A stretch of 64,000 nt of DNA from Kocuria turfanensis (GTDB taxonomy: Bacteria > Actinomycetota > Actinomycetes > Actinomycetales > Micrococcaceae), in assembly GCF_001580365.1 (NCBI RefSeq), contig NZ_CP014480.1, positions 1,923,008 through 1,987,007 on the forward strand, in the 5' to 3' direction. The notes under the pieces were generated by a model that did no database searches, had not been told where the DNA came from, and was given only the letters and a program-made list of their open reading frames with translations. Positions 1-64,000 of this stretch are shown here, in pieces; within the stretch, counting starts at the first letter, position 1, and every line of letters begins with the position of its first letter. The translations under genes were made by a program, and so were the position numbers.

Positions 1-1
1 C

Positions 2-377
2 GAGGTCACCTGGTTCGGCACCGGCATCGACATCCACCACATGGGGGGGCTTCTTCGGCCGGGTGCCCGCCGGGGCGACCGCCTTCCCCAACCGGTCGTC
101 GCGGTACTGGCTCAACGTCTACGGCTACTGGCAGGACCCGGCCGAGGACGCCCGCCTGACCGCCTTCGCCCGGAAGGCCCACGCCGCCATGGCGCCGTTC
201 GCCGAGCTCGGCCAGTACGTGAACTTCCTCGGCGCCGAGCAGGGCCCCGTCACCCCCGAGGCGGCCCGGCAGGCCTACGGGGAGCGGACGCACCAGCGGC
301 TCGTGGAGCTGAAGAACCGCTACGACCCGGGCAACATCTTCCGGCTCAACCACAACATCGTGCCGAGCGCCGCCTGA
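2..377 (+). CDS. FAD-linked oxidase, C-terminal (BBE) fragment, apparently frameshifted
   Basis: This is the 3' end of a flavoprotein oxidase of the berberine-bridge/FAD-linked oxidase type; the gene begins left of the window. The C-terminal segment shows the BBE-domain ending (YVNFLG, then YDPGNIFRLNHNI) used in covalent-FAD oxidases. The reading frame that gives the expected upstream residues (EVTWFGTGIDIHHMGG, from base 2) is not the frame of the C-terminal part (FGRVPAGATAFPNR). The two join if one G is removed from the run of seven G at 43-49. So the gene is either a +1 frameshift pseudogene, a slippage site, or carries a sequencing error. Substrate is unknown. Confidence 0.7.
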   Translation, partial: RSPGSAPASTSTTWGGFFGRVPAGATAFPNRSSRYWLNVYGYWQDPAEDARLTAFARKAHAAMAPFAELGQYVNFLGAEQGPVTPEAARQAYGERTHQRLVELKNRYDPGNIFRLNHNIVPSAA

Positions 378-422
378 CGGGCCCGTGCGGGGACGCCACC
401 GCGGATCGCGCGAGCGCACCCA

Positions 423-456
423 CAGCGCCGGACCGCAGCGCCGGACCGCAGCGCCG
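423..456. repeat. short tandem repeat, 13-bp unit, about 2.6 copies
   Basis: The unit CAGCGCCGGACCG occurs at 423-435 and 436-448 and partly at 449-456, between the convergent ends of the oxidase and azlD. No gene is visible in the 378-482 gap. Confidence 0.7.
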
Positions 457-482
457 AGCGGACGCAAGCACGGAGACGCGGC

Positions 483-794
483 TCAGGCGGCCCCGAGCAG
501 CCGCAGCACGGCCGCGGCGGCCGCGCCCAGGACGACGACCAGCAGGAACGGCGCCCGCAGCATCAGGGCGACCCCCGCCACCAGCAGGGCCCCGAGCCGG
601 GCGTCGAGCACCAGCGCCTGACCGGAGCCGAAGGCGTTCATCACCACGAGGGCGGCGAGCAGGCCCACCGTGACGGTGCCCGCCATCCGGCCCACCCGGG
701 GGTCGTCCAGCACCCGGTCCGGCACGAGGTAGCCCACGAGCTTCAGCCCGTAGGCCAGCGCGCACGCCGCGAGGACCCAGAACCACATGCTCAT
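483..794 (-). CDS. azlD: AzlD-family branched-chain amino acid export subunit
   Basis: A 103-residue hydrophobic protein with about four membrane segments, the usual size of AzlD, the small partner of the AzlC exporter of branched-chain amino acids and analogues (LIV-E family). The start ATG at 794 overlaps the azlC stop as ATGA, so the two are translationally coupled. Longer readings of this frame run upstream inside azlC and are not supported. The gene is the last of a minus-strand run GH15-azlC-azlD. Family assignment rests on size, topology and the azlC neighbour; the substrate is inferred. Confidence 0.85.
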   Translation of the reverse strand: MSMWFWVLAACALAYGLKLVGYLVPDRVLDDPRVGRMAGTVTVGLLAALVVMNAFGSGQALVLDARLGALLVAGVALMLRAPFLLVVVLGAAAAAVLRLLGAA

Positions 795-1519
795 GCCCCG
801 GCCTCCGTCCGGCCGGGCGCGGCCCCTGCCGCGTCGGCCCCCCGGCGGCGGGAACGGCCGAGGAGCGCGGCGACCACCGCGGCCACCAGGATCGGCAGCC
901 CCGGCGGCAGCACCGGGATGGTCAGCGCCGTGACGAGGGCGCACACCACCGCGACGGCCACGGGCTCCCGGGCGCTGAGCCGGGGCCACAGCAGTCCGAG
1001 GAACGCCGCCACGGCGGCGCCGTCCAGGCCCCAGCGCGCGGGATCGCCGAGGGCGTTGCCGAGCAGCGCGCCGACCACGGTGAACAGGTTCCAGAGCAGC
1101 CACACCCCGACCCCCGCGGTCCAGAACCCCCGTCTCTCCTCGAGGGGGTGGGTCTGGGAGGACGCTGCCGCGTTGGACTCGTCGATGGTCACGTGCGCGG
1201 CGAGCAGCCGGAGCCCGCCGCGGGGGCGGACCAGGGCGTTCATGCTCATGCCGTAGACGGCGTTGCGCACCCCGAGCAGGGTCGCGGCGCCCAGCGCCGA
1301 GGCCCCGGCCCCGCCGCCCGCGACCACCCCGATGAAGGCGAACTGGGACCCGCCCGTGAACATGAGCGCGGACAGGGCCACCGTCTGCCAGAAGCTCAGG
1401 CCCGCCGCCACGGACAGCGCGCCGAAGGAGATCCCGTACAGCCCGGTGGCCACGGACAGGGACAGCCCGATCCGCACCGCCGGCGAGCTCCGCCAGTCGA
1501 CGGGGACGGCGTGGCTCAC
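791..1519 (-). CDS. azlC: AzlC-family branched-chain amino acid permease
   Basis: A 242-residue integral membrane protein typical of AzlC/YgaZ, the large subunit of the LIV-E branched-chain amino acid exporter. The N-terminal part carries the characteristic stretch GISFGALSVAAGLSFWQTV followed by MFTGGSQFAFIGV, and a central VRNAVYGMSMN motif. The GTG start at 1519 overlaps the stop of the upstream glycoside hydrolase gene as GTGA, and the stop overlaps azlD. Expression therefore probably depends on the GH15 promoter. No Lrp-type regulator is adjacent. Confidence 0.9.
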   Translation of the reverse strand: MSHAVPVDWRSSPAVRIGLSLSVATGLYGISFGALSVAAGLSFWQTVALSALMFTGGSQFAFIGVVAGGGAGASALGAATLLGVRNAVYGMSMNALVRPRGGLRLLAAHVTIDESNAAASSQTHPLEERRGFWTAGVGVWLLWNLFTVVGALLGNALGDPARWGLDGAAVAAFLGLLWPRLSAREPVAVAVVCALVTALTIPVLPPGLPILVAAVVAALLGRSRRRGADAAGAAPGRTEAGA

Positions 1520-3516
1520 GGGGTGACCCCCGTGGCCTCCCGGGGCTCCGGCGCGCCCCGGCGTCCCTGCGCGGCGTCGAGGGCGTCCATCGCCTGGACG
1601 AGGGCCAGGTGGGTGAAGGTCTGGGGGAAGTTGCCGGTCATCCGCCGCCGGTCGGGCGACCACTCGGTGGACAGCAGGCCGAGGTCGTTGGCGCGGGAGA
1701 GGACCAGGTCCACGAGCTTGCGGGCGCTGTCGGTGCGCCCGGAGCGGGCGTACTGGGCGGCCAGCCACAGGGACGCGCCGAGGTGCGGGTTGTCCTGGCC
1801 CGAGAACCCGTCCACGCCGATCACCCCGGCGTAGGCGTCGGGGTCCTCGGGGTCCACGGGTCCCAGGACGTTGCGGTAGCGGTGGATCAGCCCGCACGGG
1901 TGCCGCAGCTCCTCCTCGATCCGCCGCACGGTCCCCAGCATCCGCTCGTCGTCGTGGGCCACGAAGCCCACCTGCGGCAGCTGGAGCAGGGAGGCGTCCA
2001 CGGTCTTGGACCCGTAGTACTGCACGAAGGAGCCGACCTCGGGGTCGTAGCCGCTCGTCCAGATCTCCTCCGCCAGGGCGTCCCGCAGCTGCTCCCACAC
2101 CGGCGCGTCCCCGGGCAGCCCGTGCAGGCGCACGGCGTCCACCCCGGACTGCAGGGCCGCCCACATGAGCACCCGGGAGTGCGTGTAGTACTGCCGCTCG
2201 CCGCGCATCTCCCACAGGCCCTGGTCCTTGACCTCGTAGTTCTCCACCACCGAGCGCAGCATCGCCTGCTGGAGCGGCCAGGAGAGGTGGTCCTCCGCCG
2301 CCCCGCGCCGGCGCAGCTTCTCGAACACGACCATGACGTGGCCCACGGCGTCGGTCTGGTGCTGGCCCGCCGCGCCGTTGCCCTCGCGGACCGGGCGGGA
2401 GCGCTCGTAGCCGGGCAGGTCCAGCTGGTGCTCGCGGCCGCGGCGCTCCCCGGCGACGCCGTAGATGTTCTGCAGGTCGTGGGGGTCCCCCGCCACGGCC
2501 CGCAGCAGCCAGTTGCGCAGCTGCACGGCCTCCCGGTCGTGGTCGTGGTCGAGCATGACCTCCAGGGCCATCGCCGCGTCCCGCAGCCAGGAGAAGCGGT
2601 GGTCCCAGTTGCGCTCGCCGCCCACCACGTCCGGCAGCGAGGTGGTGGGCGCGGCCACCAGACCGCCCGTCTCCTGGTGCATCAGGGCCCGCACCACGAG
2701 CAGCGAGCGCCGGACCACGTCCGAGCGCCGGGCCACGGCGTGGCCGCGGACCGGGACGATGTGCACCGGCTCGTCCTGCTCGGCGGCCGGCGGGGTGTAG
2801 AGCCCGGACCAGTCCTGCCACAGCTCCACGGTGCGGGTGAGCTGCTCGTTGACGTCCACCGGCGCCGGCGGTGTGCGGTGGGACGGGAAGTGGGTCAGGA
2901 CGAAGTCCCGGGCCTGGCCGGCGGAGACCGTGAAGGTCCCGCGGTGGCGGCGCTCGTCGTCGTCTGAGGACTCGGGCAGGGGCTCGCCGCGCAGCACGAG
3001 CGCGTCCGGCCCGGCCATGGCCACGAGCATGGGCGGGGCGGGGTCCCCGCCCTCGGGGTCCTCCTCCCCCTCGAAGCGGCTGACCCAGGGCACCACGGCG
3101 CCGTAGCCGAAGCGGACCCGCAGCTCCTGGTACATCTCGACCTCCCCGGTGAGGCCCTCCACGCGGCGGATCACGTCCGTGCGGGAGGTCAGCGGGAGGA
3201 AGTCGGTGACGCGCACGGAGCCGGAGTCCGTCACCCACACGGTCTGCAGCACGAAGGTGTTCTCCACGTAGAACCGCTCCGCGACCTGGGCCCCGCTCTC
3301 CTCCTCGTCGAGGACCTCGCCGCCGGCCTCGTCGGCGACCGTGCAGGAGGGGGCGAGCAGCCAGCGCCCGTGGTCGGCCTCGCCCAGCAGGGCGCCGAAG
3401 ACCGAGGGGGAGTCGAAGCGCGGGGCGCACAGCCAGTCGACCGAGCCGGTGCGGGAGACGAGCGGACCCGTGCGCATGTTCGAGAGCAGGGCGTAGTCCT
3501 CGATCAGTGAAGCCAT
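1516..3516 (-). CDS. glycoside hydrolase family 15 protein (glucoamylase/trehalase-like)
   Basis: A 666-residue cytosolic GH15 protein. The opening IEDYALLSNMRTGPLVSRTGSVDWLC is typical of the bacterial GH15 group that includes mycobacterial trehalase and glucoamylase-like enzymes. The (alpha/alpha)6 barrel follows, with RNWDHRFSWLRDAA and a C-terminal LSTEWSPDRRRMTGNFPQTFTHL where catalytic Glu residues of the family lie. It would release glucose from alpha-linked saccharides; trehalose or maltodextrin cannot be told apart here. The ATG at 3516 has no Shine-Dalgarno. A CAATCT box lies 6 nt upstream, so the mRNA may be leaderless. It is divergent from csoR and overlaps azlC by GTGA. Confidence 0.88.
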   Translation of the reverse strand: MASLIEDYALLSNMRTGPLVSRTGSVDWLCAPRFDSPSVFGALLGEADHGRWLLAPSCTVADEAGGEVLDEEESGAQVAERFYVENTFVLQTVWVTDSGSVRVTDFLPLTSRTDVIRRVEGLTGEVEMYQELRVRFGYGAVVPWVSRFEGEEDPEGGDPAPPMLVAMAGPDALVLRGEPLPESSDDDERRHRGTFTVSAGQARDFVLTHFPSHRTPPAPVDVNEQLTRTVELWQDWSGLYTPPAAEQDEPVHIVPVRGHAVARRSDVVRRSLLVVRALMHQETGGLVAAPTTSLPDVVGGERNWDHRFSWLRDAAMALEVMLDHDHDREAVQLRNWLLRAVAGDPHDLQNIYGVAGERRGREHQLDLPGYERSRPVREGNGAAGQHQTDAVGHVMVVFEKLRRRGAAEDHLSWPLQQAMLRSVVENYEVKDQGLWEMRGERQYYTHSRVLMWAALQSGVDAVRLHGLPGDAPVWEQLRDALAEEIWTSGYDPEVGSFVQYYGSKTVDASLLQLPQVGFVAHDDERMLGTVRRIEEELRHPCGLIHRYRNVLGPVDPEDPDAYAGVIGVDGFSGQDNPHLGASLWLAAQYARSGRTDSARKLVDLVLSRANDLGLLSTEWSPDRRRMTGNFPQTFTHLALVQAMDALDAAQGRRGAPEPREATGVTP

Positions 3517-3559
3517 GCCTCAAGATTGGCACATCGCCGCGGCGCTCCCGGCCCACCCC

Positions 3560-3588
3560 TTGAAACATACCCCCGCGGGGTATACAGT
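3560..3588 (+). promoter_or_regulatory. csoR promoter with CsoR-type copper operator
   Basis: A -35 TTGAAA (3560-3565) and a -10 TACAGT (3583-3588) are 17 bp apart. Exactly between and overlapping them lies the inverted repeat ATACCCC-CGC-GGGGTAT (3567-3583). GC-rich repeats of this TACCCC/GGGGTA kind are the established CsoR operators. The placement predicts that apo-CsoR blocks RNA polymerase and Cu(I) releases it. The downstream ATG is at 3615 with the ribosome site GAGGAGG. Confidence 0.85.
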
Positions 3589-3614
3589 GGCGGCAGGACG
3601 ACCGAGGAGGACCC

Positions 3615-3929
3615 ATGACCCAGACCCTGCCGCCGCACGGGTACACCCAGGACAAGGACGCGTACCTCAAGCGACTGCGGCGCATCGAGGGCCAGGTCCG
3701 CGGCATCCACCGGATGGTCGAGGAGGACAAGTACTGCATCGACGTCCTCACCCAGATCTCCGCGATCCAGTCGGCGCTCAAGGCCGTGAGCCTCGGCCTG
3801 CTGGACGAGCACCTCAGCCACTGCGTCGTGGGCGCCGTCGAGGCCGCCCAGGAGTCCGGGGACGTCGCCAGCGTGGACGACAAGCTCCAGGAGGCGTCCG
3901 CGGCCATCGCGCGCCTGCTCAAGAGCTGA
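3615..3929 (+). CDS. csoR: copper-sensing transcriptional repressor CsoR
   Basis: A 104-residue all-helical DUF156 repressor. The Cu(I)-binding triad is visible as Cys41, His66 and Cys70, matching the C-H-C ligand set of CsoR (in YCIDVL and EHLSHC). The motif RLRRIEGQVRGIHRM is the family's DNA-binding helix. It stands first in csoR-copZ-copA and has an operator in its own promoter, so it should autoregulate and control the copper genes. Sulfur- or nickel-sensing relatives (CstR, RcnR) are less likely because of the copper neighbours and the ligand set. Confidence 0.95.
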   Translation: MTQTLPPHGYTQDKDAYLKRLRRIEGQVRGIHRMVEEDKYCIDVLTQISAIQSALKAVSLGLLDEHLSHCVVGAVEAAQESGDVASVDDKLQEASAAIARLLKS

Positions 3930-3982
3930 TCCGCCCCGCACCCCGACCCGCACTCACCGAAGAAACCCCAGAGGAGACCACC

Positions 3983-4192
3983 GTGCAGACCACCGTCAAC
4001 GTGTCCGGAATGACCTGCGGGCACTGCGTCATGTCCGTCACCGAGGAGCTGACCGAGCTGGACGGCGTCGAGTCCGTCGACGTCGACCTGGTCGCCGGCG
4101 GCGTGTCCCCCGTCGTCGTCACCGCCTCCCGCGAGCTGACCCCCGAGGAGATCGCCGCGGCCGTCGAGGAAGCGGGGTACTCGGTTGCCTGA
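3983..4192 (+). CDS. copZ: CopZ-like copper chaperone (HMA domain)
   Basis: A 69-residue single heavy-metal-associated domain with the metal site GMTCGHC (Cys12, Cys15). It would carry Cu(I) to the CopA pump in the cytoplasm. The start is GTG at 3983, preceded by GAGGAG. The gene follows csoR by 53 bp and its end overlaps the TTG start of copA by 8 bp, so the three form one operon. Confidence 0.93.
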
Positions 4193-6497
4193 GACCCGCA
4201 CGCGCGCGGCGGTGCCCGGCCGGGTGGCCGGGCCCCTGCGCACCCTCGAGCTGGAGATCACCGGCATGACGTGCTCCTCGTGCGTGAGCCGGGTCGAGAA
4301 GAAGCTCGGCAAGCTCGACGGCGTGGACGCCTCCGTGAACCTCGCCCTGGAGACCGCCACGGTCCACGTCCCGGAGGGCGTGAGCGACGAGCAGATCCTC
4401 GGCACGGTCGAGAACGCCGGCTACGGGGCCGTCATCAGGACGGCGCCCCGCCGTGGGCCCGACGACGACGGGAGCGGCGGAGGGTCCGTCTCGGCGATGG
4501 AGCGGGTGTCCGGCCGGGAGGCCTCCTCGCTGCGCTCCCCCGAGTCCCTGCGCCGGCGCCTGGTCGTGGCCGGCGCCCTCTCCCTGCCGGTGGTCGTGAT
4601 CTCGATGCTGCCCGGCTTCCAGTTCCCGCACTGGGGCTGGGTGGCCGCGCTGCTGAGCCTGCCGGTCGTGACCTGGGCCGCCTGGCCGTTCCACCGCTCG
4701 GCCGCCGTCAACGCCCGGCACCTCACCTCCACCATGGACACCCTCGTCTCCCTGGGCGTGTCCGCCGCGTACCTGTTCTCGCTGTGGAACCTGCTGCGCG
4801 ACCCGGCCATGACGGCCGGGGCGATGCTCGGCCACACCATGGACATGAGCGGGCACCAGCTGTACTTCGAGACCGGCGCCCTCGTGACCGCCTTCCTGCT
4901 GCTGGGCCGCTACCTGGAGGCCCGGGCGAAGGCCCGCTCCGGGGAGGCGCTGCGCGCGCTGCTCGAGCTGGGCGCCAAGGACGCCGTCGTCCTGCGGGAC
5001 GGGGTCGAGACGAGCGTGCCGGCCGAGCAGCTGCAGCCCGGGGACCGGATCGTGGTGCGCCCCGGGGAGAAGATCGCCACCGACGGCGTGGTCGTCGAGG
5101 GCCGCTCGGCCGTGGACACCTCCCTGCTCACCGGCGAGTCCCTGCCGGTCGAGGTGGGCGCCGGCGACGCCGTGACCGGGGCGACGATCAACACGAACGG
5201 CCGGCTGCTGGTCGAGGCGACCCGCGTGGGCGCCGACACGACCCTGGCCCAGATGGGCCGCGCGGTCGCCCGGGCGCAGACGAGCAAGGCGCCCGTGGCG
5301 CGGCTCGCCGACCGGATCTCCGGGGTCTTCGTCCCGGTCGTGCTCGTGCTCGCCCTGCTCACGCTGGTGGGCTGGCTGGTGCTCACCGGCGACGTCGACG
5401 CCGCGTTCGTGGCGGCGGTCTCCGTCCTCGTCATCGCCTGCCCGTGCGCCCTCGGCCTGGCCACGCCCACGGCCCTGCTCACCGGCACCGGCCGCGGCGC
5501 GCAGCTGGGGATCCTCATCAAGGGCGCCGAGGTGCTCGAGGACACCCGCACCGTGGACACCGTGGTGCTGGACAAGACCGGCACCGTGACCAGCGGCCGG
5601 CTCTCCGTGGCCGCGGTGACCCCCGTGGGCGCCTACTCCCGGGACCAGGTGCTGGACCTCGCCGCCTCGGTGGAGCAGCACTCCGAGCACCCGATCGCCC
5701 GGGCCGTGGCCGAGGCCACCCCGCACCGGTTCCCGCTCTCCGGCTTCGTCTCCGCCCCCGGGGGCGGCGTCCGCGCGCACGTGGCGGACGGGATGCACTC
5801 CCGCTCGGTGGTGGTCGGGCGCACCACCTGGCTCGCCGAGAACGGCGTGCGCCTCGACGCCGCCCAGCTGGACGCGCTGCGGCGCGCCCAGGAGGGCGGG
5901 TTCACCACGATCCTCGTGGCCGTCGACGGGGCCCTCGCCGGGTTCGTGGACCTGCGCGACACCGTGAAGGACGACGCCCGGGAGGCGATCGCGCGGCTCC
6001 AGGGCCTGGGGCTGCGTCCCCTGCTCCTGACCGGCGACAACGAGCCGGTGGCCCGCGCGGTCGCGGCCGAGGCCGGCATCCCCGCCGGGGACGTCGTGGC
6101 CGACGTCAGCCCGGAGGGCAAGGTCGCGGTGGTCCGCGACCTGCAGGACGACGGGCGCGTGGTCGCCATGGTGGGCGACGGCGTCAACGACGCCGCCGCG
6201 CTGGCCCAGGCCGACCTCGGGATCGCGATGGGCTCGGGCACGGACGCGGCCATCGAGGCCGCGGACATCACCATCGTGCGCAGCGACGTGGGATCGGTGC
6301 CCACGGCCATCGCGCTGTCCCGACGGACCCTGTCGATCATCAAGTCCAACCTGTTCTGGGCCTTCGCCTACAACACGGTGGCCATCCCGGTGGCGGCCGC
6401 CGGGCTGCTCAACCCGGTGATCGCGGGCGCCGCCATGGCCTTCAGCTCCGTGTTCGTGGTGCTGAACTCCCTGCGGCTGCGCGGCTTCGGCCGCTGA
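4185..6497 (+). CDS. copA: Cu(+)-exporting P1B-type ATPase CopA
   Basis: A 770-residue P1B-1 ATPase. In order: one N-terminal HMA domain with GMTCSSC (Cys30, Cys33); membrane helices; actuator loop with TGES; the transmembrane copper motif CPC (Cys419-Pro-Cys421); the phosphorylation site DKTGT (Asp463); and the hinge [10 protein letters not shown] near residue 664. It pumps Cu(I) out of the cytoplasm with ATP. The TTG start at 4185 lies inside the end of copZ and is the only start that keeps the HMA domain with little extra sequence. The gene ends just before a strong hairpin at 6522-6557. Confidence 0.96.
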
Positions 6498-6521
6498 CCC
6501 GGGCACCGGCCCGCACGCGCG

Positions 6522-6557
6522 GACGCCCCGGGAGGACCGTTGTCCTCCCGGGGCGTC
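6522..6557. terminator. bidirectional terminator after copA
   Basis: A perfect 16-bp stem (6522-6537 with 6542-6557) around a CGTT loop lies between the convergent ends of copA and the small gene at 6579. It has no clear U-tract, as is common in high-GC actinobacteria. Confidence 0.85.
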
Positions 6558-6578
6558 GCCGTGTGCGGAGCGCGCCCG

Positions 6579-6776
6579 TCAGGCGTCGCTGCTGCCCGGG
6601 GTGGCCACGCTCTCCTCGTCCTCCTCGAGGACCGGCAGGTCGCTCTTCTGACCCTCCTGAGGAGCGTTCGAGTAGCTGTCCTCCGGGTCGGCGTCCGGCG
6701 TGTCCGCCATCCGCTGCTCGACCTTCTTCTCGAACTCCTCGTCGCCCTCGGTGGGCGGCTCCGGCTGCTGGCTCAT
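6579..6776 (-). CDS. small acidic hypothetical protein
   Basis: A 65-residue, very acidic, Pro/Glu/Asp-rich protein (EEFEKKVEQRM near the middle, LEEDEESV near the end) with no membrane segment and probably disordered. I do not recognise a family. An AAGGACGGGA ribosome site precedes the ATG at 6776, and a TAGATT -10-like box lies at 6846-6841 on the same strand. Codon composition matches its neighbours. Confidence 0.6.
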   Translation of the reverse strand: MSQQPEPPTEGDEEFEKKVEQRMADTPDADPEDSYSNAPQEGQKSDLPVLEEDEESVATPGSSDA

Positions 6777-6893
6777 GCTGATTCCCGTCCTTGCGTCTGG
6801 AGCGGGGGCGCGGGTCGGCCCGGCTGCTCAGGTGGTGTCCAATCTACTGAGCGGGCGGACGGCGGCCAAGGACCCGAGGCCGGCCGCCGGGGC

Positions 6894-7385
6894 TCAGGGG
6901 CGGGGGGCTCCGTCGTCGCCACGGGTGCTCTCGCCCGTGCCCCCGGTCGTGTCCCCGCCCGTGTCGCCGGTCGTGTCCCGGGCCGGGTCCTCGGCGGGGC
7001 GCCGGCCGAGCAGGTCCTCGCCGCGGGTGTCGGGGTGGACGCGCTGGCCGAACTCGGCCTCGCCGGCCGGCTGCGCGGCGGCCTCGCGGCGGGCGCGCGC
7101 CTCGGCGTAGAGCTTGGCCGAGGAGCGGTTGACGCCGGTGCCCTCCCCGAGATGGGGATCGTTGGGCTTCTCGACGATCATGAGCGTGGCGCTGACCACC
7201 AGCGCCACGATGAACACGATGCCGGCCGCAGTGAAGGCCAGGTCCAGGCGCAGCTGGTTCTCGGTCCCGCCGCTGGCGAAGATCGCGACGCCGCCGAAGG
7301 CCACGGCCGCGAGCACGGCGGACAGGATCAGGGGGCCCTTGACGTCGGCCCGGAAGCCGCCTCGCGAACCCTTGCGCTGTGCCAC
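6894..7385 (-). CDS. two-helix membrane protein of unknown function
   Basis: A 163-residue protein. A basic N-terminus (MAQRKGSRGGF) is followed by two membrane helices (about residues 18-38 and 48-68) and a long hydrophilic C-terminus rich in Asp, Thr, Gly and Arg, with a low-complexity TTGDTGGDTTGGTGES stretch. Similar small membrane proteins occur next to DUF308-type proteins in Micrococcaceae, but no function is known to me. An excellent GAGGAGGA site precedes the ATG at 7385. Confidence 0.7.
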   Translation of the reverse strand: MAQRKGSRGGFRADVKGPLILSAVLAAVAFGGVAIFASGGTENQLRLDLAFTAAGIVFIVALVVSATLMIVEKPNDPHLGEGTGVNRSSAKLYAEARARREAAAQPAGEAEFGQRVHPDTRGEDLLGRRPAEDPARDTTGDTGGDTTGGTGESTRGDDGAPRP

Positions 7386-7445
7386 TCGTCCTCCTCGTGA
7401 ACCGGTGTCGTCGGCAGGTCGGGGCCTGCTGTGCGGTTGCCCAGT

Positions 7446-8036
7446 CTACGCCGTTCCGGCCGGGGCCCGTCCCCGGCGGTCCTCGTGCCGCAGGCTCAGC
7501 GCGGCGAGCAGGTGGGTGACGCCGATGACCACCGCGGCGGCGCCCACCACGCCGAAGAGGGCCTTGGCGCCGAGGTCGGCCACCAGCACGAGGCCCGTGG
7601 CCGCGAGGACCGTGACGAGCCCGGCGATGGTCCAGTCCCGGCCCAGCGGGAAGGTGGTGCGGGACGTCAGCCCGAGCGCGAGCTCGGTGAGCCCGGCGAC
7701 GCCCATGACGAGTCCGGCGTACAGCGCGAGGCCGCCGGGGCCGTCCGCGCCGAGGACCGTGAGCACCCCGCCCACGGCGTAGAGCAGGCCGTAGGACTGC
7801 GGGACCTGCCGGCTGCGGCCCAGGTCCACGTGGTCGTTGCCGTTGAGCCGCAGCTGCAGCAGGATGCTCGCCGCGCCCGTCAGCAGGAGGTAGAGGCCCA
7901 CGCCCCAGATCACCGCGCCCATCGACGGCTCCTGCCAGAAGATGGTCACGGCGGCGAAGCACAGGGCCACGAGCGCGCGCAGCAGCGTGGGCGCGAACAG
8001 GTCGCGGTGGATGCCGGTGCTCGGTTCGGGGTTCAC
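7446..8036 (-). CDS. multi-pass membrane protein (DUF308/HdeD-like)
   Basis: A 196-residue protein with about six membrane helices (ALVALCFAAVTIF, GVGLYLLLTGAASILLQL, LYAVGGVLTVLG and others), resembling the HdeD/DUF308 group of membrane proteins of unknown role. I chose the GTG at 8036, which has AAGG upstream and removes a basic, non-homologous N-terminal extension present in the longer frame. It lies upstream of the two-helix membrane protein on the same strand, 60 bp away, so they may be cotranscribed. Confidence 0.65.
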   Translation of the reverse strand: MNPEPSTGIHRDLFAPTLLRALVALCFAAVTIFWQEPSMGAVIWGVGLYLLLTGAASILLQLRLNGNDHVDLGRSRQVPQSYGLLYAVGGVLTVLGADGPGGLALYAGLVMGVAGLTELALGLTSRTTFPLGRDWTIAGLVTVLAATGLVLVADLGAKALFGVVGAAAVVIGVTHLLAALSLRHEDRRGRAPAGTA

Positions 8037-8117
8037 GGTGAGGCCTTTCGGGGACGACTCGGCGGGAGGGGCCCTGGTGCGGCGCCCCCGGGCGGGGCCC
8101 GCGGGCCACCGCACAGT

Positions 8118-9695
8118 CTAGCGAGCGGCCCCGGAGGCCCGTCCGGGCGCCGAGAGCACCCGGGCCAGCACCCCCAGGGCGTCCGGCAGGGCCTCTCCCT
8201 CCGGGGCGGCGCCGGTGGCGCCGAAGCCCACGACGACGCCGCGGCGCCCACCACGCGCGCCCTCCGCCCAGTAGGAGCCCAGCGCGGCGACCCGCACGCC
8301 CGCCGCCGCGGCGCGGGCCACGACGTCCCGCTCGTCGAAGGCCACCTCCCCGGTGAACTCCAGGACCGCGTGCAGCCCGCCGTCCATGGGCACGGCCCGC
8401 ACCCCGCGGACCCCGGCGAGCGCGGCGCCGAGCAGGTCCCGCCGGCGCCGGTACTCCCGCCGCATCCGGGCGGTGTGCCGGCGCAGCCCGCCGCCGGCGA
8501 GGAAGCGGGCCATCGCGTCCTGGGCCACCGCCGAGGCGGGGTTGCCGAGGTCGGTGCGCAGCCGCAGCAGCTCCTCCCGCAGGGCCGGCGGGGCGACCAG
8601 GTAGCCGACCCCCAGTCCGGGGGCGAGGACCTTGGTGAAGGAGCCCAGCGTGGCCACGTGCCCGCCGCCGCCGAGCCGCCGGCCCGGGGCGGGCGGGCGC
8701 GCGACGGCGCCGGGACCGTGGTCGAGGGCGGACAGCGCCGGGAGGGGCTCGCCGACGTAGCGCAGCTCCGAGTCGTAGTCGTCCTCCACGATCAGGGCGT
8801 CGTGGGCGCGGGCCCAGTCGAGCAGCTCGAGGCGGCGGGCCGCGGGCATCGAGGCCCCGAGCGGGTACTGGTGGCTGGGGGTCACCACCACGGCGTCGGG
8901 GGCCCGGTCGATCTCCCAGTCCCCCGACCACGCGCCCGACCACGCGCCGGACGGCAGCCGGGCGGGGTCGAGGCCGTGGTCGTCGATCGGCACGGGCAGC
9001 ACCCGGTGGCCGAGCCGTTCCGGCACCCGGCGCAGGGAGGGGTAGCCGGGGTCCTCCACGGCCACGCGCAGCGGACGGCCGGCGAGGCCGCCCAGGGCGG
9101 CCAGCAGCAGCTGCAGCCCGTCCCGCGCCCCGGCCGTGACGAAGAGGTCCTGCGGGTCCCGGACCACGCCGCGCATCAGCCGCAGGTGCTCGGCGATCTG
9201 CTCGCGCAGCGGCTCCGCGCCCTGGGCCGGGGGCGCGGCCGCCCCCGCCGCCGCGGCCGCGGCGTCCCGCCACGCGGCCCGCCAGCCGGGGGTGGCCAGC
9301 CGCGCGGTGTCGGGGCGCCCGGGGGTGAGATCGATCATGGGCCGGTCCCGGGTCCGACGCTGCGGCGGGGCCGACGGCCGGGCCCCGGACCGGTCGTCCG
9401 GCCGGGGCCCCGCCCGCTCGACGCGGGAGCGGGCGAGGTCGGGATGGACGATCGTGGCCCCGTTGGTCGCGTGCAGATAGCCCTCGCCGTGCAGCTGGTC
9501 GTAGGCGGTCACCACGGACCCTCGCGAGATGCCGAGCCGGGCGGCGAGCCCGCGCGTGGAGGGCAGCGGGTCCCCGGGGCGCAGCGCGCCGGAGACCACC
9601 AGCTCCCGCAGCTGCTGGACGAGCTGGGCGGGCAGCGGGGCGGGGTCGGCGCGGTCGACGCGCACCGGCAGGTCGACGTCGTGGGGGTGGCGCAC
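8118..9695 (-). CDS. pdxR: MocR-type regulator PdxR (GntR HTH plus aminotransferase domain)
   Basis: A 525-residue fusion. An N-terminal winged-helix GntR domain ([31 protein letters not shown] in parts) is joined to a fold-type I aminotransferase-like domain containing the PLP-binding Lys355 in SFTK. MocR proteins of this kind sense pyridoxal phosphate and, beside pdxST, act as PdxR controlling B6 synthesis. It is divergent from pdxS with repeat boxes between. The GTG at 9695 is preferred: GAGG lies 5-6 nt upstream, whereas a longer reading would run antisense through pdxS. Confidence 0.9.
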
Positions 9696-9740
9696 GGGCA
9701 CCTCGGGTCCTGATCGGGGTCCGGGCGGCTCCGGACCGGA

Positions 9741-9787
9741 AGTGGTCCAACAGATTCTACCGTTGGTGGACCTGTTGATGGACCACT
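9741..9787. promoter_or_regulatory. PdxR-type operator boxes between pdxR and pdxS
   Basis: Two direct repeats, GTTGGTGGACC (9762-9772) and GTTGATGGACC (9774-9784), lie next to an inverted copy AGTGGTCCAACAG (9741-9753, matching CTGTTGATGGACCACT at 9772-9787). MocR/PdxR regulators are known to bind direct repeats with an inverted neighbour. On the minus strand TAGAAT (9759-9754) fits a pdxR -10 inside the array. Confidence 0.75.
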
Positions 9788-9807
9788 CAGGGGCGGAGGA
9801 TGGTCGC

Positions 9808-10760
<953 letters not shown>

Positions 10761-10764
<4 letters not shown>

Positions 10765-11363
10765 GCTCCGCGCCCCGGGTCGGGGTCCTCGCCCTGCAGG
10801 GCGGGGTCGCCGAGCACGCCGCGATGCTGCAGCAGCTCGGCGCCGAGGCCGTGCTCGTGAAGACGGCCGAGCAGCTCTCCGGGCTGGACGCGATCGTGCT
10901 GCCCGGCGGGGAGTCCTCCACCATGGACCGGCTGCTGCGCCTGTTCGGGCTGCGCGATCCGCTGCGCGACGCCGTGCTCGGCGGCCTGCCGACCCTGGGC
11001 ACGTGCGCCGGGCTGATCCTGCTCTCCTCCGGCATCGAGGACCCGGCCCCCGGCCAGCGCACCCTCGAGGTCCTGGACGTCACGGTGGCCCGCAACGCCT
11101 TCGGCTCCCAGACGGCCTCCGAGGAGGCCGTGCTCGCCTGGGGCGACGACGGGGCCACCGTGCGCACGGCCTTCATCCGCGCCCCCGTGGTGACCCGCGT
11201 GGGCGAGGGCGTCACGGTGCTGGCCCGGCACCGCGGCGAGGTGGTCGCGGTGGCCAGCGGCAGCGTCGTGGGCATCTCCTTCCACCCCGAGCTGACCGGG
11301 GAGACCGCCGTGCACCGGCACCTGCTCTCCCTCGTCGCCGCCCGGCGGGCCCTGCCCGCCTGA
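10761..11363 (+). CDS. pdxT: PLP synthase glutaminase subunit PdxT
   Basis: A 200-residue class I glutamine amidotransferase that feeds ammonia to PdxS. The catalytic Cys82 (GTCAGL) and the His175/Glu177 pair (FHPEL) are present, with the oxyanion strand PGGESSTM. The GTG at 10761 overlaps the pdxS stop. A bidirectional hairpin follows. Confidence 0.97.
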
Positions 11364-11378
11364 CCGGGTCCGGCGCTC

Positions 11379-11421
11379 GCACGGCACCTCCCTGGGCCGC
11401 GCCCACGGGACGGTGCCGTGC
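11379..11421. terminator. bidirectional terminator between pdxT and usp
   Basis: The arms GCACGGCACC (11379-11388) and GGTGCCGTGC (11412-11421) pair perfectly around a 23-nt loop in the gap between two convergent genes. Confidence 0.65.
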
Positions 11422-11432
11422 GCGGTCCGGGC

Positions 11433-12320
11433 TCAGCCCTTCCGACGGGTGGGGACCACCATCACCGGGCTGCCGCCCTCGTTGAGCACGGCCTGGGAGA
11501 CGGAGCCCATGAGCAGGCCCCGGAACCCGCCGTAGCCGCGGCTGCCGACCACCACGAGGTCCGCCGTCCGCCCCGCCTGCACCAGCTGGTCCGCGGGCGT
11601 GCCCGAGAACACGTACGTCTCGACGTCCAGTCCCGGGTGGTCCTCCCGCACGCCCGCGGCGACCTGGTCCACCAGGGCCTGGGCGGGCTCGGTGAGCTGC
11701 TCGCGCACCGCCCGGTCCAGGTCCGCGGAACCCGTGGGCACGCTCGCGGCCTCCGGCACCACCGTGACCAGGGTCAGGCCCGTGCCGTGCCGCTGGGCGT
11801 ACCGCGCGGCCGCGACGACCGCCGGGTTGTCCCGCCCCAGCCGGTCCACGCCGACGAGCACCCGGCCCCTGAACGGCCCCCCGGCGCCGCGGTCGGCCCG
11901 CGGGTCCCAGCGCTCCGGGAGCACGATCACCGGGCACCGGGCGTGCGCCGAGGCCGCGGCCGAGACCGAGCCCAGGCGGCCGCGCACCCCGCGGCGGCCG
12001 CGGCGGCCGAGCACCAGCGCCGCGGCGTGCTCGGACTCCTGCACCAGCACGCCCGCCGCGTCACCGCGCTCGACGACGCCGACGGCCGGAACACCGGCCT
12101 CCCGGGCCCTCGCGACGGCGGTGCCGGCGACCTGGTCGGCCTCCGCCTCGATCGCCTCCAGGAACGGCCCGTACAGGCTGGGGTCCACGGCCACGGGCCG
12201 GCCCATGGAGACCACCACCCTCAGCTCGGACCCGAGGGACTGCGCCTCCTGGATCGCCCAGTCGAGGGCGCGGTCGCTGTTCTCGGAGCCGTCGTAGCCG
12301 ACGACGATCTGCTCTGCCAT
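11433..12320 (-). CDS. tandem-domain universal stress protein
   Basis: A 295-residue protein of two UspA domains. Each has the ATP-binding signature G-2x-G-9x-G-S (GRRGRRGVRGRLGSVSA in the first, GSRGYGGFRGLLMGSVSQAV in the second). Such proteins bind ATP and are linked to dormancy and stress survival in actinobacteria. The ATG at 12320 has GGAAG upstream. It lies 47 bp downstream of a paralogue on the same strand, so the pair looks like a duplication. Confidence 0.92.
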   Translation of the reverse strand: MAEQIVVGYDGSENSDRALDWAIQEAQSLGSELRVVVSMGRPVAVDPSLYGPFLEAIEAEADQVAGTAVARAREAGVPAVGVVERGDAAGVLVQESEHAAALVLGRRGRRGVRGRLGSVSAAASAHARCPVIVLPERWDPRADRGAGGPFRGRVLVGVDRLGRDNPAVVAAARYAQRHGTGLTLVTVVPEAASVPTGSADLDRAVREQLTEPAQALVDQVAAGVREDHPGLDVETYVFSGTPADQLVQAGRTADLVVVGSRGYGGFRGLLMGSVSQAVLNEGGSPVMVVPTRRKG

Positions 12321-12367
12321 GGACGGCTGCTTCCTGTTCTCGCGGCGGGCGCCGCCGGTCGAGTCGC

Positions 12368-13339
12368 TCAGGCGGGGTGGGCGGGCACGATCATGACCGG
12401 TCCGGCGGCGTTCTCCAGCACGGCCTGGGAGACCGAGCCGAGCAGCAGCCCGCGGAACCCGCCGATGCCGCGGGAGCCGACCACGACCAGGTCCGCGGAG
12501 TGCGTGGCGTTCATCAGGATGCGCCCCGGGCGGCCGACGAAGATGTGGTGCTCCACGGTCAGGCCGGGGTGCTCGGACGCGATCTCCTGCGAGATCTCCT
12601 CGAGCTTGCGCTCGGCCTCGCGGAAGTACCGGGCCTGGTTGAACTCGTCCTGGAACCAGGAGGGCGTGCCGGACAGGGCCCCGTTGACGGAGACGAGCGC
12701 CAGGGGCTTGCCGTGCTCCTCGGCGTACTGCACGGCCTGCCACAGCGCCGGGTTGCGCGAGCCGAGGGCGTCCAGACCGACGACCACCCGACCCGAGAAG
12801 TCGACCTCCTCGGCCTTGACCGGCCCCTGGTCCTCGAGCGCGTAGTCGGTGCCGCCGCGGCTGCGCTCGCTGTGCCGCTTCTCGGCCGGCTCCGGGACGA
12901 CCACGACCGGGCACTTGGCGTGGGCGGCGACCGCCGCGGACACCGAGCCGAGCCGGCCGCGCAGGGCCCCGCCGCGGCCGCGCTTGCCCATGACGACGAG
13001 CGCGGCCCTGCCGGACTGCTCGACGACGGCCTTGGCGGCGTCCCCGGCGGCCTCGACGGTCTCCACGGGCAGCCCCGCGGCCTCCACGACCCGCCGGGCC
13101 TCGGCGAGGTGCTCCGCGTTCTCCTTGGTCACCGCCTCGGTGAAGCGCTGCTCGAGCCCGGGGTCGCCCACCCCGATGACCGGATAGGCGCCGACCAGGC
13201 GGACCGACAGGTTGTGCGCCCGGGCCTCCTCGACCGCCCGGTCGAGGGCGTGCCGGGCCTGGTCCGACCCGTCGATCCCGACGAGCACGACGTCGTGTCC
13301 GGCAGCGGGCTGGTTCTGCGTGCGGGAGTCGTTGTCCAT
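12368..13339 (-). CDS. tandem-domain universal stress protein
   Basis: A 323-residue two-domain UspA protein with ATP motifs GKRGRGGALRGRLGSVSA and GSRGIGGFRGLLLGSVSQAV and an N-terminal VGIDGSDQARHALD. It is a close relative of the next gene downstream. The ATG at 13339 begins 7 nt after TAGGAT (13352-13347) with no ribosome site, so its transcript is probably leaderless. Confidence 0.92.
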   Translation of the reverse strand: MDNDSRTQNQPAAGHDVVLVGIDGSDQARHALDRAVEEARAHNLSVRLVGAYPVIGVGDPGLEQRFTEAVTKENAEHLAEARRVVEAAGLPVETVEAAGDAAKAVVEQSGRAALVVMGKRGRGGALRGRLGSVSAAVAAHAKCPVVVVPEPAEKRHSERSRGGTDYALEDQGPVKAEEVDFSGRVVVGLDALGSRNPALWQAVQYAEEHGKPLALVSVNGALSGTPSWFQDEFNQARYFREAERKLEEISQEIASEHPGLTVEHHIFVGRPGRILMNATHSADLVVVGSRGIGGFRGLLLGSVSQAVLENAAGPVMIVPAHPA

Positions 13340-13391
13340 GGTCGAAATCCTAGGTGATCCACCGCACATCCCCGCCGTGGGTTCCCGGTTG

Positions 13392-14747
13392 TTACCGCGC
13401 GTTCCGGAGCAGCCAGGCGTCGCCGCGGGCGCGCAGTCCGAGGGTCAGCGCCCGGGCCCCCAGGTAGCCGCCCGCGTAGGCGATCCACAGCCACACGAGC
13501 CCGCCGGCGCCCGAGCCGCCGGAGCCGGCCACGAGGGCCAGCAGCGGGGCGTAGACGGCGAGGTTGAGCACCCCGGCCACGGCGAGGTAGCGGGCGTCCC
13601 CGGCCCCGATGAGCACCCCGTCGAGGACGAAGACGTAGGCGGCCAGCGGCTGGCCCGCCGCGACCACGAGCAGGGCCGCCGCGAACAGGGCCTGCACGGC
13701 CGGGTCCGGGCTGAGCAGGAAGCCCAGGCGCGTCCCGAGCAGGGCCACGGCCAGGCCGGTCACCACCCCGAACCCGAGGCCCCACAGCACCAGCCGGCGC
13801 ATCAGGCCGCGGATCGCCTGCCGCTCGGCCGGCTCTGCCAGGTCCCGGGCGCCCATGTCCCGGCCCAGCAGCGCCTGCGCGGCGATGGCCAGGGCGTCGA
13901 GGGCGAAGGCGAGGAAGCTGAACACCGTCATCACGAGCTGGTGGGCGGCGAGGTTCTGGGCGCCCTGGGCCGTGACCACCAGGACGGTCGCGAGGATGGC
14001 CACCCGCAGGGACACCGTGCGCAGCATCAGCCAGGACCCCACGGCCAGGTGGGCGCGCAGCCGGGCCCACGAGGTCGCCGGCCCCACCCCGTGCCGGCGG
14101 GCCAGCCGGTGCACGATGCGCAGGTAGGCCAGGGCCATGGCCCACTGCACGGCACTCGTGCCGATCGCGGCGCCGGCCACGCCCAGACCGGCGCCGTGCA
14201 CCAGCACGAGGTTCAGCACCGCGTTGGCCGCGGCGCCGATCCCCGCGATGAGCAGCGGGGTCCTCGTGTCCTGCAGCCCGCGCAGCACGCCGGTGGCCGC
14301 GAGCACGAGGAGCATGGCGGTCAGCCCGGGCAGGGACCAGTGCAGGTAGGCGACCGCGTGCTCCAGGACCTCGCCGCGGGCGCCCATCCGCTCCAGCAGG
14401 GGCCGGCCGAGCACCCAGCCCGCCGCGGAGAGGAGGACGCCGAGCCCGGCGGCCACCCAGAGCCCGTCCCGGCCCACCGCCACGGCCTCGGGGAGCCGGC
14501 CGGCGCCGAGGTGCCGGGCCACCGCGGGCGTGGTGCTGTAGGCGAGGAAGACCATCAGCCCCACGACCGTCTGGAGCAGGGCGGCGGCCACTCCCACCCC
14601 GGCCAGCTGTGGGGTGCCCAGGTGCCCGACGATCGCCGAGTCCGCCAGCAGGAACAGCGGCTCGGCCACGAGCGCGCCGAAGGCGGGCACCGCCAGGGCC
14701 AGGATCTGCCGGTTGAGCCCGCGCGGGCGGGCGGTGGTGGTGGTCAC
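13392..14747 (-). CDS. MATE-family efflux transporter (DinF-like)
   Basis: A 451-residue, twelve-helix MATE exporter. The first helices (LALAVPAFGALVAEPLFLLADSAIVGHLG) and the repeat at mid-protein are typical of the DinF/NorM families, which export drugs or metabolites against Na+ or H+. I take the GTG at 14747. A TACCCT box lies exactly 6 nt before it (14759-14754), which predicts a leaderless mRNA and rules out the longer start at 14774. Substrate unknown. Confidence 0.9.
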   Translation of the reverse strand: MTTTTARPRGLNRQILALAVPAFGALVAEPLFLLADSAIVGHLGTPQLAGVGVAAALLQTVVGLMVFLAYSTTPAVARHLGAGRLPEAVAVGRDGLWVAAGLGVLLSAAGWVLGRPLLERMGARGEVLEHAVAYLHWSLPGLTAMLLVLAATGVLRGLQDTRTPLLIAGIGAAANAVLNLVLVHGAGLGVAGAAIGTSAVQWAMALAYLRIVHRLARRHGVGPATSWARLRAHLAVGSWLMLRTVSLRVAILATVLVVTAQGAQNLAAHQLVMTVFSFLAFALDALAIAAQALLGRDMGARDLAEPAERQAIRGLMRRLVLWGLGFGVVTGLAVALLGTRLGFLLSPDPAVQALFAAALLVVAAGQPLAAYVFVLDGVLIGAGDARYLAVAGVLNLAVYAPLLALVAGSGGSGAGGLVWLWIAYAGGYLGARALTLGLRARGDAWLLRNAR

Positions 14748-14808
14748 CGGACCAGGGTACCGACGCCCCCGCACCCGCCGGTGCGACCGGCCGTCCCGCC
14801 GGACCCGC

Positions 14809-15180
14809 TCACAGGCCCCGGAGGCGGTCCATCTCGCGGCGGTCCTTCTTGGTGGGACGTCCGGCGCCCCGGTCCCGGCGCGGCACGGCCGCGTGCAGGG
14901 CCGGGGGCGGGGGCGGGCTGTGGTCCACGTAGGCGGCCGCGGCCACGGGGGCGCCGACGCGCTTGGTCAGCAGCTGCACGACCTCAAGGACCTGCTCGTG
15001 GCCGGGACGCCGCACGGTCACCCGCTGGCCGGGCCGCACGGGCTGGGCCGCCTTGACCGAGGTGCCGTCGATCTTGACGTGGCCGGCCCGGCACGCCGCC
15101 GTGGCGGCGGACCGGGTCTTGAACACGCGCACCGCCCACAGCCACGCGTCCACGCGCACGCTCGCCGGCGCGGCCGTCAC
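14809..15180 (-). CDS. S4-domain RNA-binding protein (Hsp15/RqcP-like)
   Basis: A 123-residue protein with an N-terminal S4 fold (RVDAWLWAVRVFKTRSAATAACRAG then VKIDG) and a basic tail ending GRPTKKDRREMDRLRGL. This is the layout of Hsp15, which binds stalled or dissociated 50S subunits, and of RqcP. It would act in rescue of interrupted translation. The GTG at 15180 has GAGGGG upstream; longer starts lack support. Confidence 0.88.
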   Translation of the reverse strand: MTAAPASVRVDAWLWAVRVFKTRSAATAACRAGHVKIDGTSVKAAQPVRPGQRVTVRRPGHEQVLEVVQLLTKRVGAPVAAAAYVDHSPPPPPALHAAVPRRDRGAGRPTKKDRREMDRLRGL

Positions 15181-15439
15181 CGGTGCCCCTCGGGGGCGAG
15201 GATGTGGTCGGTCCGAGTCATGAGCCCATTGTGCCGAAGACCGCGCGCCGGTGCGGACCCCGCAACCGGTCCGCGTGGACAGCAGTGGGGACAACCGATG
15301 TGCTACTGACCAGTGGCGCGCAACACACCGGCAACCCCGGACGCCCTACACTGAGGCTCATTCAGCAGTGGCTCCCTCCCCGGCGCGACGCCGCGCCGGG
15401 GGCGGACGAGCGAGCACCTCCCGAGGGAAGGAAAGATCC
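15181..15439. other. gene-free stretch upstream of the amino-acid binding lipoprotein
   Basis: About 260 bp without a gene. A TACACT -10-like box at 15347-15352 could start the lipoprotein mRNA with a leader of roughly 80 nt and the ribosome site GAAGGAAAG. I see no convincing -35 or riboswitch fold. Confidence 0.4.
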
Positions 15440-16279
15440 ATGAAGAGCAGGTTCCACGGGGCAGCGACCCTGTCCGTGCTGGCCGTCTCCGCGCTGGCGC
15501 TGAGCGCGTGCTCGGACACGGGCGGCGGCGAGGAGGCCGGCGGCGACGCGACCGGCGGGGAGATCAGCCTGATCAACGAGGGCACCCTCACGGTGTGCTC
15601 GGACATCCCCTACCGCCCCTTCGAGTACACGGAGAACGGGGAGACCGTCGGCTTCGACATCGACCTGGTGAACAACATCGCCGAGGACATGGGGGTGGAG
15701 ACGGAGTTCATCCGCACCGCCTTCGAGGGCATCCAGTCGGGTGTGGCCCTGGACTCGGACCAGTGCGACCTCGCCGCCTCCGGGATGACCATCACCGAGG
15801 AGCGCGAGTCCGTCATGGACTTCTCCGAGCCCTACCTCGACGACAACCTCGCCCTGCTGGTGGCCCCGGACGCCGACATCGACTCCCTGGCCGACGTCAC
15901 GGGCAAGCGCGTGGGCGTGCAGCAGGCCACCACCGGCGAGACCCAGGCCCAGGAGAACAACGCCGAGGTCGTGCAGTACGAGGACTCCGCCCTGATGATC
16001 CAGGGCCTCAACACCGGCGACGTCGAGGCCGTGATCGGCAACATCTCCGTGATGGGCCCGGCCATCACCGACAACCCGGACCTGCGCCTGGTCGAGGAGA
16101 TCGAGACCGGCGAGCAGCTGGGCCTGGCTGTGAAGACCGGCAACACCGCCCTGCTCGAGCAGGTCAACCAGTCGCTGGCCACCATGGAGGAGGACGGCAC
16201 CCTCGAGGAGCTCGAGGGCAAGTGGCTGGGCACCGGGGAGGCCGCCGGCTCGGCGAGCCCGGAGCCGACCGCGAGCTGA
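15440..16279 (+). CDS. amino-acid ABC transporter substrate-binding lipoprotein (orphan)
   Basis: A 279-residue family 3 solute-binding protein. A type II signal peptide ends in LSAC (Cys24), followed by a Gly/Glu linker and the SBP fold with CSDIPYRPFEY, GFDIDLVNNIA and DQCDLAASGMTITEER, typical of polar amino-acid binders. It is anchored outside the membrane and would deliver an amino acid to an ABC importer. No permease or ATPase gene flanks it, so it must use components encoded elsewhere. A hairpin (16319-16351) follows. Confidence 0.92.
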   Translation: MKSRFHGAATLSVLAVSALALSACSDTGGGEEAGGDATGGEISLINEGTLTVCSDIPYRPFEYTENGETVGFDIDLVNNIAEDMGVETEFIRTAFEGIQSGVALDSDQCDLAASGMTITEERESVMDFSEPYLDDNLALLVAPDADIDSLADVTGKRVGVQQATTGETQAQENNAEVVQYEDSALMIQGLNTGDVEAVIGNISVMGPAITDNPDLRLVEEIETGEQLGLAVKTGNTALLEQVNQSLATMEEDGTLEELEGKWLGTGEAAGSASPEPTAS

Positions 16280-16318
16280 TCCGCCCCGCGCCCACCCCGG
16301 GTGTGACGACCACCACGG

Positions 16319-16351
16319 ACGCCGTGGCCCGCCGACCGCGGGCCACGGCGT
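16319..16351 (+). terminator. terminator after the amino-acid binding lipoprotein gene
   Basis: A perfect 14-bp stem (16319-16332 with 16338-16351) with a 5-nt loop lies 40 bp after the stop. A TAGGCT box at about 16362 follows it and probably starts the next gene. Confidence 0.75.
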
Positions 16352-16437
16352 TCCCGTCCGTAGGCTGGGACCGGGCGGCGACGTCGTCGGCCCCGTGCGT
16401 TCCGACACGCCCCACGACCACGACAGGGGATGCGCCC

Positions 16438-18414
16438 GTGACGACCGCCTCCGGCCTGGACCTGCAGCACCTCCACCCCGGCGTCCGCCCGCAGGACGAC
16501 CTGCACCGGCACGTCAACGGCGGCTGGATCGACGCCCACGAGCTGCCCGAGGACCGCGCCGCCGACGGGGCGTCCGCGCTCCTGACGGAGCTCAACGCCC
16601 GGCGGGTGCACGAGATCGTCCGGGCGGCCCCGGCCGGGTCGCGGATGGCGGTCCTGCACCGGTCCTTCCTCGACGAGGACGCCGTCGAGCGCCGCGGCCG
16701 GGCCGCCCTGGACCCCGACCTCGAGCTGCTCGGCGCCGCGCGCGGCAAGGAGCAGCTCGCCGGGGCCTCCGCGGCCCTGCAGCGCACCGGGGTGGACGGC
16801 CTGCTGTCCTTCTTCGTGGAGAACGACTCCGGGGACTCCTCCCGGTACTCCTTCTTCCTGTGCCAGGACGGGCTGTCCCTGCCCACGCGGTCCTACTACA
16901 CCGACGCCGTGCACGGGCCGCTGCGCGCGGCGTTCACCGACCACGTCGCGGCGATGCTCGAGCTCGCGGGCCTGCCGGCGCGGTGGGGCGTGACCGGTGA
17001 GGAGGCCGCCGGCACGGTGCTGGCCATGGAGACCCAGCTGGCCGCCGCGCACTGGGACACCGTCGCGGCGCGGGACGTGGCGCAGATGCACAACCCCGTG
17101 GACGTGCCCGGCCTGGTGGCCCTGGCCCCCGGCTTCCCCTGGGCGGCGTGGCTGGCGGGCATCGCCCCGCAGCGGGGCACGGGCGCCTTCGACCGGATCA
17201 TCGTGCGCCAGCCCTCCTTCACGACCCGGCTCGGCGAGCTCTGGGCGGAGTGGTCGGAGCAGCAGATCCGGATCTGGCAGTCGTGGCGGATCGTGTCCCG
17301 GCGCGCCCCGTTCCTGCCCCGGTCCTTCGTGGCGGAGAACTTCCGCTTCTACAGCACCGCCCTGTCCGGGATCACCCGCCCCCGGGAGCGGTGGAAGCGC
17401 GCCGAGTTCCTGGTCACCCGGATCCTGGGCGACGACGTGGCCCGGGCCTACGTGGACCGCTGGTTCCCGCCGGCGCACCGGGCCCGGGTGGAGCAGCTCG
17501 TGGAGCACCTGCTGGCCGCCTACCGGGAGCGGATCGGCCGGCTGGAGTGGATGTCGGAGGCCACCCGGGCCCGGGCCCTGGAGAAGCTGTCCACGTTCAC
17601 CGTCAAGGTCGGCTCTCCCGGCACCTGGCGGGACTACTCGGGCCTGGACCTGGACCCCGAGGACCTGCTCGGCAACGTCCGCGCCGGCCTGGCCCTGGAG
17701 CACGACCGCGCCGTGCGGAAGGTGGGCGCGCCCGTGGACCGCGGCGAGTGGCTGCTCTACCCGCACTGGGTCAACGCCTACTTCCACCCCGTGCTCAACG
17801 AGGTGGTCTTCCCCGCCGGGATCCTGCAGCCGCCGTACTTCGACGCCGACGCCGACGACGCCGTGTGCTACGGCGCGATCGGGTCCGTGATCGGCCACGA
17901 GATCGGCCACGGCTTCGACGACCAGGGCGCCCGCTACGACGCCCACGGGCACCTCGTGGACTGGTGGACCGACGAGGACCGCGGCGAGTTCGCCCGGCGC
18001 ACCGCAGCGCTCGTGGCCCAGTACGACGGCTTCACCCCGCGCGGGCTCTCCGCCGAGCACCACGTGGACGGGGCCTTCACCGTGGGCGAGAACATCGGGG
18101 ACCTCGGCGGCCTGGAGATCGCCCTGGTGGCCTACCGGATGGCGCTCGCGGAGCGGGGCCTGGACCTGGCCACGGCGCCGGTGCTGGACGGGCTCACGGG
18201 GGCCGAGCGGTTCTTCTACGCCTACGCGGGGCTGTGGCGCTCGACCGCCCGGGAGCAGGAGCTGATCAACCGCCTGGCGGGCGATCCGCACGCCCCGGAC
18301 GAGTTCCGCTGCAACGGCGTGGTCCGCAACATGGACGCCTTCCACGAGACCTTCCGCACCCGCCCGGGCGACGGCCTGTGGCTCCCCCCGGAGGCCCGCG
18401 TCACCATCTGGTGA
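16438..18414 (+). CDS. M13-family metallopeptidase (neprilysin/PepO-like)
   Basis: A 658-residue zinc endopeptidase. The zinc site HEIGH is at His487-His491 and the third ligand Glu551 lies in ENIGDLGG. The family C-terminus (CNGVVRNMDAFHETF) is complete. The N-terminus shows DDLHRHVNGGWIDAHELPED with no signal peptide, so it should be cytoplasmic like actinobacterial PepO, cleaving short peptides. The GTG at 16438 has AGGGG upstream. It is monocistronic, with a terminator before it and a large hairpin after it. Confidence 0.95.
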   Translation: MTTASGLDLQHLHPGVRPQDDLHRHVNGGWIDAHELPEDRAADGASALLTELNARRVHEIVRAAPAGSRMAVLHRSFLDEDAVERRGRAALDPDLELLGAARGKEQLAGASAALQRTGVDGLLSFFVENDSGDSSRYSFFLCQDGLSLPTRSYYTDAVHGPLRAAFTDHVAAMLELAGLPARWGVTGEEAAGTVLAMETQLAAAHWDTVAARDVAQMHNPVDVPGLVALAPGFPWAAWLAGIAPQRGTGAFDRIIVRQPSFTTRLGELWAEWSEQQIRIWQSWRIVSRRAPFLPRSFVAENFRFYSTALSGITRPRERWKRAEFLVTRILGDDVARAYVDRWFPPAHRARVEQLVEHLLAAYRERIGRLEWMSEATRARALEKLSTFTVKVGSPGTWRDYSGLDLDPEDLLGNVRAGLALEHDRAVRKVGAPVDRGEWLLYPHWVNAYFHPVLNEVVFPAGILQPPYFDADADDAVCYGAIGSVIGHEIGHGFDDQGARYDAHGHLVDWWTDEDRGEFARRTAALVAQYDGFTPRGLSAEHHVDGAFTVGENIGDLGGLEIALVAYRMALAERGLDLATAPVLDGLTGAERFFYAYAGLWRSTAREQELINRLAGDPHAPDEFRCNGVVRNMDAFHETFRTRPGDGLWLPPEARVTIW

Positions 18415-18445
18415 CCGCCCCTCCTCCTCCCCCTCCCCCTGCCCG

Positions 18446-18484
18446 CGACCCAGCACGCGTCGGCGGCCGACGCGTGCTGGGTCG
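18446..18484. terminator. strong bidirectional terminator within a nested palindrome
   Basis: Perfect 18-bp arms (18446-18463 and 18467-18484) with a CGG loop lie between the convergent peptidase and amidase genes. They sit inside outer arms CCTGCCCGCGA (18438-18448) and TCGCGGGCAGG (18500-18510). A third copy of the arm core, GCCGACGCGTGC (18484-18495), can compete for pairing. Confidence 0.8.
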
Positions 18485-18524
18485 CCGACGCGTGCAGTCT
18501 CGCGGGCAGGAGGGGTCGGGCGGG

Positions 18525-20306
18525 TCACGCGGGCAGGGGCGGGGTGCGCGGGGGGACGGTGCGGCGGGCACCGGTGGCCTCGAAGGCCGCGGCGAGGCGC
18601 AGCAGGGCGGTGTCGTCCCACGCGCGGCCCGCGAGGGTGAGACCCACGGGCATGCCGGTGTCGGCCATCGTGCCCATCGGCACGGTGACGGTCGGGATGC
18701 CCAGGTGCCGGGGCACGAGGTTGCCGTTGGCCACCCACACGCCGTTGCGCCAGGCCCGGTCTGCGGAGGCCGGGTTCACGTCGGCGTCAGCGGGCCCGAC
18801 GTCCGCGACGGCGGGGAAGACCACGGCATCCAGGCCCAGGTCGTCCATCCACTGCTCCAGATCGACGCGGCGGGTCTCCTCGAGCCCGCGCAGCCCCTCC
18901 GCAAGGTGGGGGATCTGCGTCAGCACGGGCACTCCGTGCTCGCGCACGAACTGCGGGTAGTCGGCGATGTCGTCGTCGAACCCGTCGTAGCGGTCGGGCA
19001 GGGCGCCGGGCGGGTGCGGGAAGATCCGGGAACCGTCCACGTCGGCCAGCCGGTGCAGGGCCGGGTCCCCGTTGGCCTCGAGGAAGTCGTGCCACGCCCA
19101 GGATGAGAGGTCCACGATCTCCCGGTGCAGGTACTCCGCGCTCACCAGTCCGCGGGTGGCGACGGTGGGCGCTCCGGGCCGGTCGCCCTCGTAGTTGCTC
19201 ACCACGGGGAAGTCGACCTCGACCACCGTGGCGCCGGCGGCCTCGAGGTCGCGCCGGGCCGCCTCCCACAGCGCGATCACGGAGGGGCGGGTCTCGATGC
19301 GCCGGCCGGTCGGGCCGCCGATGCCCGGGGAGTCGGCGGTGCCGGCCTCGGGGTCGGCGTTGACGTACATCCGCGGCACGCCCAGGCGCCGTCCTGCCAG
19401 GACGCCGGCGGCCGCGGCGGCGTGGGGCACCGCGAGAGCAGGGTAGGAGGCCGGCCGCACCGCCGAGGCGGCCGGGATGTCGACCCAGGGCTGCACGCGC
19501 CAGAAGTCCCCGCGGGTCTCGGGGTCGTCGGCGACCACCACGTCGAGGACCTCGAGCAGGTCGGCCATGGTGCGGGTGTGCGGGACGGCGACGTCCATGC
19601 TGGGCACCAGCGGCCAGTTGCCGCGCACCGAGATCACTCCGCGCGAGGGGGTGTAGGCGCACAGGGCGTTGTTGGAGGCCGGGGCGCGGCCCGACGACCA
19701 GGTCTCCTCGCCGAGGCCGAACACGGCGAAGCTCGCGGCTGTGGCCGTCCCGGAGCCGTTGGAGGAGCCGGACCCGAAGGCCGCGGTGAGGTAGGCCCCG
19801 TTGTAGGGGCTCTCGGCCCGGCCGTAGACCCCGCGCTGCATGCCGCCGTTGGCCATCGGGGGCATGTTGGTCAGCCCGAGCAGCACCGCGCCCCCGGCGC
19901 GCAGCCGCTCGATCGTGAAGGCGTCGCGCCGGGCCACGAGGTGCTCGAACGCGGGCGAGCCGGCTGCCACGGTGAGGCCGCGGACCTGGTAGCTGTCCTT
20001 GGCGGTGTACGGGATCCCGTCCAGGGGACCGAGCACCTCCCCGCGGGCCCGGCGCGCGTCGGAGGCGCGGGCCTCCTCCAGCGCCGCAGGGTTGTCCACG
20101 ACGACGGCGTTGAGCTCCGGGCCGCCGCGGTCGTAGGCCGCGATGCGGGCGAGGTAGGCGGTGACCAGCTCCTCGCTGGTGGTGCGCCCGGCCTCGAGCG
20201 CCGCGCGCAGCCGCGCGATGCTCGCCTCCACGACGTCGATCGCGCGGCCGGGCCTGCCGTCGATCGTGGTGCCGGGCCTGTTGCTCAGGCTGCCGGAGGT
20301 GCTCAT
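18525..20306 (-). CDS. amidase-signature family hydrolase, possibly N-carbamoylputrescine amidase
   Basis: A 593-residue amidase. The Ser-cisSer-Lys triad can be placed at Lys103 (PYTAKDSY), a Ser near 182 (GSGSSNGSGTATA) and Ser205 (ETWSSGRAPA). The C-terminal LGIPTVTVPMG is typical of the family. The length matches a single-domain amidase with extra loops. The start ATG at 20306 overlaps the agmatine deiminase stop (ATGA). Since that enzyme makes N-carbamoylputrescine and no nitrilase-type AguB is present, this amidase may remove the carbamoyl group. That role is inference; allophanate or another amide is possible. Confidence 0.85.
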   Translation of the reverse strand: MSTSGSLSNRPGTTIDGRPGRAIDVVEASIARLRAALEAGRTTSEELVTAYLARIAAYDRGGPELNAVVVDNPAALEEARASDARRARGEVLGPLDGIPYTAKDSYQVRGLTVAAGSPAFEHLVARRDAFTIERLRAGGAVLLGLTNMPPMANGGMQRGVYGRAESPYNGAYLTAAFGSGSSNGSGTATAASFAVFGLGEETWSSGRAPASNNALCAYTPSRGVISVRGNWPLVPSMDVAVPHTRTMADLLEVLDVVVADDPETRGDFWRVQPWVDIPAASAVRPASYPALAVPHAAAAAGVLAGRRLGVPRMYVNADPEAGTADSPGIGGPTGRRIETRPSVIALWEAARRDLEAAGATVVEVDFPVVSNYEGDRPGAPTVATRGLVSAEYLHREIVDLSSWAWHDFLEANGDPALHRLADVDGSRIFPHPPGALPDRYDGFDDDIADYPQFVREHGVPVLTQIPHLAEGLRGLEETRRVDLEQWMDDLGLDAVVFPAVADVGPADADVNPASADRAWRNGVWVANGNLVPRHLGIPTVTVPMGTMADTGMPVGLTLAGRAWDDTALLRLAAAFEATGARRTVPPRTPPLPA

Positions 20307-21412
20307 CGGGTGCCCTCCCCGTCCGTGGCGGCGCCGCGGGGCGACGGCTGCTGCTGGGTGATGCAGTGGATGCCGCCGCCGAACGCGAAGATGTCGCGGG
20401 CGTCGACCAGCTCGACGGCCCGGCCCGGATAGGCCTCGGCGAGGATCTCCGCGGCGAGGGCGTCGTGCGGGTCGTCGAAGGCGCACAGCACGACCACGCC
20501 GTTGGCGACGTAGTGGTTGATGTAGGAATAGTCCACGAACCCGTCGCCGGCGTCGAGCACGGTGGGCGCGGGGACGTCGACGACGCGCAGCCGGCGCCCG
20601 CGGGCGTCGGTGGCGTCCTCGAGCACCGCACGGATCTGCCGGGACACCTCGAAGTCGGGGTGGGCGGGGTCGTCCTGCCGGTGCACCAGGACGGTCCCCG
20701 GCCCGGCGAAGGCGGCAACGATGTCCACGTGGCCGCGGGTGCCGAACTCGTCGTAGTCGCGGGTGAGCCCGCGGGGCAGCCAGATCGCCCGGGACGTGCC
20801 CAGCCGGGCGTGGATCTCCGCTTCCACCTGCTCCTTCGTGGCGCCGGGGTTGCGGCCGGGGTCCAGCTGCACGGTCTCGGTGAGCAGGACGGTCCCCTCG
20901 CCGTCGACGTGGAACCCGCCGCCCTCGTTGACCAGGGTGCTGGCCCGCACCACGGCCCCGGACCGCTCGGCCACGAAACGGCCCAGGTGCTGGTCGTGGC
21001 CCCAGGCGGCCCACTCCTGGGCGCCCCAGCCGTTGAACACCCAGTCCACGGCGACCACGTCCCCGGCCGCGTCGTGGGCGAAGGTGGGCCCGGAGTCGCG
21101 CAGCCACGCGTCGTCGAGCGGAGCCGTCACGACGTCGATGCCCTCCCCCAGCGCGGCGCGGGCGGCGTCGGCGTCGGCGGGTGCGGCCACCACGGTGACG
21201 GGCTCGTGGCGGACGATCGTGCGGGCCACGGCCGCCCAGGCGCGCCGGGCGCGGTCGAGGGTCTCGCTGCCGGCAGGGCCGAAGGTGTCGTTGGGGGGCG
21301 GGAAGGCCATCCAGGTCCGCTCGTGCGGGGCCCACTCGGGGGGCATCACGGTGACCGCGGGGGTGACCGTCTCGGGGTCGGAACGGCTGTCGGCGCGGGT
21401 GGCAGGGTGCAT
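20303..21412 (-). CDS. aguA: agmatine deiminase (PAD_porph family)
   Basis: A 369-residue guanidino-group deiminase. The N-terminal WAPHERTWMAFP, the DDAWLRDSGPTF and VNEGGGFHVDGEG motifs and the catalytic Cys350 in GGGIHCITQQQP are those of agmatine deiminase, which turns agmatine into N-carbamoylputrescine and ammonia. It overlaps the amidase start and follows an amino-acid/polyamine permease, within the putrescine oxidase operon. That supports agmatine rather than peptidyl-arginine as substrate. Confidence 0.93.
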   Translation of the reverse strand: MHPATRADSRSDPETVTPAVTVMPPEWAPHERTWMAFPPPNDTFGPAGSETLDRARRAWAAVARTIVRHEPVTVVAAPADADAARAALGEGIDVVTAPLDDAWLRDSGPTFAHDAAGDVVAVDWVFNGWGAQEWAAWGHDQHLGRFVAERSGAVVRASTLVNEGGGFHVDGEGTVLLTETVQLDPGRNPGATKEQVEAEIHARLGTSRAIWLPRGLTRDYDEFGTRGHVDIVAAFAGPGTVLVHRQDDPAHPDFEVSRQIRAVLEDATDARGRRLRVVDVPAPTVLDAGDGFVDYSYINHYVANGVVVLCAFDDPHDALAAEILAEAYPGRAVELVDARDIFAFGGGIHCITQQQPSPRGAATDGEGTR

Positions 21413-21527
21413 GGTCTCGGTCTTCCTCGGGTCGTTCGGTGGTCCGGGTCGGGGGCGGATCGGGTCGCAGTCGTGGGGGGCGGACCGACGGCCCCGAGCT
21501 CGCGCCCGGGGCCGTCCGCCGGTCGGC

Positions 21528-23054
21528 TCAGTCGAGGACGGGCAGCTCGGTGGTCTCGAAGCGCTCCCGGAAGAAGGCGGGGTTGCGCCGGTACTGGACG
21601 AGCATGACGACGATGCCGAGCAGGAGCATGCCCACCCCGAGGATGAACACCAGGCCGACCCCGCCGATCGAGGACCCCGAACCGTACTCCGGGTCCATGG
21701 AGTCGTAGGACGTCTGGACGAAGAAGACCAGCAGCAGGATCCCGCCGAGAAGCGGGGCCAGGAACTTGGTCAGGAACGCCTTCGAGGTGCGGAAGGCCTC
21801 GCGGCGGAAGTACCACACGCAGGCCAGGGCGGTGACCCCGTAGTAGAAGCACACCATCATCCCCAGGGTGGTGATGGTGTCCCACAGGACGTTCTCGGAG
21901 ACCACGCGCATGACGGCGTAGAACACCGAGGCGATGACGGCCGCCGCGATCGTGGCGTAGCCCGGGGACTGGAAGCGGGAGGTGATCCGGGCGTACTTCG
22001 CCGGGAGCGCGCCGTAGTGGCCCATGGCGAGCATGGTGCGCGCCGGGGAGATCATCGTGGACTGCAGCGACGCCGCCGAGGAGGACAGCACGGCGAGGGA
22101 CATCAGGATCGCGAACGGCCCCATGACCGGCCCGGCGAGCGCCGCGAAGACGTTCTCCTGGATGTCCTCGTTGCCCAGGCCGAGCTCGGCGGACCCCACC
22201 CCCGAGTAGGACAGCACGGCGAGCGAGACGGCCATGTAGAGGGCGACGATGACGAGGATGGTCGCGATGGCCGAGCGGCCGGGCCCGGTGGTGGAGTCCT
22301 TGCTCTCCTCGTTGAGGGTGAGCACCACGTCCCAGCCCCAGTAGATGAACACGGACAGGGACACCCCCGCGGCGAACGCGGAGAAGGTCTCCACACCGAA
22401 CGGGTTGAACCACTCGGCGCGCACGACGAGGCCCTCGAAGGCCGTGCCGCCGGCGACGTGGCCGAAGGCCGCGGCGGCGAACCACAGCAGGACGAGCAGC
22501 TGGAAGACGACCAGGACGTACTGCACCACCTTGGTGGCTTCCATGCCGCGGTAGGAGATCCAGGCCGCGGCCGCCACGAACGCCAGGCAGGTGGCCACGT
22601 TGACGGGCACGTTGCGGGTGAGCTCCGCGATGGCGTCGTTGCCGGTGATCTGGGCGAGGGCCAGGTAGAAGAAGTCCACGGCGATGCCGGCCAGGTTGGA
22701 CAGCACGAGGATGGTCGCGGCGAGGAGGCCCCAGCTGCCCATCCACCCCACCCAGGGGCCGAAGGCCTTCGACACCCAGGTGAAGGTGGTGCCGGAGTCG
22801 GGCATGGCCCGGTTGAGCTGCCGGTATCCGACGGCCACGAGGAGCATGGGCACGAAGCCGACCAGCAGGATCGCCGGGAGATGGGTCCCCACCGCGGCGG
22901 CGGTGGGCCCGAGGGCGCCGGAGAGGGTGTAGGCGGGCGCGATGGTGGACACGCCGATGACCACGGAGCCGAGGAGGCCCACGGAGCCCTTGCTGAGCCC
23001 CTTCTCGTGGCGGGTGCTGCGCTCGTGGGCGAGCGGTGCGGTGCCGGTGCTCAT
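21528..23054 (-). CDS. APC-family permease, probable putrescine/polyamine importer
   Basis: A 508-residue twelve-helix amino acid-polyamine-organocation permease. Family motifs near the start include GLLGSVVIGVSTIAPAYTLSGALG and DSGTTFTWVSKAFGPWVGWMGSW; a further stretch VFIYWGWDVVLTLNEESKD lies in mid-protein. The start ATG at 23054 overlaps the usp stop as ATGA, so it is translationally tied to the putrescine oxidase operon. The neighbours suggest putrescine or agmatine uptake; the sequence alone does not fix the substrate. Confidence 0.9.
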   Translation of the reverse strand: MSTGTAPLAHERSTRHEKGLSKGSVGLLGSVVIGVSTIAPAYTLSGALGPTAAAVGTHLPAILLVGFVPMLLVAVGYRQLNRAMPDSGTTFTWVSKAFGPWVGWMGSWGLLAATILVLSNLAGIAVDFFYLALAQITGNDAIAELTRNVPVNVATCLAFVAAAAWISYRGMEATKVVQYVLVVFQLLVLLWFAAAAFGHVAGGTAFEGLVVRAEWFNPFGVETFSAFAAGVSLSVFIYWGWDVVLTLNEESKDSTTGPGRSAIATILVIVALYMAVSLAVLSYSGVGSAELGLGNEDIQENVFAALAGPVMGPFAILMSLAVLSSSAASLQSTMISPARTMLAMGHYGALPAKYARITSRFQSPGYATIAAAVIASVFYAVMRVVSENVLWDTITTLGMMVCFYYGVTALACVWYFRREAFRTSKAFLTKFLAPLLGGILLLVFFVQTSYDSMDPEYGSGSSIGGVGLVFILGVGMLLLGIVVMLVQYRRNPAFFRERFETTELPVLD

Positions 23055-23947
23055 GACGCGGCCTCCTTCTCGGTCTGGTCCGGAGCATCCTCCGGGAGGG
23101 GCCGGGGCACGACGACCATCGGCACCGGGATGTGCTTGAGCAGCCGGGCTGCGGTGGTGCCCAGGAAGGTCTGCCGCCCCTGGGCCAGGCGGGAGGAGCC
23201 GATGAGCAGGATCCCGCCCGGGGCCCAGTCGACGTCCTGGGCGGCCTTCTTGAGGGTCCGCCCGGAGGCGACCCGCACGGTCACGGGCCGGGTGCGGCGG
23301 GCCTCGGCCGCCGCGGCCTCCAGGTGCTCCTCGACGCGGCGGCGGGCCTGCTCGGTGGCGTCCGGGTCCGCGGCCTCTCCCTCGAGGAAGGAGAGCAGCT
23401 CCAGCTCCAGGCCGGAGCGCTCGACGGCCTCGACCGCCTCCCGGATGACCTGGTGCGCACCGGGGCGGGTGCCCACGGCGGCGTAGAGCCGGGTGATCGG
23501 CTCGTCCCCGGGATACCGGCGCGGGGCGAGGGCCACCGGGACCGGGGAGCTGTGCAGCAGCGAGTTCACCACGGAACCCAGGGTCAGGCGCCCGCCGCCC
23601 GTGCCGGCGCCGACCACGATCATCGCGGCCCCGAACTCGGTGGCGGCCTCGACCAGTCCGGCCGGCACGGACCGGGCCTCGCGCACGTGGGTGCGGGCCG
23701 TGACCTCCTCGGGCACCAGCGCGGCGGCCTCGCGCAGCCACTGGTGGGCCTGCCGGTGGAGCACCGGCGAGATGTCGCCCACCGGCGGGTAGACCTGCTG
23801 GTACGGGTCGTCCGTGCGCAGCACGAGGACGATCTCCAGCTCGGCGCCCACGTCGCGGGCGAGCGCGGCGCCCAGCCGCACGGCGTCGCGGCTGCGGCGG
23901 TCGCCGCTGCAGCCGATGACGTAGCGCGGCACCCCGGCGGTGGTCAT
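23051..23947 (-). CDS. tandem-domain universal stress protein in the polyamine operon
   Basis: A 298-residue UspA-like protein with two domains. The first has VVGAGTGGGRLTLGSVVNSLL and the second LIGSSRLAQGRQTFLGTTAARLLKHIPVPMVVVP. The ATP-binding glycine pattern is weaker than in the Usp pair at 11433-13339. It overlaps both the oxidase and the permease genes by ATGA, so it belongs to the operon. Usp genes coupled to permeases are known; a role in controlling the transporter is plausible but inferred. Confidence 0.85.
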   Translation of the reverse strand: MTTAGVPRYVIGCSGDRRSRDAVRLGAALARDVGAELEIVLVLRTDDPYQQVYPPVGDISPVLHRQAHQWLREAAALVPEEVTARTHVREARSVPAGLVEAATEFGAAMIVVGAGTGGGRLTLGSVVNSLLHSSPVPVALAPRRYPGDEPITRLYAAVGTRPGAHQVIREAVEAVERSGLELELLSFLEGEAADPDATEQARRRVEEHLEAAAAEARRTRPVTVRVASGRTLKKAAQDVDWAPGGILLIGSSRLAQGRQTFLGTTAARLLKHIPVPMVVVPRPLPEDAPDQTEKEAAS

Positions 23948-25380
23948 CGCCCCGCTCCCGTCAGCGCGCCGGCGCGGAGGATCCCGTCCGCCGCGGCGCG
24001 GCCCTGGCGCAGGGCCCCGTCGACGTGCTGGTAGCCCTCGGCGGCGAGGTCGGAGCAGGCCCAGCGGATCGGGCCCACCGGGGTGGCCTGGTGCGCGCCG
24101 TAGCGGTGCAGCCCGCCGAGGTCGTAGCTGGCGGCGTAGGCGCCGCGGGTCCACTCCTCGGAGCCGAAGTCGGACTCGTAGTAGACCACCGGCTCCAGCG
24201 CCTCCTCGCCGAGGTAGCGGGCGAGGGACTCGAGGATCAGCCGGCGGCGCTCCTCGGCGGGCAGGGCGAGGACCGCGTCGGCCTTCTCGTCGGAGACGAA
24301 GCCCACCAGGGTGCCCCGCGGGTCCTCGTGGTTGGTGTTGTCGTAGACCTCCTGGCACAGCTCGTGGGCGCCGAAGCCGGTGCCGGAGAGGCCCTGGGCC
24401 CGCCAGAACGGCGTCTCGTACACCGCGTGCACCTTGATCACCAGGCCCAGGGACTGGTGCTGGTGCATCTGGTGCTGCAGCCGCGGCAGGGGCGGCTCGA
24501 AGGAGATCCGGGAGTAGAGGTTCGGCGGGACGGCCACGACCACGTCGCGGGCGACCACGGTGAGCCGGTCGGACCAGACGGTCACGGGGGTCCCGGGCAC
24601 GTGCTCGGCGTAGGTCTGCCCCTCGCCGGCCCAGCGGATGGTCCGCACCGGGGTGTTCAGGAACACGACGTCCTCCCCGAGCTCGGCGGCCATGGTCTCG
24701 GAGACGGACTGCATGCCGCCGACCACGCGGCGGTCCAGGATGAAGTCCTCGTCCACGAGGTGGGAGAAGGACCCGGCGGAGGCGGCCATCAGCACGGCCT
24801 GCAGCGCGGAGAACGCGTGCGCCGGCTTGGTGAGCATCCCGCCGGCCACGAAGATGCCGATGTTGTCGCAGGCGGCCTCGTCCGAGGACTGCTGCCGCAG
24901 CCAGGAGGAGAAGGAGATCGTGTCCAGCTCCCGGGCCAGCGGGTGCGCCCACGGCTGCGCCACGCCGATCTGCTCGACCAGCCCGTCGAGGATCCCGACG
25001 AGCCGCTCCATCTCGGCGATCGTGGACTCCCCGGCGGGGAACATCGACCCGGTGTAGGTGTGGCGGGCGCCGTCGGGGGCGAGATAGACGGACTCGCCCT
25101 CGCGGTAGCGCTGGTAGGTGCCCAGGCCGAGCTCGTCGACGAGGGCGAGCAGCTCGGTCTGGTCCGGGGAGATCCACTGCCCGCCGAGCTCGAGGAAGGC
25201 GCCCTCGACGGTCTGCGACCAGGTGCGCCCGCCCACGCGGTCGCGGGCCTCCAGGACGGCCACGGTGCGCCCGGCGGCCACGAGCGCGCGGGCGGCCATC
25301 AGCCCCGCGGGACCGGCTCCCACGACGACGACGTCGCGCTCGATCGCGGTCTCGCTGCCCAGGGTGCGTTGATCGGTCAC
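23944..25380 (-). CDS. puo: putrescine oxidase (flavin monoamine oxidase family)
   Basis: A 478-residue FAD amine oxidase. The dinucleotide site VVVVGAGPAGLMAARAL is near residues 17-33, followed by LEARDRVGGRTW and GGQWISPDQ; the C-terminal GYQHVDGALRQGRAAADGIL closes the FAD site. Overall it strongly resembles Kocuria/Rhodococcus putrescine oxidase, which converts putrescine to 4-aminobutanal, ammonia and H2O2. The GTG at 25380 has AAGGAG six bases upstream; longer starts would run into the operator at 25397-25420. It heads an operon puo-usp-permease-aguA-amidase. Confidence 0.93.
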   Translation of the reverse strand: MTDQRTLGSETAIERDVVVVGAGPAGLMAARALVAAGRTVAVLEARDRVGGRTWSQTVEGAFLELGGQWISPDQTELLALVDELGLGTYQRYREGESVYLAPDGARHTYTGSMFPAGESTIAEMERLVGILDGLVEQIGVAQPWAHPLARELDTISFSSWLRQQSSDEAACDNIGIFVAGGMLTKPAHAFSALQAVLMAASAGSFSHLVDEDFILDRRVVGGMQSVSETMAAELGEDVVFLNTPVRTIRWAGEGQTYAEHVPGTPVTVWSDRLTVVARDVVVAVPPNLYSRISFEPPLPRLQHQMHQHQSLGLVIKVHAVYETPFWRAQGLSGTGFGAHELCQEVYDNTNHEDPRGTLVGFVSDEKADAVLALPAEERRRLILESLARYLGEEALEPVVYYESDFGSEEWTRGAYAASYDLGGLHRYGAHQATPVGPIRWACSDLAAEGYQHVDGALRQGRAAADGILRAGALTGAGR

Positions 25381-25396
25381 GGTGTTCTCCTTCACA

Positions 25397-25420
25397 CTAA
25401 AATGAACTTGATTCATTAAG
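25397..25420. promoter_or_regulatory. operator upstream of puo (TetR-type inverted repeat)
   Basis: A 24-bp site with half-sites CTAAAATGAA (25397-25406) and TTCATTAAG (25412-25420), 17 bp before the puo start. The same palindrome, consensus CTAAATGA-N8-TCATTTAG, recurs at 28543-28566 before the aldehyde dehydrogenase. The local TetR gene at 26387 is the obvious binder. Confidence 0.75.
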
Positions 25421-25493
25421 CGGGAGCGCACCGGGACCCGTCAAGAGCCGCAACAAGAAATTCACACAGCGGGTCCGCCCCGCTGCGGGAACG

Positions 25494-26225
25494 CTACTTC
25501 TTGGTCCGCCGGCTCCCGGCGTGCCAGTCCTCCTCGGCCCCGGGGCGGTCCGGGGCGGCTCCGAGTCCCCGCAGCTGCGGCTGCTCCCGGAGGCTGCGCT
25601 TGAGCTCGGCGAAGCCGGGGAAGCGGGCGAGCGCCACCACGTGGTCCCACAGCTCGAGGGCCTCGTCCTCCCCCGGGAGCCGGCTGATGACCGGGCCGAA
25701 GAAGGCCACGCCCTCCGGGGGGCCGAAGTGGATGATCGGCGTGCCCACGTCCCGGCCCGTCAGGGTCAGCGCCTCCTCGGTCTCGGCCCGGACCACCGCG
25801 TCCAGGGACTCGTCGTCGAGGGCGGCGGCCAGTGCGGCCGGGAGCCCGGCGGCCTCCAGGACCGGCTCGAGGAAGGCCGGTGTGGCGCGGCGGTCCTTCC
25901 CGGGCGTCCCGGGGTCGGGCACCGGGTCGGCGTCGAAGGTGTGCGCCCCGAGGGCCTCGTACAGCCGCCCCACGGCCTCGCGGCCGTGCTCGGCGCGGGT
26001 GCGGGCGGCCACCCGCAGCAGGTGCAGGCCGGCCGTGTGGCCGGCCTCGTACTCGGGCGGGAACCACGCGTCGTAGTCCACGTGCTCGTTGAGCAGGCGC
26101 AGGGAGATGAACCGCCAGTCCACCCGGTGGTCCCTCCGGGCTGCGACCGTGCGGACCCACTTGCTGGTCAGCCAGGCGAACGGGCAGGTGGGGTCGAAGT
26201 AGAAGTGCAGGTCGGCGTCCGTCAT
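25494..26225 (-). CDS. DsbA-fold thioredoxin-like protein (Rv2466c/mycothiol nitroreductase type)
   Basis: A 243-residue DsbA-like protein beginning LHFYFDPTCPFAWLTSKWV, the opening of the mycothiol-dependent oxidoreductase family of M. tuberculosis Rv2466c. Here the active site reads CPFA, so only the N-terminal Cys is kept. That suggests a glutaredoxin-like, mycothiol-dependent mechanism. TPAFLEPVLEAAGLP and VGTPIIHFG (cis-Pro loop) complete the fold. The ATG at 26225 begins 7 nt after TAGCGT (26238-26233) with no ribosome site, so it is probably leaderless. Confidence 0.82.
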   Translation of the reverse strand: MTDADLHFYFDPTCPFAWLTSKWVRTVAARRDHRVDWRFISLRLLNEHVDYDAWFPPEYEAGHTAGLHLLRVAARTRAEHGREAVGRLYEALGAHTFDADPVPDPGTPGKDRRATPAFLEPVLEAAGLPAALAAALDDESLDAVVRAETEEALTLTGRDVGTPIIHFGPPEGVAFFGPVISRLPGEDEALELWDHVVALARFPGFAELKRSLREQPQLRGLGAAPDRPGAEEDWHAGSRRTKK

Positions 26226-26265
26226 CGTCCACACGCTAGGACCGCCCCGGGCGGCGGTCAAGGAT

Positions 26266-26293
26266 CCGGGCGGCCGCGGACACGGCCGCCCGG
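26266..26293. other. hairpin in the DsbA-like/TetR divergent region
   Basis: Perfect 11-bp GC arms (26266-26276 and 26283-26293) with a 6-nt loop lie upstream of a TAGACT -10-like box (26303-26308) for the TetR gene. It could be an operator, a terminator-like element or chance in GC-rich DNA. Confidence 0.4.
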
Positions 26294-26386
26294 CCGCCGA
26301 CCTAGACTCGACCTGACCGCCCGCCCCCGGCGGCCGCCCCCGGCGGCACCGGGACCCGCAGCACCGACTCCAGGAGGACACCGCCC

Positions 26387-27052
26387 ATGGCTCCCGCCCG
26401 AACCCCTCCTCGGCGCCGCGGGCGCCCGAGCCAGCCGGTGCTCTCCGAGGAGCGGATCACCAGCGCCGCCATCAAGATCGTGGCCACCCGGGGCTACCAG
26501 CACCTCACCATGACGGAGCTCGCCCGCGAGCTGAAGGTCTCCACCTCGGCGCTGTACAACCACACGTCCTCGAAGCGCGACGTGCTGATCCGCGTCCAGG
26601 ACCGGATCAACCAGGGCATCGACCGCTCCGGCTTCGGCAGCCTCCCGTGGGACGGGGCCCTCGAGCGCTGGGCACGGTCCTACCGGGACTGCTACGCCCA
26701 GCACACGGCGATGATCCCGATCATGGCCGTGCTGCCGGTGGCGGACTCCCCGCACACCCTGGAGATGTACGAGGCCGTGGCCCGGGGGCTCGCGGACGCC
26801 GGCTGGGCGCGCGGCGACATCGCCGACGTGATCGTCTCGGTCGAGTCCCTGGTCTTCGGCGCCGCCTACGACGCCACCGCGCCGGCCGACATCTTCGACC
26901 CCGGGGAGCGCTCGGACCTGGCCCCGGTGTTCGCCGACGCCGTGCGGGCCCGCCCCGCGGACGCGGCGGCGGCGGCCGACGAGGCGTTCGACGTGGCCCT
27001 GCGCGCCATGCTGGACGGCCTGCGCCTGCGCCTGGCGGCCGGGCGGGACTGA
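26387..27052 (+). CDS. TetR-family regulator, probable repressor of the polyamine genes
   Basis: A 221-residue TetR regulator. The N-terminal HTH spans roughly residues 20-65 (ITSAAIKIVATRGYQHLTMTELARELKVSTSALYNHTSSKRDVLIR in parts). The helical C-terminal domain would bind the inducer. CAGGAGG precedes the ATG. The gene sits between puo and the aldehyde dehydrogenase, both of which carry the same 24-bp palindrome in their promoters. It has no copy in its own promoter that I can see. Target and ligand (perhaps putrescine or an aminoaldehyde) are inferred from position. Confidence 0.88.
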   Translation: MAPARTPPRRRGRPSQPVLSEERITSAAIKIVATRGYQHLTMTELARELKVSTSALYNHTSSKRDVLIRVQDRINQGIDRSGFGSLPWDGALERWARSYRDCYAQHTAMIPIMAVLPVADSPHTLEMYEAVARGLADAGWARGDIADVIVSVESLVFGAAYDATAPADIFDPGERSDLAPVFADAVRARPADAAAAADEAFDVALRAMLDGLRLRLAAGRD

Positions 27053-27066
27053 CCCGCCCGGCCCGC

Positions 27067-28500
27067 TCAGACGTCCAGGGCGTGCATGACGTGCTTGACC
27101 TGGGTGTACTCCTCGACCGAGTAGAGGGAGAGGTCCTTGCCGTAGCCGGAGTTCTTGAACCCGCCGTGCGGCATCTCGGAGGTCAGCATGACGTGGGTGT
27201 TGACCCACACGCAGCCGAACTCGAGGTCGCGGGAGACCCGCATGGCCGTGCCGTGGTCGGTGGTCCACACGCTCGAGGCCAGCGCGTAGTCCACGTCGTT
27301 GGCGAGCTCGAGCGCCTCTTCCTCCGTGCTGAAGGGCTGCACGGTGAGCACCGGGCCGAAGGTCTCCTCCTGCACGAGGGCGTCGTCCTGGTGGACCCCG
27401 GTCACCACGGTGGGCTCGAAGAAGTAGCCGGGGGCTCCCTCGACCGGCTTCCCGCCGGTGACCACGGTCGCGTGCCCGGGCAGGTCGGCGAGCTTGCGGC
27501 AGACGTCCTCGAAGTGCCGGACGTTGTTGAGCGGGCCGTAGAAGTTCTTGGACTCGTCCGGGTCCCCGGTCACGATGTCCCGGGCGGCCGCGGCCAGCAG
27601 CCGCACGAACTCGTCGTGGGCGCTGTCCTGGACCAGGATGCGGGTCACCGCGGTGCAGTCCTGGCCGGCGTTGAAGGTGCCGAACTCGACGAGGGCCCTG
27701 GCGGCGGCGGGCAGGTCGGCGTCCGCGAACACGACGGCGGGCGCCTTGCCGCCCAGCTCGAGGTGGCCGCGGGTGAGGTTCTGCGCCGCGGCCAGGGCCA
27801 CCGCGCGGCCGGCGCGCACGGAGCCGGTGATGGAGACCATGGAGGGCGTGCGGTGGGCGGTCATGAGCGCCCCCGTGGAGCCGTCCCCCAGGAGGATGTT
27901 CACCACGCCGGCGGGGAAGATGCCGTCGATGAGCCGGGCCAGCACGAGGGTGGACTCGGGCGTGGTGTCCGAGGGCTTGAGGACCACGGTGTTGCCCGCG
28001 GCCAGCGCGGGGCCGAGCTTCCAGATCGCCATGAGCAGCGGGTAGTTCCAGGGGGTGACCTGCGCGACGACGCCGACCGGCTCGCGCCGCACGTAGGAGG
28101 TGTGCTCGCCCATGTACTCCGCGGCGGCCTTGCCCTCGAGGGTGCGGGCCGCGCCGGCGAAGAAGCGCAGGTTGTCGGCGCCGGCGGCGACCTCCTCGTC
28201 CGCGATCATCTGGCGGGGCTGGCCGGTGTTGCGGTGCTGGGCGTCGACGAGCTCGGAGCTGTGCGCCTCGAGCGCGTCCGCGAGCCGGAGCAGCATGAGC
28301 TGGCGCTCGCTCGGGGTGGTGCGCTTCCAGGTCCGGAAGGCCTTCTTGGCGGCGGCGAAGGCCTGGTCCACGTCCGTGGCGTCGGAGACCGGGGAGACGG
28401 CCACCGTCTTCCCGGTGGCCGGGTCGACCACGTCGATCCGGCCGGTGCCGTGGGCGTCGACGAAGGCGCCGTCGACGTAGTTCTGCAGGACGTCGCTCAT
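27067..28500 (-). CDS. aldehyde dehydrogenase, probable 4-aminobutyraldehyde dehydrogenase
   Basis: A 477-residue NAD(P)-dependent aldehyde dehydrogenase. Catalytic Cys282 (NAGQDC) and Glu248 (LELGGKAP) are present, with TPWNYPL and the NAD-site SITGSV. The NAGQDC context and the C-terminal GGFKNSGYGKDLS are typical of the gamma-aminobutyraldehyde/betaine aldehyde group. It would oxidise the 4-aminobutanal made by putrescine oxidase to GABA. GAGGAG precedes the ATG. Its promoter holds the same operator as puo, and it converges on the TetR gene with a 14-bp gap. Confidence 0.92.
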   Translation of the reverse strand: MSDVLQNYVDGAFVDAHGTGRIDVVDPATGKTVAVSPVSDATDVDQAFAAAKKAFRTWKRTTPSERQLMLLRLADALEAHSSELVDAQHRNTGQPRQMIADEEVAAGADNLRFFAGAARTLEGKAAAEYMGEHTSYVRREPVGVVAQVTPWNYPLLMAIWKLGPALAAGNTVVLKPSDTTPESTLVLARLIDGIFPAGVVNILLGDGSTGALMTAHRTPSMVSITGSVRAGRAVALAAAQNLTRGHLELGGKAPAVVFADADLPAAARALVEFGTFNAGQDCTAVTRILVQDSAHDEFVRLLAAAARDIVTGDPDESKNFYGPLNNVRHFEDVCRKLADLPGHATVVTGGKPVEGAPGYFFEPTVVTGVHQDDALVQEETFGPVLTVQPFSTEEEALELANDVDYALASSVWTTDHGTAMRVSRDLEFGCVWVNTHVMLTSEMPHGGFKNSGYGKDLSLYSVEEYTQVKHVMHALDV

Positions 28501-28542
28501 GGTGGGGTCTCCTCTGCGGGCGGGAACACGGTGCCGCCCACT

Positions 28543-28566
28543 CTAAATGATCGGGTTTCATTTTAG
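28543..28566. promoter_or_regulatory. operator upstream of the aldehyde dehydrogenase, matching the puo operator
   Basis: Read on the minus strand, the 24-bp site starts CTAAAATGAA, identical to the first ten bases of the puo site, and ends TCATTTAG. Spacing of the halves is the same in both. It lies 43-66 bp before the dehydrogenase start. Confidence 0.75.
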
Positions 28567-28636
28567 TAGGCTCCGGAGTGACCGGCAGCACAACTCTAGC
28601 GCCGCTGCGGCGGGCAGAAGTCCCCCCGGTGCGGGC

Positions 28637-29134
28637 TCACCACCCCCGGCTGCCCGGGCCGCCCTTGAACGGGCCGATCACCCGGGAGGTGATCCAGCCG
28701 CCGTAGAACCCGCCCTCCTGCGGGACCACCCGCTCCCCGTCGACCAGGCACCGGCCCATCGCCCCGGGCAGCACCGCCACGTGCCCCCGCAGGGACCCGA
28801 AGCCGGGCGCCGGATCGGGATAGGTCCACGCGGCGCGCGGGGCGCTCCGCCGCCCGCCCTGCACGTCGAACCAGGCCGCCGCGCCCTTCCACTCGCACCA
28901 CGAGGCCCCCTCGCAGGGGCGGAGGCTGCCCTCGGCGAAGGCCGCGCGGGGCAGGTAGTAGGCCGGCGGGTGGCTGGTCTCCAGCACCCGGAGGGCGGCC
29001 GTGGTGGCGGCGATGCAGGTCCCGCCCAGCCAGACCTCGACCCGCTCCGGGGTGGGCTCGACCCGGGGCGGGCGCGGGTAGTCCCACACGGACTCCTGGC
29101 CGGGACCCGGGGTCCGGGGCCGTGGTCTGCTCAT
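28637..29134 (-). CDS. DUF427 domain protein
   Basis: A 165-residue protein of the DUF427 family: ESVWDYPRPPRVEPTPERVEVWLGG at the start, then YYLPR, CEWKGAAAWFDV and AWTYPDP, all typical. No membrane segment or signal is present. The biochemical role of the family is not established. It is monocistronic, divergent from tsuA, and follows the polyamine module by position only. Confidence 0.88.
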   Translation of the reverse strand: MSRPRPRTPGPGQESVWDYPRPPRVEPTPERVEVWLGGTCIAATTAALRVLETSHPPAYYLPRAAFAEGSLRPCEGASWCEWKGAAAWFDVQGGRRSAPRAAWTYPDPAPGFGSLRGHVAVLPGAMGRCLVDGERVVPQEGGFYGGWITSRVIGPFKGGPGSRGW

Positions 29135-29264
29135 GCGCGCTCCGTCCGGACGCCCCGCCCGTCACGGCCCACCGGCCGGCCACGGGACGTCACAATGTGC
29201 TGAGGGATGCATCACTATGCTACGGCGCGTGACGGCACCCTGGAAATGCTTGCCGCGGAAATAA

Positions 29265-29279
29265 TATGATCTTCGGGTG
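29265..29279 (+). promoter_or_regulatory. leaderless promoter of the sulfur transporter gene
   Basis: TATGAT (29265-29270, extended as TAATATGAT) ends 6 nt before the GTG at 29277, so transcription should begin at the start codon. There is no Shine-Dalgarno and no alternative start downstream that keeps the first helix. The AT-rich box stands out in this GC-rich sequence. Confidence 0.7.
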
Positions 29280-30329
29280 CTTATCTCAGGTCTCCTCATC
29301 GGCGCCGCCCTCGGGTTCGTCCTCCAGCGCGGCCGTTTCTGCGTCACCGGCGCGTTCCGCGACGTCTGGATCGCGAAGAACACGTGGTGGCTGTCCGCCC
29401 TGTTCGTGGCCATCGCGGTCCAGTCGGTCGGAGTGTGGGTGCTCGACGCCCTCGGCGTGATCACCCTCTCCTCCACCGGCTTCGCGTGGCTGGCCACGAT
29501 CGTCGGCGGCTTCGTCTTCGGCTTCGGCATCGTCCTCGCCGGCGGCTGCGCCACCGGCACCTACTACCGAGCGGGCGAGGGCCTCGTCGGCTCCTGGTTC
29601 GCCCTGCTCTTCTACGCCCTGTTCGCGGCGATCTCCAAGTACGGCCCGCTCGCCGGGACCACGCAGGCGCTGCGCGGGATCACGACCGAGCACGGCACGA
29701 TCCACGAGACCCTGCACGTCTCCCCGTGGATCCTGGTCGCCCTGCTGGTCGCGGTCGCGGCTCTCTGGGCACGCCACCACCTCACCAAGCCCCGGATGAA
29801 GGTCGCCACCCTTCCGCCGGAGCGGACGGGCCTCAACCACCTGCTGTTCGAGAAGGCCTGGAACCCGTTCGCGACCGCCGTGGTGATCGGCCTCATCGCG
29901 CTCGCCGCCTGGCCCGCCAGCTGGGCCACCGGCCGCGAGTTCGGCCTGGGCATCACGGGCCCCTCGGCCAACATCGCCAACTACCTCACCACCGGTGACC
30001 TCGAGATGGTCGACTGGGGCGTGCTGCTGGTGGTCGGCATCCTGGTCGGGTCGTTCATCGCGGCCAAGGGATCCGGCGAGTTCAAGATCCGCGTCCCCGA
30101 CGCGCAGACGATCGTCCGGTCCATCGCCGGCGGCGCCCTGATGGGCATCGGCGCGGCCTGGGCCGGCGGCTGCACCATCGGCAACGGGCTCGTCGAGACC
30201 TCGATGTTCTCGTGGCAGGGCTGGATCGGCCTGGGCGCCATGATCCTCGGCACCGGGGCCGCCGCCAAGATCTTCATCGCCCCCCGCAAGAAGTCCGCCG
30301 CCCCGGGCCGCGTCCCGGCCGGCGTCTGA
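29277..30329 (+). CDS. tsuA: YeeE/YedE (TsuA) family thiosulfate/sulfur transporter
   Basis: A 350-residue membrane protein of the YeeE/YedE family. The conserved cysteine motifs thought to pass thiosulfate by S-S contacts are present: GRFCVTG, AGGCATGTYYR and AGGCTIGNG. The partner TusA-like gene starts 35 bp downstream, the same pair as tsuA-tsuB in other bacteria. It probably imports thiosulfate or a related sulfur compound. Confidence 0.9.
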   Translation: MLISGLLIGAALGFVLQRGRFCVTGAFRDVWIAKNTWWLSALFVAIAVQSVGVWVLDALGVITLSSTGFAWLATIVGGFVFGFGIVLAGGCATGTYYRAGEGLVGSWFALLFYALFAAISKYGPLAGTTQALRGITTEHGTIHETLHVSPWILVALLVAVAALWARHHLTKPRMKVATLPPERTGLNHLLFEKAWNPFATAVVIGLIALAAWPASWATGREFGLGITGPSANIANYLTTGDLEMVDWGVLLVVGILVGSFIAAKGSGEFKIRVPDAQTIVRSIAGGALMGIGAAWAGGCTIGNGLVETSMFSWQGWIGLGAMILGTGAAAKIFIAPRKKSAAPGRVPAGV

Positions 30330-30364
30330 CCCCCACCCACCCCGACCCCCAGGAGGCACTCCTC

Positions 30365-30592
30365 ATGGCACAGCACATCCTCGAGACCGACGGTCTCGTC
30401 TGCCCGTTCCCCGTCGTCGAGGCGAAGGCCGCGATGGCCGAGATGCCCGCCGGCGACGAGCTCGTCATCAACTTCGACTGCACGCAGGGCACCGAGGCCA
30501 TCCCGCGCTGGGCGGCCGAGAACGGCTACCCCGTCACGCAGTTCTCCAAGCGCGGCGCGGCCGAGTGGTCGATCACCGTGCAGAAGGCCTGA
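30365..30592 (+). CDS. tsuB: TusA-like sulfur carrier (TsuB)
   Basis: A 75-residue TusA-fold protein with the sulfur-carrying Cys13 in LVCPFPVVEAK. It should accept sulfur from the TsuA transporter in the cytoplasm. The ribosome site CAGGAGG precedes the ATG, and a 23-bp perfect hairpin ends the operon. Confidence 0.9.
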   Translation: MAQHILETDGLVCPFPVVEAKAAMAEMPAGDELVINFDCTQGTEAIPRWAAENGYPVTQFSKRGAAEWSITVQKA

Positions 30593-30619
30593 GCCCCGGG
30601 CACCGCACGCCCCGGGCCC

Positions 30620-30670
30620 CGACGACGGACCCCCGCGACCGAGCTGATCGGTCGCGGGGGTCCGTCGTCG
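30620..30670. terminator. bidirectional terminator after tsuB
   Basis: Perfect 23-bp arms (30620-30642 and 30648-30670) with a 5-nt GCTGA loop, the longest perfect stem-loop terminator in the window. It serves tsuAB and probably the convergent vanillate operon. Confidence 0.88.
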
Positions 30671-30746
30671 CCGCCGGGGAGCGGCCCGGCGCCGCCCGGC
30701 CCACGACCCCGGACGGCAGCCGGCGGGGCCGCCCGCCGGCCTCGGC

Positions 30747-32084
30747 TCACCGCACCGCCGGGGCGCGCTCCGGAGCGGTCGCGCCGGCCTCCTCGAAGGG
30801 GCGCAGCCGCAGCAGCGCGAGAGCCGCCAGGACCACGACCGCGGCCACGCCCACGTACAGGGCGGTCGGGCTCCACCCGGCGTCGAGCAGCGCGCCCACC
30901 GCGATGGGGGCGAGGATCGCCCCGGCCCGGCCCACGCCGATCCCCCAGCCCACGCCGGTGGTCCGGATCCCGGGCTCGTAGGTCTGCGGCGCGACCGTGT
31001 ACAGCCCGGCGATGCAGCCGTTGATGAGCATCCCCACCAGCACCCCGCTCGCGAAGGCGAGCAGCGGCACGGAGGTGGTCGTGATGAACACGACGAGGGT
31101 GAGCGCCGAGAGGACCGTGAAGACCATGAGCGTGGCCCGCGCCTCCCAGCGGGTCGTGAGCACGCCGTACAGCAGGGAGCCGAAGGTGCCGCCCATGGTG
31201 AGCATGAGCCCGCCGACGATGCCCTGCTGCTCGGTCATCCCGGACTCCACCAGCAGGCGGGGCGTCCAGGAGTTCGCGAAGTAGAAGCCGAACATGATGA
31301 CGAAGAAGGAGATCCACAGCAGGAGGCTGGCGGTGCGATAGCGCGGGCTCAGCAGCGTGGCCACGGCGCCCTGCCGTCGGCCGGTGGCGACCGGGGCGGG
31401 GCCGAGCTCCACCTCGCCGGAGAGCCGGATCCGCCGGGCGATGCGCTGCAGCTTCGGCAGGGCGCCGGCCGGGCGCCGGGTGCGGAGGTAGTCGACCGAC
31501 TCGGGCATCAGGGCGAGCACGAGCCCGATCGCCACCAGCGTGAGGAGGCCGCCGGTGAGGAACACGGAGCGCCAGCCGAAGGCGGGGATCAGCTGGGTCG
31601 CGCCCATGCCTCCGAGCGTGGCGCCCACGCCGTAGCCCGCGGTGAAGATGCTCACGGCCATGCCGCGGCGCCGGGCGCTGGCGTACTCGCTGGTGAGGAC
31701 CGTGGCCGAGGCGAGGATGCCGCCCACCCCCAGGCCGGTGACCACGCGCCAGGCCCCGAGCGCCGTCGCGGAGTCCGCGGTGGTGGACAGGAACAGTCCC
31801 AGGGCGTTGACGGCCAGCGCCACGACGAGGATCGTGCGCCGGCCGTACCGGTCCGCGAACGGGCCGAGGACGAGCGAGCCCACGGCCATGCCGATGAGGC
31901 CGGCGCTGAGCAGCCAGCCCAGCTGGGCGCCGGAGAGGCCGAACTCCTCGGTCACGGACGTGGCCGTGAAGGCCATCGCGAGGACGTCGTAGCCGTCGAG
32001 GGCGTTGAGGAACGTGGCCACCGCGATGATGAGCCACTGGTAGGACGACATCTTCGATGCGTCGATCTGGTGTCGGATGTCCAT
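30747..32084 (-). CDS. vanK: aromatic acid:H+ symporter, MFS (VanK/PcaK-like)
   Basis: A 445-residue, twelve-helix major facilitator of the aromatic acid:H+ symporter family. The DGYD motif in the first helix (NALDGYDVLAMAF) and the loop GPFADRYGRRTIL are diagnostic. It would import vanillate or a related aromatic acid. It is the third gene of vanA-vanB-vanK, 10 bp after vanB. Substrate is inferred from the operon; protocatechuate or benzoate remain possible. Confidence 0.9.
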   Translation of the reverse strand: MDIRHQIDASKMSSYQWLIIAVATFLNALDGYDVLAMAFTATSVTEEFGLSGAQLGWLLSAGLIGMAVGSLVLGPFADRYGRRTILVVALAVNALGLFLSTTADSATALGAWRVVTGLGVGGILASATVLTSEYASARRRGMAVSIFTAGYGVGATLGGMGATQLIPAFGWRSVFLTGGLLTLVAIGLVLALMPESVDYLRTRRPAGALPKLQRIARRIRLSGEVELGPAPVATGRRQGAVATLLSPRYRTASLLLWISFFVIMFGFYFANSWTPRLLVESGMTEQQGIVGGLMLTMGGTFGSLLYGVLTTRWEARATLMVFTVLSALTLVVFITTTSVPLLAFASGVLVGMLINGCIAGLYTVAPQTYEPGIRTTGVGWGIGVGRAGAILAPIAVGALLDAGWSPTALYVGVAAVVVLAALALLRLRPFEEAGATAPERAPAVR

Positions 32085-32094
32085 GGCGGGCCTC

Positions 32095-33099
32095 TCAGGG
32101 GACGTCGATGGTGAGGACGGCGCTCGGGCGCTCGTCGGAGGTGGTCACGGGGGCGGCCGGCACGGCGCGGGAGACGCAGCAGCACATGGCGGTGCCGGGC
32201 TCCTTCTGCCGGTCCGAGTAGAACACGTCGCGGTGGTCGATCCGCGCGGCCCGGTCGAGGACCTTGACCTGGCACAGCCCGCACTCGCCCTTGCGGCAGT
32301 CGGACATCATGTCCACGCCCTCCCTCTCCAGGGCCTCGAGCATGGACTCGTCGGAGCCGACGACGGCCTCGACGCCCAGGCGCGGGATGCGCACGAGGAA
32401 GGGCTGGGCCTCGAACCAGCCGCTGTTGCCGAAGGTCTCGTAGCGCAGGCCGGTCCGGTCGAGTCCGCGCTCGGCCCAGGCGCGGCGCACCGCGTCCATG
32501 AGCCGGATGGGCCCGCACATGTAGAGCTCCGCGCCCTCGGGCACCCCGGCCACGAGGCCGTCCACGTCGAGGGCTCCGCCCTCGTCGTCCACGTGTGCCT
32601 GCAGCCGGTCGCCGTGCAGGGCGGCCAGCTCCTCCAGGTAGGCCATGGCGGGGCGGGAGCGGCCGGCGTAGACGAGGCGGTAGTCCGCCCCGAGACGGCG
32701 CAGCAGCGCCGCCATCCCGGCGACCGCGGTGATGCCGATGCCCCCGGCGAGCAGGACGTAGGAGGGCGCGCCGATGCGCAGGGGGAAGTTCTGCAGCGGC
32801 TGGGTGATCTCGAGGGTCTGCCCGGCCCCGATCGAGTGCATGAACACGGACCCGCCGCGGGAGGCCGGGGTGCGGAAGACGCTGAGCGCCAGTTCGGACC
32901 CGTCGGCGGCGGCGTCCACCACGGAGTAGGAGCGCACGACGGGCGCCCCGTCGACGAGGACGCGGACGTCCACGTGCTCCCCGGGCCTCGTGGGACGGGG
33001 CAGTTCGGGGCGCAGGACGATGCGCCGGATGCCCGTGGCGATCTCCTCGACCGTGACGACGACCGCGCGCTGCCAGACCTGGTGGTGGGAGTCAGCCAT
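32095..33099 (-). CDS. vanB: vanillate O-demethylase reductase (VanB)
   Basis: A 334-residue phthalate-dioxygenase-reductase-type protein. An FMN/ferredoxin-reductase domain comes first (RSYSVVDAA, LAGGIGITAVAGM), then a C-terminal plant-type [2Fe-2S] domain whose cysteines lie in DCRKGECGLCQV with the last in GTAMCCC. It passes electrons from NAD(P)H to the Rieske oxygenase VanA. It lies 15 bp downstream of vanA. Protein length and domain order match VanB. Confidence 0.92.
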   Translation of the reverse strand: MADSHHQVWQRAVVVTVEEIATGIRRIVLRPELPRPTRPGEHVDVRVLVDGAPVVRSYSVVDAAADGSELALSVFRTPASRGGSVFMHSIGAGQTLEITQPLQNFPLRIGAPSYVLLAGGIGITAVAGMAALLRRLGADYRLVYAGRSRPAMAYLEELAALHGDRLQAHVDDEGGALDVDGLVAGVPEGAELYMCGPIRLMDAVRRAWAERGLDRTGLRYETFGNSGWFEAQPFLVRIPRLGVEAVVGSDESMLEALEREGVDMMSDCRKGECGLCQVKVLDRAARIDHRDVFYSDRQKEPGTAMCCCVSRAVPAAPVTTSDERPSAVLTIDVP

Positions 33100-33114
33100 G
33101 ACCGTTCCGTCCGC

Positions 33115-34230
33115 TCAGGCGCCGGAGGCGGCGGTCGGGACGGCCGCGGCGCGGCCCTCGGCCTGGAGCGCCCGCTCGAGGAGACGGCGCACCCACATCC
33201 CGCCCATGTCGATGTTGAGGTTGTAGAACTCGTGCTCCGGGTTGGCGTCGATGGCCGCCTGCTGGGCCTGCAGCATGGCCTCGTCCTCGCCGAACACCCC
33301 GTGCACGCCCTGGCGCAGCTGCGTGGTGATGAGCTGGCTGTCCAGGCGGTAGTTGCGCATGAACGCCCAGAAGTAGTGGCTGGAGCGGCCCGTCTCCGGG
33401 GTGATCGTGTTCATCACGTAGCCGTTGACCCCGCGGGAGCGGTCGCCCTCGGGCGCGCCGGTGCCGGCCTCGGCCACGCCGACGTCGATGCAGATGGTGG
33501 AGGGGAAGTAGTAGTGGATGATCTGCCAGCGGTCCACCTTCCCCTCGAAACCGGGAAACCGGTCCCGCATGTTCTTCCGCCAGAAGGGCGGGGCGTCGAT
33601 GTTGCGCATCCAGCGCGTCACGGTCACGGAGCGCTCGTCGTGGGTGGTCTCGAACTCCGCCTCGGAGAGCTCCTCCTGGCCGATGCTGGAGGAGTGCACG
33701 AACTCCTCGTGGGTGAGGTCCATGAGGTTGTCGAGGACGAGCTGGTAGTTGCAGGGTGCATGGATGGTCTCCCCGTCGCCGGCCCACTCCGGGCTGTCCA
33801 TCTGGTGCATGTCCGGCACGAGCGTGGGGTCGGCCAGGGTGGGGTCGCCGAGCCACACCCACACGAACCGGTAGCGCTCCAGCACCGGGAAGGACGGCAC
33901 CGTCGCGGAGGGGTTGAGCGTCTCCTGCGCCGGCATCGCGGTGCAGCGTCCGGCGGCGTTGTAGCGCAGCCCGTGGTACGGGCACTGGATCTCGTCCCGG
34001 CCCACCAGCTTGCCCTGGGACAGCGGAGCCAGGCGGTGCCAGCAGGCGTCGGCGAGCGCGACGGCGCGGCCGTCCTGGGTCCGGTACAGGGCCAGGGGCC
34101 GGCCCGCGACGGTGCGGGAGAGGATCCCCTTGCCGGTGATCTCGTGGTCCCATCCGGCCACGTACCAGGCGTTGAGCGGATGGGACAGGAGCTTGGCGGT
34201 CGTGGTGGTCCGCGTGGCGGTGACGGTCAT
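33115..34230 (-). CDS. vanA: vanillate O-demethylase oxygenase (VanA)
   Basis: A 371-residue Rieske non-haem iron oxygenase. The Rieske cluster ligands are Cys63-His65 (CWH) and Cys83-His86 (CPYH). The mononuclear iron site lies near NLMDLTHEEFVHSS. The length and N-terminus (HPLNAWYVAGWDHEI) fit VanA, which removes the O-methyl group of vanillate to give protocatechuate and formaldehyde. GAGGAC precedes the ATG. The promoter carries two repeats shared with the divergent PadR regulator. Other lignin-type methoxybenzoates are possible substrates. Confidence 0.92.
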   Translation of the reverse strand: MTVTATRTTTTAKLLSHPLNAWYVAGWDHEITGKGILSRTVAGRPLALYRTQDGRAVALADACWHRLAPLSQGKLVGRDEIQCPYHGLRYNAAGRCTAMPAQETLNPSATVPSFPVLERYRFVWVWLGDPTLADPTLVPDMHQMDSPEWAGDGETIHAPCNYQLVLDNLMDLTHEEFVHSSSIGQEELSEAEFETTHDERSVTVTRWMRNIDAPPFWRKNMRDRFPGFEGKVDRWQIIHYYFPSTICIDVGVAEAGTGAPEGDRSRGVNGYVMNTITPETGRSSHYFWAFMRNYRLDSQLITTQLRQGVHGVFGEDEAMLQAQQAAIDANPEHEFYNLNIDMGGMWVRRLLERALQAEGRAAAVPTAASGA

Positions 34231-34273
34231 GGTGCGGTCCTCTGCTGGGCGGTCGGGATGAGCACGAACAAAT

Positions 34274-34329
34274 AACTACATGCATAGATAGTTTGTGGCG
34301 TGGAACACAGATTAGCTATGCAGATAGTT
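34274..34329. promoter_or_regulatory. VanR-type operators between vanA and the PadR gene
   Basis: Two AGATAGTT half-sites (34286-34293 and 34322-34329) are 36 bp apart. Each has an opposing half: AACTA-N10-TAGTT at 34274-34293 and AGCTA-N6-TAGTT at 34314-34329. The AT-rich AACTA/TAGTT core resembles known PadR/VanR boxes of Corynebacterium. TTGACA at 34331-34336 may be a -35 for the regulator, but no -10 at standard spacing is obvious. Confidence 0.7.
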
Positions 34330-34404
34330 GTTGACAAGGGTCACGGCCCGCCGATCGGACTAGGCTCGGGGGGACGATCCACCGCTTCCCGGAAGGAGCC
34401 ACCC

Positions 34405-35019
34405 GTGAGCCTCCGTTCGGCCCTGCTGGCGCTGCTCTCCTCCGGCCCGCTGACGGGCTACGACGTGGTCAAGCAGTTCAGGACCTCGGTGGGCCACGTC
34501 TGGCACGCCCCCGACTCGCAGATCTACCCGGAGCTGCGGAAGATGCACGCGGAGGGGCTGCTCTCGAGCCGGCCGGTCCCCTGGGGATCCCGCGGGGCCA
34601 CCAAGACCGAGTACACGATCACCCCCGAGGGGGAGCGCGCCCTGCGGGAGTGGCAGGACACCCCGCTGGACTACGTCCGGGAACGCGATCCCGCCCAGCT
34701 CAAGGCCGCCTACTTCGAATGGGCCTCCCCCGGGGCGGCGGCCGCGCAGCTGCGCGCGCACATCGAGCACTACCGGCAGCAGCGCGCGCAGGCCCTCGAG
34801 CAGATCCGGGCGCTCGAGGACCGCACGAACCCCACGCTCGCCCGGCGTCTGGCGGCCAACCCGGAGGACCAGTGGGAGCGGATCACCCGGTTCAAGGTCT
34901 TCGCCTACGAGGGGCAGGTGGCCCGCGCCGAGCAGGAGATCGCGTGGGCCGAGCGCGGCCTGCGCCTGCTGGCGGAACTGGGCGAGCTGGACGGGCCCGG
35001 CGCGCGGGAGACGTCCTGA
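34405..35019 (+). CDS. vanR: PadR-family regulator (VanR-like)
   Basis: A 204-residue PadR regulator. The N-terminal winged helix (LLALLSSGPLTGYDVVKQF, then SQIYPELRKMHAEGLL) and a C-terminal coiled helix pair are typical. PadR proteins of this kind repress vanAB and are released by vanillate in Corynebacterium. It is divergent from vanA, with inverted repeats between. The GTG at 34405 has GGAAGGAG upstream. Confidence 0.88.
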   Translation: MSLRSALLALLSSGPLTGYDVVKQFRTSVGHVWHAPDSQIYPELRKMHAEGLLSSRPVPWGSRGATKTEYTITPEGERALREWQDTPLDYVRERDPAQLKAAYFEWASPGAAAAQLRAHIEHYRQQRAQALEQIRALEDRTNPTLARRLAANPEDQWERITRFKVFAYEGQVARAEQEIAWAERGLRLLAELGELDGPGARETS

Positions 35020-35082
35020 CGGCGGCCCCGGCCGCGGGTGCGTAGGCTGGCCGCAGTCCCGTCTCCGGCCGAAGGACCCGTC

Positions 35083-36060
35083 ATGACCCGCGCGCCGCTG
35101 TCCCGCCTGCTCACCCCCGTCCTGTGCGCCGGGCTGCTCCTGGCGGGCTGCGCCCAGGACACCGGCCCAGGGGCGGCGGCCACGCCCGCGGCGGACGGGA
35201 GCTCGTCGTCGTCCGCCCCCTCCCCGACGCCGTCCCCCACTCCCACCGCCACCCCCGAGGAGCCCGCCGAGCTGATCGGCGGGGGCACCGAGGTGTTCCC
35301 CGGGCGCCGGATGGTGGCCCTCTACGGGCAGCCCGGCACCCCCGCCCTGGGGGCGCTCGGCGAGCAGGGCCCCGAGGAGTCCGCGCTCCGGGCGAAGGAA
35401 CTGGCCGCGCAGTACGAGCCCTTCAGCGAGGAGCCGGTGGTCCCGGCGTTCGAGATCATCGCGACCACGGCCTCGGCGGAGCCCGGCGAGGACGGGGACT
35501 ACTCGCGGGAGTCCACCGTGGAGGACCTGCGCCCCTACGTGGAGGCCGCGGCGGAGCACGACGTCTACGTGGTGCTCGACCTGCAGCCCGGCCACCAGGA
35601 CTTCCTGAGCCAGGCGCAGCAGTACGAGGAGCTGCTGCGCCTGCCCAACGTGGGACTGGCCCTGGACCCGGAGTGGCGGCTCGCGCCCGGGCAGGTGCAC
35701 CTGGCGCAGATCGGCTCGGTGGACGCGGCCGAGATCAACGCGACGACGGCGTGGCTGGCCGACCTCACCGCCCGCCACGGGCTGCCGCAGAAGGTGGTGC
35801 TGCTGCACCAGTTCGCGGAGTCGATGATTCCGGACCGGCACCTGGTGGACGCCTCGCGCCCGGAGCTCGCGCTCGTGCTGCACGCCGACGGCCACGGCAC
35901 GCCGGAACTGAAGATGGGGACGTGGGAGCGGCTGCAGCAGGGCCTGCCCCCGGGGATCCGGATGGCGTGGAAGAACTTCTACGACGAGGACACCCCCACC
36001 TTCACCCCGGAGCAGACGTTCGCGATCGAGCCGCGGCCCTGGTTCGTCTCATATCAGTGA
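35083..36060 (+). CDS. secreted lipoprotein of unknown function
   Basis: A 325-residue lipoprotein. The signal peptide ends in LLAGC (Cys23), followed by a Ser/Pro/Thr-rich linker (about residues 30-60). The remaining domain (from GRRMVALYGQPG) has alternating strand and helix stretches such as DVYVVLDLQPG and PNVGLALDPEW, suggesting a TIM-barrel. I see no catalytic motif of a named glycosidase. GAAGGAC precedes the ATG, and TAGGCT at 35043-35048 is a likely -10. It stands alone. Confidence 0.8.
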   Translation: MTRAPLSRLLTPVLCAGLLLAGCAQDTGPGAAATPAADGSSSSSAPSPTPSPTPTATPEEPAELIGGGTEVFPGRRMVALYGQPGTPALGALGEQGPEESALRAKELAAQYEPFSEEPVVPAFEIIATTASAEPGEDGDYSRESTVEDLRPYVEAAAEHDVYVVLDLQPGHQDFLSQAQQYEELLRLPNVGLALDPEWRLAPGQVHLAQIGSVDAAEINATTAWLADLTARHGLPQKVVLLHQFAESMIPDRHLVDASRPELALVLHADGHGTPELKMGTWERLQQGLPPGIRMAWKNFYDEDTPTFTPEQTFAIEPRPWFVSYQ

Positions 36061-36142
36061 CCCCTCGGCCCCCGGGGAGCTCCTGCCTACGATGAGGAGA
36101 GCGGACGGGCAGCCCGCCGGTCCGCCGATCGAGGAGGACCCC

Positions 36143-37195
36143 ATGAAGGCGCTCGTCTACCACGGACCGGGGCACAGGGCGTGGGAGGACGTCCCGGCCC
36201 CCACGATCCAGGACCCGACCGACGTGATCGCGAAGGTCGACACGACGACCATCTGCGGCACCGACCTGCACATCCTCAAGGGCGACGTCCCGGCGGTGAC
36301 CGACGGCCGGATCCTGGGCCACGAGGCGATCGGCACGATCACCGAGGTCGGCGGCGCCGTGACCGGCCTGGCGGCCGGCGACCGGATCATCATCCCCGCC
36401 ATCACCAACTGCGGGAAGTGCTCCTACTGCAAGAACAACCAGCCGTCCCACTGCCGGACGCTCGGGGGCGTGGGCTGGGTCTTCGGCCACCTCATCGACG
36501 GCACGCAGGCCGAGTACGTCCGCGTCCCGTTCGCGGAGACCTCCGTGCACAAGGTCCCGGAGGGCCTCGACGACGAGGACGTCCTGTTCCTCACCGACGC
36601 CCTGCCCACGGGCTTCGAGATCGGAATCCTCAACGGCAGCACGAAGCCCGGTGACACGGTCGCGATCGTCGGGGCGGGCCCGGTGGGCCTGGGCGCGGTG
36701 ATGACCGCCAACCTCTGCGGCGCGGGGCGGGTGATCACCGTGGACCTCGACGAGAACCGGATGGACAAGGCGCTCGAGCTCGGCGCCACCGACAAGGTCA
36801 ACGCGGGGGACCCGGACGCCGTCGAACGGATCAGGGCCCTGTCCCCGGACGGGCTCGGCGTGGACGTGGCCATCGAGGCCGTCGGGATCCCGCAGACGTT
36901 CCGGACCTGCCTGGACGTCGTGCGGCCCTACGGGACCGTGGCCAACGCCGGGGTGCACGGCAGGCCGGTCGAGCTGCCGCTGGACCGGCTGTGGATCTCC
37001 AACGTCCGGATCACCACGGGCCTCGTCGACTGCCGCACCGTGGGCAACCTGCTCAACATGGTCCGCTCCGGCCGGCTCGACGCGAAGGCGATGGCCACGC
37101 ACCGCTTCACGATGTCCCAGATGGAGGAGGCCTACGACCTGTTCGGCAACGCCGCGCAGCACCGGGCGGTGAAGGTCGTCATCCGCGCCGACTGA
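36143..37195 (+). CDS. zinc-dependent alcohol dehydrogenase
   Basis: A 350-residue medium-chain dehydrogenase. The catalytic zinc ligands are in CGTDLHI and GHEAIG. The structural zinc cysteines lie in NCGKCSYCKNNQPSHC, and the NAD site is GAGPVGLGAV. GAGGAGG precedes the ATG. It is close to the group of actinobacterial zinc alcohol dehydrogenases annotated as alcohol or 2,3-butanediol dehydrogenases. Substrate is not readable from the sequence and the neighbours give no hint. Confidence 0.92.
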   Translation: MKALVYHGPGHRAWEDVPAPTIQDPTDVIAKVDTTTICGTDLHILKGDVPAVTDGRILGHEAIGTITEVGGAVTGLAAGDRIIIPAITNCGKCSYCKNNQPSHCRTLGGVGWVFGHLIDGTQAEYVRVPFAETSVHKVPEGLDDEDVLFLTDALPTGFEIGILNGSTKPGDTVAIVGAGPVGLGAVMTANLCGAGRVITVDLDENRMDKALELGATDKVNAGDPDAVERIRALSPDGLGVDVAIEAVGIPQTFRTCLDVVRPYGTVANAGVHGRPVELPLDRLWISNVRITTGLVDCRTVGNLLNMVRSGRLDAKAMATHRFTMSQMEEAYDLFGNAAQHRAVKVVIRAD

Positions 37196-37215
37196 GCGGT
37201 TGCTAGCGTGTGGCC

Positions 37216-37719
37216 GTGCGGACCGACAGACTCCAGAGCCCCCGGCAGCGGAAGACCATCGACCGGCTGGCCCGCTGGCTCACACGCACCCACGGCGCGG
37301 ACCCGGGGTGGGACGCCCTGGTGCTGGACGTCCTCAGCGTGGGCCGGGACCTGCGCCTGCAGGTGCGGGAGGTCCGCGGCGGCACCACGTCCTGCCACCC
37401 CGTGGACGCCGCCGGGCGGCGCGGCGCCCCGCAACGGCTGGTCCGTGCCCTCCAGGACGACTACGCCGACCTCGTCGACGGTTCCTGGCTCTCGGCCACC
37501 CTGCTCGTCACGGTCTCCGAACGGCGCTGGGACCGGCCCGGGGTGGAGCTGGTGCTCAACTACACCGACGAGCCGCGTCTCCCGGCGCACGCCCCGCACC
37601 CGGTCGCGGCCGAGGACTGGCGGCGGCACCTGCTCCGCTACCGGAGGATGGACCGGAGGATCCCCGGCTGGCTGCGGCAGCGCCTGACCGAGGCCGGCCT
37701 CGAGGTGCCCGAGCGCTGA
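37216..37719 (+). CDS. YezG-like (DUF600) immunity-type protein
   Basis: A 167-residue soluble protein. LVDGSWLSATLLVTVSERRW, then VLNYTDEP and the end RRIPGWLRQRLTEAG resemble the YezG/DUF600 family, some of which neutralise secreted LXG-type toxins. No toxin gene is nearby, so it may be an orphan or have another role. GTG at 37216 follows TAGCGT (37204-37209) by 6 nt without a ribosome site, a leaderless pattern. GTG at 37210 is the other start in frame. The family call is moderate. Confidence 0.55.
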   Translation: MRTDRLQSPRQRKTIDRLARWLTRTHGADPGWDALVLDVLSVGRDLRLQVREVRGGTTSCHPVDAAGRRGAPQRLVRALQDDYADLVDGSWLSATLLVTVSERRWDRPGVELVLNYTDEPRLPAHAPHPVAAEDWRRHLLRYRRMDRRIPGWLRQRLTEAGLEVPER

Positions 37720-37769
37720 CCCGGGCCGTTCGCCGTGCGGGAACAACCGGCCCGTCACCCCCGGATGCT

Positions 37770-37794
37770 GTTCCTTCAGCATGCTGAGGGGTCT
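37770..37794 (+). promoter_or_regulatory. stress-sigma (SigB/SigF-like) promoter of csbD
   Basis: GTTCC (37770-37774) and GGGTCT (37789-37794) are 14 bp apart, close to the SigB-type consensus GTTT and GGGTAT with 13-15 bp. A 12-bp palindrome, TCAGCATGCTGA (37776-37787), fills the spacer. csbD genes are classical SigB targets. Confidence 0.6.
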
Positions 37795-37833
37795 AGGCTG
37801 GGGGCACCTGTTCACCGACCGGAGGGAGATTCC

Positions 37834-38022
37834 ATGGGACTCGGAGACAAGATCAGCAACGCCGCGGAAAAGGCGGGCGGTGCTGCGAAGGAAAAGGTCG
37901 GCGACGCCACCGACAACCGCGACCTCCAGGCCGAGGGCCAGGCGGACAAGCTGTCCGGCAGCGCCAAGCAGGCCGGCGAGAACGTCAAGGACGCGGGCAA
38001 GAACTTCAAGGACGGCATCTAG
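37834..38022 (+). CDS. CsbD-family stress protein
   Basis: A 62-residue hydrophilic Lys/Ala/Gly-rich protein, MGLGDKISNAAEKAGGAAKE at the start, typical of CsbD, a general stress protein of unknown molecular action. GGAGGGA precedes the ATG. Upstream is a SigB-like promoter and downstream a strong hairpin, so it is a single-gene transcript. Confidence 0.9.
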   Translation: MGLGDKISNAAEKAGGAAKEKVGDATDNRDLQAEGQADKLSGSAKQAGENVKDAGKNFKDGI

Positions 38023-38050
38023 CACCACGGTTCAGCCGTCGAACCACCAG

Positions 38051-38086
38051 GAGGGCCCCGGCGTCGTGCGCGACGCCGGGGCCCTC
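38051..38086. terminator. terminator after csbD
   Basis: A perfect 16-bp stem (38051-38066 with 38071-38086) and a TGCG loop lie 29 bp after the csbD stop. Confidence 0.85.
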
Positions 38087-38179
38087 CGCCGTGTCCTGCT
38101 CGTGCGCCCCGCCCGGCCCCGGCGCGCGGGCACACGCCGACTCCCGGTTGCAGGAGCACAGCATGGCTAGCCTGGGGCC

Positions 38180-39844
38180 ATGCCGCAGACCATTCCGGAG
38201 TGCCCCGAGTTCCCGCCCGGCTTCGAGGCGGAGCAGTGCGTCTGGCGCGCCCTGCGGGCGCAGCTGCCGGCGGACGCGGTCCTGATCTCCGGCCAGCGCA
38301 TCACCGGTGACGTCGATGCGGAGCTCGACCTGCTCGTGCTCTGGCCCGGGGTGGGCAACGCGGTGATCGAGGTCAAGGGCGGACAGGTCGCGCTGCGCGA
38401 CGGGCAGTGGCACCAGTCCGGCAGGGACGGATCGCACCGGCTGAGGCGCTCGCCGCTGGACCAGGCCCGATCCGGGATGCACGCCCTCCTGGAGTACCTC
38501 AAGCCTCGGCTGTCCCGCGGGCCCGGCCGCACCACCTTCTTCGCGGCGCTGTCCTACACCCGCCTGCCCCAGGGCTGGGACGCCCCCGACGCCCCGCGCG
38601 ACCGGCTGCTCGACAGCACCGACCTGGACGGCGTCGCCGAACGGCTGCGCCAGGTGCTGCGCCGCAGCACGCAGGCCTACAGCCCGCCCGACCGGGCCAC
38701 CGTGGAGCTGGTCGTGAAGAACCTGCGCCGCACGCACCTGTCCCTGCGCAACGTGCAGGAGCTGGCGCGGGAGCTGGAGGACTCCGGCAACCAGCTCACC
38801 CGCGACCAGGAGCGGACCCTGTCCCTGCTGCGCTGGCAGCACCGGGCCCAGATCACCGGGGGTGCCGGCTCCGGCAAGACCCACCTGGCGATGCTGAAGG
38901 CCCGCCGGCTGACCCGCGACGGGTTCCGCACCGCTCTGGTGTGCTACTCCCGGGGTCTCGGGCGGTACTTCCAGCTGATGTCCCGGGCCTGGCCGGACGC
39001 GGAGCGCCCGGCCTACATCGGGCTGTTCCATCAGCTGCCCGTCGAGTGGGGCGCCGAGCCCGGCGAGGACGACGACCCCGACCACTGGGAGCGCCGGCTC
39101 CCCCGGCGGCTCGGGGAGCTGGCCGCCGAGCAGCCGGAGGAGTGCCGGTTCGACGCGATCATCGTGGACGAGGCCCAGGACTTCGGGGAGCTGTGGTGGG
39201 AGGCGCTCGTGCAGTGCTTCAAGGACCCGGAGCAGGGCGTGCTGTTCGTGTTCACCGACGAGCACCAGCGGATCTTCGACCGCGACGGGCAGGCCCCGAT
39301 CGACCTCAACCCGTTCCCGCTGGACGACAACCTGCGCAACACCTCGACCATCGCCCGGGCCTTCGCCCCGCTCGCCTGGGAGGCGCAGCGGTGCCGGAAC
39401 GCGGAGGGACCGGCGGTGCGGTTCGTGGACGTCGAGCCGGGGGCGGTCCTGGACCTCGCCGACGACGCCGTGGTCGCCCTCCAGCACGAGGGCTGGGACC
39501 CGGGCCGGATCGCCCTGCTGACCACCGGCAGGCGTCACCCGGTGCAGCGGGAGATCGTGGAGGCCGAGGGGTTCGGGGCCTACTGGGACGGGCACTTCGC
39601 GGAGGAGGACGTGTTCTACGGGCACGTCCTGGGCTTCAAGGGCCTCGAGCGCTCGGCCGTGGTCCTGGCGGTCAACGGGTTCCACGACATGGCCCGTGCC
39701 CGGCACATGGTCTACGTGGGCATGTCCCGCGCACGGTCGCTGCTCGTCGTCGTCGGCCCGCGGGAGGTCGTGGAGGAGGCTGCCGGCCCGGAGCTGCTGG
39801 CCGCCCTCGACGCCGGTGAGGCATGGCGCCCGCCGGCCGGGTGA
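38180..39844 (+). CDS. NERD-domain nuclease fused to SF1-type helicase
   Basis: A 554-residue two-domain protein. The N-terminal NERD nuclease-like domain has Asp50 and Glu64-x-Lys66 (ELDLLVLW, VIEVKGG). From about residue 200 there is a UvrD/Rep-like ATPase with Walker A GGAGSGKTH (227-235), Walker B IIVDEAQD and a C-terminal FKGLE...VYVGMSRARSLLVVV helicase end. Such proteins are found in DNA repair or phage-defence contexts, but no other defence gene is here. The ATG at 38180 follows TAGCCT (38168-38173) by exactly 6 nt with no ribosome site, so it should be leaderless. Confidence 0.88.
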   Translation: MPQTIPECPEFPPGFEAEQCVWRALRAQLPADAVLISGQRITGDVDAELDLLVLWPGVGNAVIEVKGGQVALRDGQWHQSGRDGSHRLRRSPLDQARSGMHALLEYLKPRLSRGPGRTTFFAALSYTRLPQGWDAPDAPRDRLLDSTDLDGVAERLRQVLRRSTQAYSPPDRATVELVVKNLRRTHLSLRNVQELARELEDSGNQLTRDQERTLSLLRWQHRAQITGGAGSGKTHLAMLKARRLTRDGFRTALVCYSRGLGRYFQLMSRAWPDAERPAYIGLFHQLPVEWGAEPGEDDDPDHWERRLPRRLGELAAEQPEECRFDAIIVDEAQDFGELWWEALVQCFKDPEQGVLFVFTDEHQRIFDRDGQAPIDLNPFPLDDNLRNTSTIARAFAPLAWEAQRCRNAEGPAVRFVDVEPGAVLDLADDAVVALQHEGWDPGRIALLTTGRRHPVQREIVEAEGFGAYWDGHFAEEDVFYGHVLGFKGLERSAVVLAVNGFHDMARARHMVYVGMSRARSLLVVVGPREVVEEAAGPELLAALDAGEAWRPPAG

Positions 39845-39872
39845 GCACCCCGCCGGGCGGGGGACGGGCCGG

Positions 39873-40964
39873 CTACCGCGTGCGGTCCGTGTCCTCGACG
39901 CCGGACTCCACCCCGGCGAGCTCCTCCTGGGCGCCGTGCCCGGTGCGCGCCCGGGTGCGGGCGTCGACGGCCAGGAGGACGAGGACGACGACGCACCCCG
40001 CGGCGGCGGCGAGCAGCTGCAGCCACCAGTCCCCCTCGGGGGCGAGCAGGGTGCGGTCCTCGAGCTGCCACGGCCACAGGGTGCGCAGGGCGCCGAGCAT
40101 CAGGCCGGTGAGGGCCAGCATGGTCACCCGGTGGTGGCGGTCCAGCAACCACTGCAGGCCCTTCACGATCACGACCATGCCGAGGGCGGCGCCCAGGAGG
40201 AACAGGGACAGGTAGCCGAGATCGAGCTCGTCCACGGCCCGCAGGGTCGGCTGGTAGAGCCCGATGGTCAGCAGCAGGAAGGACCCGGAGAGCCCGGGCA
40301 GCAGCAGCGCGGACACGGCGACCATGGCCGCCAGGACGACGAGCAGGGGCGCGGGGGCCACCGTGGTGGGCGGCACGGAGACCAGCACGAACGCCAGGAC
40401 GGTCGCGGCCGCCACCACCGCCGCGTCCCGGACGCGCAGGGCCCCGCCCGCCAGGCGCAGGGGCACGCCGACGGAGGCCAGGACCATGCCGAAGAACAGC
40501 GCGCGCATGGTGACCGGGTGCTCCTCCACGAGGTGGCTCATCGGCCCGGCCACGGTCAGCAGGGCCGCGACCATGCCGATCGCCACGGGGAGCACGATCC
40601 GCCACTCGACCCGGGCGAGGTGGTGCCTCGCCCCGGCGGCGCGGTCGGGGCCCAGCAGGAGACGCTTCCCCGCGGAGACCACGTGGCCGGCCGAGTTGAT
40701 CAGCTCGTCGTAGATGCCCACCACCAGGGCCACGGTGCCGCCGCTGACGCCGGGGACGGTCTCGACCACCCCGATCAGCGCGCCGCGCACCACGTTGCCC
40801 GGGAGGCTGCGACGGACGGGGCCGCCGGCGCCGAGCGCCCCGGCGGAGGCGGCCCCGGCGGAGGTGGCCCCGGACTGCGCGGCGGGGAGGACGCCGGAGG
40901 GCGTCGAGGGATGGTCCGGGGCGGGGGAAGCGGGCACGGGGACTCCTGGGCGAGGGAACGGCAT
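39873..40964 (-). CDS. DUF368/PopT-family membrane protein (probable C55-P translocase)
   Basis: A 363-residue protein with about nine membrane helices. GALIGVVETVPGVSGGTVALVVGIYDEL and VSALLLPGLSGSFLLLTIGLY are the repeated motifs of the DUF368 family, recently shown (PopT) to help return undecaprenyl phosphate across the membrane for wall synthesis. The N-terminus carries a low-complexity Ala/Gly/Pro tract of about 45 residues before the first helix. The ATG at 40964 has TAGCCT 11 nt upstream (40982-40977) and no clear ribosome site. A GTG at 40988 is possible. The 3' end converges on the helicase gene. Confidence 0.88.
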   Translation of the reverse strand: MPFPRPGVPVPASPAPDHPSTPSGVLPAAQSGATSAGAASAGALGAGGPVRRSLPGNVVRGALIGVVETVPGVSGGTVALVVGIYDELINSAGHVVSAGKRLLLGPDRAAGARHHLARVEWRIVLPVAIGMVAALLTVAGPMSHLVEEHPVTMRALFFGMVLASVGVPLRLAGGALRVRDAAVVAAATVLAFVLVSVPPTTVAPAPLLVVLAAMVAVSALLLPGLSGSFLLLTIGLYQPTLRAVDELDLGYLSLFLLGAALGMVVIVKGLQWLLDRHHRVTMLALTGLMLGALRTLWPWQLEDRTLLAPEGDWWLQLLAAAAGCVVVLVLLAVDARTRARTGHGAQEELAGVESGVEDTDRTR

Positions 40965-41062
40965 GGGCGCTTGCCAGGCTACCGGCACCGGCCGGGCATG
41001 CCGCGGCGGGGCCGCCCGTAGACTGGCCCGACCCTTCGTGCCCCCGACCCAGGAGCCCTCCC

Positions 41063-42502
41063 ATGAGTCCCGACCACGTCGGTTTCGCCCTCGTCCTGCT
41101 CGCCGCGCTCTTCCTGGTGGGGAAGTGGTTGCGGGTCAAGGTGCGGTGGATCCAGAAGATCTTCCTGCCCAGCTCCATCATCGTGGGCTTCCTCGCCCTG
41201 CTGGCGGGCCCCCAGGTGCTCGGCCGGGTCGGGGAGGCGGCGGGCGTCGGCTGGCTCGCGGACGGCGGGCTGTTCACCCCGGAGATCCTCGAGGTCTGGT
41301 CCGCGCTGCCCGGCCTGCTGATCAGCGTGGTCTTCGCGACCCTCTTCCTCGGCGCCACGATCCCCGGGCCACGGCGCGTGGCCAAGCTCGCGGGCCCGCA
41401 GCTGTCGGTGGGCCTGGCCTTCGGCTCCGGGCAGTACGTGGTGGGGCTGCTGCTGGTGGTGCTGGTGCTCACCCCGCTGTTCGGCATCTCCCCCATGGCC
41501 GGGACGCTCATCGAGATCGGCTTCGAGGGCGGCCACGGCACGGCCGCCGGCATGCGCGGCGTCATGGAGGAGGTGGGCTTCGCCGACGGCGCGGACCTGG
41601 CCCTGGGCATGGCCACCATCGGCCTCGTGGGCGGGATCGTCATCGGCATCGCGGTGATCAACTGGGGTGTGCGGACCGGGCGCACCCGGGTGTTCCAGGG
41701 CGACGTCGAGCAGTCCGTGGAGGAGCAGAAAGGTCTCTACCGCCGCGACGAGAACATCCCCGCGGCCATGATGACCTCCCGCCCGGCGTCCATCGAGCCG
41801 CTGACGCTGCACGTGGCCGTCGTGGGCATCGCGATCCTCATCGGCTACCTCATGCTCACCGCCCTGCAGCGGATCGAGCAGGCCCTGTGGGCGGACACCG
41901 TGGAGCTGCTCGCCTTCGTGCCGCTCTTCCCCCTGGCCATGCTGGGCGGTGTGGTGGTGCAGCTGGTCATGGACCGGCGCGGCATCGGCCATCTGCTGGA
42001 CCACCAGATGATGCTGCGCATCCAGGGCCTCGCCCTCGACTTCCTGATCCTCGCCGCGATCGCCACCCTGTCCCTGACCGCGATCGCCGCGAACTGGGAG
42101 GCCTTCCTGGTCCTCTCCCTCGCGGGCGTCGTGTTCTGCACCGCCTTCCTGCTCTACTTCGTGCCCAAGGTCATTCCCGACTACTGGCTCGAACGCGGCA
42201 TCGGGGACTTCGGGCAGTCCATGGGCGTGACGGCCACCGGCCTGATCCTCATGCGCATCGCCGACCCGCACGACGAGAGCCCGGCCATGGAGGCCTTCGG
42301 CTACAAGCAGCTGTTCTTCGAGCCGTTCTTCGGCGGCGGCCTGGTCACGGCCGCCTCGGTGCCGCTGATCTACCAGTTCGGCCCGTGGCCGCTACTCGTG
42401 GTCATGTCGGTGGTGTTCGTGGCCGCCCTCGGCGGCGGCATCGCCCACCGCCGTCGGCTCGTGGCCCGCGGGGAGGCCCGCCCGCCGGCCGTCCGGGCGT
42501 AA
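41063..42502 (+). CDS. GltS-type sodium:glutamate symporter family protein
   Basis: A 479-residue membrane protein of the ESS (GltS) family. The motif [14 protein letters not shown] and its C-terminal inverted counterpart ([18 protein letters not shown]) form the two transport re-entrant loops. It is longer than the roughly 400-residue E. coli GltS. It would use Na+ to import glutamate or a related acid; substrate is inferred. It is divergent from the DUF368 gene; TAGACT near 41018 may be its -10, and GGAG precedes the ATG. Confidence 0.88.
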
Positions 42503-42578
42503 CCCGGCCCCGGTCCGTGGCAGGGCCCCCGGAGGGGTGGCAGACTCGTGCTCCACCGCCCGTCGAGGGGATCCGGCC

Positions 42579-43319
42579 ATGACCACCGCGCTGCTCGCCA
42601 CCGACCACGGACAGATGCCCGCCCACGTGGCGGTGCCCGCCACGCCGCCGCCCTGGCCCGGGGTGGTCGTGGTGCACGACTTCACCGGGATGAGCCAGGA
42701 CCTGCGCCACCAGGCGGACTGGCTGGCGCAGGAGGGCTTCCTCGCCGTGGCCCCCGACCTCTTCCACTGGGGCGGCCGGCTGCGCTGCCTGCGCACGGTG
42801 CTGAAGGACATCGGCGCCCGGCGCGGGCGCACGTTCGACGACGTGGAGGCGGCCCGCTCCTGGCTCGCCGCCCGCCCCGACTGCACCGGGCGGATCGGCG
42901 TCATCGGCTTCTGCATGGGCGGCGGCTACGCCCTCGCGCTGGCCGCGGAGCACGGCTTCGCGGTCTCCAGCACGAACTACGGCGGCTGTCCCGAGGGAGC
43001 GGAGGAGTGGCTGCCGCGGGCCTGCCCGATCGTGGGCAGCTACGGCGGCGCGGACGGCTCGCCCCTGGGCGCGGACGCCGGGCGCCGGCTGGAGGGCATC
43101 CTCACCGAGACCGGGGTGGAGCACGACATCAGGATCTACCCCGGGGTAGGCCATGGCTTCATGAACGACCACGACCCCGCCGACCTCACTCCCCTGCTGC
43201 GGGTCCTGGGCCGGTTCAGCCGCACCGCCTACGACGACCCCGCCACCCAGGACGCCCGGCGGCGGATCGCCGCCTTCTTCGACCGGCACCTGCGGGAGGA
43301 CGCCCCGGCGCCCCCGTGA
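42579..43319 (+). CDS. dienelactone hydrolase family protein
   Basis: A 246-residue alpha/beta hydrolase. The DLH triad can be set as Cys112 (FCMGGG), Asp159 (GGADGSP) and His192 (GVGHGF). Family members open the lactone ring of dienelactones in aromatic breakdown, but many relatives have other ester substrates. CGAGGGG precedes the ATG. A kinase gene follows 74 bp downstream. Confidence 0.88.
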
Positions 43320-43393
43320 TCCGGTGGCGCAACGACCCGGCGGCGTCGAGCAGGAACTCCTCGTCCGGGGGGCGGGACCGGCAGGATGGGTCC

Positions 43394-44266
43394 ATGAGCA
43401 TCCTCATCGGCCTGGACATCGGCGGCACCAAGACCCACGGCCTGCGCGCCGAGGGCGGCACGGTGGCGCAGGAGGCGTTCGGCGGCAGCGCGAACGTGCA
43501 GAACGTCAGCCGTGACGCGGCGGCCTCCGTCCTGGCGCAGGTCCTCGCCGAGCTGGGGGCCGCGGCCGCGGACGTCGTGGTGGCGGGCGCCGGCGGGGTG
43601 GACACCGCGGCCGACGCGGAGGCGCTGCGCGGGCTGATCGCCCCGCACGCGGGCCGGGCCCGCGTCGTCGTGGTGCACGACACCCGGCTCGTGCTGGCCG
43701 CCGGGGGCTGCCGCACGGGGATCGCGGTCATCGCCGGCACGGGCTCCGCCGCGTGGGGGACCGCACCCGACGGGCGGGAGGCCCGCGCCGGGGGCTGGGG
43801 CCACCTGCTCGGCGACGAGGGCAGCGGCTACTGGATGGGCCGGGAGCTGGTGCGCCGCGCGCTCGCCCGGCACGACGACGGGCGGGTCCCCGACGCCCTG
43901 GACCGGGCGGTCCTCGACCGCTGCGGCCTCGCCGAGCCCGGCGGGCTCATCGAACGCTTCCACACGCTCCCCGAGCGCGGGTTCTGGGCGGACCTCTCCC
44001 GGGTGGCGTTCGCCGCGGCCGAGCAGGACGAGGACGCGATGCGGCTGGTGGACCGCACCGCGGACGCCCTGGCGGAGCTCGCCGCGACCGTGTCCCGGCG
44101 CCTGGCGCTGAGCGGGCCGGTGGTGGTCGGCGGCGGCCTCGCGGTGCACCAGCCGCTGCTGCGGGAGCGCCTCCGGGAGGCCGCCGCGCGGCGCGGGCTC
44201 GGAGAGGTGCGGGTGCTCGACCGCGCGCCCGTGCACGGCGCGCTGCGCCTGGCGGACCGATCGTGA
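43394..44266 (+). CDS. BadF/BadG/BcrA/BcrD-type N-acetylglucosamine kinase-like ATPase
   Basis: A 290-residue actin-fold ATPase. Phosphate-1 loop LIGLDIGGTKTHG, phosphate-2 AVIAGTGSAAWG and the GGWGHLLGDEGSGYWMGREL motif mark the N-acetylglucosamine kinase-like branch. It would phosphorylate an amino sugar or other sugar in the cytoplasm. A CAGGAT box lies 6 nt before the ATG, a weak leaderless pattern. The next gene, an exporter, follows at 33 bp. Confidence 0.85.
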   Translation: MSILIGLDIGGTKTHGLRAEGGTVAQEAFGGSANVQNVSRDAAASVLAQVLAELGAAAADVVVAGAGGVDTAADAEALRGLIAPHAGRARVVVVHDTRLVLAAGGCRTGIAVIAGTGSAAWGTAPDGREARAGGWGHLLGDEGSGYWMGRELVRRALARHDDGRVPDALDRAVLDRCGLAEPGGLIERFHTLPERGFWADLSRVAFAAAEQDEDAMRLVDRTADALAELAATVSRRLALSGPVVVGGGLAVHQPLLRERLREAAARRGLGEVRVLDRAPVHGALRLADRS

Positions 44267-44299
44267 GCGGGGACGGCGGCGGGGCCCTACCCTGAACGG

Positions 44300-45220
44300 G
44301 TGACCACCCTCGCCCCCGCCCGCCGCCCCGGGCTGCGCCCGACCGCCTACGTGCTGGCGGCCGTCGTCTCCGTCCAGTTCGGCGGCGCCCTCGCCGCGGT
44401 GCTCGTCCCGCTGATCGGCGCCTCCGCCACGGTGACGATGCGCCTGCTCCTCAGCGCCGTGATCATGCTGCTCGTCATCCGGCCGCGGCTGCGCGGCCGC
44501 AGCCGCGAGGCCTGGCGCGCCGGACTGCTGTTCGGGGCCGCGCTGGCCGGGATGAACTTCGCGTTCTACCAGTCCCTGGCCACGCTGCCGCTGGGGGTGG
44601 CCGTGACCGTGGAGTTCCTGGGCCCGCTCACGCTCTCGGCGGTGCTCTCCCGCCGCGCCCGGGACGTGCTCGCCGTGCTCGCGGCGCTGGCCGGGGTCGT
44701 GCTGATCTCCCAGGCGCTCACGGTGCCGTGGGCGGAGCTCGACCTCGTGGGCATCGCCTGGGCGGCGCTGGCCGGGGTGGGCTGGGCGGCCTACATCCTG
44801 GGCAGCCGCTCCGCGGGCCGGCACTTCGACCAGCTGGACGGGCTGGCCGTGGCGCTGGTCGTGGCCGCGGTGCTGGTCACCCCCGTGGGCGTCGCCACCG
44901 CCCACGCCCCGGCCCTGACCTGGGGCGTGCTCGCCGGCGGGGTGGGGATCGCCCTGCTGTCCTCGGTGGTGCCCTACTCGCTCGAGCTCCTGGCGCTGCG
45001 CTCCATCCCGCCGAAGGTCTTCGGGATCCTGCTCAGCCTGGAGCCCGCCGTCGCGGCGCTGGTGGGACTGCTGGTGCTGAGCCAGGGGCTCACCACCCTG
45101 CAGCTGCTGGGCATGGGCCTGGTCGTGGCGGCCAGCGCCGTGGTCATGGTGGGCAGCGGATCACCCGAGGCCCCCGCGGAGACCGGGCCCGTCGAGCTGG
45201 TCCGGTCGCGCGCCGAATGA
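44300..45220 (+). CDS. EamA/RhtA-type DMT superfamily exporter
   Basis: A 306-residue, ten-helix drug/metabolite transporter made of two EamA repeats, resembling the RhtA threonine/homoserine exporter group (FYQSLATLPLGVAVTVEFLGPL, SVVPYSLELLALRSIPPKVFGILLSLEPAVAAL). Substrate is not certain. The GTG at 44300 lies exactly 6 nt after TACCCT (44288-44293) with no ribosome site, a leaderless arrangement. Confidence 0.88.
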   Translation: MTTLAPARRPGLRPTAYVLAAVVSVQFGGALAAVLVPLIGASATVTMRLLLSAVIMLLVIRPRLRGRSREAWRAGLLFGAALAGMNFAFYQSLATLPLGVAVTVEFLGPLTLSAVLSRRARDVLAVLAALAGVVLISQALTVPWAELDLVGIAWAALAGVGWAAYILGSRSAGRHFDQLDGLAVALVVAAVLVTPVGVATAHAPALTWGVLAGGVGIALLSSVVPYSLELLALRSIPPKVFGILLSLEPAVAALVGLLVLSQGLTTLQLLGMGLVVAASAVVMVGSGSPEAPAETGPVELVRSRAE

Positions 45221-45265
45221 TCAGCCCCCTGTGCAAATGGGGGGTTCCCGTGATGGGATGGGGCC

Positions 45266-45472
45266 ATGGAAGCCAACGAGATCATGGACCGCATCCGCTC
45301 CGCCCGCGACCACGCCCTGGAGCAGGAGCGCGAGGAACGCCAGAACATCGCCGACGCGGACACCGCGGACAAGCAGGGCGCCGCGAGCGTGCGCCTGGCC
45401 ACCCGGCAGGCCGTGCGCGAGGCCTTCGACGACATCCTCGGGGAGAGCACCGATCCCGCGCAGGACGGCTGA
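45266..45472 (+). CDS. small helical hypothetical protein
   Basis: A 68-residue charged, probably helical protein (MEANEIMDRIRSARDHALEQ at the start) that I do not recognise. A TGGGAT box 6 nt before the ATG may act as a -10 for a leaderless mRNA. It precedes the amine oxidase gene by 39 bp on the same strand. Confidence 0.55.
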   Translation: MEANEIMDRIRSARDHALEQEREERQNIADADTADKQGAASVRLATRQAVREAFDDILGESTDPAQDG

Positions 45473-45511
45473 GCCCACGCGACGGCACCTGAGCACCCCC
45501 GGAGGGCCACG

Positions 45512-46609
45512 ATGAGCCGGGTGGCCGTGGTGGGCGCGGGCATCGTCGGCCTCGCCACCGCCCACGCCCTGCGGGCCCGCGGCGTCGACGTCACCCTCTA
45601 CGAGTCCGGCCCGCCCGGCGGCGGCCAGTCCGCCGGGCAGTCCCGGATCTTCCGGCACGCCCACGACGACCCCCGGCTGGTGGCGCTGGTCGCCCGCAGC
45701 CGGGCTCTGTGGCGGGCGTGGGAGCAGGAGTTCGGGGTGGAGCTGGTCTCCCCGGACGGGGCCGTGGCCATCGGGGACGGCGTGGCGGAGAAGCTGCGCA
45801 CCCTGGAGCCCTTCCCGGACATCCCCGTCCGCCGGCTCGAGCCCGCGGAGCTGCGCGAGCGGCTGCCGCTGCTGGCCGCCTGGGACGGGCCGGCCATGCT
45901 CGACGTCGAGGGCGGGGCGATCCGCACCCTGGCCGCCGTCGGCGCCCTGACGGACCGGCTGCGGGAGTCGATGCTGCGAGAGCACGTGCTCTCGGTGCGG
46001 CGCACCGGCTCCGGCCGGGTGGAGGTGCGCACCGGCACCACCTGCGAGGACCACGACCACGTGGTCCTGTGCGCGGGCCGGGGCACCGCCCCGCTGGCGC
46101 TCGGGGCCGGTCTGCGGCTGCCGGTCGCCCTGGGCGCCCACGTCCGCCTGACCTTCGCCGTGGCGGACCCGCCGGGGCCGGCCGGGCTGCCCACGTTCCA
46201 GGACGGCAGCGGCGCGTTCGGGGAGACGGGGGTCTACGCCGCACCGTACCCGGACGGCCGGCACTACTCCGTGGGCCTCAGCGCCGACACGGACGCCCGC
46301 GCGGACGGCAGCCTGGCCGACCCCGGGCAGCTCGCCGCGTTCGCCGAGCGCACGGTCGGCTACGTGCGGCGGGCCCTGCCCGGGCTCGACCCGTCCCCGG
46401 TGGACCATGTGCACTGCTGGGTCACCCGCCTGCCCTGGGGCGACGACGGAGTGGGCGTGTGGTCCGAGGACGGGCTCACGGCCCTGGCCGGGCACAACCT
46501 GTTCAAGCAGGCCCCCGCGCTCGGCGAGGCCCTGGCCGAGACCGCCCTGAGCGGAACGGTTCCCGGGGACCTGCACCACGCGCAGCGGCTGGGCCGTTCC
46601 ACCGGCTGA
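45512..46609 (+). CDS. FAD-dependent amine oxidase (monomeric sarcosine oxidase/MTOX-like)
   Basis: A 365-residue DAO-fold flavoprotein. The FAD site VAVVGAGIVGLATAHAL opens the protein. GGGQSAGQSRIFRHAH is the motif of monomeric sarcosine and N-methyltryptophan oxidases. The Cys that binds FAD covalently in MSOX would be expected in the HCWVTRLPWG region, where a Cys is indeed present. It would oxidise a secondary amine giving H2O2. CGGAGGG precedes the ATG. Substrate unknown. Confidence 0.88.
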   Translation: MSRVAVVGAGIVGLATAHALRARGVDVTLYESGPPGGGQSAGQSRIFRHAHDDPRLVALVARSRALWRAWEQEFGVELVSPDGAVAIGDGVAEKLRTLEPFPDIPVRRLEPAELRERLPLLAAWDGPAMLDVEGGAIRTLAAVGALTDRLRESMLREHVLSVRRTGSGRVEVRTGTTCEDHDHVVLCAGRGTAPLALGAGLRLPVALGAHVRLTFAVADPPGPAGLPTFQDGSGAFGETGVYAAPYPDGRHYSVGLSADTDARADGSLADPGQLAAFAERTVGYVRRALPGLDPSPVDHVHCWVTRLPWGDDGVGVWSEDGLTALAGHNLFKQAPALGEALAETALSGTVPGDLHHAQRLGRSTG

Positions 46610-46712
46610 GTTCCGGCCGGTCCTCCCGCGGTGACGGACCTGCCGTGGCGGCACCGCCCGGCGGCGGCCGCCGAACCGTGCGGCCGCGAGGAACCGTCCG
46701 GTCGTCGAGGCC

Positions 46713-46730
46713 CCGGCCCCCCGGGGCCGG
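46713..46730. terminator. possible bidirectional terminator
   Basis: The arms CCGGCCCC and GGGGCCGG with a 2-nt gap lie between two convergent genes (amine oxidase and LCP). The short loop and GC-rich context make it only a candidate. Confidence 0.35.
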
Positions 46731-46768
46731 CCCCGAGGAGGACCCGGTCCCGGAGGGCGCCGCCGACC

Positions 46769-47800
46769 TCACGAGACCGCGCCGGACGCCCCGGTCACCG
46801 GGTCCGGTTCAACGGGGCTCGGAGCCGGTTCGTCGCGGGCCAGGGCGACGAAGAGCTCCTCCGCCGCGGCCGAGGGCACGACACGGTTGGGGTCGTGGAG
46901 ATCCGGTTGCCACGGCATCGTCGCGATGCTGATGTTCTCCCGCGGAACGCGCGCCAGCCCGGCGCCGAGCCGGGCAAGGGTCCGCAGCTCGGAAAGGTCG
47001 GCGTCGGCGCGCACCGAGGACGTCACGGCGTCCGCGAAGGAATACGCCCGGCCGGGATGCGTGACCAGCTTCCGCTCCTTGACCCGGTCCACGATCGTGT
47101 ACATCACCGTCTGCTGGTTGCCCATCCGCCCGATGTCGCTGCCGTCCGGGAAACTGTCCCGCGTCCGCGCCCACGCCAGGGCCTGCTGCCCGTCGAGCAC
47201 CTGCTCACCGGCCGGCAGGTCCAGCTCCGCCTTCGGGTCGACCATGGCCTCGGGCAGATCCACGGGCAGGCCGTCCAGCGCGTCGACGACGCGGGAGAAG
47301 CCCTCGAAGCGCAGCTCGAGGAAGTGGTCGAGCCGCACTCCGCTCAGCGCCTCCACCGCCGACACGAGGCACCCCGGGCCCGCGCCCAGCGCCCCGTTGA
47401 TCATGCCGTAGTAGCCGGAGAACGCGTAGCCGAGGTCCTCGGTGCAGGCGGGCAGGTCCAGCACGGTGTCGCGCGGGATCTGCACCGCGTCGATCCGGGA
47501 GCGGTCCTCGCTCAGGTGGACCAGGACCATGGAGTCCGCCCGGTCCCCCATCCGCGGATCCTCGTCCCGGGCGTCCGAGCCGACGACGAGGAGGTTGACC
47601 CCTCCCCCGCCGGCCGCGGCCACGTCCTCCCGCACCAGGTCCACCGTGTCGATGTTCCCGGCCAGCCGGGCGAAGCGCACCGCCGTGGCCGAGACCGTGG
47701 CCACCACCAGCAGGACGAGCACGGCGGCGAGCGCCACGACCGGCCGCCATCTGTGCTGCGGCGCGAGGGCGACGGACTGGGAACGGGGGAAGGTCGGCAT
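46769..47800 (-). CDS. LytR-CpsA-Psr (LCP) family cell-wall ligase
   Basis: A 343-residue LCP protein. One N-terminal membrane helix (about residues 20-42) is followed by the extracellular LCP domain with NLLVVGSDARDEDP, ADSMVLVHL and AVQIPRDTVLDLP. The conserved Arg and Asp residues that bind the polyprenyl pyrophosphate are visible in these motifs. Such enzymes attach teichoic-type polymers or arabinogalactan-like glycans to peptidoglycan. GCAGGAG precedes the ATG at 47800. Confidence 0.92.
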   Translation of the reverse strand: MPTFPRSQSVALAPQHRWRPVVALAAVLVLLVVATVSATAVRFARLAGNIDTVDLVREDVAAAGGGGVNLLVVGSDARDEDPRMGDRADSMVLVHLSEDRSRIDAVQIPRDTVLDLPACTEDLGYAFSGYYGMINGALGAGPGCLVSAVEALSGVRLDHFLELRFEGFSRVVDALDGLPVDLPEAMVDPKAELDLPAGEQVLDGQQALAWARTRDSFPDGSDIGRMGNQQTVMYTIVDRVKERKLVTHPGRAYSFADAVTSSVRADADLSELRTLARLGAGLARVPRENISIATMPWQPDLHDPNRVVPSAAAEELFVALARDEPAPSPVEPDPVTGASGAVS

Positions 47801-48015
47801 GCGGCTCCTGCGTCGTCTCGGGCATTCCGTGGGGGCGCACCACGCGGCCTCCGGATGTCAGCCCCGAACTGTAGGCCAGCCCTCTGGGCGCGGGCTGGAC
47901 GCACCGGGACGGTCCCGCCGGACGGTCCCTCCGGACGGGAGCAGGGATAATGACATCGGCGTCCGAGCCGGCCGGCACGGACGAGCGCGTCCCGGACCGA
48001 GGAGAAGAGGTGGCC

Positions 48016-48330
48016 ATGCCGAGAGTCCTGGGGAGCACGGTCGACGACCAGACGAGGTGCACCCACTACCGCACGGTGCTGGACGTCGTCGCGATCCGCT
48101 TCTGGTGCTGCCAGGAGTACTACCCCTGCCACTTCTGCCACGCGGAGAGCGCGGGGCACGCCGCGGTGCCGTGGCCGGCCGCCGAGCGCGACGCCGCCGC
48201 CGTCCTCTGCGGGGTCTGCGCCCACGAGCTGACCGTGCGCGAGTACCGGGACGCGGACGGCTGCCCGCGCTGCAGCGCGCGCTTCAACCCGGGATGCCGT
48301 CTGCACGCCTCCCTGTACTTCGAGGACTGA
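48016..48330 (+). CDS. CHY zinc finger protein
   Basis: A 104-residue protein. It opens with TRCTHYRTVLDVVAIRFWCC, the CHY signature, and has cysteine and histidine pairs in CHFCH, CGVCAHEL and CPRCSARFNPGC, consistent with bound zinc. Bacterial CHY proteins of this size have no settled function. GAGG precedes the ATG at 48016. A GATAAT-like box at 47945-47950 could be the -10. It sits just upstream of bioM and may be cotranscribed. Confidence 0.85.
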   Translation: MPRVLGSTVDDQTRCTHYRTVLDVVAIRFWCCQEYYPCHFCHAESAGHAAVPWPAAERDAAAVLCGVCAHELTVREYRDADGCPRCSARFNPGCRLHASLYFED

Positions 48331-48401
48331 CCCGGACCGTGCCGATCCCCCGCCCCGCCTTCTCCGCCCCCGGCCGCCCGCGCCGCCGGGGAGAGCGCTC
48401 C

Positions 48402-49109
48402 GTGCCCCCGGGCCCCTCCGGCCCCAATCCGGGGCTGCGGCTCACGGACGTCACCGTCACCCGGGAGGGCCGGGACATCCTCCGGGACGTGGACCTGACC
48501 CTGGACGAGCACCGGATCGCCGTGATCGGGCTCAACGGCTCCGGCAAGAGCACCCTCGTGCGCCTGCTCAACGCGCTGGTGCTGCCCACCCGCGGCACGG
48601 TGCAGGTGGGCGGGCTGACCACCGCCCGGGACGCCAAACGGATCCGGCGCCAGGTGGGGTTCGTGTTCCAGCACCCGGAGAACCAGATCGTGATGCCCCT
48701 GGTGGCCGAGGACATCGCCTTCGGCGTGCAGAACCTCGGGCTGCGCGGTGCCGAGCTCACCGACCGGGTGGAGGCGGTCCTGCAGCACCTGGACATCGCC
48801 CACCTGCGCGACCGGGAGTCCTACACGCTCTCCGGCGGGGAGAAGCAGATGGTCGCCCTGGCCGCGGTGCTGGTGATGGAGCCCTCCACCGTCGTCTTCG
48901 ACGAGCCCACCACCATGCTCGACCGGCGCAACCGCCGCCGGCTCCAGGCCACGATCGACGGCCTGGACCAGCGGGCGATCGTGGTGACCCACGACCTGGA
49001 CATGGTCGAGGCCTACGACCGCGTCCTCGTGGTCCACGAGGGCCGCATCGCCTTCGACGGCGACCCCGGCCGGGCGCTCGAGTTCTACTGCCGGATCAGC
49101 GACTCGTGA
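48402..49109 (+). CDS. bioM: biotin ECF transporter ATPase BioM
   Basis: A 235-residue ABC ATPase of the energy-coupling-factor type. Walker A GLNGSGKST, Q-loop HPENQ, signature LSGGE, Walker B VVFDEPT and the H-loop VVTHDL are all present. It drives biotin uptake with BioN and BioY. The GTG at 48402 has GGGGAG upstream; a GTG at 48339 would add 21 Pro/Arg-rich residues unlike the family. It overlaps bioN by GTGA. Confidence 0.9.
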   Translation: MPPGPSGPNPGLRLTDVTVTREGRDILRDVDLTLDEHRIAVIGLNGSGKSTLVRLLNALVLPTRGTVQVGGLTTARDAKRIRRQVGFVFQHPENQIVMPLVAEDIAFGVQNLGLRGAELTDRVEAVLQHLDIAHLRDRESYTLSGGEKQMVALAAVLVMEPSTVVFDEPTTMLDRRNRRRLQATIDGLDQRAIVVTHDLDMVEAYDRVLVVHEGRIAFDGDPGRALEFYCRISDS

Positions 49110-49735
49110 CCGGCGCCCGCCCCGCCGGGCCCCTGGCCGCGGTCCCGGCCGGACCCAAGTTCGCGGTGCTCTTCCTCGCCAGCATCGCCCTGTACGCGGT
49201 GCCCGGGCTCCCGGCGCAGATCGGCTTCTTCGTCCTCGCGGTGGCGGCGGTGCTGCTGACCCGCACCCCGCTGCCGCGGCTGGCGCGCATGCTGGCCGGG
49301 CTGTTCCTCGTCGTGGGGATCGTCGCCGTCACCCTGGTGCTGACCACCGGCTGGGAGGCCGCCGCGGTCTCGGCCCTGCGGCTGCTCAGCCTCTGCTTCC
49401 TCGCCTACGCCGTCACCCTGAGCACCGCGTTCAGCGAGATGCTGGCCCTGTTCGAGACCCTGCTGCGCCCGGCCCGGCACCTGGGCCTGAACCCGGCCCA
49501 GATCAGCCTGGCCCTGTCCATGACGATCCGGTTCATCCCCGAGATCCGCACCCAGTACCTCGCGATCCGCGAGGCGCAGTTCGCCCGCGGCCTGCACCAC
49601 CGCCCGGTCGCCGTGCTGGTGCCCCTGCTGGTGCGCACCCTGGAGTCCGCCCAGGAGATCTCCGCCGCGATCGACGCCCGGTGCTACGACTCCGCCCCGC
49701 CGGGCCCGCGCCCCGCTCCTCCCGTGTCCGACTGA
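49106..49735 (+). CDS. bioN: biotin ECF transporter transmembrane subunit BioN (EcfT)
   Basis: A 209-residue membrane protein with about five helices and the EcfT coupling motif AQFARGLH. It links the BioM ATPase to the biotin-binding BioY. The GTG start overlaps bioM. It is followed by bioY after 30 bp, so bioMNY form one operon. Confidence 0.92.
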   Translation: MTGARPAGPLAAVPAGPKFAVLFLASIALYAVPGLPAQIGFFVLAVAAVLLTRTPLPRLARMLAGLFLVVGIVAVTLVLTTGWEAAAVSALRLLSLCFLAYAVTLSTAFSEMLALFETLLRPARHLGLNPAQISLALSMTIRFIPEIRTQYLAIREAQFARGLHHRPVAVLVPLLVRTLESAQEISAAIDARCYDSAPPGPRPAPPVSD

Positions 49736-49765
49736 CCTCCCGTCCCGCCCACCCGAAGGATCCCC

Positions 49766-50362
49766 ATGGCCGCCGAGAACCCGCAGACCACCCAGAACAC
49801 CGTCCTCGTGGCGGTCTTCGCCGCCCTGATCGCCGCCCTGGGCCTGGTGCCGCCGATCACCGTGGGCATCATCCCCGTGCCCATCACCCTGCAGACCCTC
49901 GGCGTGATGCTCGCCGGCGCGCTGCTCGGCCCGGTCCGGGGCATGCTCTCCGTGGTCGTGCTGGAGGTCCTCGTGCTCGCCGGGCTGCCGCTGCTGGCCG
50001 GCGGCCGGGGCGGGCTCGGGGTGTTCCTGGGGCCGACCGGCGGCTACGTGCTCGGCTGGATCCCGGCCGCCCTGGTCATCGGCTTCCTGGTGCAGCACTG
50101 GGCGCTGCGGCAGGCCCGTCCCGCGGCCCGTTTCGCCGCCGTCCTGCTCAGCACGGTCGTGGGCGGCATCGGCGTGGTCTACGCCTTCGGGGTGCCGTGG
50201 ACGGCCGTGGTCGCCGGGCTGCCGCTGTCCACGTCCCTGCTGGGCTCGCTCGTGTTCGTCCCCGGCGACCTGCTCAAGGCCGTCGTGGCCACCGCCGTGG
50301 CCCTCAACGTCCACCGCAGCTACCGCCGCCTCCTCGGCGGCGTGTCGGCCGCGGCGCGGTGA
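49766..50362 (+). CDS. bioY: biotin-binding S component BioY
   Basis: A 198-residue six-helix protein. PITLQTLGVMLAGALLGPVRG and FLGPTGGYVLGWIPAA are the signature motifs of BioY, which binds biotin in the membrane. GAAGGA precedes the ATG. Its last 43 bp overlap the end of the convergent gene at 50320. I see no BirA operator upstream. Confidence 0.95.
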   Translation: MAAENPQTTQNTVLVAVFAALIAALGLVPPITVGIIPVPITLQTLGVMLAGALLGPVRGMLSVVVLEVLVLAGLPLLAGGRGGLGVFLGPTGGYVLGWIPAALVIGFLVQHWALRQARPAARFAAVLLSTVVGGIGVVYAFGVPWTAVVAGLPLSTSLLGSLVFVPGDLLKAVVATAVALNVHRSYRRLLGGVSAAAR

Positions 50363-51015
50363 GCGCCCTCAGGTGGGGCGAGCCTCCGGCGCAGCGACTC
50401 CGCGCCGTCTCCCGACAGCCGGGACAGGCCTGCGCGGCGACCCGTGAGCAGCAGGAGCAGCGCGACGATCGGCCCCCGCGCCTCCGGACCCTCACCCACG
50501 GACCAGGCGACGTCCGTGGCCGTGAAGCGGTGACCCCCGAGCGGGAGGTCAGCGAAGACCCTCCCCCTGGCCCGGCCCCTGTGGGACCACACCCGGTCGG
50601 CCGCCACAGCGGCCGCCTCCGGGGCCACCTCGAGGTCGAGCCCCAGGGGCACGGCGATGTCCTGCCCGTGCACCAGGATGTCCACCAGGGTCTCGAGAGC
50701 GGTCAGGCCCACGTTGTGCCGGCGGGACCCCACCGTGGCCCGGAGCTGGGCCACCAGCCGCTCCGGCGGCAGCAGGGCGCGGCTACGGGCCGCCTCGCGA
50801 ATCGTGCGGTTCAGTCCGCCCGGGTGCCGGAGCACGGACAGGATCGCCGCCCCGAGCCCCATCTGTTGCAGGGTGAGGTGGGCGGCCACATCCCGCACCG
50901 TCCAGCCCTCGCACAGGGACGGGTGCTTCCACTGTTCCTCCGACAGCCCGTCGAGCATCTCCGCCGTGCGGCGGCGTTGCCGATCGATCACGGCCCAGAG
51001 TTCGTCGTCGTCCAT
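50320..51015 (-). CDS. mycothiol-dependent maleylpyruvate isomerase-like (DinB-fold) protein
   Basis: A 231-residue protein of the MDMPI-like, DinB-fold family. RRTAEMLDGLSEEQWKHPSLCEGWTVRDVAAHL near the N-terminus and ETLVDILVHGQDIAVPLG are diagnostic; the histidines there would bind a metal. Members use mycothiol but most have unknown substrates. GAGGGGG precedes the ATG at 51015. It is divergent from a MarR gene across a shared operator, which probably regulates it. Confidence 0.82.
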   Translation of the reverse strand: MDDDELWAVIDRQRRRTAEMLDGLSEEQWKHPSLCEGWTVRDVAAHLTLQQMGLGAAILSVLRHPGGLNRTIREAARSRALLPPERLVAQLRATVGSRRHNVGLTALETLVDILVHGQDIAVPLGLDLEVAPEAAAVAADRVWSHRGRARGRVFADLPLGGHRFTATDVAWSVGEGPEARGPIVALLLLLTGRRAGLSRLSGDGAESLRRRLAPPEGAHRAAADTPPRRRR

Positions 51016-51085
51016 GGTGCTGCCCCCTCGTCCGGGGTCCGTGTCCGGAGACGCTGCCCGGTCCTGTGACGGGTGGAATGCACCC

Positions 51086-51114
51086 AGTATAGTTCGTTGA
51101 TAGAACTAGATGAA
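51086..51114. promoter_or_regulatory. divergent promoters with MarR-type operator
   Basis: The inverted repeat TAGTTC-N7-GAACTA (51090-51108) lies over a minus-strand promoter with -35 TTCATC (51114-51109), 17-bp spacer and -10 TATACT (51091-51086). TATAGT at 51088-51093 is a likely -10 for the MarR gene. Binding would shut both genes. Confidence 0.75.
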
Positions 51115-51122
51115 GGGGTGGC

Positions 51123-51569
51123 ATGGCGGATCGGCTGCACATCGGTGCACTCATGTTCATCGCGTACCGCTCGGCGGAGAACCGCATCATCGACGCGGTG
51201 CGCCGCGCGGGCTTCGAGGACCTTACGGTGCCGCAGGCGCGCATCCTCGCCCGCATCGGCCCGGACGGGACACGCCTGTCCGAACTGGCGGAGCAGGCAC
51301 AGGTGACCAAGCAGACAGCCACGGTGCTCGTGGACCACCTGGAGCGGGCGGGTTACGTGGCGCGGACGCCCGATCCCCGCGACGGGCGAGCGCGCCTGGT
51401 GCGCATCTCCGGCCGCGGCGCCGACCTCGTGCCGATCGCGCGGGCGGAGGAGGCCAGGATCGAGGCGGAGTGGACGGCGCACCTCGGACCGGAGCAGATG
51501 ACCCGGCTGCGCGACGCACTGACCGAGCTCCGGACGATCACCGACCCGTACGGGGCGCCGACGTCATAG
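51123..51569 (+). CDS. MarR-family regulator
   Basis: A 148-residue MarR regulator. The winged helix shows TRLSELAEQAQVTKQTATVLVDHLERAGYVARTPDPRDGRARLV. GAAGGGG precedes the ATG. It is divergent from the DinB-fold gene, and the palindrome between them suggests autoregulation and control of that gene. The ligand is unknown; a phenolic or thiol-reactive compound is typical of the family. Confidence 0.9.
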   Translation: MADRLHIGALMFIAYRSAENRIIDAVRRAGFEDLTVPQARILARIGPDGTRLSELAEQAQVTKQTATVLVDHLERAGYVARTPDPRDGRARLVRISGRGADLVPIARAEEARIEAEWTAHLGPEQMTRLRDALTELRTITDPYGAPTS

Positions 51570-51580
51570 CGGTGCCGCGG

Positions 51581-51763
51581 TCACGCCTCCTTGGGAATGA
51601 TGATCCACAGCGCGATGTAGACCAGCTCGCCCACGCCCACGAGGCCGAAGACGATGAAGCCGAGGCGCACCAGGAACTTCGGCAGACCGAAGCGGTTCGC
51701 CAGCGCCGCGCAGACGCCGGCGAGGAGCTTGCCGTTGCGAGGACGGACCAGTGTGGTAGTCAT
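51581..51763 (-). CDS. PspC-domain membrane protein
   Basis: A 60-residue PspC protein: RNGKLLAGVCAALANRFGLP is the domain signature, followed by a membrane helix and IIPKEA. PspC domains take part in envelope stress sensing. The ATG at 51763 lies exactly 6 nt after TACAAT (51775-51770) without a ribosome site, a clear leaderless case. The 3' end is 11 bp from the convergent MarR gene. Confidence 0.85.
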   Translation of the reverse strand: MTTTLVRPRNGKLLAGVCAALANRFGLPKFLVRLGFIVFGLVGVGELVYIALWIIIPKEA

Positions 51764-51846
51764 GCCCGGATTGTACGCGCGGACCGCCGGACACGCCCGG
51801 GCCGGAACCGACCGTTCCGGGCCGGGCGGAGCGGGCGGCGGAGGCG

Positions 51847-52332
51847 TCAGAGGTCGACGACGCCCTTGTCGCCCTTGATGGTGTCCCCGGCGACCTTGGC
51901 CTTGACCAGGTTGGCCACCTGGGTGACCTTGCCCCCGCCGGGGGTGTCCCAGTACTCGGCGGAGCGGCCGGTGACCTCGATGAGGACGTTGTCCGGGTTC
52001 TCGGGCCCGCCCTCCAGCCACGAGCCGGTGAAGCTGTCCCACAGCTCCTTGAGCTTGTCCACGTCGTTGAGCACCAGCGCGGTCCCGGTGAGCGAGACCC
52101 AGGCGCCCTCCCCGGCGTAGGCGACGTTGACGGAGGGCCGCTGCTGGAGGTCCTGCACCTGGTCCGAGGTGCGCTCGGCGATGAAGTACACGGTGCCGTC
52201 GAAGTCCACGTCCTGCGTGGCCATCGGCTTGGAGATGAGGTTGCCGTGCTCGTCGGCGTGGGTGAGCATGGCGATGCGGGTCTTCCGGATGAGCTCGCGC
52301 ACCTTGGCGGCGCCGTCGTGCTGATCGGTCAT
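51847..52332 (-). CDS. general stress FMN-binding split-barrel protein
   Basis: A 161-residue pyridoxamine 5'-phosphate oxidase-like (flavin split-barrel) protein. IRKTRIAMLTHADEHGNLISKPMATQDVDFDGTVYFIAERTSDQ and SVNVAYA match the general stress protein 26-type group, which binds FMN or F420. GAAGGGC precedes the ATG. Its substrate is unknown. Confidence 0.88.
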   Translation of the reverse strand: MTDQHDGAAKVRELIRKTRIAMLTHADEHGNLISKPMATQDVDFDGTVYFIAERTSDQVQDLQQRPSVNVAYAGEGAWVSLTGTALVLNDVDKLKELWDSFTGSWLEGGPENPDNVLIEVTGRSAEYWDTPGGGKVTQVANLVKAKVAGDTIKGDKGVVDL

Positions 52333-52496
52333 GGGGATGCCCTTCTCTCGTCGATCACCGCGGTTCCGCGGCGCGAACGGCCAGTCTACGAACCACGGGC
52401 GGATCGCACGAGGGGGCGGGCCCCGGCGGGGAGCGACGGAGTAGGTTGGGCCGGGAGACCGCGCCGACGCCCGCACCCGCCCGGAAGGACCCTCCC

Positions 52497-53132
52497 ATGC
52501 CCCAGCTCTCCGCCGTCGCCCTCGTCTGCACCCTGACCCCGTCTCCGGCGCCGTCCAGCAGCGAGCTGATGGCGCGCCACGTGCTGGAGGCGCTCGAGCG
52601 GCACGGGGTGGCCACCTCCTCCGTGCGGGTGGTCGACCACGACGTGCGCCCGGGCGTCCAGGTGGACATGGGCGCCGGGGACGCCTGGCCCGCCCTGCGG
52701 CAGCAGGTCCTGGACGCGGACATCCTGGTGCTGGCGACCCCCATCTGGATGGGCCACCCCTGCAGCGTCGCCCAGCGGGTGATCGAGCGCCTCGACGCCG
52801 ACCTCGCCGAAACCGACGAGGCCGGCCGGCCGATCATGTACGACAAGACCGCGATCGTGGCCGTGGTCGGCAACGAGGACGGCGCGCACAAGACGATCGC
52901 GGACATGGCTCAGGCCCTCAGCGACGTCGGCTTCACCGTCCCGGCCCAGGCCGGGACGTACTGGGTGGGCGAGGCCATGCACACCGTGGACTACCAGGAC
53001 CTGGACGAGGTGCCGGAGAAGGTGGCGGCCACCACGGCTGGGGCCGCCCGCAACGCCGCCCACCTCGCGCGCCTGCTGCGCGCCGAGCCCTACCCGGCGG
53101 ACGACGGCGGCAGCGGCCGCTCCGGCCGGTAG
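52497..53132 (+). CDS. flavodoxin-like NAD(P)H-dependent reductase
   Basis: A 211-residue flavodoxin-fold protein. The FMN loop CTLTPSPAPSSSELMARHVLEALE and ILVLATPIWMGHPCSVAQRVIERLDA mark the NADPH-dependent FMN reductase/WrbA-like group. GGAAGGA precedes the ATG. It sits between the stress split-barrel protein (divergent) and a TetR gene (convergent) and may act in redox defence. Confidence 0.85.
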   Translation: MPQLSAVALVCTLTPSPAPSSSELMARHVLEALERHGVATSSVRVVDHDVRPGVQVDMGAGDAWPALRQQVLDADILVLATPIWMGHPCSVAQRVIERLDADLAETDEAGRPIMYDKTAIVAVVGNEDGAHKTIADMAQALSDVGFTVPAQAGTYWVGEAMHTVDYQDLDEVPEKVAATTAGAARNAAHLARLLRAEPYPADDGGSGRSGR

Positions 53133-53142
53133 CCGCCCGGCC

Positions 53143-53769
53143 TCAGCCGCCGGCGGGCCCGGCCGCCGCACCCCGTGCCAGCAGGCCGCACACGGCATCG
53201 ACCCACTCGTCCGTCACGGGCCGGCGCAGCATCACGACCCGGTGCAGCGCCGCGCCCACCAGGGCGTCCGCCACCTCGGCGGCGGTGACCCCCGGCCCCC
53301 ACTCCCCGCGGTCCCGGGCCCGGCGGACCAGGGCGTCCAGCGGCTGCTCCGTGGCGGCCAGCCGCCGGGCGACGACCGCCTCCACCTCGTGGGAGACCCC
53401 GTCCGCCAGGGCCACGAGCAGCAGGGCCCGGCCGCCGGGGGTGGCCAGGTGCCGCGCCAGCGGCCCGAGCACGGAGGCCAGGTCGGTGCGCAGCCGGCCC
53501 GTGTCCGCCGGCGCCCCGAGGGCGTCCAGCTGGTGCTCCAGGGCTGCGACGACGAGCGACCCGCGGTCCGGCCAGCGCCGGTACACGGAGGTCCGGTGGA
53601 CGCCCGCCCGCCGCGCGACCCGGTCGACGCTCAGCGCGTGCGGTCCCGACACGGCCAGCTCCTCGAGCGTGGCGGCCAGCACCACGCCGTCGATGGGCAC
53701 GGCGGGCCGTCCCACCCGGCCGGGAGACCGTGCCGGGCGGGGCTCGGGGGTGGAGCCGGTGGCGGACAT
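53143..53769 (-). CDS. TetR-family regulator of the adjacent glycosyltransferase
   Basis: A 208-residue TetR regulator. The HTH near residues 33-75 reads ALSVDRVARRAGVHRTSVYRRWPDRGSLV. The C-terminal domain belongs to the TetR_C_11 type. It is divergent from a glycosyltransferase gene, with a perfect palindrome between them. A GACAAT box 6 nt before the ATG at 53769 may produce a leaderless mRNA. Confidence 0.88.
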   Translation of the reverse strand: MSATGSTPEPRPARSPGRVGRPAVPIDGVVLAATLEELAVSGPHALSVDRVARRAGVHRTSVYRRWPDRGSLVVAALEHQLDALGAPADTGRLRTDLASVLGPLARHLATPGGRALLLVALADGVSHEVEAVVARRLAATEQPLDALVRRARDRGEWGPGVTAAEVADALVGAALHRVVMLRRPVTDEWVDAVCGLLARGAAAGPAGG

Positions 53770-53865
53770 GCCCTCATTGTCGCCCGCCGCGGCCGCCTAC
53801 GGGTGCCGGCCGCACCGGGAGCTCGCACCGGGAGCCCGCACCGGCGGCCCCGGGCCCCTGGGCGA

Positions 53866-53910
53866 GGCACCTCCCTTAATGCAACAATATGTTGCATTAA
53901 GGGAGGTGCC
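53866..53910. promoter_or_regulatory. perfect 45-bp palindrome: TetR operator and ribosome-site hairpin
   Basis: Arms of 21 bp (53866-53886 and 53890-53910) pair perfectly around ATA. The AT-rich core TGCAACA/TGTTGCA is typical of TetR operators. The right arm contains the ribosome site GGGAGG (53901-53906) of the glycosyltransferase. TATGTT (53888-53893) may be its -10. Confidence 0.85.
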
Positions 53911-53911
53911 C

Positions 53912-55153
53912 ATGGACGTGCTCATCGTCGCCGTCGACACCCGCGGTGGTGTCCAGCCCTACACCGCGCTCGCCGCGGGCCTGCGGGCCCGGGGCCACCC
54001 CACCGTCGTCGCGGCGCCCGAGGATCTCACCTGGCTCCCGGAGCAGCACGGCGTCCCGGCCGTCGCCCTGCCCGGGAGCATGCAGGAGGCCGCCGCGCGC
54101 CTGCCGTCCAGTGAGGGGATGCGCGGTCTGGTGCCGCGCGGGATGCAGGATGAGGTGAGCCGCCAGGCCGCCGTGCGGACCGCCGCGCTCCTGGAGGCCG
54201 CCCCGGAGGCCGGCGTGGTCCTGGCGGGCATCGGGGGTGCCCCCATCGCCCGCGCGGTCGCCGACCGGATCGGGGCACGGTTCCTCCCGGCGCACCTGCA
54301 TCCGCTGGGCCCGGCCACGGGCGCGTTCCCCGGGGTCCTGGCCCCGCACGTGCCCCGGTGGTCGGGGCGGGCCGGCAACCGCCTGGCCCACCGGATCACC
54401 GCCCTGGCGGCGGCCGCCCCCACGCGTCCGGCGGAGCGTGCCGCCCGGACGGCCGCGGGACTCGCGGAGCGCCCCGCCGCCCGGCCGGAGACGGGCGCCC
54501 TGTACGGCATCAGCCCGCAGGTGCTCCCCCAGCCCTCCGACTGGCCGCCCGGTCACGTACTGACCGGCTACTGGTTCCTCGACGACCCGGGGGCCGCCCT
54601 CGACCCCGAGCTCGAGGCGTTCCTGGCCGACGGGCCGCCCCCGGTGGTGGTCGGCTTCGGGAGCATGTCCAGCACCGACGCCCGCCGGGCGTCGCGGACG
54701 GTCACCGCCGCCCTGCGCGCCACGGGCTCCCGCGGCGTGCTGCTGACCGGATGGGGCGGACTCGCCGGCGACGACCCCGGCCCGGGGTTCCTGGTGCGCA
54801 CCGCCGTCCCGCACGACCTCCTGCTGCCGCGGGCGGCGGCCGTGGTGCACCATGCGGGGGCCGGGACCACGGCGGCGGGACTGCGCGCGGGCATCCCCCA
54901 GGTCACGATTCCCTACGGGGTCGACCAGCCGTTCTGGGCGGCACGGGTCCACGAGCTCGGGGCCGGCACCGCCCCCATCCCCCGGAGGCGGCTGACGACC
55001 GAGCGCCTGGTCGAGGCGCTCGAACGGTGCCTGCGGGACGGGTCGCTGCGGGAGCGGGCGCGGCAGCTGGGCGCCGCGATCCGCGCGGAGGACGGCGTGG
55101 GCACGGCCGTGACCCGCCTGGAGACCTGGGCCGCGCTCGACCCGCGGCGGTGA
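53912..55153 (+). CDS. GT1-family glycosyltransferase (UGT/macrolide-type)
   Basis: A 413-residue GT-B glycosyltransferase. The C-terminal nucleotide-sugar motif VVHHAGAGTTAAGLRAGIPQVTIPYGVDQPFWAARV is that of sterol/macrolide/hydroxyaromatic glucosyltransferases. The N-terminus (LIVAVDTRGGVQPYTALAAGLRARGH) binds the acceptor. Such enzymes inactivate drugs or decorate lipids. With its own TetR repressor it looks like an inducible detoxifying enzyme, though the acceptor is unknown. Its stop abuts the stop of the next gene. Confidence 0.9.
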   Translation: MDVLIVAVDTRGGVQPYTALAAGLRARGHPTVVAAPEDLTWLPEQHGVPAVALPGSMQEAAARLPSSEGMRGLVPRGMQDEVSRQAAVRTAALLEAAPEAGVVLAGIGGAPIARAVADRIGARFLPAHLHPLGPATGAFPGVLAPHVPRWSGRAGNRLAHRITALAAAAPTRPAERAARTAAGLAERPAARPETGALYGISPQVLPQPSDWPPGHVLTGYWFLDDPGAALDPELEAFLADGPPPVVVGFGSMSSTDARRASRTVTAALRATGSRGVLLTGWGGLAGDDPGPGFLVRTAVPHDLLLPRAAAVVHHAGAGTTAAGLRAGIPQVTIPYGVDQPFWAARVHELGAGTAPIPRRRLTTERLVEALERCLRDGSLRERARQLGAAIRAEDGVGTAVTRLETWAALDPRR

Positions 55154-56158
55154 TCAGCCCCCGGGCGCGGGCGGGACCACGCTGCGCCGCGGATCGCGGC
55201 CCGGCACCAGGCGGGGGACCAGCCGGACGAGGACCACCATCCCCACCAGCTCCACCAGGGTCTGGGTGACGACGACGAACGGTGTCAGCGCCAGCCGCTC
55301 CGGCAGCGCCAGGGCCAGGGGGAGCACCACGAGGGAGTTGCGGGTGACCCCGCCGAACACCAGGGCCCGGGAGGCCGCCACGTCCAGGCCCGCGACCCGG
55401 GCGGCCAGGACTCCGAGCGGGACCATGGCCACGAGGAAGCCGACGTAGAGGGGCACCACGGTCACGAGGTCGGCCAGCTGCTCCCCCACCCCGCGCACCT
55501 GCGAGGCGATCACGGTGAACAGGGTCAGCGCCATCAGCGGCATCATCGCCGCGGCCGTGGCCGTTACGACCCGGCGTGCCGCGGCGGAGCGCGGCACCGC
55601 CCGCTGCAGCGCCGCGGCCGCCGCGAGGGGCAGGACGATGAGCAGCACGAACGCCTCCACGAAGGGCCCCAGCTCCACCAGGGCGACCGCCTCGGGACCG
55701 GCGAGGACCAGCAGCCAGGCGGGCAGCAGGAGCATCTGGCCCAGCATCAGCAGCGGGGCGGCGGCCAGCAGCCGGTCGGCGGCACCGCCGGCGAGACCGG
55801 TGAAGACGATGACGTAGTCCACGCAGGGAGCCAGCAGCACCAGCAGCACCCCGATCAGCACGGCCTCGTGGTCGGCGACCGCCCGGGAGAGGACGAGCAC
55901 CACGATCGGCACGACGGCGAAGTTCACCACCAGCACGGCCGCCAGGAACCGCAGGTCGGCGAAGGCCCGGCCGATCGCGGCGAACGGGACGGCCAGGAAC
56001 GTGGCGAAGAGCAGCAGCCCCAGCACCGGGGTGACGGCCGGGGCGAGCGCGGGCGCGCCGGGCACCGCCCAGCCGACGAGGAAGGCGGCGGCGATGGCCA
56101 CCAGGTAGACGGCCACCTGGTGGCGTTCGGCCCACGGGGCGGGTGCTGTGCAGCTCAC
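55154..56158 (-). CDS. bile acid:Na+ symporter superfamily exporter (ACR3/arsenite-like)
   Basis: A 334-residue ten-helix protein. LLFATFLAVPF and LLAPCVDYVIVFTGLAGGAADRL match the ACR3 arsenite exporter branch, whose key Cys lies in the APC motif (here present). No arsR or arsC is nearby, so the substrate is uncertain. The GTG at 56158 lies 7 nt after TAGGCT (56171-56166), a leaderless pattern. Confidence 0.82.
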   Translation of the reverse strand: MSCTAPAPWAERHQVAVYLVAIAAAFLVGWAVPGAPALAPAVTPVLGLLLFATFLAVPFAAIGRAFADLRFLAAVLVVNFAVVPIVVLVLSRAVADHEAVLIGVLLVLLAPCVDYVIVFTGLAGGAADRLLAAAPLLMLGQMLLLPAWLLVLAGPEAVALVELGPFVEAFVLLIVLPLAAAAALQRAVPRSAAARRVVTATAAAMMPLMALTLFTVIASQVRGVGEQLADLVTVVPLYVGFLVAMVPLGVLAARVAGLDVAASRALVFGGVTRNSLVVLPLALALPERLALTPFVVVTQTLVELVGMVVLVRLVPRLVPGRDPRRSVVPPAPGG

Positions 56159-56240
56159 CCCTCCCAGCCTAGGTGTCCGCGTCCGGGGGTGTCGGCGGCC
56201 GTCGGCGGCCGGGGACCGGCACCGCCCGGCCGCGGGGTCG

Positions 56241-56276
56241 CGGGCGTCGTTCAGTGCGCGGGCGTCGTTCAGTGCG
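56241..56276. repeat. exact 18-bp tandem duplication at the lacI stop
   Basis: The unit CGGGCGTCGTTCAGTGCG occurs at 56241-56258 and 56259-56276. The lacI stop codon (56269-56271) lies in the second copy, and the first copy holds a duplicate of it just beyond the gene. Confidence 0.9.
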
Positions 56277-57321
56277 CGGGGGTCTCCGCGGCGGGACCGG
56301 CCGGCGCGTCGCGGACCGGGGCGGTGCTGCGGCGCACGACGACGCGGGTGGGCAGTCTCTGCGCCGGGTCGGGGTCCTCCCCGCGCAGCAGCGCCAGCAG
56401 CAGGCGCGCGGTCTGCAGCCCCTGGTCCCGGACCGGCTGGCGGACGGTGGTGAGGTCGACCAGCTCCGCGAGAGGGTGGTCGTCGATGCCGATGACGGAG
56501 ATGTCCTCGGGCACCCGCAGCCCGGCGCGGCGGATGGTGCGCATCGCCCCCAGGGCCATCTCGTCGGAGTGGGCCAGCACGGCGGTGGGCAGCTCGCGGA
56601 CGCTGAGCAGCTTCTCCATGGCCTCGGCGGCGGGCACCCCGCCCCAGTCGGTGGTCACGACGAGCTCCTCGTCGACCGGGACACCGGCGTGGGCCATGGC
56701 CGCGTAGAAGCCCCGCGTGCGCCCCCGGTGGACCGGCTGATCGGCGCGGTCGGGGTCGACGGCGGTGATCATGGCGATCCGGCGGTGGCCCAGGCGCAGC
56801 AGGTGGTCGGTGGCCTGCCGCACGGCGGCGGCGTCGTCGATGGAGACGTAGGGATAGGTCGCGTCCTGGCCGCCGGCGGCGACGATCGTGACGCCCATGA
56901 GCTCCAGGCGGCGCCGTTCGTGGTCCGTGACCGGGACCGCGACCACCACGACCGCGTCGACCTTCCGGCGGGCGGGCAGGCGCTCGAAGAACGCGTGGCG
57001 GCCCTCGGGGTCCCCGACGTGGTAGAGCAGCACGTCGTGACCGGCCTCCCGCAGGACCTCCTCGAGGCCGCCGACCATCTCCCCGAAGTACCAGCGGTCC
57101 AGATGGGGCACGACCAGGGCCACGCTGCGGGTGGCTCCGGTCGCCAGGCGCGAGGCCTCCGGAGAGGCGACGTACTCCAGGCGGCGGGCGACCTCGGTGA
57201 CACGCTCCCTGGTGGCCGCGGCCACGCCGTAGGCGCTGTTGAGCGCCCGTGAGGCGGTGGCCAGGGAGACGCCGGCCTCACGGGCCACGTCCGCCAGGCC
57301 GACGGTTCTCGAGGAGTTCAT
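56269..57321 (-). CDS. LacI-family regulator of the sugar ABC operon
   Basis: A 350-residue LacI/GalR regulator. The HTH and hinge read VGLADVAREAGVSLATASRALNSAYGVAAATRERV. The periplasmic-binding-type core follows. It is divergent from the sugar ABC genes, with TTCGGAAGCGCTTCCGAA palindromes between. ATG at 57321 lies 6 nt after TACACT (57333-57328) with no ribosome site, so it is leaderless. A sugar, likely an alpha-glucoside given the GH13 gene, would be the inducer. Confidence 0.92.
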   Translation of the reverse strand: MNSSRTVGLADVAREAGVSLATASRALNSAYGVAAATRERVTEVARRLEYVASPEASRLATGATRSVALVVPHLDRWYFGEMVGGLEEVLREAGHDVLLYHVGDPEGRHAFFERLPARRKVDAVVVVAVPVTDHERRRLELMGVTIVAAGGQDATYPYVSIDDAAAVRQATDHLLRLGHRRIAMITAVDPDRADQPVHRGRTRGFYAAMAHAGVPVDEELVVTTDWGGVPAAEAMEKLLSVRELPTAVLAHSDEMALGAMRTIRRAGLRVPEDISVIGIDDHPLAELVDLTTVRQPVRDQGLQTARLLLALLRGEDPDPAQRLPTRVVVRRSTAPVRDAPAGPAAETPAH

Positions 57322-57338
57322 GGCCTCAGTGTAGATCC

Positions 57339-57356
57339 TTCGGAAGCGCTTACTAA
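57339..57356. promoter_or_regulatory. LacI operator half-conserved, at the lacI promoter
   Basis: TTCGGAAGCGCTTACTAA matches the first 13 bases of the perfect operator at 57461 but is degenerate in the right half. It lies just upstream of the lacI -10, so the repressor may also control its own gene. Confidence 0.6.
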
Positions 57357-57429
57357 ACAGTTCCCTACCATGACGGTCGGCGACACCCCTACGCGCCATG
57401 GCTCCGCACAGAAGGCTGAAACAAGGGGG

Positions 57430-57478
57430 TTGACACCATCCAAGTATGAGCTGGATCATGTTCGGAAGCGCTTCCGAA
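57430..57478 (+). promoter_or_regulatory. sugar operon promoter with perfect LacI operator
   Basis: -35 TTGACA (57430-57435) and -10 GATCAT (57454-57459) are 18 bp apart. The 18-bp perfect palindrome TTCGGAAGCGCTTCCGAA (57461-57478) covers the expected start site, so binding would block transcription. Confidence 0.8.
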
Positions 57479-57516
57479 ACGGTGGGGCGCGACACCCTTC
57501 CGGAGGAGGAAGTTCC

Positions 57517-58881
57517 ATGACCGATCACCTGGTCACCCAGGACCCTGCCCGTCTGGCGCGCACCAGGCTGCGTGCGCTGGGAGCGGGTGCGGCCGCGCTG
57601 TTCGCCCTGGCGGCCTGCGCCCCTCCCGGCGCCGGCTCCGCCCCGGCGGCCTCCGAGGCGGCCCCCACGGAGGTCTCCACCGACCTGGGCGACGAGCCCG
57701 TCGAGCTGACCCTCTACGACGGCGCCGGGCTCAAGGCCAAGGACGAGGCGCTGATCCGGGCCTTCACCGAGAGGCACCCCAACGTGACCATCACCGGCCG
57801 CTACGACCCCGACGACGTGCAGGCCCAGAACGCCCCGCGCGTGCTGGCCTCGGACGACCCGCCGGACATCGCCCGGGTGATCGCCCTGTCCGACGTGGCC
57901 GAGGACGGGCTGCTGACCGACCTCGACGCCTACGCCGACGCCTACGGCTGGGACGAGCTCCCGGAGGGTCAGCTGGCCCAGTACCGGGTGAACGAGGACG
58001 GGGTGCGCGGCGAGGGCTCCCAGTACACGCTGGCCGACGGCTTCACCGTCACCGGCTTCTACTACAACAAGGACCTGGCCGAGAAGGTCGGGATGAGCGC
58101 ACCTCCGCGGACCATGGAGGAGCTCGAGGGTCTGCTGGCCGAGGCCGAGGACGCCGGCATCGTCCCGATCATGGCCGGCAACCAGACCGGCCAGGTCATG
58201 ACCAGCACGCAGATGATGCTCAACTACGCCCTGGGAGCCGAGTCGCTCAACGAGTGGGTCTTCCACGCCCCCGGGGCCACGATCGACACCCCCGAGGCGG
58301 CCGAGGCCCTGGCCAGGATCCGGGACTGGGCCGAGGCCGGGTACTACCCGGAAGACACCAACGGCACCGACGCCACCGGGGCCCTGGGTCGCTTCGCCGC
58401 CGGCGAGGCCCTGTTCTACCCCTCCGGCAACTGGGACGCCGCCGCCCTGGACGAGCAGATGGGCGACAACGTCGGGTTCTTCCTGCCGCCGGCCCCCGAC
58501 GGGCAGGAACCGGCGACGATGTCGGACCCGGCCTCGAACTTCGCCATCCCGGCCGGCTCCGACGCCAAGGACGCCGCCGCCGCGTTCCTGGACTTCCTGC
58601 GCTCCGAGGAGGCCCGCCAGGTCGTCGTCGACGCCGGGTTCGCGCCCTCGGGCGAGGGCGAGGTCCCGGCCACCGAGCAGGGCTCCGTCACGGCCCAGAT
58701 CCAGGAGGCCTTCGCGCAGCTGGTGGAGGCCGACGGGCAGGTGCAGTTCGTGCAGAACGCCACCAACGGGCTGACCACCACCTGGAACTCCGAGGCCCAG
58801 CGCCTCGTCGACGGGGCCACCACCCCGGAGGACATGCTGGACGCGGTCCAGACCAAGTACGAGGACGAGCTGGGCCGATGA
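57517..58881 (+). CDS. sugar ABC transporter substrate-binding lipoprotein
   Basis: A 454-residue family 1 solute-binding protein. The N-terminus has Arg residues and a lipobox ending at Cys34 (LAAC). ELTLYDGAGLKAKDEALIRAFTERHPNV and the mid-protein YYNKDLAEKVGM are typical of oligosaccharide binders. It would capture an alpha-glucoside or similar sugar outside the membrane. GGAGGAGGAA precedes the ATG. It is the first gene of an operon of binding protein, two permeases and alpha-glucosidase. Confidence 0.92.
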   Translation: MTDHLVTQDPARLARTRLRALGAGAAALFALAACAPPGAGSAPAASEAAPTEVSTDLGDEPVELTLYDGAGLKAKDEALIRAFTERHPNVTITGRYDPDDVQAQNAPRVLASDDPPDIARVIALSDVAEDGLLTDLDAYADAYGWDELPEGQLAQYRVNEDGVRGEGSQYTLADGFTVTGFYYNKDLAEKVGMSAPPRTMEELEGLLAEAEDAGIVPIMAGNQTGQVMTSTQMMLNYALGAESLNEWVFHAPGATIDTPEAAEALARIRDWAEAGYYPEDTNGTDATGALGRFAAGEALFYPSGNWDAAALDEQMGDNVGFFLPPAPDGQEPATMSDPASNFAIPAGSDAKDAAAAFLDFLRSEEARQVVVDAGFAPSGEGEVPATEQGSVTAQIQEAFAQLVEADGQVQFVQNATNGLTTTWNSEAQRLVDGATTPEDMLDAVQTKYEDELGR

Positions 58882-59855
58882 GCACCCTCGACGGTTCCGG
58901 CGGCCCCCTGCAGGGCCTGACCCGGCCCACCCCCGCCCCGGCGGCGCCGGCCGGGCAGGAGCAGGTCCCCGCACAGGCGCCCCGCCCCCGGCGGCGGAGG
59001 AAGAACTGGGGCGGATGGCTGTTCGCGGCCCCCGCGGCCCTGATGTACGCGGTGTTCGTGCTGCGTCCTCTGGCCGCCTCGATCCAGTACTCCTTCTACG
59101 ACTGGGACGGCATCACCGTGGCCACCTTCGTGGGCCTGGAGAACTACGTGCGGGTCTTCACCGACCCGCAGCTGCTGTCCTCGATCTGGCACGCGTTCTT
59201 CCTGATCATCTTCTTCACCGTCGTCCCGGTCACGGTGGCGCTGCTGGTGGCCGGGCTGATCCGGGAGCTGCGCAGCAAGGGCCTGGGCCGGCTGGCCCAG
59301 ACCCTGCTGTTCATCCCCTACGTCATCCCGGCCGCCGCCGCGGCCATCGCCTGGAGCTGGATGTACGCCACCACCGGCGCGGTGAACCAGCTGCTGTCGG
59401 TCGTGGGGCTCGAGTCCGTGACCCGCGCCTGGTTCGGGGACCCGGCCTGGGCGCTGCCGGCGGTGGGGCTGATCGGGACCTGGATCAACCTCGGGTTCTG
59501 CACCATCCTGCTGATGTCCGGCATCGGCAAGATCGACGTCTCCCTCTACGAGGCCGCCAAGCTGGACGGCGCCGGGTTCTTCCAGACCTTCCGGGCGATC
59601 ACCCTGCCCGGGCTGCGCCAGGAGATCGGGGTGTGCGTGACCATCACCGTCATCGCCGCCCTGGCCAGCTTCGACATCGTGTTCATGGCCACCCAGGGCG
59701 GGCCCGGGTACTCCACCATGGTGCCCGGTGTGCAGGTGTACCGGCTCGGCTTCACCGAGTCCCGCATCGGCCTCGCCTCCGCCCTGGCCCTGGTGCTCAG
59801 CGCGCTCGTGCTGGCCGTGATCCTGCCCCTCCAACGACTGTTCCGGGAGAAGTGA
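58878..59855 (+). CDS. sugar ABC transporter permease (MalF-type)
   Basis: A 325-residue permease. A proline-rich N-terminus of about 40 residues is followed by six helices. The EAA loop reads YEAAKLDGAGFFQTFRAITLPGL. It forms the channel with the next gene. ATG at 58878 overlaps the binding-protein stop (ATGA). Confidence 0.93.
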   Translation: MSTLDGSGGPLQGLTRPTPAPAAPAGQEQVPAQAPRPRRRRKNWGGWLFAAPAALMYAVFVLRPLAASIQYSFYDWDGITVATFVGLENYVRVFTDPQLLSSIWHAFFLIIFFTVVPVTVALLVAGLIRELRSKGLGRLAQTLLFIPYVIPAAAAAIAWSWMYATTGAVNQLLSVVGLESVTRAWFGDPAWALPAVGLIGTWINLGFCTILLMSGIGKIDVSLYEAAKLDGAGFFQTFRAITLPGLRQEIGVCVTITVIAALASFDIVFMATQGGPGYSTMVPGVQVYRLGFTESRIGLASALALVLSALVLAVILPLQRLFREK

Positions 59856-59857
59856 CC

Positions 59858-60682
59858 ATGCGTACCCCCACGAGCACCCGGATCCCCGGGGTCGCGCTGC
59901 TGCTGCTGGCGATGGCCTTCTCGATCTTCCCGCTGCTGAGCATGCTCTGCACCGCCCTGCAGCCCCAGGGCTCCGTGCCGCTGGGCCTGAGCTGGCCCAG
60001 CGACCCGCAGTGGCACAACTTCGTCGACGCCTGGAACGTCGCCGACATCACCACCCTCGCCGGCTCCAGCTTCCTGCTCGTGCTCGGCGTGGTGCCCCTC
60101 GGGGTGCTGCTGGCCACCATGGCCGGCTACGCCCTGGGCCAGCTGCGCGTCCCCGGCGGGTCGGTCCTCTTCGTGCTGCTGCTGCTGGGACTGACCCTGC
60201 CCTTCGAGGTCACCATCGTCCCGCTGTACTACCAGATCCAGGAGATGGGCCTGCTCAACACCCGCCTGGGGCTGATCCTGCCGCTGATCGGGCTGAACAT
60301 GCCCTTCGCCGTGTTCTGGATGCGCGCCCACTTCCTCAACGCACCCGCCGAGCTCTCCGAGGCCGCCAGCATGGACGGGGCCGGCGCCTGGCAGTCCTTC
60401 CGCGCCGTCCACCTGCCCCTGGCGCTGCCTTCCATCGCCTCCCTGGGGCTGCTGATGTTCATCTCCACCTGGAACCAGTTCCTGCTGGCCATCGTGCTGA
60501 TGGACGACCCGGCCAAACGCACCATGGCCGGTGCCCTGCAGAACTTCGTCGGCCAGTACTCCACCGACGTGGTCCTGCTCAACGCCGGGTCCCTGCTGAT
60601 CATGGCCCCGATGATCCTGGTGTTCCTCTTCTTCCAGCGCCACATCGTCAAGGCCATGCTCGCCGGCTCGGTCAAGGGCTGA
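59858..60682 (+). CDS. sugar ABC transporter permease (MalG-type)
   Basis: A 274-residue six-helix permease with the EAA loop SEAASMDGAGAWQSFRAVHLPLA. It pairs with the upstream permease. No ATPase gene follows, so the importer probably uses a shared ATPase such as an MsiK-type protein encoded elsewhere. Confidence 0.93.
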   Translation: MRTPTSTRIPGVALLLLAMAFSIFPLLSMLCTALQPQGSVPLGLSWPSDPQWHNFVDAWNVADITTLAGSSFLLVLGVVPLGVLLATMAGYALGQLRVPGGSVLFVLLLLGLTLPFEVTIVPLYYQIQEMGLLNTRLGLILPLIGLNMPFAVFWMRAHFLNAPAELSEAASMDGAGAWQSFRAVHLPLALPSIASLGLLMFISTWNQFLLAIVLMDDPAKRTMAGALQNFVGQYSTDVVLLNAGSLLIMAPMILVFLFFQRHIVKAMLAGSVKG

Positions 60683-60777
60683 GCCCACGCCGCGGACCGC
60701 CGGCGACCACCGCCACCGGCCTGCGCCCGCGCCTGCCCACCGCTGCTCTTCCACCTTCTTCCACGGACGGAGTCCTC

Positions 60778-62457
60778 ATGCCCTCTTCCCCCACCCCGCT
60801 CCCGGCCGCCCCCGATCCGCACTGGTGGCGGACGGCGGTCGTCTACCAGGTCTATCCCCGGTCCTTCGCCGACTCCGACGGCGACGGTCTCGGGGACCTG
60901 GGCGGGCTGCTCTCCCGCCTGCCGTACCTCGCCGAGCTGGGGGTGGACGCGATCTGGCTCAGCCCCTTCTACCCCTCCCCGCTGGCCGACGGCGGCTACG
61001 ACATCAGCGACTACCGCGACGTCGACCCACGGCTGGGCACCCTCGACGACTTCGACCGGGTGGTGGCCGGCGCCCACGCGCTGGGGATCAGGATCATCGT
61101 CGACATCGTCCCCAACCACACCTCCGACCAGCACCCCTGGTTCCAGGAGGCCCTCGCCGCACCGGCGGGCTCCCCCGCCCGCGAGCGCTACATCTTCCGG
61201 GACGGCACCGGCGACGACGGCGCCTGTCCGCCGGCGAACTGGGTCTCGCACTTCGGCGGGCCCGCCTGGGAGCGGGTGGACGACGGCCAGTGGTACTGCC
61301 ACCTGTTCGCCAAGGAGCAGCCGGACCTGAACTGGGACCACCCCGAGGTGCGCCAGTACTTCAAGGACACCCTGCGGTTCTGGGCCGACCGCGGGGTGGA
61401 CGGGTTCCGCATCGACGTGGCGCACTCCCTGGCGAAGGACCTCTCCCACCCGCTGCGCGACCAGCCCACCCTGGACCGCATGCTCCCGCTGGACGGCACC
61501 GACCCGCTCTACGACCGGGAGGAGGTGCACACGATCTACCAGGAGTGGCGCCAGGTCTTCGACGAGTACGACCCCCCGCGGATGGCGGTGGCCGAGACCT
61601 GGCACCCGGCCAACGAGCGGACCTGGCTCTACGCCCGCCCGACGGAGCTCGGGCAGGTCTTCGACTTCTCCCTGCTGAAGTCCCGCTGGGACCGGGACCA
61701 GTTCGTGGCCGTGATCGACCAGGCCTTCGCCGGCCACACGGGGGCGGGCGGCGGCCTCACCTGGGTGCTGTCCAACCACGACGTCCCCCGCCACGCCTCG
61801 CGGCTGGCCCTGCCGGAGGACACCGACCCGGACGCGTGGCTGCTCGCCGACGGCCGCCACCCGGTGCTCGACCCCCGGCTGGGCCTGGACCGGGCGCGGG
61901 CGGCCACCCTGATGATGCTGGCCCTGCCCGGCTCGCCCTACCTGTACCAGGGCGAGGAGCTCGGTCTGCCCGAGGTGCCCGACATCCCCCACGAGCGCCT
62001 GCAGGACCCCGTCTGGCACCGCACCGGCCACACGCTCAAGGGCCGCGACGGCGCCCGCGTCCCCCTGCCCTGGACCCGCACCGGCGGCTCCTTCGGCTTC
62101 GGCGAGGCCGGCGCGTGGCTGCCCCAGCCGGAGCACTTCGGGGAGCTGTCGGTCGAGGCCCAGGACGGGGTGGACGGCTCGACCCTCGAGCTGTACCGGC
62201 GTGCCCTGCAGATCCGCCGGGCCCACCCCGGGCTGGCCACCACCGACTTCGCCTGGGCCGAGGCCCCGTCCGGGTGCCTGGCCTACGACCGCGGCGCCGG
62301 GTTCCGCTGCCTGGTCAACCTCTCCGGCACCGAGGTCCCGCTGCCGGCCGGCGCTCAGGTGCTGCTGGCCAGCAGCCCGCTCGGCGACGGGCACCTGCCG
62401 CCCGACCGCACCGTGTGGCTGGCCGTCGGAGCCGATGCCCGGATCGGGGACCTGTGA
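60778..62457 (+). CDS. GH13 alpha-glucosidase (oligo-1,6/alpha-glucosidase type)
   Basis: A 559-residue GH13 enzyme. VVYQVYPRSFADSDGDGLGDLGG opens the barrel. The catalytic residues are Asp213 (GFRIDVAH, nucleophile), Glu273 (AVAETW, acid/base) and Asp335 (SNHDVPR). There is no signal peptide, so it acts in the cytoplasm on the sugar delivered by the ABC importer, releasing glucose. It is 95 bp after the permease and probably in the same LacI-controlled operon. Confidence 0.94.
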   Translation: MPSSPTPLPAAPDPHWWRTAVVYQVYPRSFADSDGDGLGDLGGLLSRLPYLAELGVDAIWLSPFYPSPLADGGYDISDYRDVDPRLGTLDDFDRVVAGAHALGIRIIVDIVPNHTSDQHPWFQEALAAPAGSPARERYIFRDGTGDDGACPPANWVSHFGGPAWERVDDGQWYCHLFAKEQPDLNWDHPEVRQYFKDTLRFWADRGVDGFRIDVAHSLAKDLSHPLRDQPTLDRMLPLDGTDPLYDREEVHTIYQEWRQVFDEYDPPRMAVAETWHPANERTWLYARPTELGQVFDFSLLKSRWDRDQFVAVIDQAFAGHTGAGGGLTWVLSNHDVPRHASRLALPEDTDPDAWLLADGRHPVLDPRLGLDRARAATLMMLALPGSPYLYQGEELGLPEVPDIPHERLQDPVWHRTGHTLKGRDGARVPLPWTRTGGSFGFGEAGAWLPQPEHFGELSVEAQDGVDGSTLELYRRALQIRRAHPGLATTDFAWAEAPSGCLAYDRGAGFRCLVNLSGTEVPLPAGAQVLLASSPLGDGHLPPDRTVWLAVGADARIGDL

Positions 62458-62574
62458 CCTGGCCTACTCGTCGGCGGGGTGGGAGACTGGAGCCGTGCCG
62501 GTCGCCCCTCCTCGGGAGACCCGGGACGGAGCACCCGGCATCCACCCGCCTGTCCCCCCAGCATGGGAAGTCCG

Positions 62575-64000
62575 ATGAACTCCTCCGGCCACCACCACCA
62601 CTCCACCGGGCCCGGCGACAGTGACGGCACCGACGCCACGTCCGCGGCCACCGACCCCACGTTCTACCGCTCCCCGGCCCAGGCCATCGCGGCCCCGCGG
62701 GAGACACTGGCCTATGTGGTCGCCTTCGACCGCACCGCGCAGCGCCCCGACGCGCTGACCGTCGTCGACCTCGACCCGGACTCCGACTCCTACGGCACCG
62801 TGGTCGGCTGGGAGGACATGCCCGGCACCGGGGACGAGCTGCACCACTTCGGGTGGAACGCCTGCAGCAGCGCCTTTATGCACGAGGGCCACGACATGAC
62901 CGGCCTGTCCCGGCGGTACCTGCTGCTGCCCGGGCTGCGGTCCTCCAACGTGCACGTCGCCGACACCCACCCCGATCCGCGGAACCCGCGGGTGGTCAAG
63001 ACGATCACCGCCGAGGAGCTGGCCGAGAAGGCCGGCTACTCCCGCCCGCACACCCTGCACTGCGGCCCGGACGGGGTGTACCTCTCCTGCCTGGGCACCG
63101 CGTCCGGGGACGGCGGACCCGGCGGCATCGCGGTGCTCGACCACAGCACCTTCGACGTGCTCGGCAAGTGGGAGACCGACCGCGGCCCCCAGCACCTGGC
63201 CTACGACGCGTGGTGGCACCTGAGGCACAACGCCCTCGTCACCAGCGAGTGGGGCACCCCGGCCATGGTGGAGCACGGCATCGTCGGCGAGCAGCTGCTG
63301 AACCAGGAGTACGGCCACGCCCTGCACTTCTGGGACCTCGCCGCCGGCAAGCACCTGCAGCGGGTGGAGCTGGGGGCAGAGCACCAGATGGCCCTCGAGC
63401 TGCGCCCGGCCCACGACCCGGAGGCGACCTGGGGGCTGGTGGACGCGGTGATCTCCACCGAGGACCTCTCGGCCTCGATCTTCCACTGGCACCGCACCGA
63501 GGCCGGGGACTGGACCGCGGAGAAGGTCATCTCCATCCCGGCCGAACCGCTCGAGGCGGAGAAGCTGCCGGAGTTCCTGCGCCCGTTCGGCGCGGTGCCG
63601 CCGCTGGTCACCGACATCTCGCTGTCCGTGGACGACCGGTGGCTCTACGTCTCCTGCTGGGGCACCGGGGAGCTGAAGCAGTACGACGTCTCCGACCCGG
63701 CCCACCCGCGCGAGACCGGATCGGTGCGCCTGGGCGGGATCGGGGACCGCGCCGCCCACCCCTCCGCCCCGGACACCTGGCTCGGCGGCGGCCCGCAGAT
63801 GGTCGAGACCAGCCGCGACGGCACCCGGATATACGTGACCAACTCCCTCTACGGGGCCTGGGACGACCAGCTCTACCCCCACGGGATCGGGGCCTGGATG
63901 GCCAAGATCGACGCCGACACCGACACCGGCGGCCTGACCATCGACGAGGACTTCTTCCTCGACCAGGAAGACTTCCGCGGCCTGCGCGTCCACCAGATCC
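62575..64000 (+). CDS. methanethiol oxidase/selenium-binding protein (SBP56 family), 3' truncated by window
   Basis: At least 475 residues of an SBP56-family protein; the gene continues past the window edge. After a His-rich N-terminus (SSGHHHHST) the protein follows the family pattern: FYRSPAQAIAAPRETLAYV, WNACSSAF, RPHTLHCGPDGVYLSCLG, ALVTSEWGTP and HQMALELRPAHDP. Bacterial members are copper-dependent methanethiol oxidases giving formaldehyde, H2S and H2O2. GGGAAG precedes the ATG at 62575; an in-frame ATG at 62563 is possible. A long open frame on the opposite strand is a shadow. It follows the alpha-glucosidase by 117 bp but need not share its operon. Confidence 0.88.
   Translation, partial: MNSSGHHHHSTGPGDSDGTDATSAATDPTFYRSPAQAIAAPRETLAYVVAFDRTAQRPDALTVVDLDPDSDSYGTVVGWEDMPGTGDELHHFGWNACSSAFMHEGHDMTGLSRRYLLLPGLRSSNVHVADTHPDPRNPRVVKTITAEELAEKAGYSRPHTLHCGPDGVYLSCLGTASGDGGPGGIAVLDHSTFDVLGKWETDRGPQHLAYDAWWHLRHNALVTSEWGTPAMVEHGIVGEQLLNQEYGHALHFWDLAAGKHLQRVELGAEHQMALELRPAHDPEATWGLVDAVISTEDLSASIFHWHRTEAGDWTAEKVISIPAEPLEAEKLPEFLRPFGAVPPLVTDISLSVDDRWLYVSCWGTGELKQYDVSDPAHPRETGSVRLGGIGDRAAHPSAPDTWLGGGPQMVETSRDGTRIYVTNSLYGAWDDQLYPHGIGAWMAKIDADTDTGGLTIDEDFFLDQEDFRGLRVHQI

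What the first reader, a model, noticed from the sequence alone, without database searches (positions are those of the whole stretch)
25397..28566. One TetR, two identical operators: a putrescine-degradation regulon
The 24-bp sites at 25397-25420 (before putrescine oxidase) and 28543-28566 (before the aldehyde dehydrogenase) share their first ten bases CTAAAATGAA, the half TCATT at the same spacing, and consensus CTAAATGA-N8-TCATTTAG. Such AT-rich sites stand out in this GC-rich DNA. The TetR gene at 26387 lies between the two and has no copy at its own promoter. This predicts a dedicated polyamine repressor, released by putrescine or 4-aminobutanal.
Basis: partly seen in the sequence, partly recalled or inferred. 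Interest (0 to 1): 0.8.

Follow-up and report, generated by a model that had tools for sequence, protein, structure and literature searches.

The report
TetR repressor of putrescine-breakdown genes
A local on/off switch, a TetR-type repressor with two matching DNA landing sites, very probably controls the genes with which this bacterium breaks down putrescine; the parts are of an ordinary kind, but the same switch is found in many related bacteria and I found no description of it.

Summary
The shared element is a dyad, TWAATGAAYNNNRTTCATTWA (core AATGA-N7-TCATT). In the 4.16-Mb genome the exact core occurs only at these two places. Across 92 genomes with the TetR, 80 of 83 puo genes and 34 of 37 ALDH genes with readable upstream DNA carry the core with at most one mismatch. 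Where puo lies away from tetR, the site is at puo in 5 of 8 genomes. Puo genes in 12 genomes without a close TetR ortholog lack it. The left half-site coincides with a predicted -10 box, so steric repression is the likely mechanism. Here tetR lacks its own site, probably because a nitroreductase gene lies between it and puo. The inducer is untested; putrescine is the likeliest guess. Position 12 is T in 79 of 80 puo operators and in 0 of 34 ALDH operators, a conserved difference that may order induction. Verdict: a well-supported, apparently undescribed TetR regulon of ordinary architecture.

The parts
25397..25420 (-). Operator 1 (puo operator); exact core AATGA-N7-TCATT at 25401-25417, symmetric AATGAA-N5-TTCATT
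25415..25420 (-). Predicted -10 box CTTAAT of the puo promoter, overlapping the operator's left half
   Evidence: sequence; spacing statistics; inferred
25439..25444 (-). Predicted -35 box TTGACG of the puo promoter, 18 bp from the -10 box
   Evidence: sequence; inferred
28543..28566 (-). Operator 2 (ALDH operator); core at 28546-28562, asymmetric (AATGAA ... ATCATT read along ALDH)
28560..28565 (-). Predicted -10 box TAAAAT of the ALDH promoter, overlapping the operator's left half; -35 weak
   Evidence: sequence; inferred
26387..27052 (+). TetR-family regulator, 221 aa (TetR_N + TetR_C_1), predicted repressor
23944..25380 (-). Putrescine oxidase (puo), GTG start, 478 aa
   Evidence: Pfam amine oxidase; putrescine oxidases 3rha and 2yg3/2yg5 are the best PDB matches
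27067..28500 (-). 4-aminobutanal (gamma-aminobutyraldehyde) dehydrogenase, 477 aa
   Evidence: NCBIfam NF010000 aminobutyraldehyde dehydrogenase subfamily, 656.2 bits against cut-off 615
23051..23947 (-). Universal stress protein; ATGA overlap with puo, so predicted same operon
21528..23054 (-). APC-type amine/amino-acid permease; ATGA overlap with the usp gene
20303..21412 (-). Agmatine deiminase-like protein (below the AguA equivalog cut-off), possibly in the same operon
   Evidence: TIGR03380 282.9 bits, cut-off 381.8
18525..20306 (-). Amidase-signature amidase; start overlaps the end of the agmatine deiminase-like gene; last gene of the presumed operon
25494..26225 (-). Rv2466c-like mycothiol-dependent nitroreductase, lying between tetR and puo in 5 of 24 syntenic genomes

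Best explanation
The TetR-family protein at 26387-27052 is the dedicated local repressor of putrescine catabolism in this Kocuria-type genome. As a dimer it binds a 21-bp dyad (TWAATGAAYNNNRTTCATTWA) that overlaps the -10 box and predicted start of transcription of two promoters: one for the presumed operon puo - usp - permease - agmatine deiminase-like - amidase, one for the 4-aminobutanal dehydrogenase. Bound, it blocks RNA polymerase; when a polyamine metabolite (most likely putrescine) fills its ligand domain it lets go, and oxidase, uptake and aldehyde-clearing enzyme are made together. Shown here: the sites, their rarity, their conservation, their dependence on the TetR's presence, their position relative to promoter-like hexamers. 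Inferred: binding, repression, the operon's extent, the inducer.
For: Only two exact core sites in 4.16 Mb, both here; reversed control 0. In 24 genomes with the ortholog (this one, 17 congeners, 6 other genera) tetR is in one cluster with puo in 24 of 24. AATGAA-N6-TCATT at 0 mismatches in these 24 genomes occurs at 34 places: 15 upstream of puo, 14 of ALDH, 2 at agmatine genes, 1 before an MFS gene inside the cluster, 2 unassigned; 3 of the 24 genomes have none; reversed control 1 place. Over 92 genomes: puo 65 exact + 15 with one mismatch of 83; ALDH 32 + 2 of 37; random windows 90 of 3680. Where puo lies away from tetR the site is at puo in 3 (exact) + 2 (one mismatch) of 8. The 9 congeners without the TetR have no puo at E 1e-30. 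puo genes in 12 genomes without a close TetR ortholog have no site: 10 class members, best match 3-5 mismatches upstream (one of them, G191, matches only from residue 79 on, so its true upstream is uncertain), and G030 and G036, none with up to 1 mismatch in 16 kb. The hexamer at site positions -2..3 has a partner with at least 4 letters of TTGACA in 19 (spacing 17) and 20 (spacing 18) of 80 puo promoters and, at 17, in 13 of 34 ALDH promoters; other spacings 0-4.
Against: Two genomes (G005, G025) keep the TetR and an ALDH site (1 mismatch in G025) but have no recognisable site at puo, and G015 has one with 2 mismatches. Three of 37 ALDH genes, none adjacent to tetR, lack the site (L144, L160, L165), and the best ALDH relatives of three TetR-bearing genomes (L092, L093, L094) have none with up to 1 mismatch in 4.4 kb. 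In three Cryobacterium genomes puo has no site; the sites there lie at a permease and, in two, at tetR. Of 14 other TetR-bearing genomes 3 lack the strict symmetric motif. At 1 mismatch the pattern also occurs in genomes without the TetR, up to 35 places against 13 for the control in G030, so only exact or well-placed matches count. No binding, expression or ligand data exist here.
Confidence: 0.92

Rival explanations
1. Same repressor and operators, but the signal is not putrescine: agmatine, N-carbamoylputrescine, 4-aminobutanal, cadaverine or another amine releases it.
For: The site also heads agmatine genes: aguA in L056, L111, L124 (3 exact of 30 aguA genes), an aguB-like gene in L086 (below the AguB equivalog cut-off), and with one mismatch a gene that looks AguB-like by eye in L128. 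Residues Y99, Y128, E129, E153 and D162 in the ligand domain are invariant in 47 orthologs, which would suit any cationic ligand; E129 is not invariant in the other, 18-sequence alignment.
Against: Putrescine is the one metabolite common to the agmatine branch and the puo/ALDH branch; an early intermediate such as agmatine would not report putrescine supplied from outside. This is inference only.
Confidence: 0.35
2. Another regulator (for example a global nitrogen regulator) reads the two sites, and the TetR is a bystander.
For: tetR carries no copy of the site at its own promoter in this window.
Against: No site was found at puo in 12 genomes without a close ortholog of this TetR; a global regulator would have many sites, but there are two exact sites in the genome. 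Over the 92 genomes 75 of 91 tetR genes have the core with up to 1 mismatch within about 250 nt upstream.
Confidence: 0.04
3. The conserved AT-rich blocks are only core promoter elements, not an operator.
For: The left half coincides with the -10-like hexamer in both promoters.
Against: A right half at fixed distance, where no -10 box is expected, is found in 80 of 83 puo and 34 of 37 ALDH genes against 90 of 3680 random windows. Core columns are conserved by construction, but positions outside the searched core also are: at puo positions 6, 12, -1 and 18 agree in 76, 79, 71 and 75 of 80. puo promoters in genomes without the TetR lack both halves.
Confidence: 0.02

Closest known systems
TetR/AcrR-family local repressors with a dyad over the target promoter
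   Same: TetR_N and TetR_C_1 domains above Pfam cut-off, a predicted TetR fold, palindromic site over -10-like boxes, neighbouring targets
   Different: Operator sequence and target pathway; matches no named NCBIfam TetR equivalog above cut-off
PuuR of Escherichia coli (repressor of the puu putrescine genes; PMC9397018, passages seen)
   Same: Local repressor of putrescine use, per that review
   Different: Different pathway (gamma-glutamylation, not oxidase); PuuR belongs to another protein family (recalled, not tested)
AguR of Pseudomonas aeruginosa (PMC4287709, start of abstract in a search listing only)
   Same: Regulator of agmatine deiminase genes; a TetR-family repressor as far as I recall
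   Different: Proteobacterial; no puo link that I know of; sequence not compared
Putrescine oxidase gene cluster of Actinobacteria (Foster et al. 2013, Syst Appl Microbiol 36:457; seen only as a reference, not held)
   Same: From memory of its abstract: oxidase, dehydrogenase and regulatory, stress and transport genes form one cluster in Micrococcaceae, rhodococci and corynebacteria
   Different: I could not read whether it names this TetR; I recall no operator
Rha04620 of Rhodococcus sp. RHA1, PDB 2g7g
   Same: Nearest solved structure by sequence and fold (E 5.9e-30; TM-score 0.83 by query length, 34% identity)
   Different: Function not stated in its title; not shown to be an ortholog

Membership tests
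TetR family of transcriptional regulators | N-terminal TetR_N helix-turn-helix domain | tested here: met
   PF00440 36.8 bits, cut-off 24
TetR family of transcriptional regulators | Helical C-terminal ligand/dimer domain and TetR fold | tested here: met
   PF02909 45.5 bits, cut-off 21; model mean pLDDT 91.1; the listed best PDB matches are mostly named TetR-family proteins
TetR family of transcriptional regulators | Binds a palindromic operator as a dimer | not testable with these tools
   A conserved dyad is present; binding itself needs a bench test
TetR family of transcriptional regulators | Released by a small ligand | not testable with these tools
   No ligand data
Putrescine oxidase (puo) | Flavin amine oxidase closest to proven putrescine oxidases | tested here: met
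   3rha 717 bits, 2yg3 704.4 bits; next different enzyme 259.8 bits
4-aminobutanal dehydrogenase | Above NCBIfam cut-off for the subfamily | tested here: met
   NF010000 656.2 bits, cut-off 615; but below the stricter equivalog TIGR03374, 522.4 against 909.3
Agmatine deiminase AguA (20303-21412) | Above NCBIfam equivalog cut-off | tested here: not met
   TIGR03380 282.9 bits, cut-off 381.8; named only as agmatine deiminase-like
PuuR-type putrescine repressor | Member of the PuuR protein family | not tested
   Sequences not compared; this protein is TetR-family

The most novel reading that the evidence does not exclude
One repressor sets an order of induction through a conserved difference between its two operators. 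At puo the dyad is symmetric (position 12 T in 79 of 80); at ALDH one half-site is altered at that base (T in 0 of 34; A 28, G 4, C 2), on the same side along the gene in all 34, in Kocuria, Nocardiopsis, Nesterenkonia, Glycomyces and a Propionibacteriaceae MAG. If the altered half binds more weakly, the aldehyde-clearing enzyme is released before the oxidase that makes aldehyde and hydrogen peroxide: a built-in safety order.
Probability: 0.3. Interest if true: 0.55.

Novelty: new member of a known kind. Interest (0 to 1): 0.4.

Why it matters
It gives a tight, testable operator and a candidate regulator for a pathway whose enzyme, putrescine oxidase, is used in amine assays and in engineered strains, and for whose control in these Actinomycetota I found no description in the searched library. 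It could also give a polyamine-responsive promoter/repressor pair for high-GC hosts, and the conserved puo/ALDH operator difference makes the order of induction in a pathway with a toxic intermediate directly measurable.

Tried and rejected

I first thought that Rothia, Cryobacterium and similar genomes had the TetR without puo, which would have excluded 4-aminobutanal as inducer; one search found puo elsewhere in 8 of the 9 genomes checked, so the argument was dropped. I first read the extra site in G008 as belonging to a second tetR (so in note 1); searches show that it precedes an MFS transporter gene downstream of that tetR. Note 2 says 18 places; a recount gives 17.

The pattern with 1 mismatch is not specific across genomes and was not used as evidence alone. 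Core columns of the logos are conserved by construction, since sites were picked by match to the core. Fisher's p of 3e-28 for the operator difference ignores relatedness and possible horizontal transfer of the cluster (the Nocardiopsis and Glycomyces proteins are closer to this one than most Arthrobacter ones are); I rest on the spread over genera instead. In one search the genus labels were typed, and unlabelled loci were pooled as Arthrobacter.

Unassigned exact sites: G034:C11:707081 and G011:C7:7745; one of the five sites of G315 was not looked at.

Literature: ten searches. Among the rows listed none names this regulator or operator in title or shown abstract; three listings were cut (25 of 2,981, 15 of 38, 10 of 20). 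Passages of PMC8511785, PMC9397018 and PMC3534580 were seen, the rest only as listings. The library lacks most subscription journals.

The script left out G031, whose site was seen.
Full report
WHAT IS THERE. The window carries, on the minus strand, a putrescine oxidase gene (puo, 25380-23944) followed with ATGA overlaps by a universal stress protein and an APC permease, then an agmatine deiminase-like gene and an amidase. A Rv2466c-like nitroreductase gene (26225-25494, minus) and a TetR gene (26387-27052, plus) follow upstream, then a 4-aminobutanal dehydrogenase gene (28500-27067, minus). Puo is identified by its closest solved relatives, which are putrescine oxidases, the dehydrogenase by NCBIfam NF010000 above cut-off.

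THE SITES. Both stated 24-mers are there. Read along the genes, site 1 is CTTAATGAATCAAGTTCATTTTAG and site 2 CTAAAATGAAACCCGATCATTTAG. In the window the core has two exact matches and no match with up to 3 mismatches at the tetR promoter. In the whole genome (4,159,643 bases) exact matches are these two only, one more has 1 mismatch (C1:3546772, in the L003 stretch, whose two larger ORFs do not look polyamine-related by eye), and the reversed control has none.

RELATIVES. TetR was searched in 59 genomes, this one and 58 relatives. At 41% identity or more it is present in this genome, 17 of 26 congeners and 6 genomes of other genera, and in all 24 it is in one cluster with puo. In 5 of the 24 (this genome, G019, G013, G016, G008) the nitroreductase gene lies between tetR and puo. 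In the other 19 tetR and puo are direct neighbours, divergent in 18 and co-directional in G031; where a site is found it lies between them. That probably explains why tetR here has no site: the gap was split and the site stayed with puo (inference). Upstream of ALDH the core is exact in 14 of 15 and has 1 mismatch in 1; upstream of puo it is exact in 14 of 23, has 1 mismatch in 6, 2 in G015, and is not recognisable in G005 and G025 (the 24th, G031, has an exact one). All nine congeners without the TetR have no puo at E 1e-30 (one of them, G002, is only 79% complete).

GENOME-WIDE SPECIFICITY. AATGAA-N6-TCATT at 0 mismatches was searched in the 24 genomes; 21 have it. The listing holds 34 distinct places: 15 before puo, 14 before ALDH, 1 before an aguB-like - aguA-like - permease set (G034; L086), 1 before aguA (G029), 1 before an MFS gene in the cluster (G008), 2 unassigned. 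The reversed control gave 1 place. In 14 other, mostly more distant TetR-bearing genomes WATGAA-N5-TTCATT was found in 11, at 17 places, 9 of them at puo and 2 at aguA, and the control none; three Nocardiopsis and one Glycomyces genome, of about 6-8 Mb, have exactly one each, at puo (positions matched). Of the other 6, one precedes an aldehyde dehydrogenase resembling SSADH (G316, below cut-off), two lie near permease-like genes and one near an old-yellow-enzyme-like gene in G315, one (G314) lies beside what looks by eye like a ribosomal protein gene and may be chance, one was not examined. Against this, the pattern with 1 mismatch is common in some relatives, also those without the TetR.

WIDER FOOTPRINT. 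A scan of named genomes returned the best 80 of 338 encoded relatives; 12 duplicate the unnamed set, leaving 92 genomes. Of 83 puo genes with enough upstream DNA, 65 have the exact core, 15 one mismatch, 1 two, 2 four. Of 37 ALDH genes 32 are exact, 2 have one mismatch and 3 four or five. Of 30 agmatine deiminase genes 3 are exact and 27 have three or more mismatches. Random 270-nt windows of the same loci reach 1 mismatch or fewer in 90 of 3680, true sites included. Plasmid copies in two Arthrobacter records and one Rhodococcus qingshengii record show the same tetR-puo pair and site, two exact and one with 1 mismatch.

TWO CONTROLS. (a) Separated genes: of nine genomes where no complete puo was seen beside tetR, eight have puo elsewhere. 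There the core is exact in 3 (L181, L182, L185), has 1 mismatch in 2 (L183, L184, Rothia) and is absent in 3 Cryobacterium genomes, whose puo is a more distant copy of 63-64% identity. The ninth (Nocardiopsis sp. FR4) has only a puo fragment beside tetR. (b) puo without this TetR: 12 of 246 class-level genomes have puo at E 1e-150, two of them already counted; the other ten have no TetR above 39% identity and the best match to the core in about 280 nt is 3-5 mismatches away. One of the ten, G191, matches puo only from residue 79 on and with a stop, so its upstream is uncertain. G030 and G036 likewise have none with up to 1 mismatch in 16 kb. This ties the site to the TetR rather than to puo.

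MECHANISM. In both promoter groups the hexamer at site positions -2 to 3 looks like a -10 box (CTTAAT here at puo, TAAAAT at ALDH), and TTGACA-like hexamers (at least 4 letters) cluster at spacing 17 and 18: 19 and 20 of 80 puo promoters, and 13 of 34 ALDH promoters at 17; other spacings give 0-4. So about half of the puo and most of the ALDH promoters show no such -35 box. This genome's puo promoter is TTGACG-N18-CTTAAT; its ALDH -35 is weak. A protein bound to the dyad would cover the -10 box and start. Repression with release by a pathway ligand is therefore the most likely mode; activation is unlikely from this position (inference).

OPERATOR DIFFERENCE. Along the gene, position 12 is T in 79 of 80 puo sites but never in 34 ALDH sites (A 28, G 4, C 2), while its partner position 6 is A in 76 of 80 and 34 of 34. 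Neither position was part of the searched core. By genus it holds in Kocuria (15), Nocardiopsis (12), Nesterenkonia (5), Glycomyces (1) and a Propionibacteriaceae MAG (1). Relatedness and transfer make the true number of independent cases smaller. I read it as tuned affinity; a promoter constraint on the same base is the plain alternative.

LIGAND. No call identifies it. Putrescine is favoured because it is the common metabolite of the agmatine branch and the puo/ALDH branch. W95, Y99, Y128, E129, E153 and D162 in the ligand domain are invariant among 47 orthologs; in a second set of 18 all but E129 are invariant. The fold model is good (pLDDT 91.1) and closest to PDB 2g7g.

NOVELTY. The gene cluster as such appears to be known (Foster et al. 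2013, recalled; only its title was seen, in a reference list). Ten searches of the paper library listed no description of this regulator or operator. By architecture it is an ordinary TetR regulon: a new member of a known kind.

Noticed in passing
window 18525-21412 (-): The agmatine deiminase-like gene overlaps an amidase-signature amidase (NCBIfam NF005127), where other genomes have a CN_hydrolase that looks like AguB (Pfam-tested in L086, by eye in L128); it may be a non-orthologous N-carbamoylputrescine amidohydrolase.
   Followed up: partly
L037:2919-4899 (-): In G008 (K. rosea TA 28 contig) a second TetR (33% identical) followed by an MFS transporter gene sits inside the cluster, with an exact site TAATGAAAGCCTTTCATTTAG before the MFS gene: a possible paralog with an overlapping operator.
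   Followed up: partly
L113:5481-6627: Nocardiopsis sp. FR4 keeps tetR, permease and an exact site, but only a fragment matches puo beside tetR, and no puo was found in its genome at E 1e-30.
   Followed up: no
window 25494-26225: A mycothiol-dependent nitroreductase (Rv2466c-like) gene lies between tetR and the puo operator in 5 of 24 syntenic genomes, parting tetR from its presumed autoregulatory site.
   Followed up: partly
L142:5923-5939 and L173:5929-5945: In two Cryobacterium genomes the exact core lies just before tetR itself and a 1-mismatch site before a neighbouring permease, while puo, elsewhere, has none: the regulon seems rewired to uptake.
   Followed up: partly
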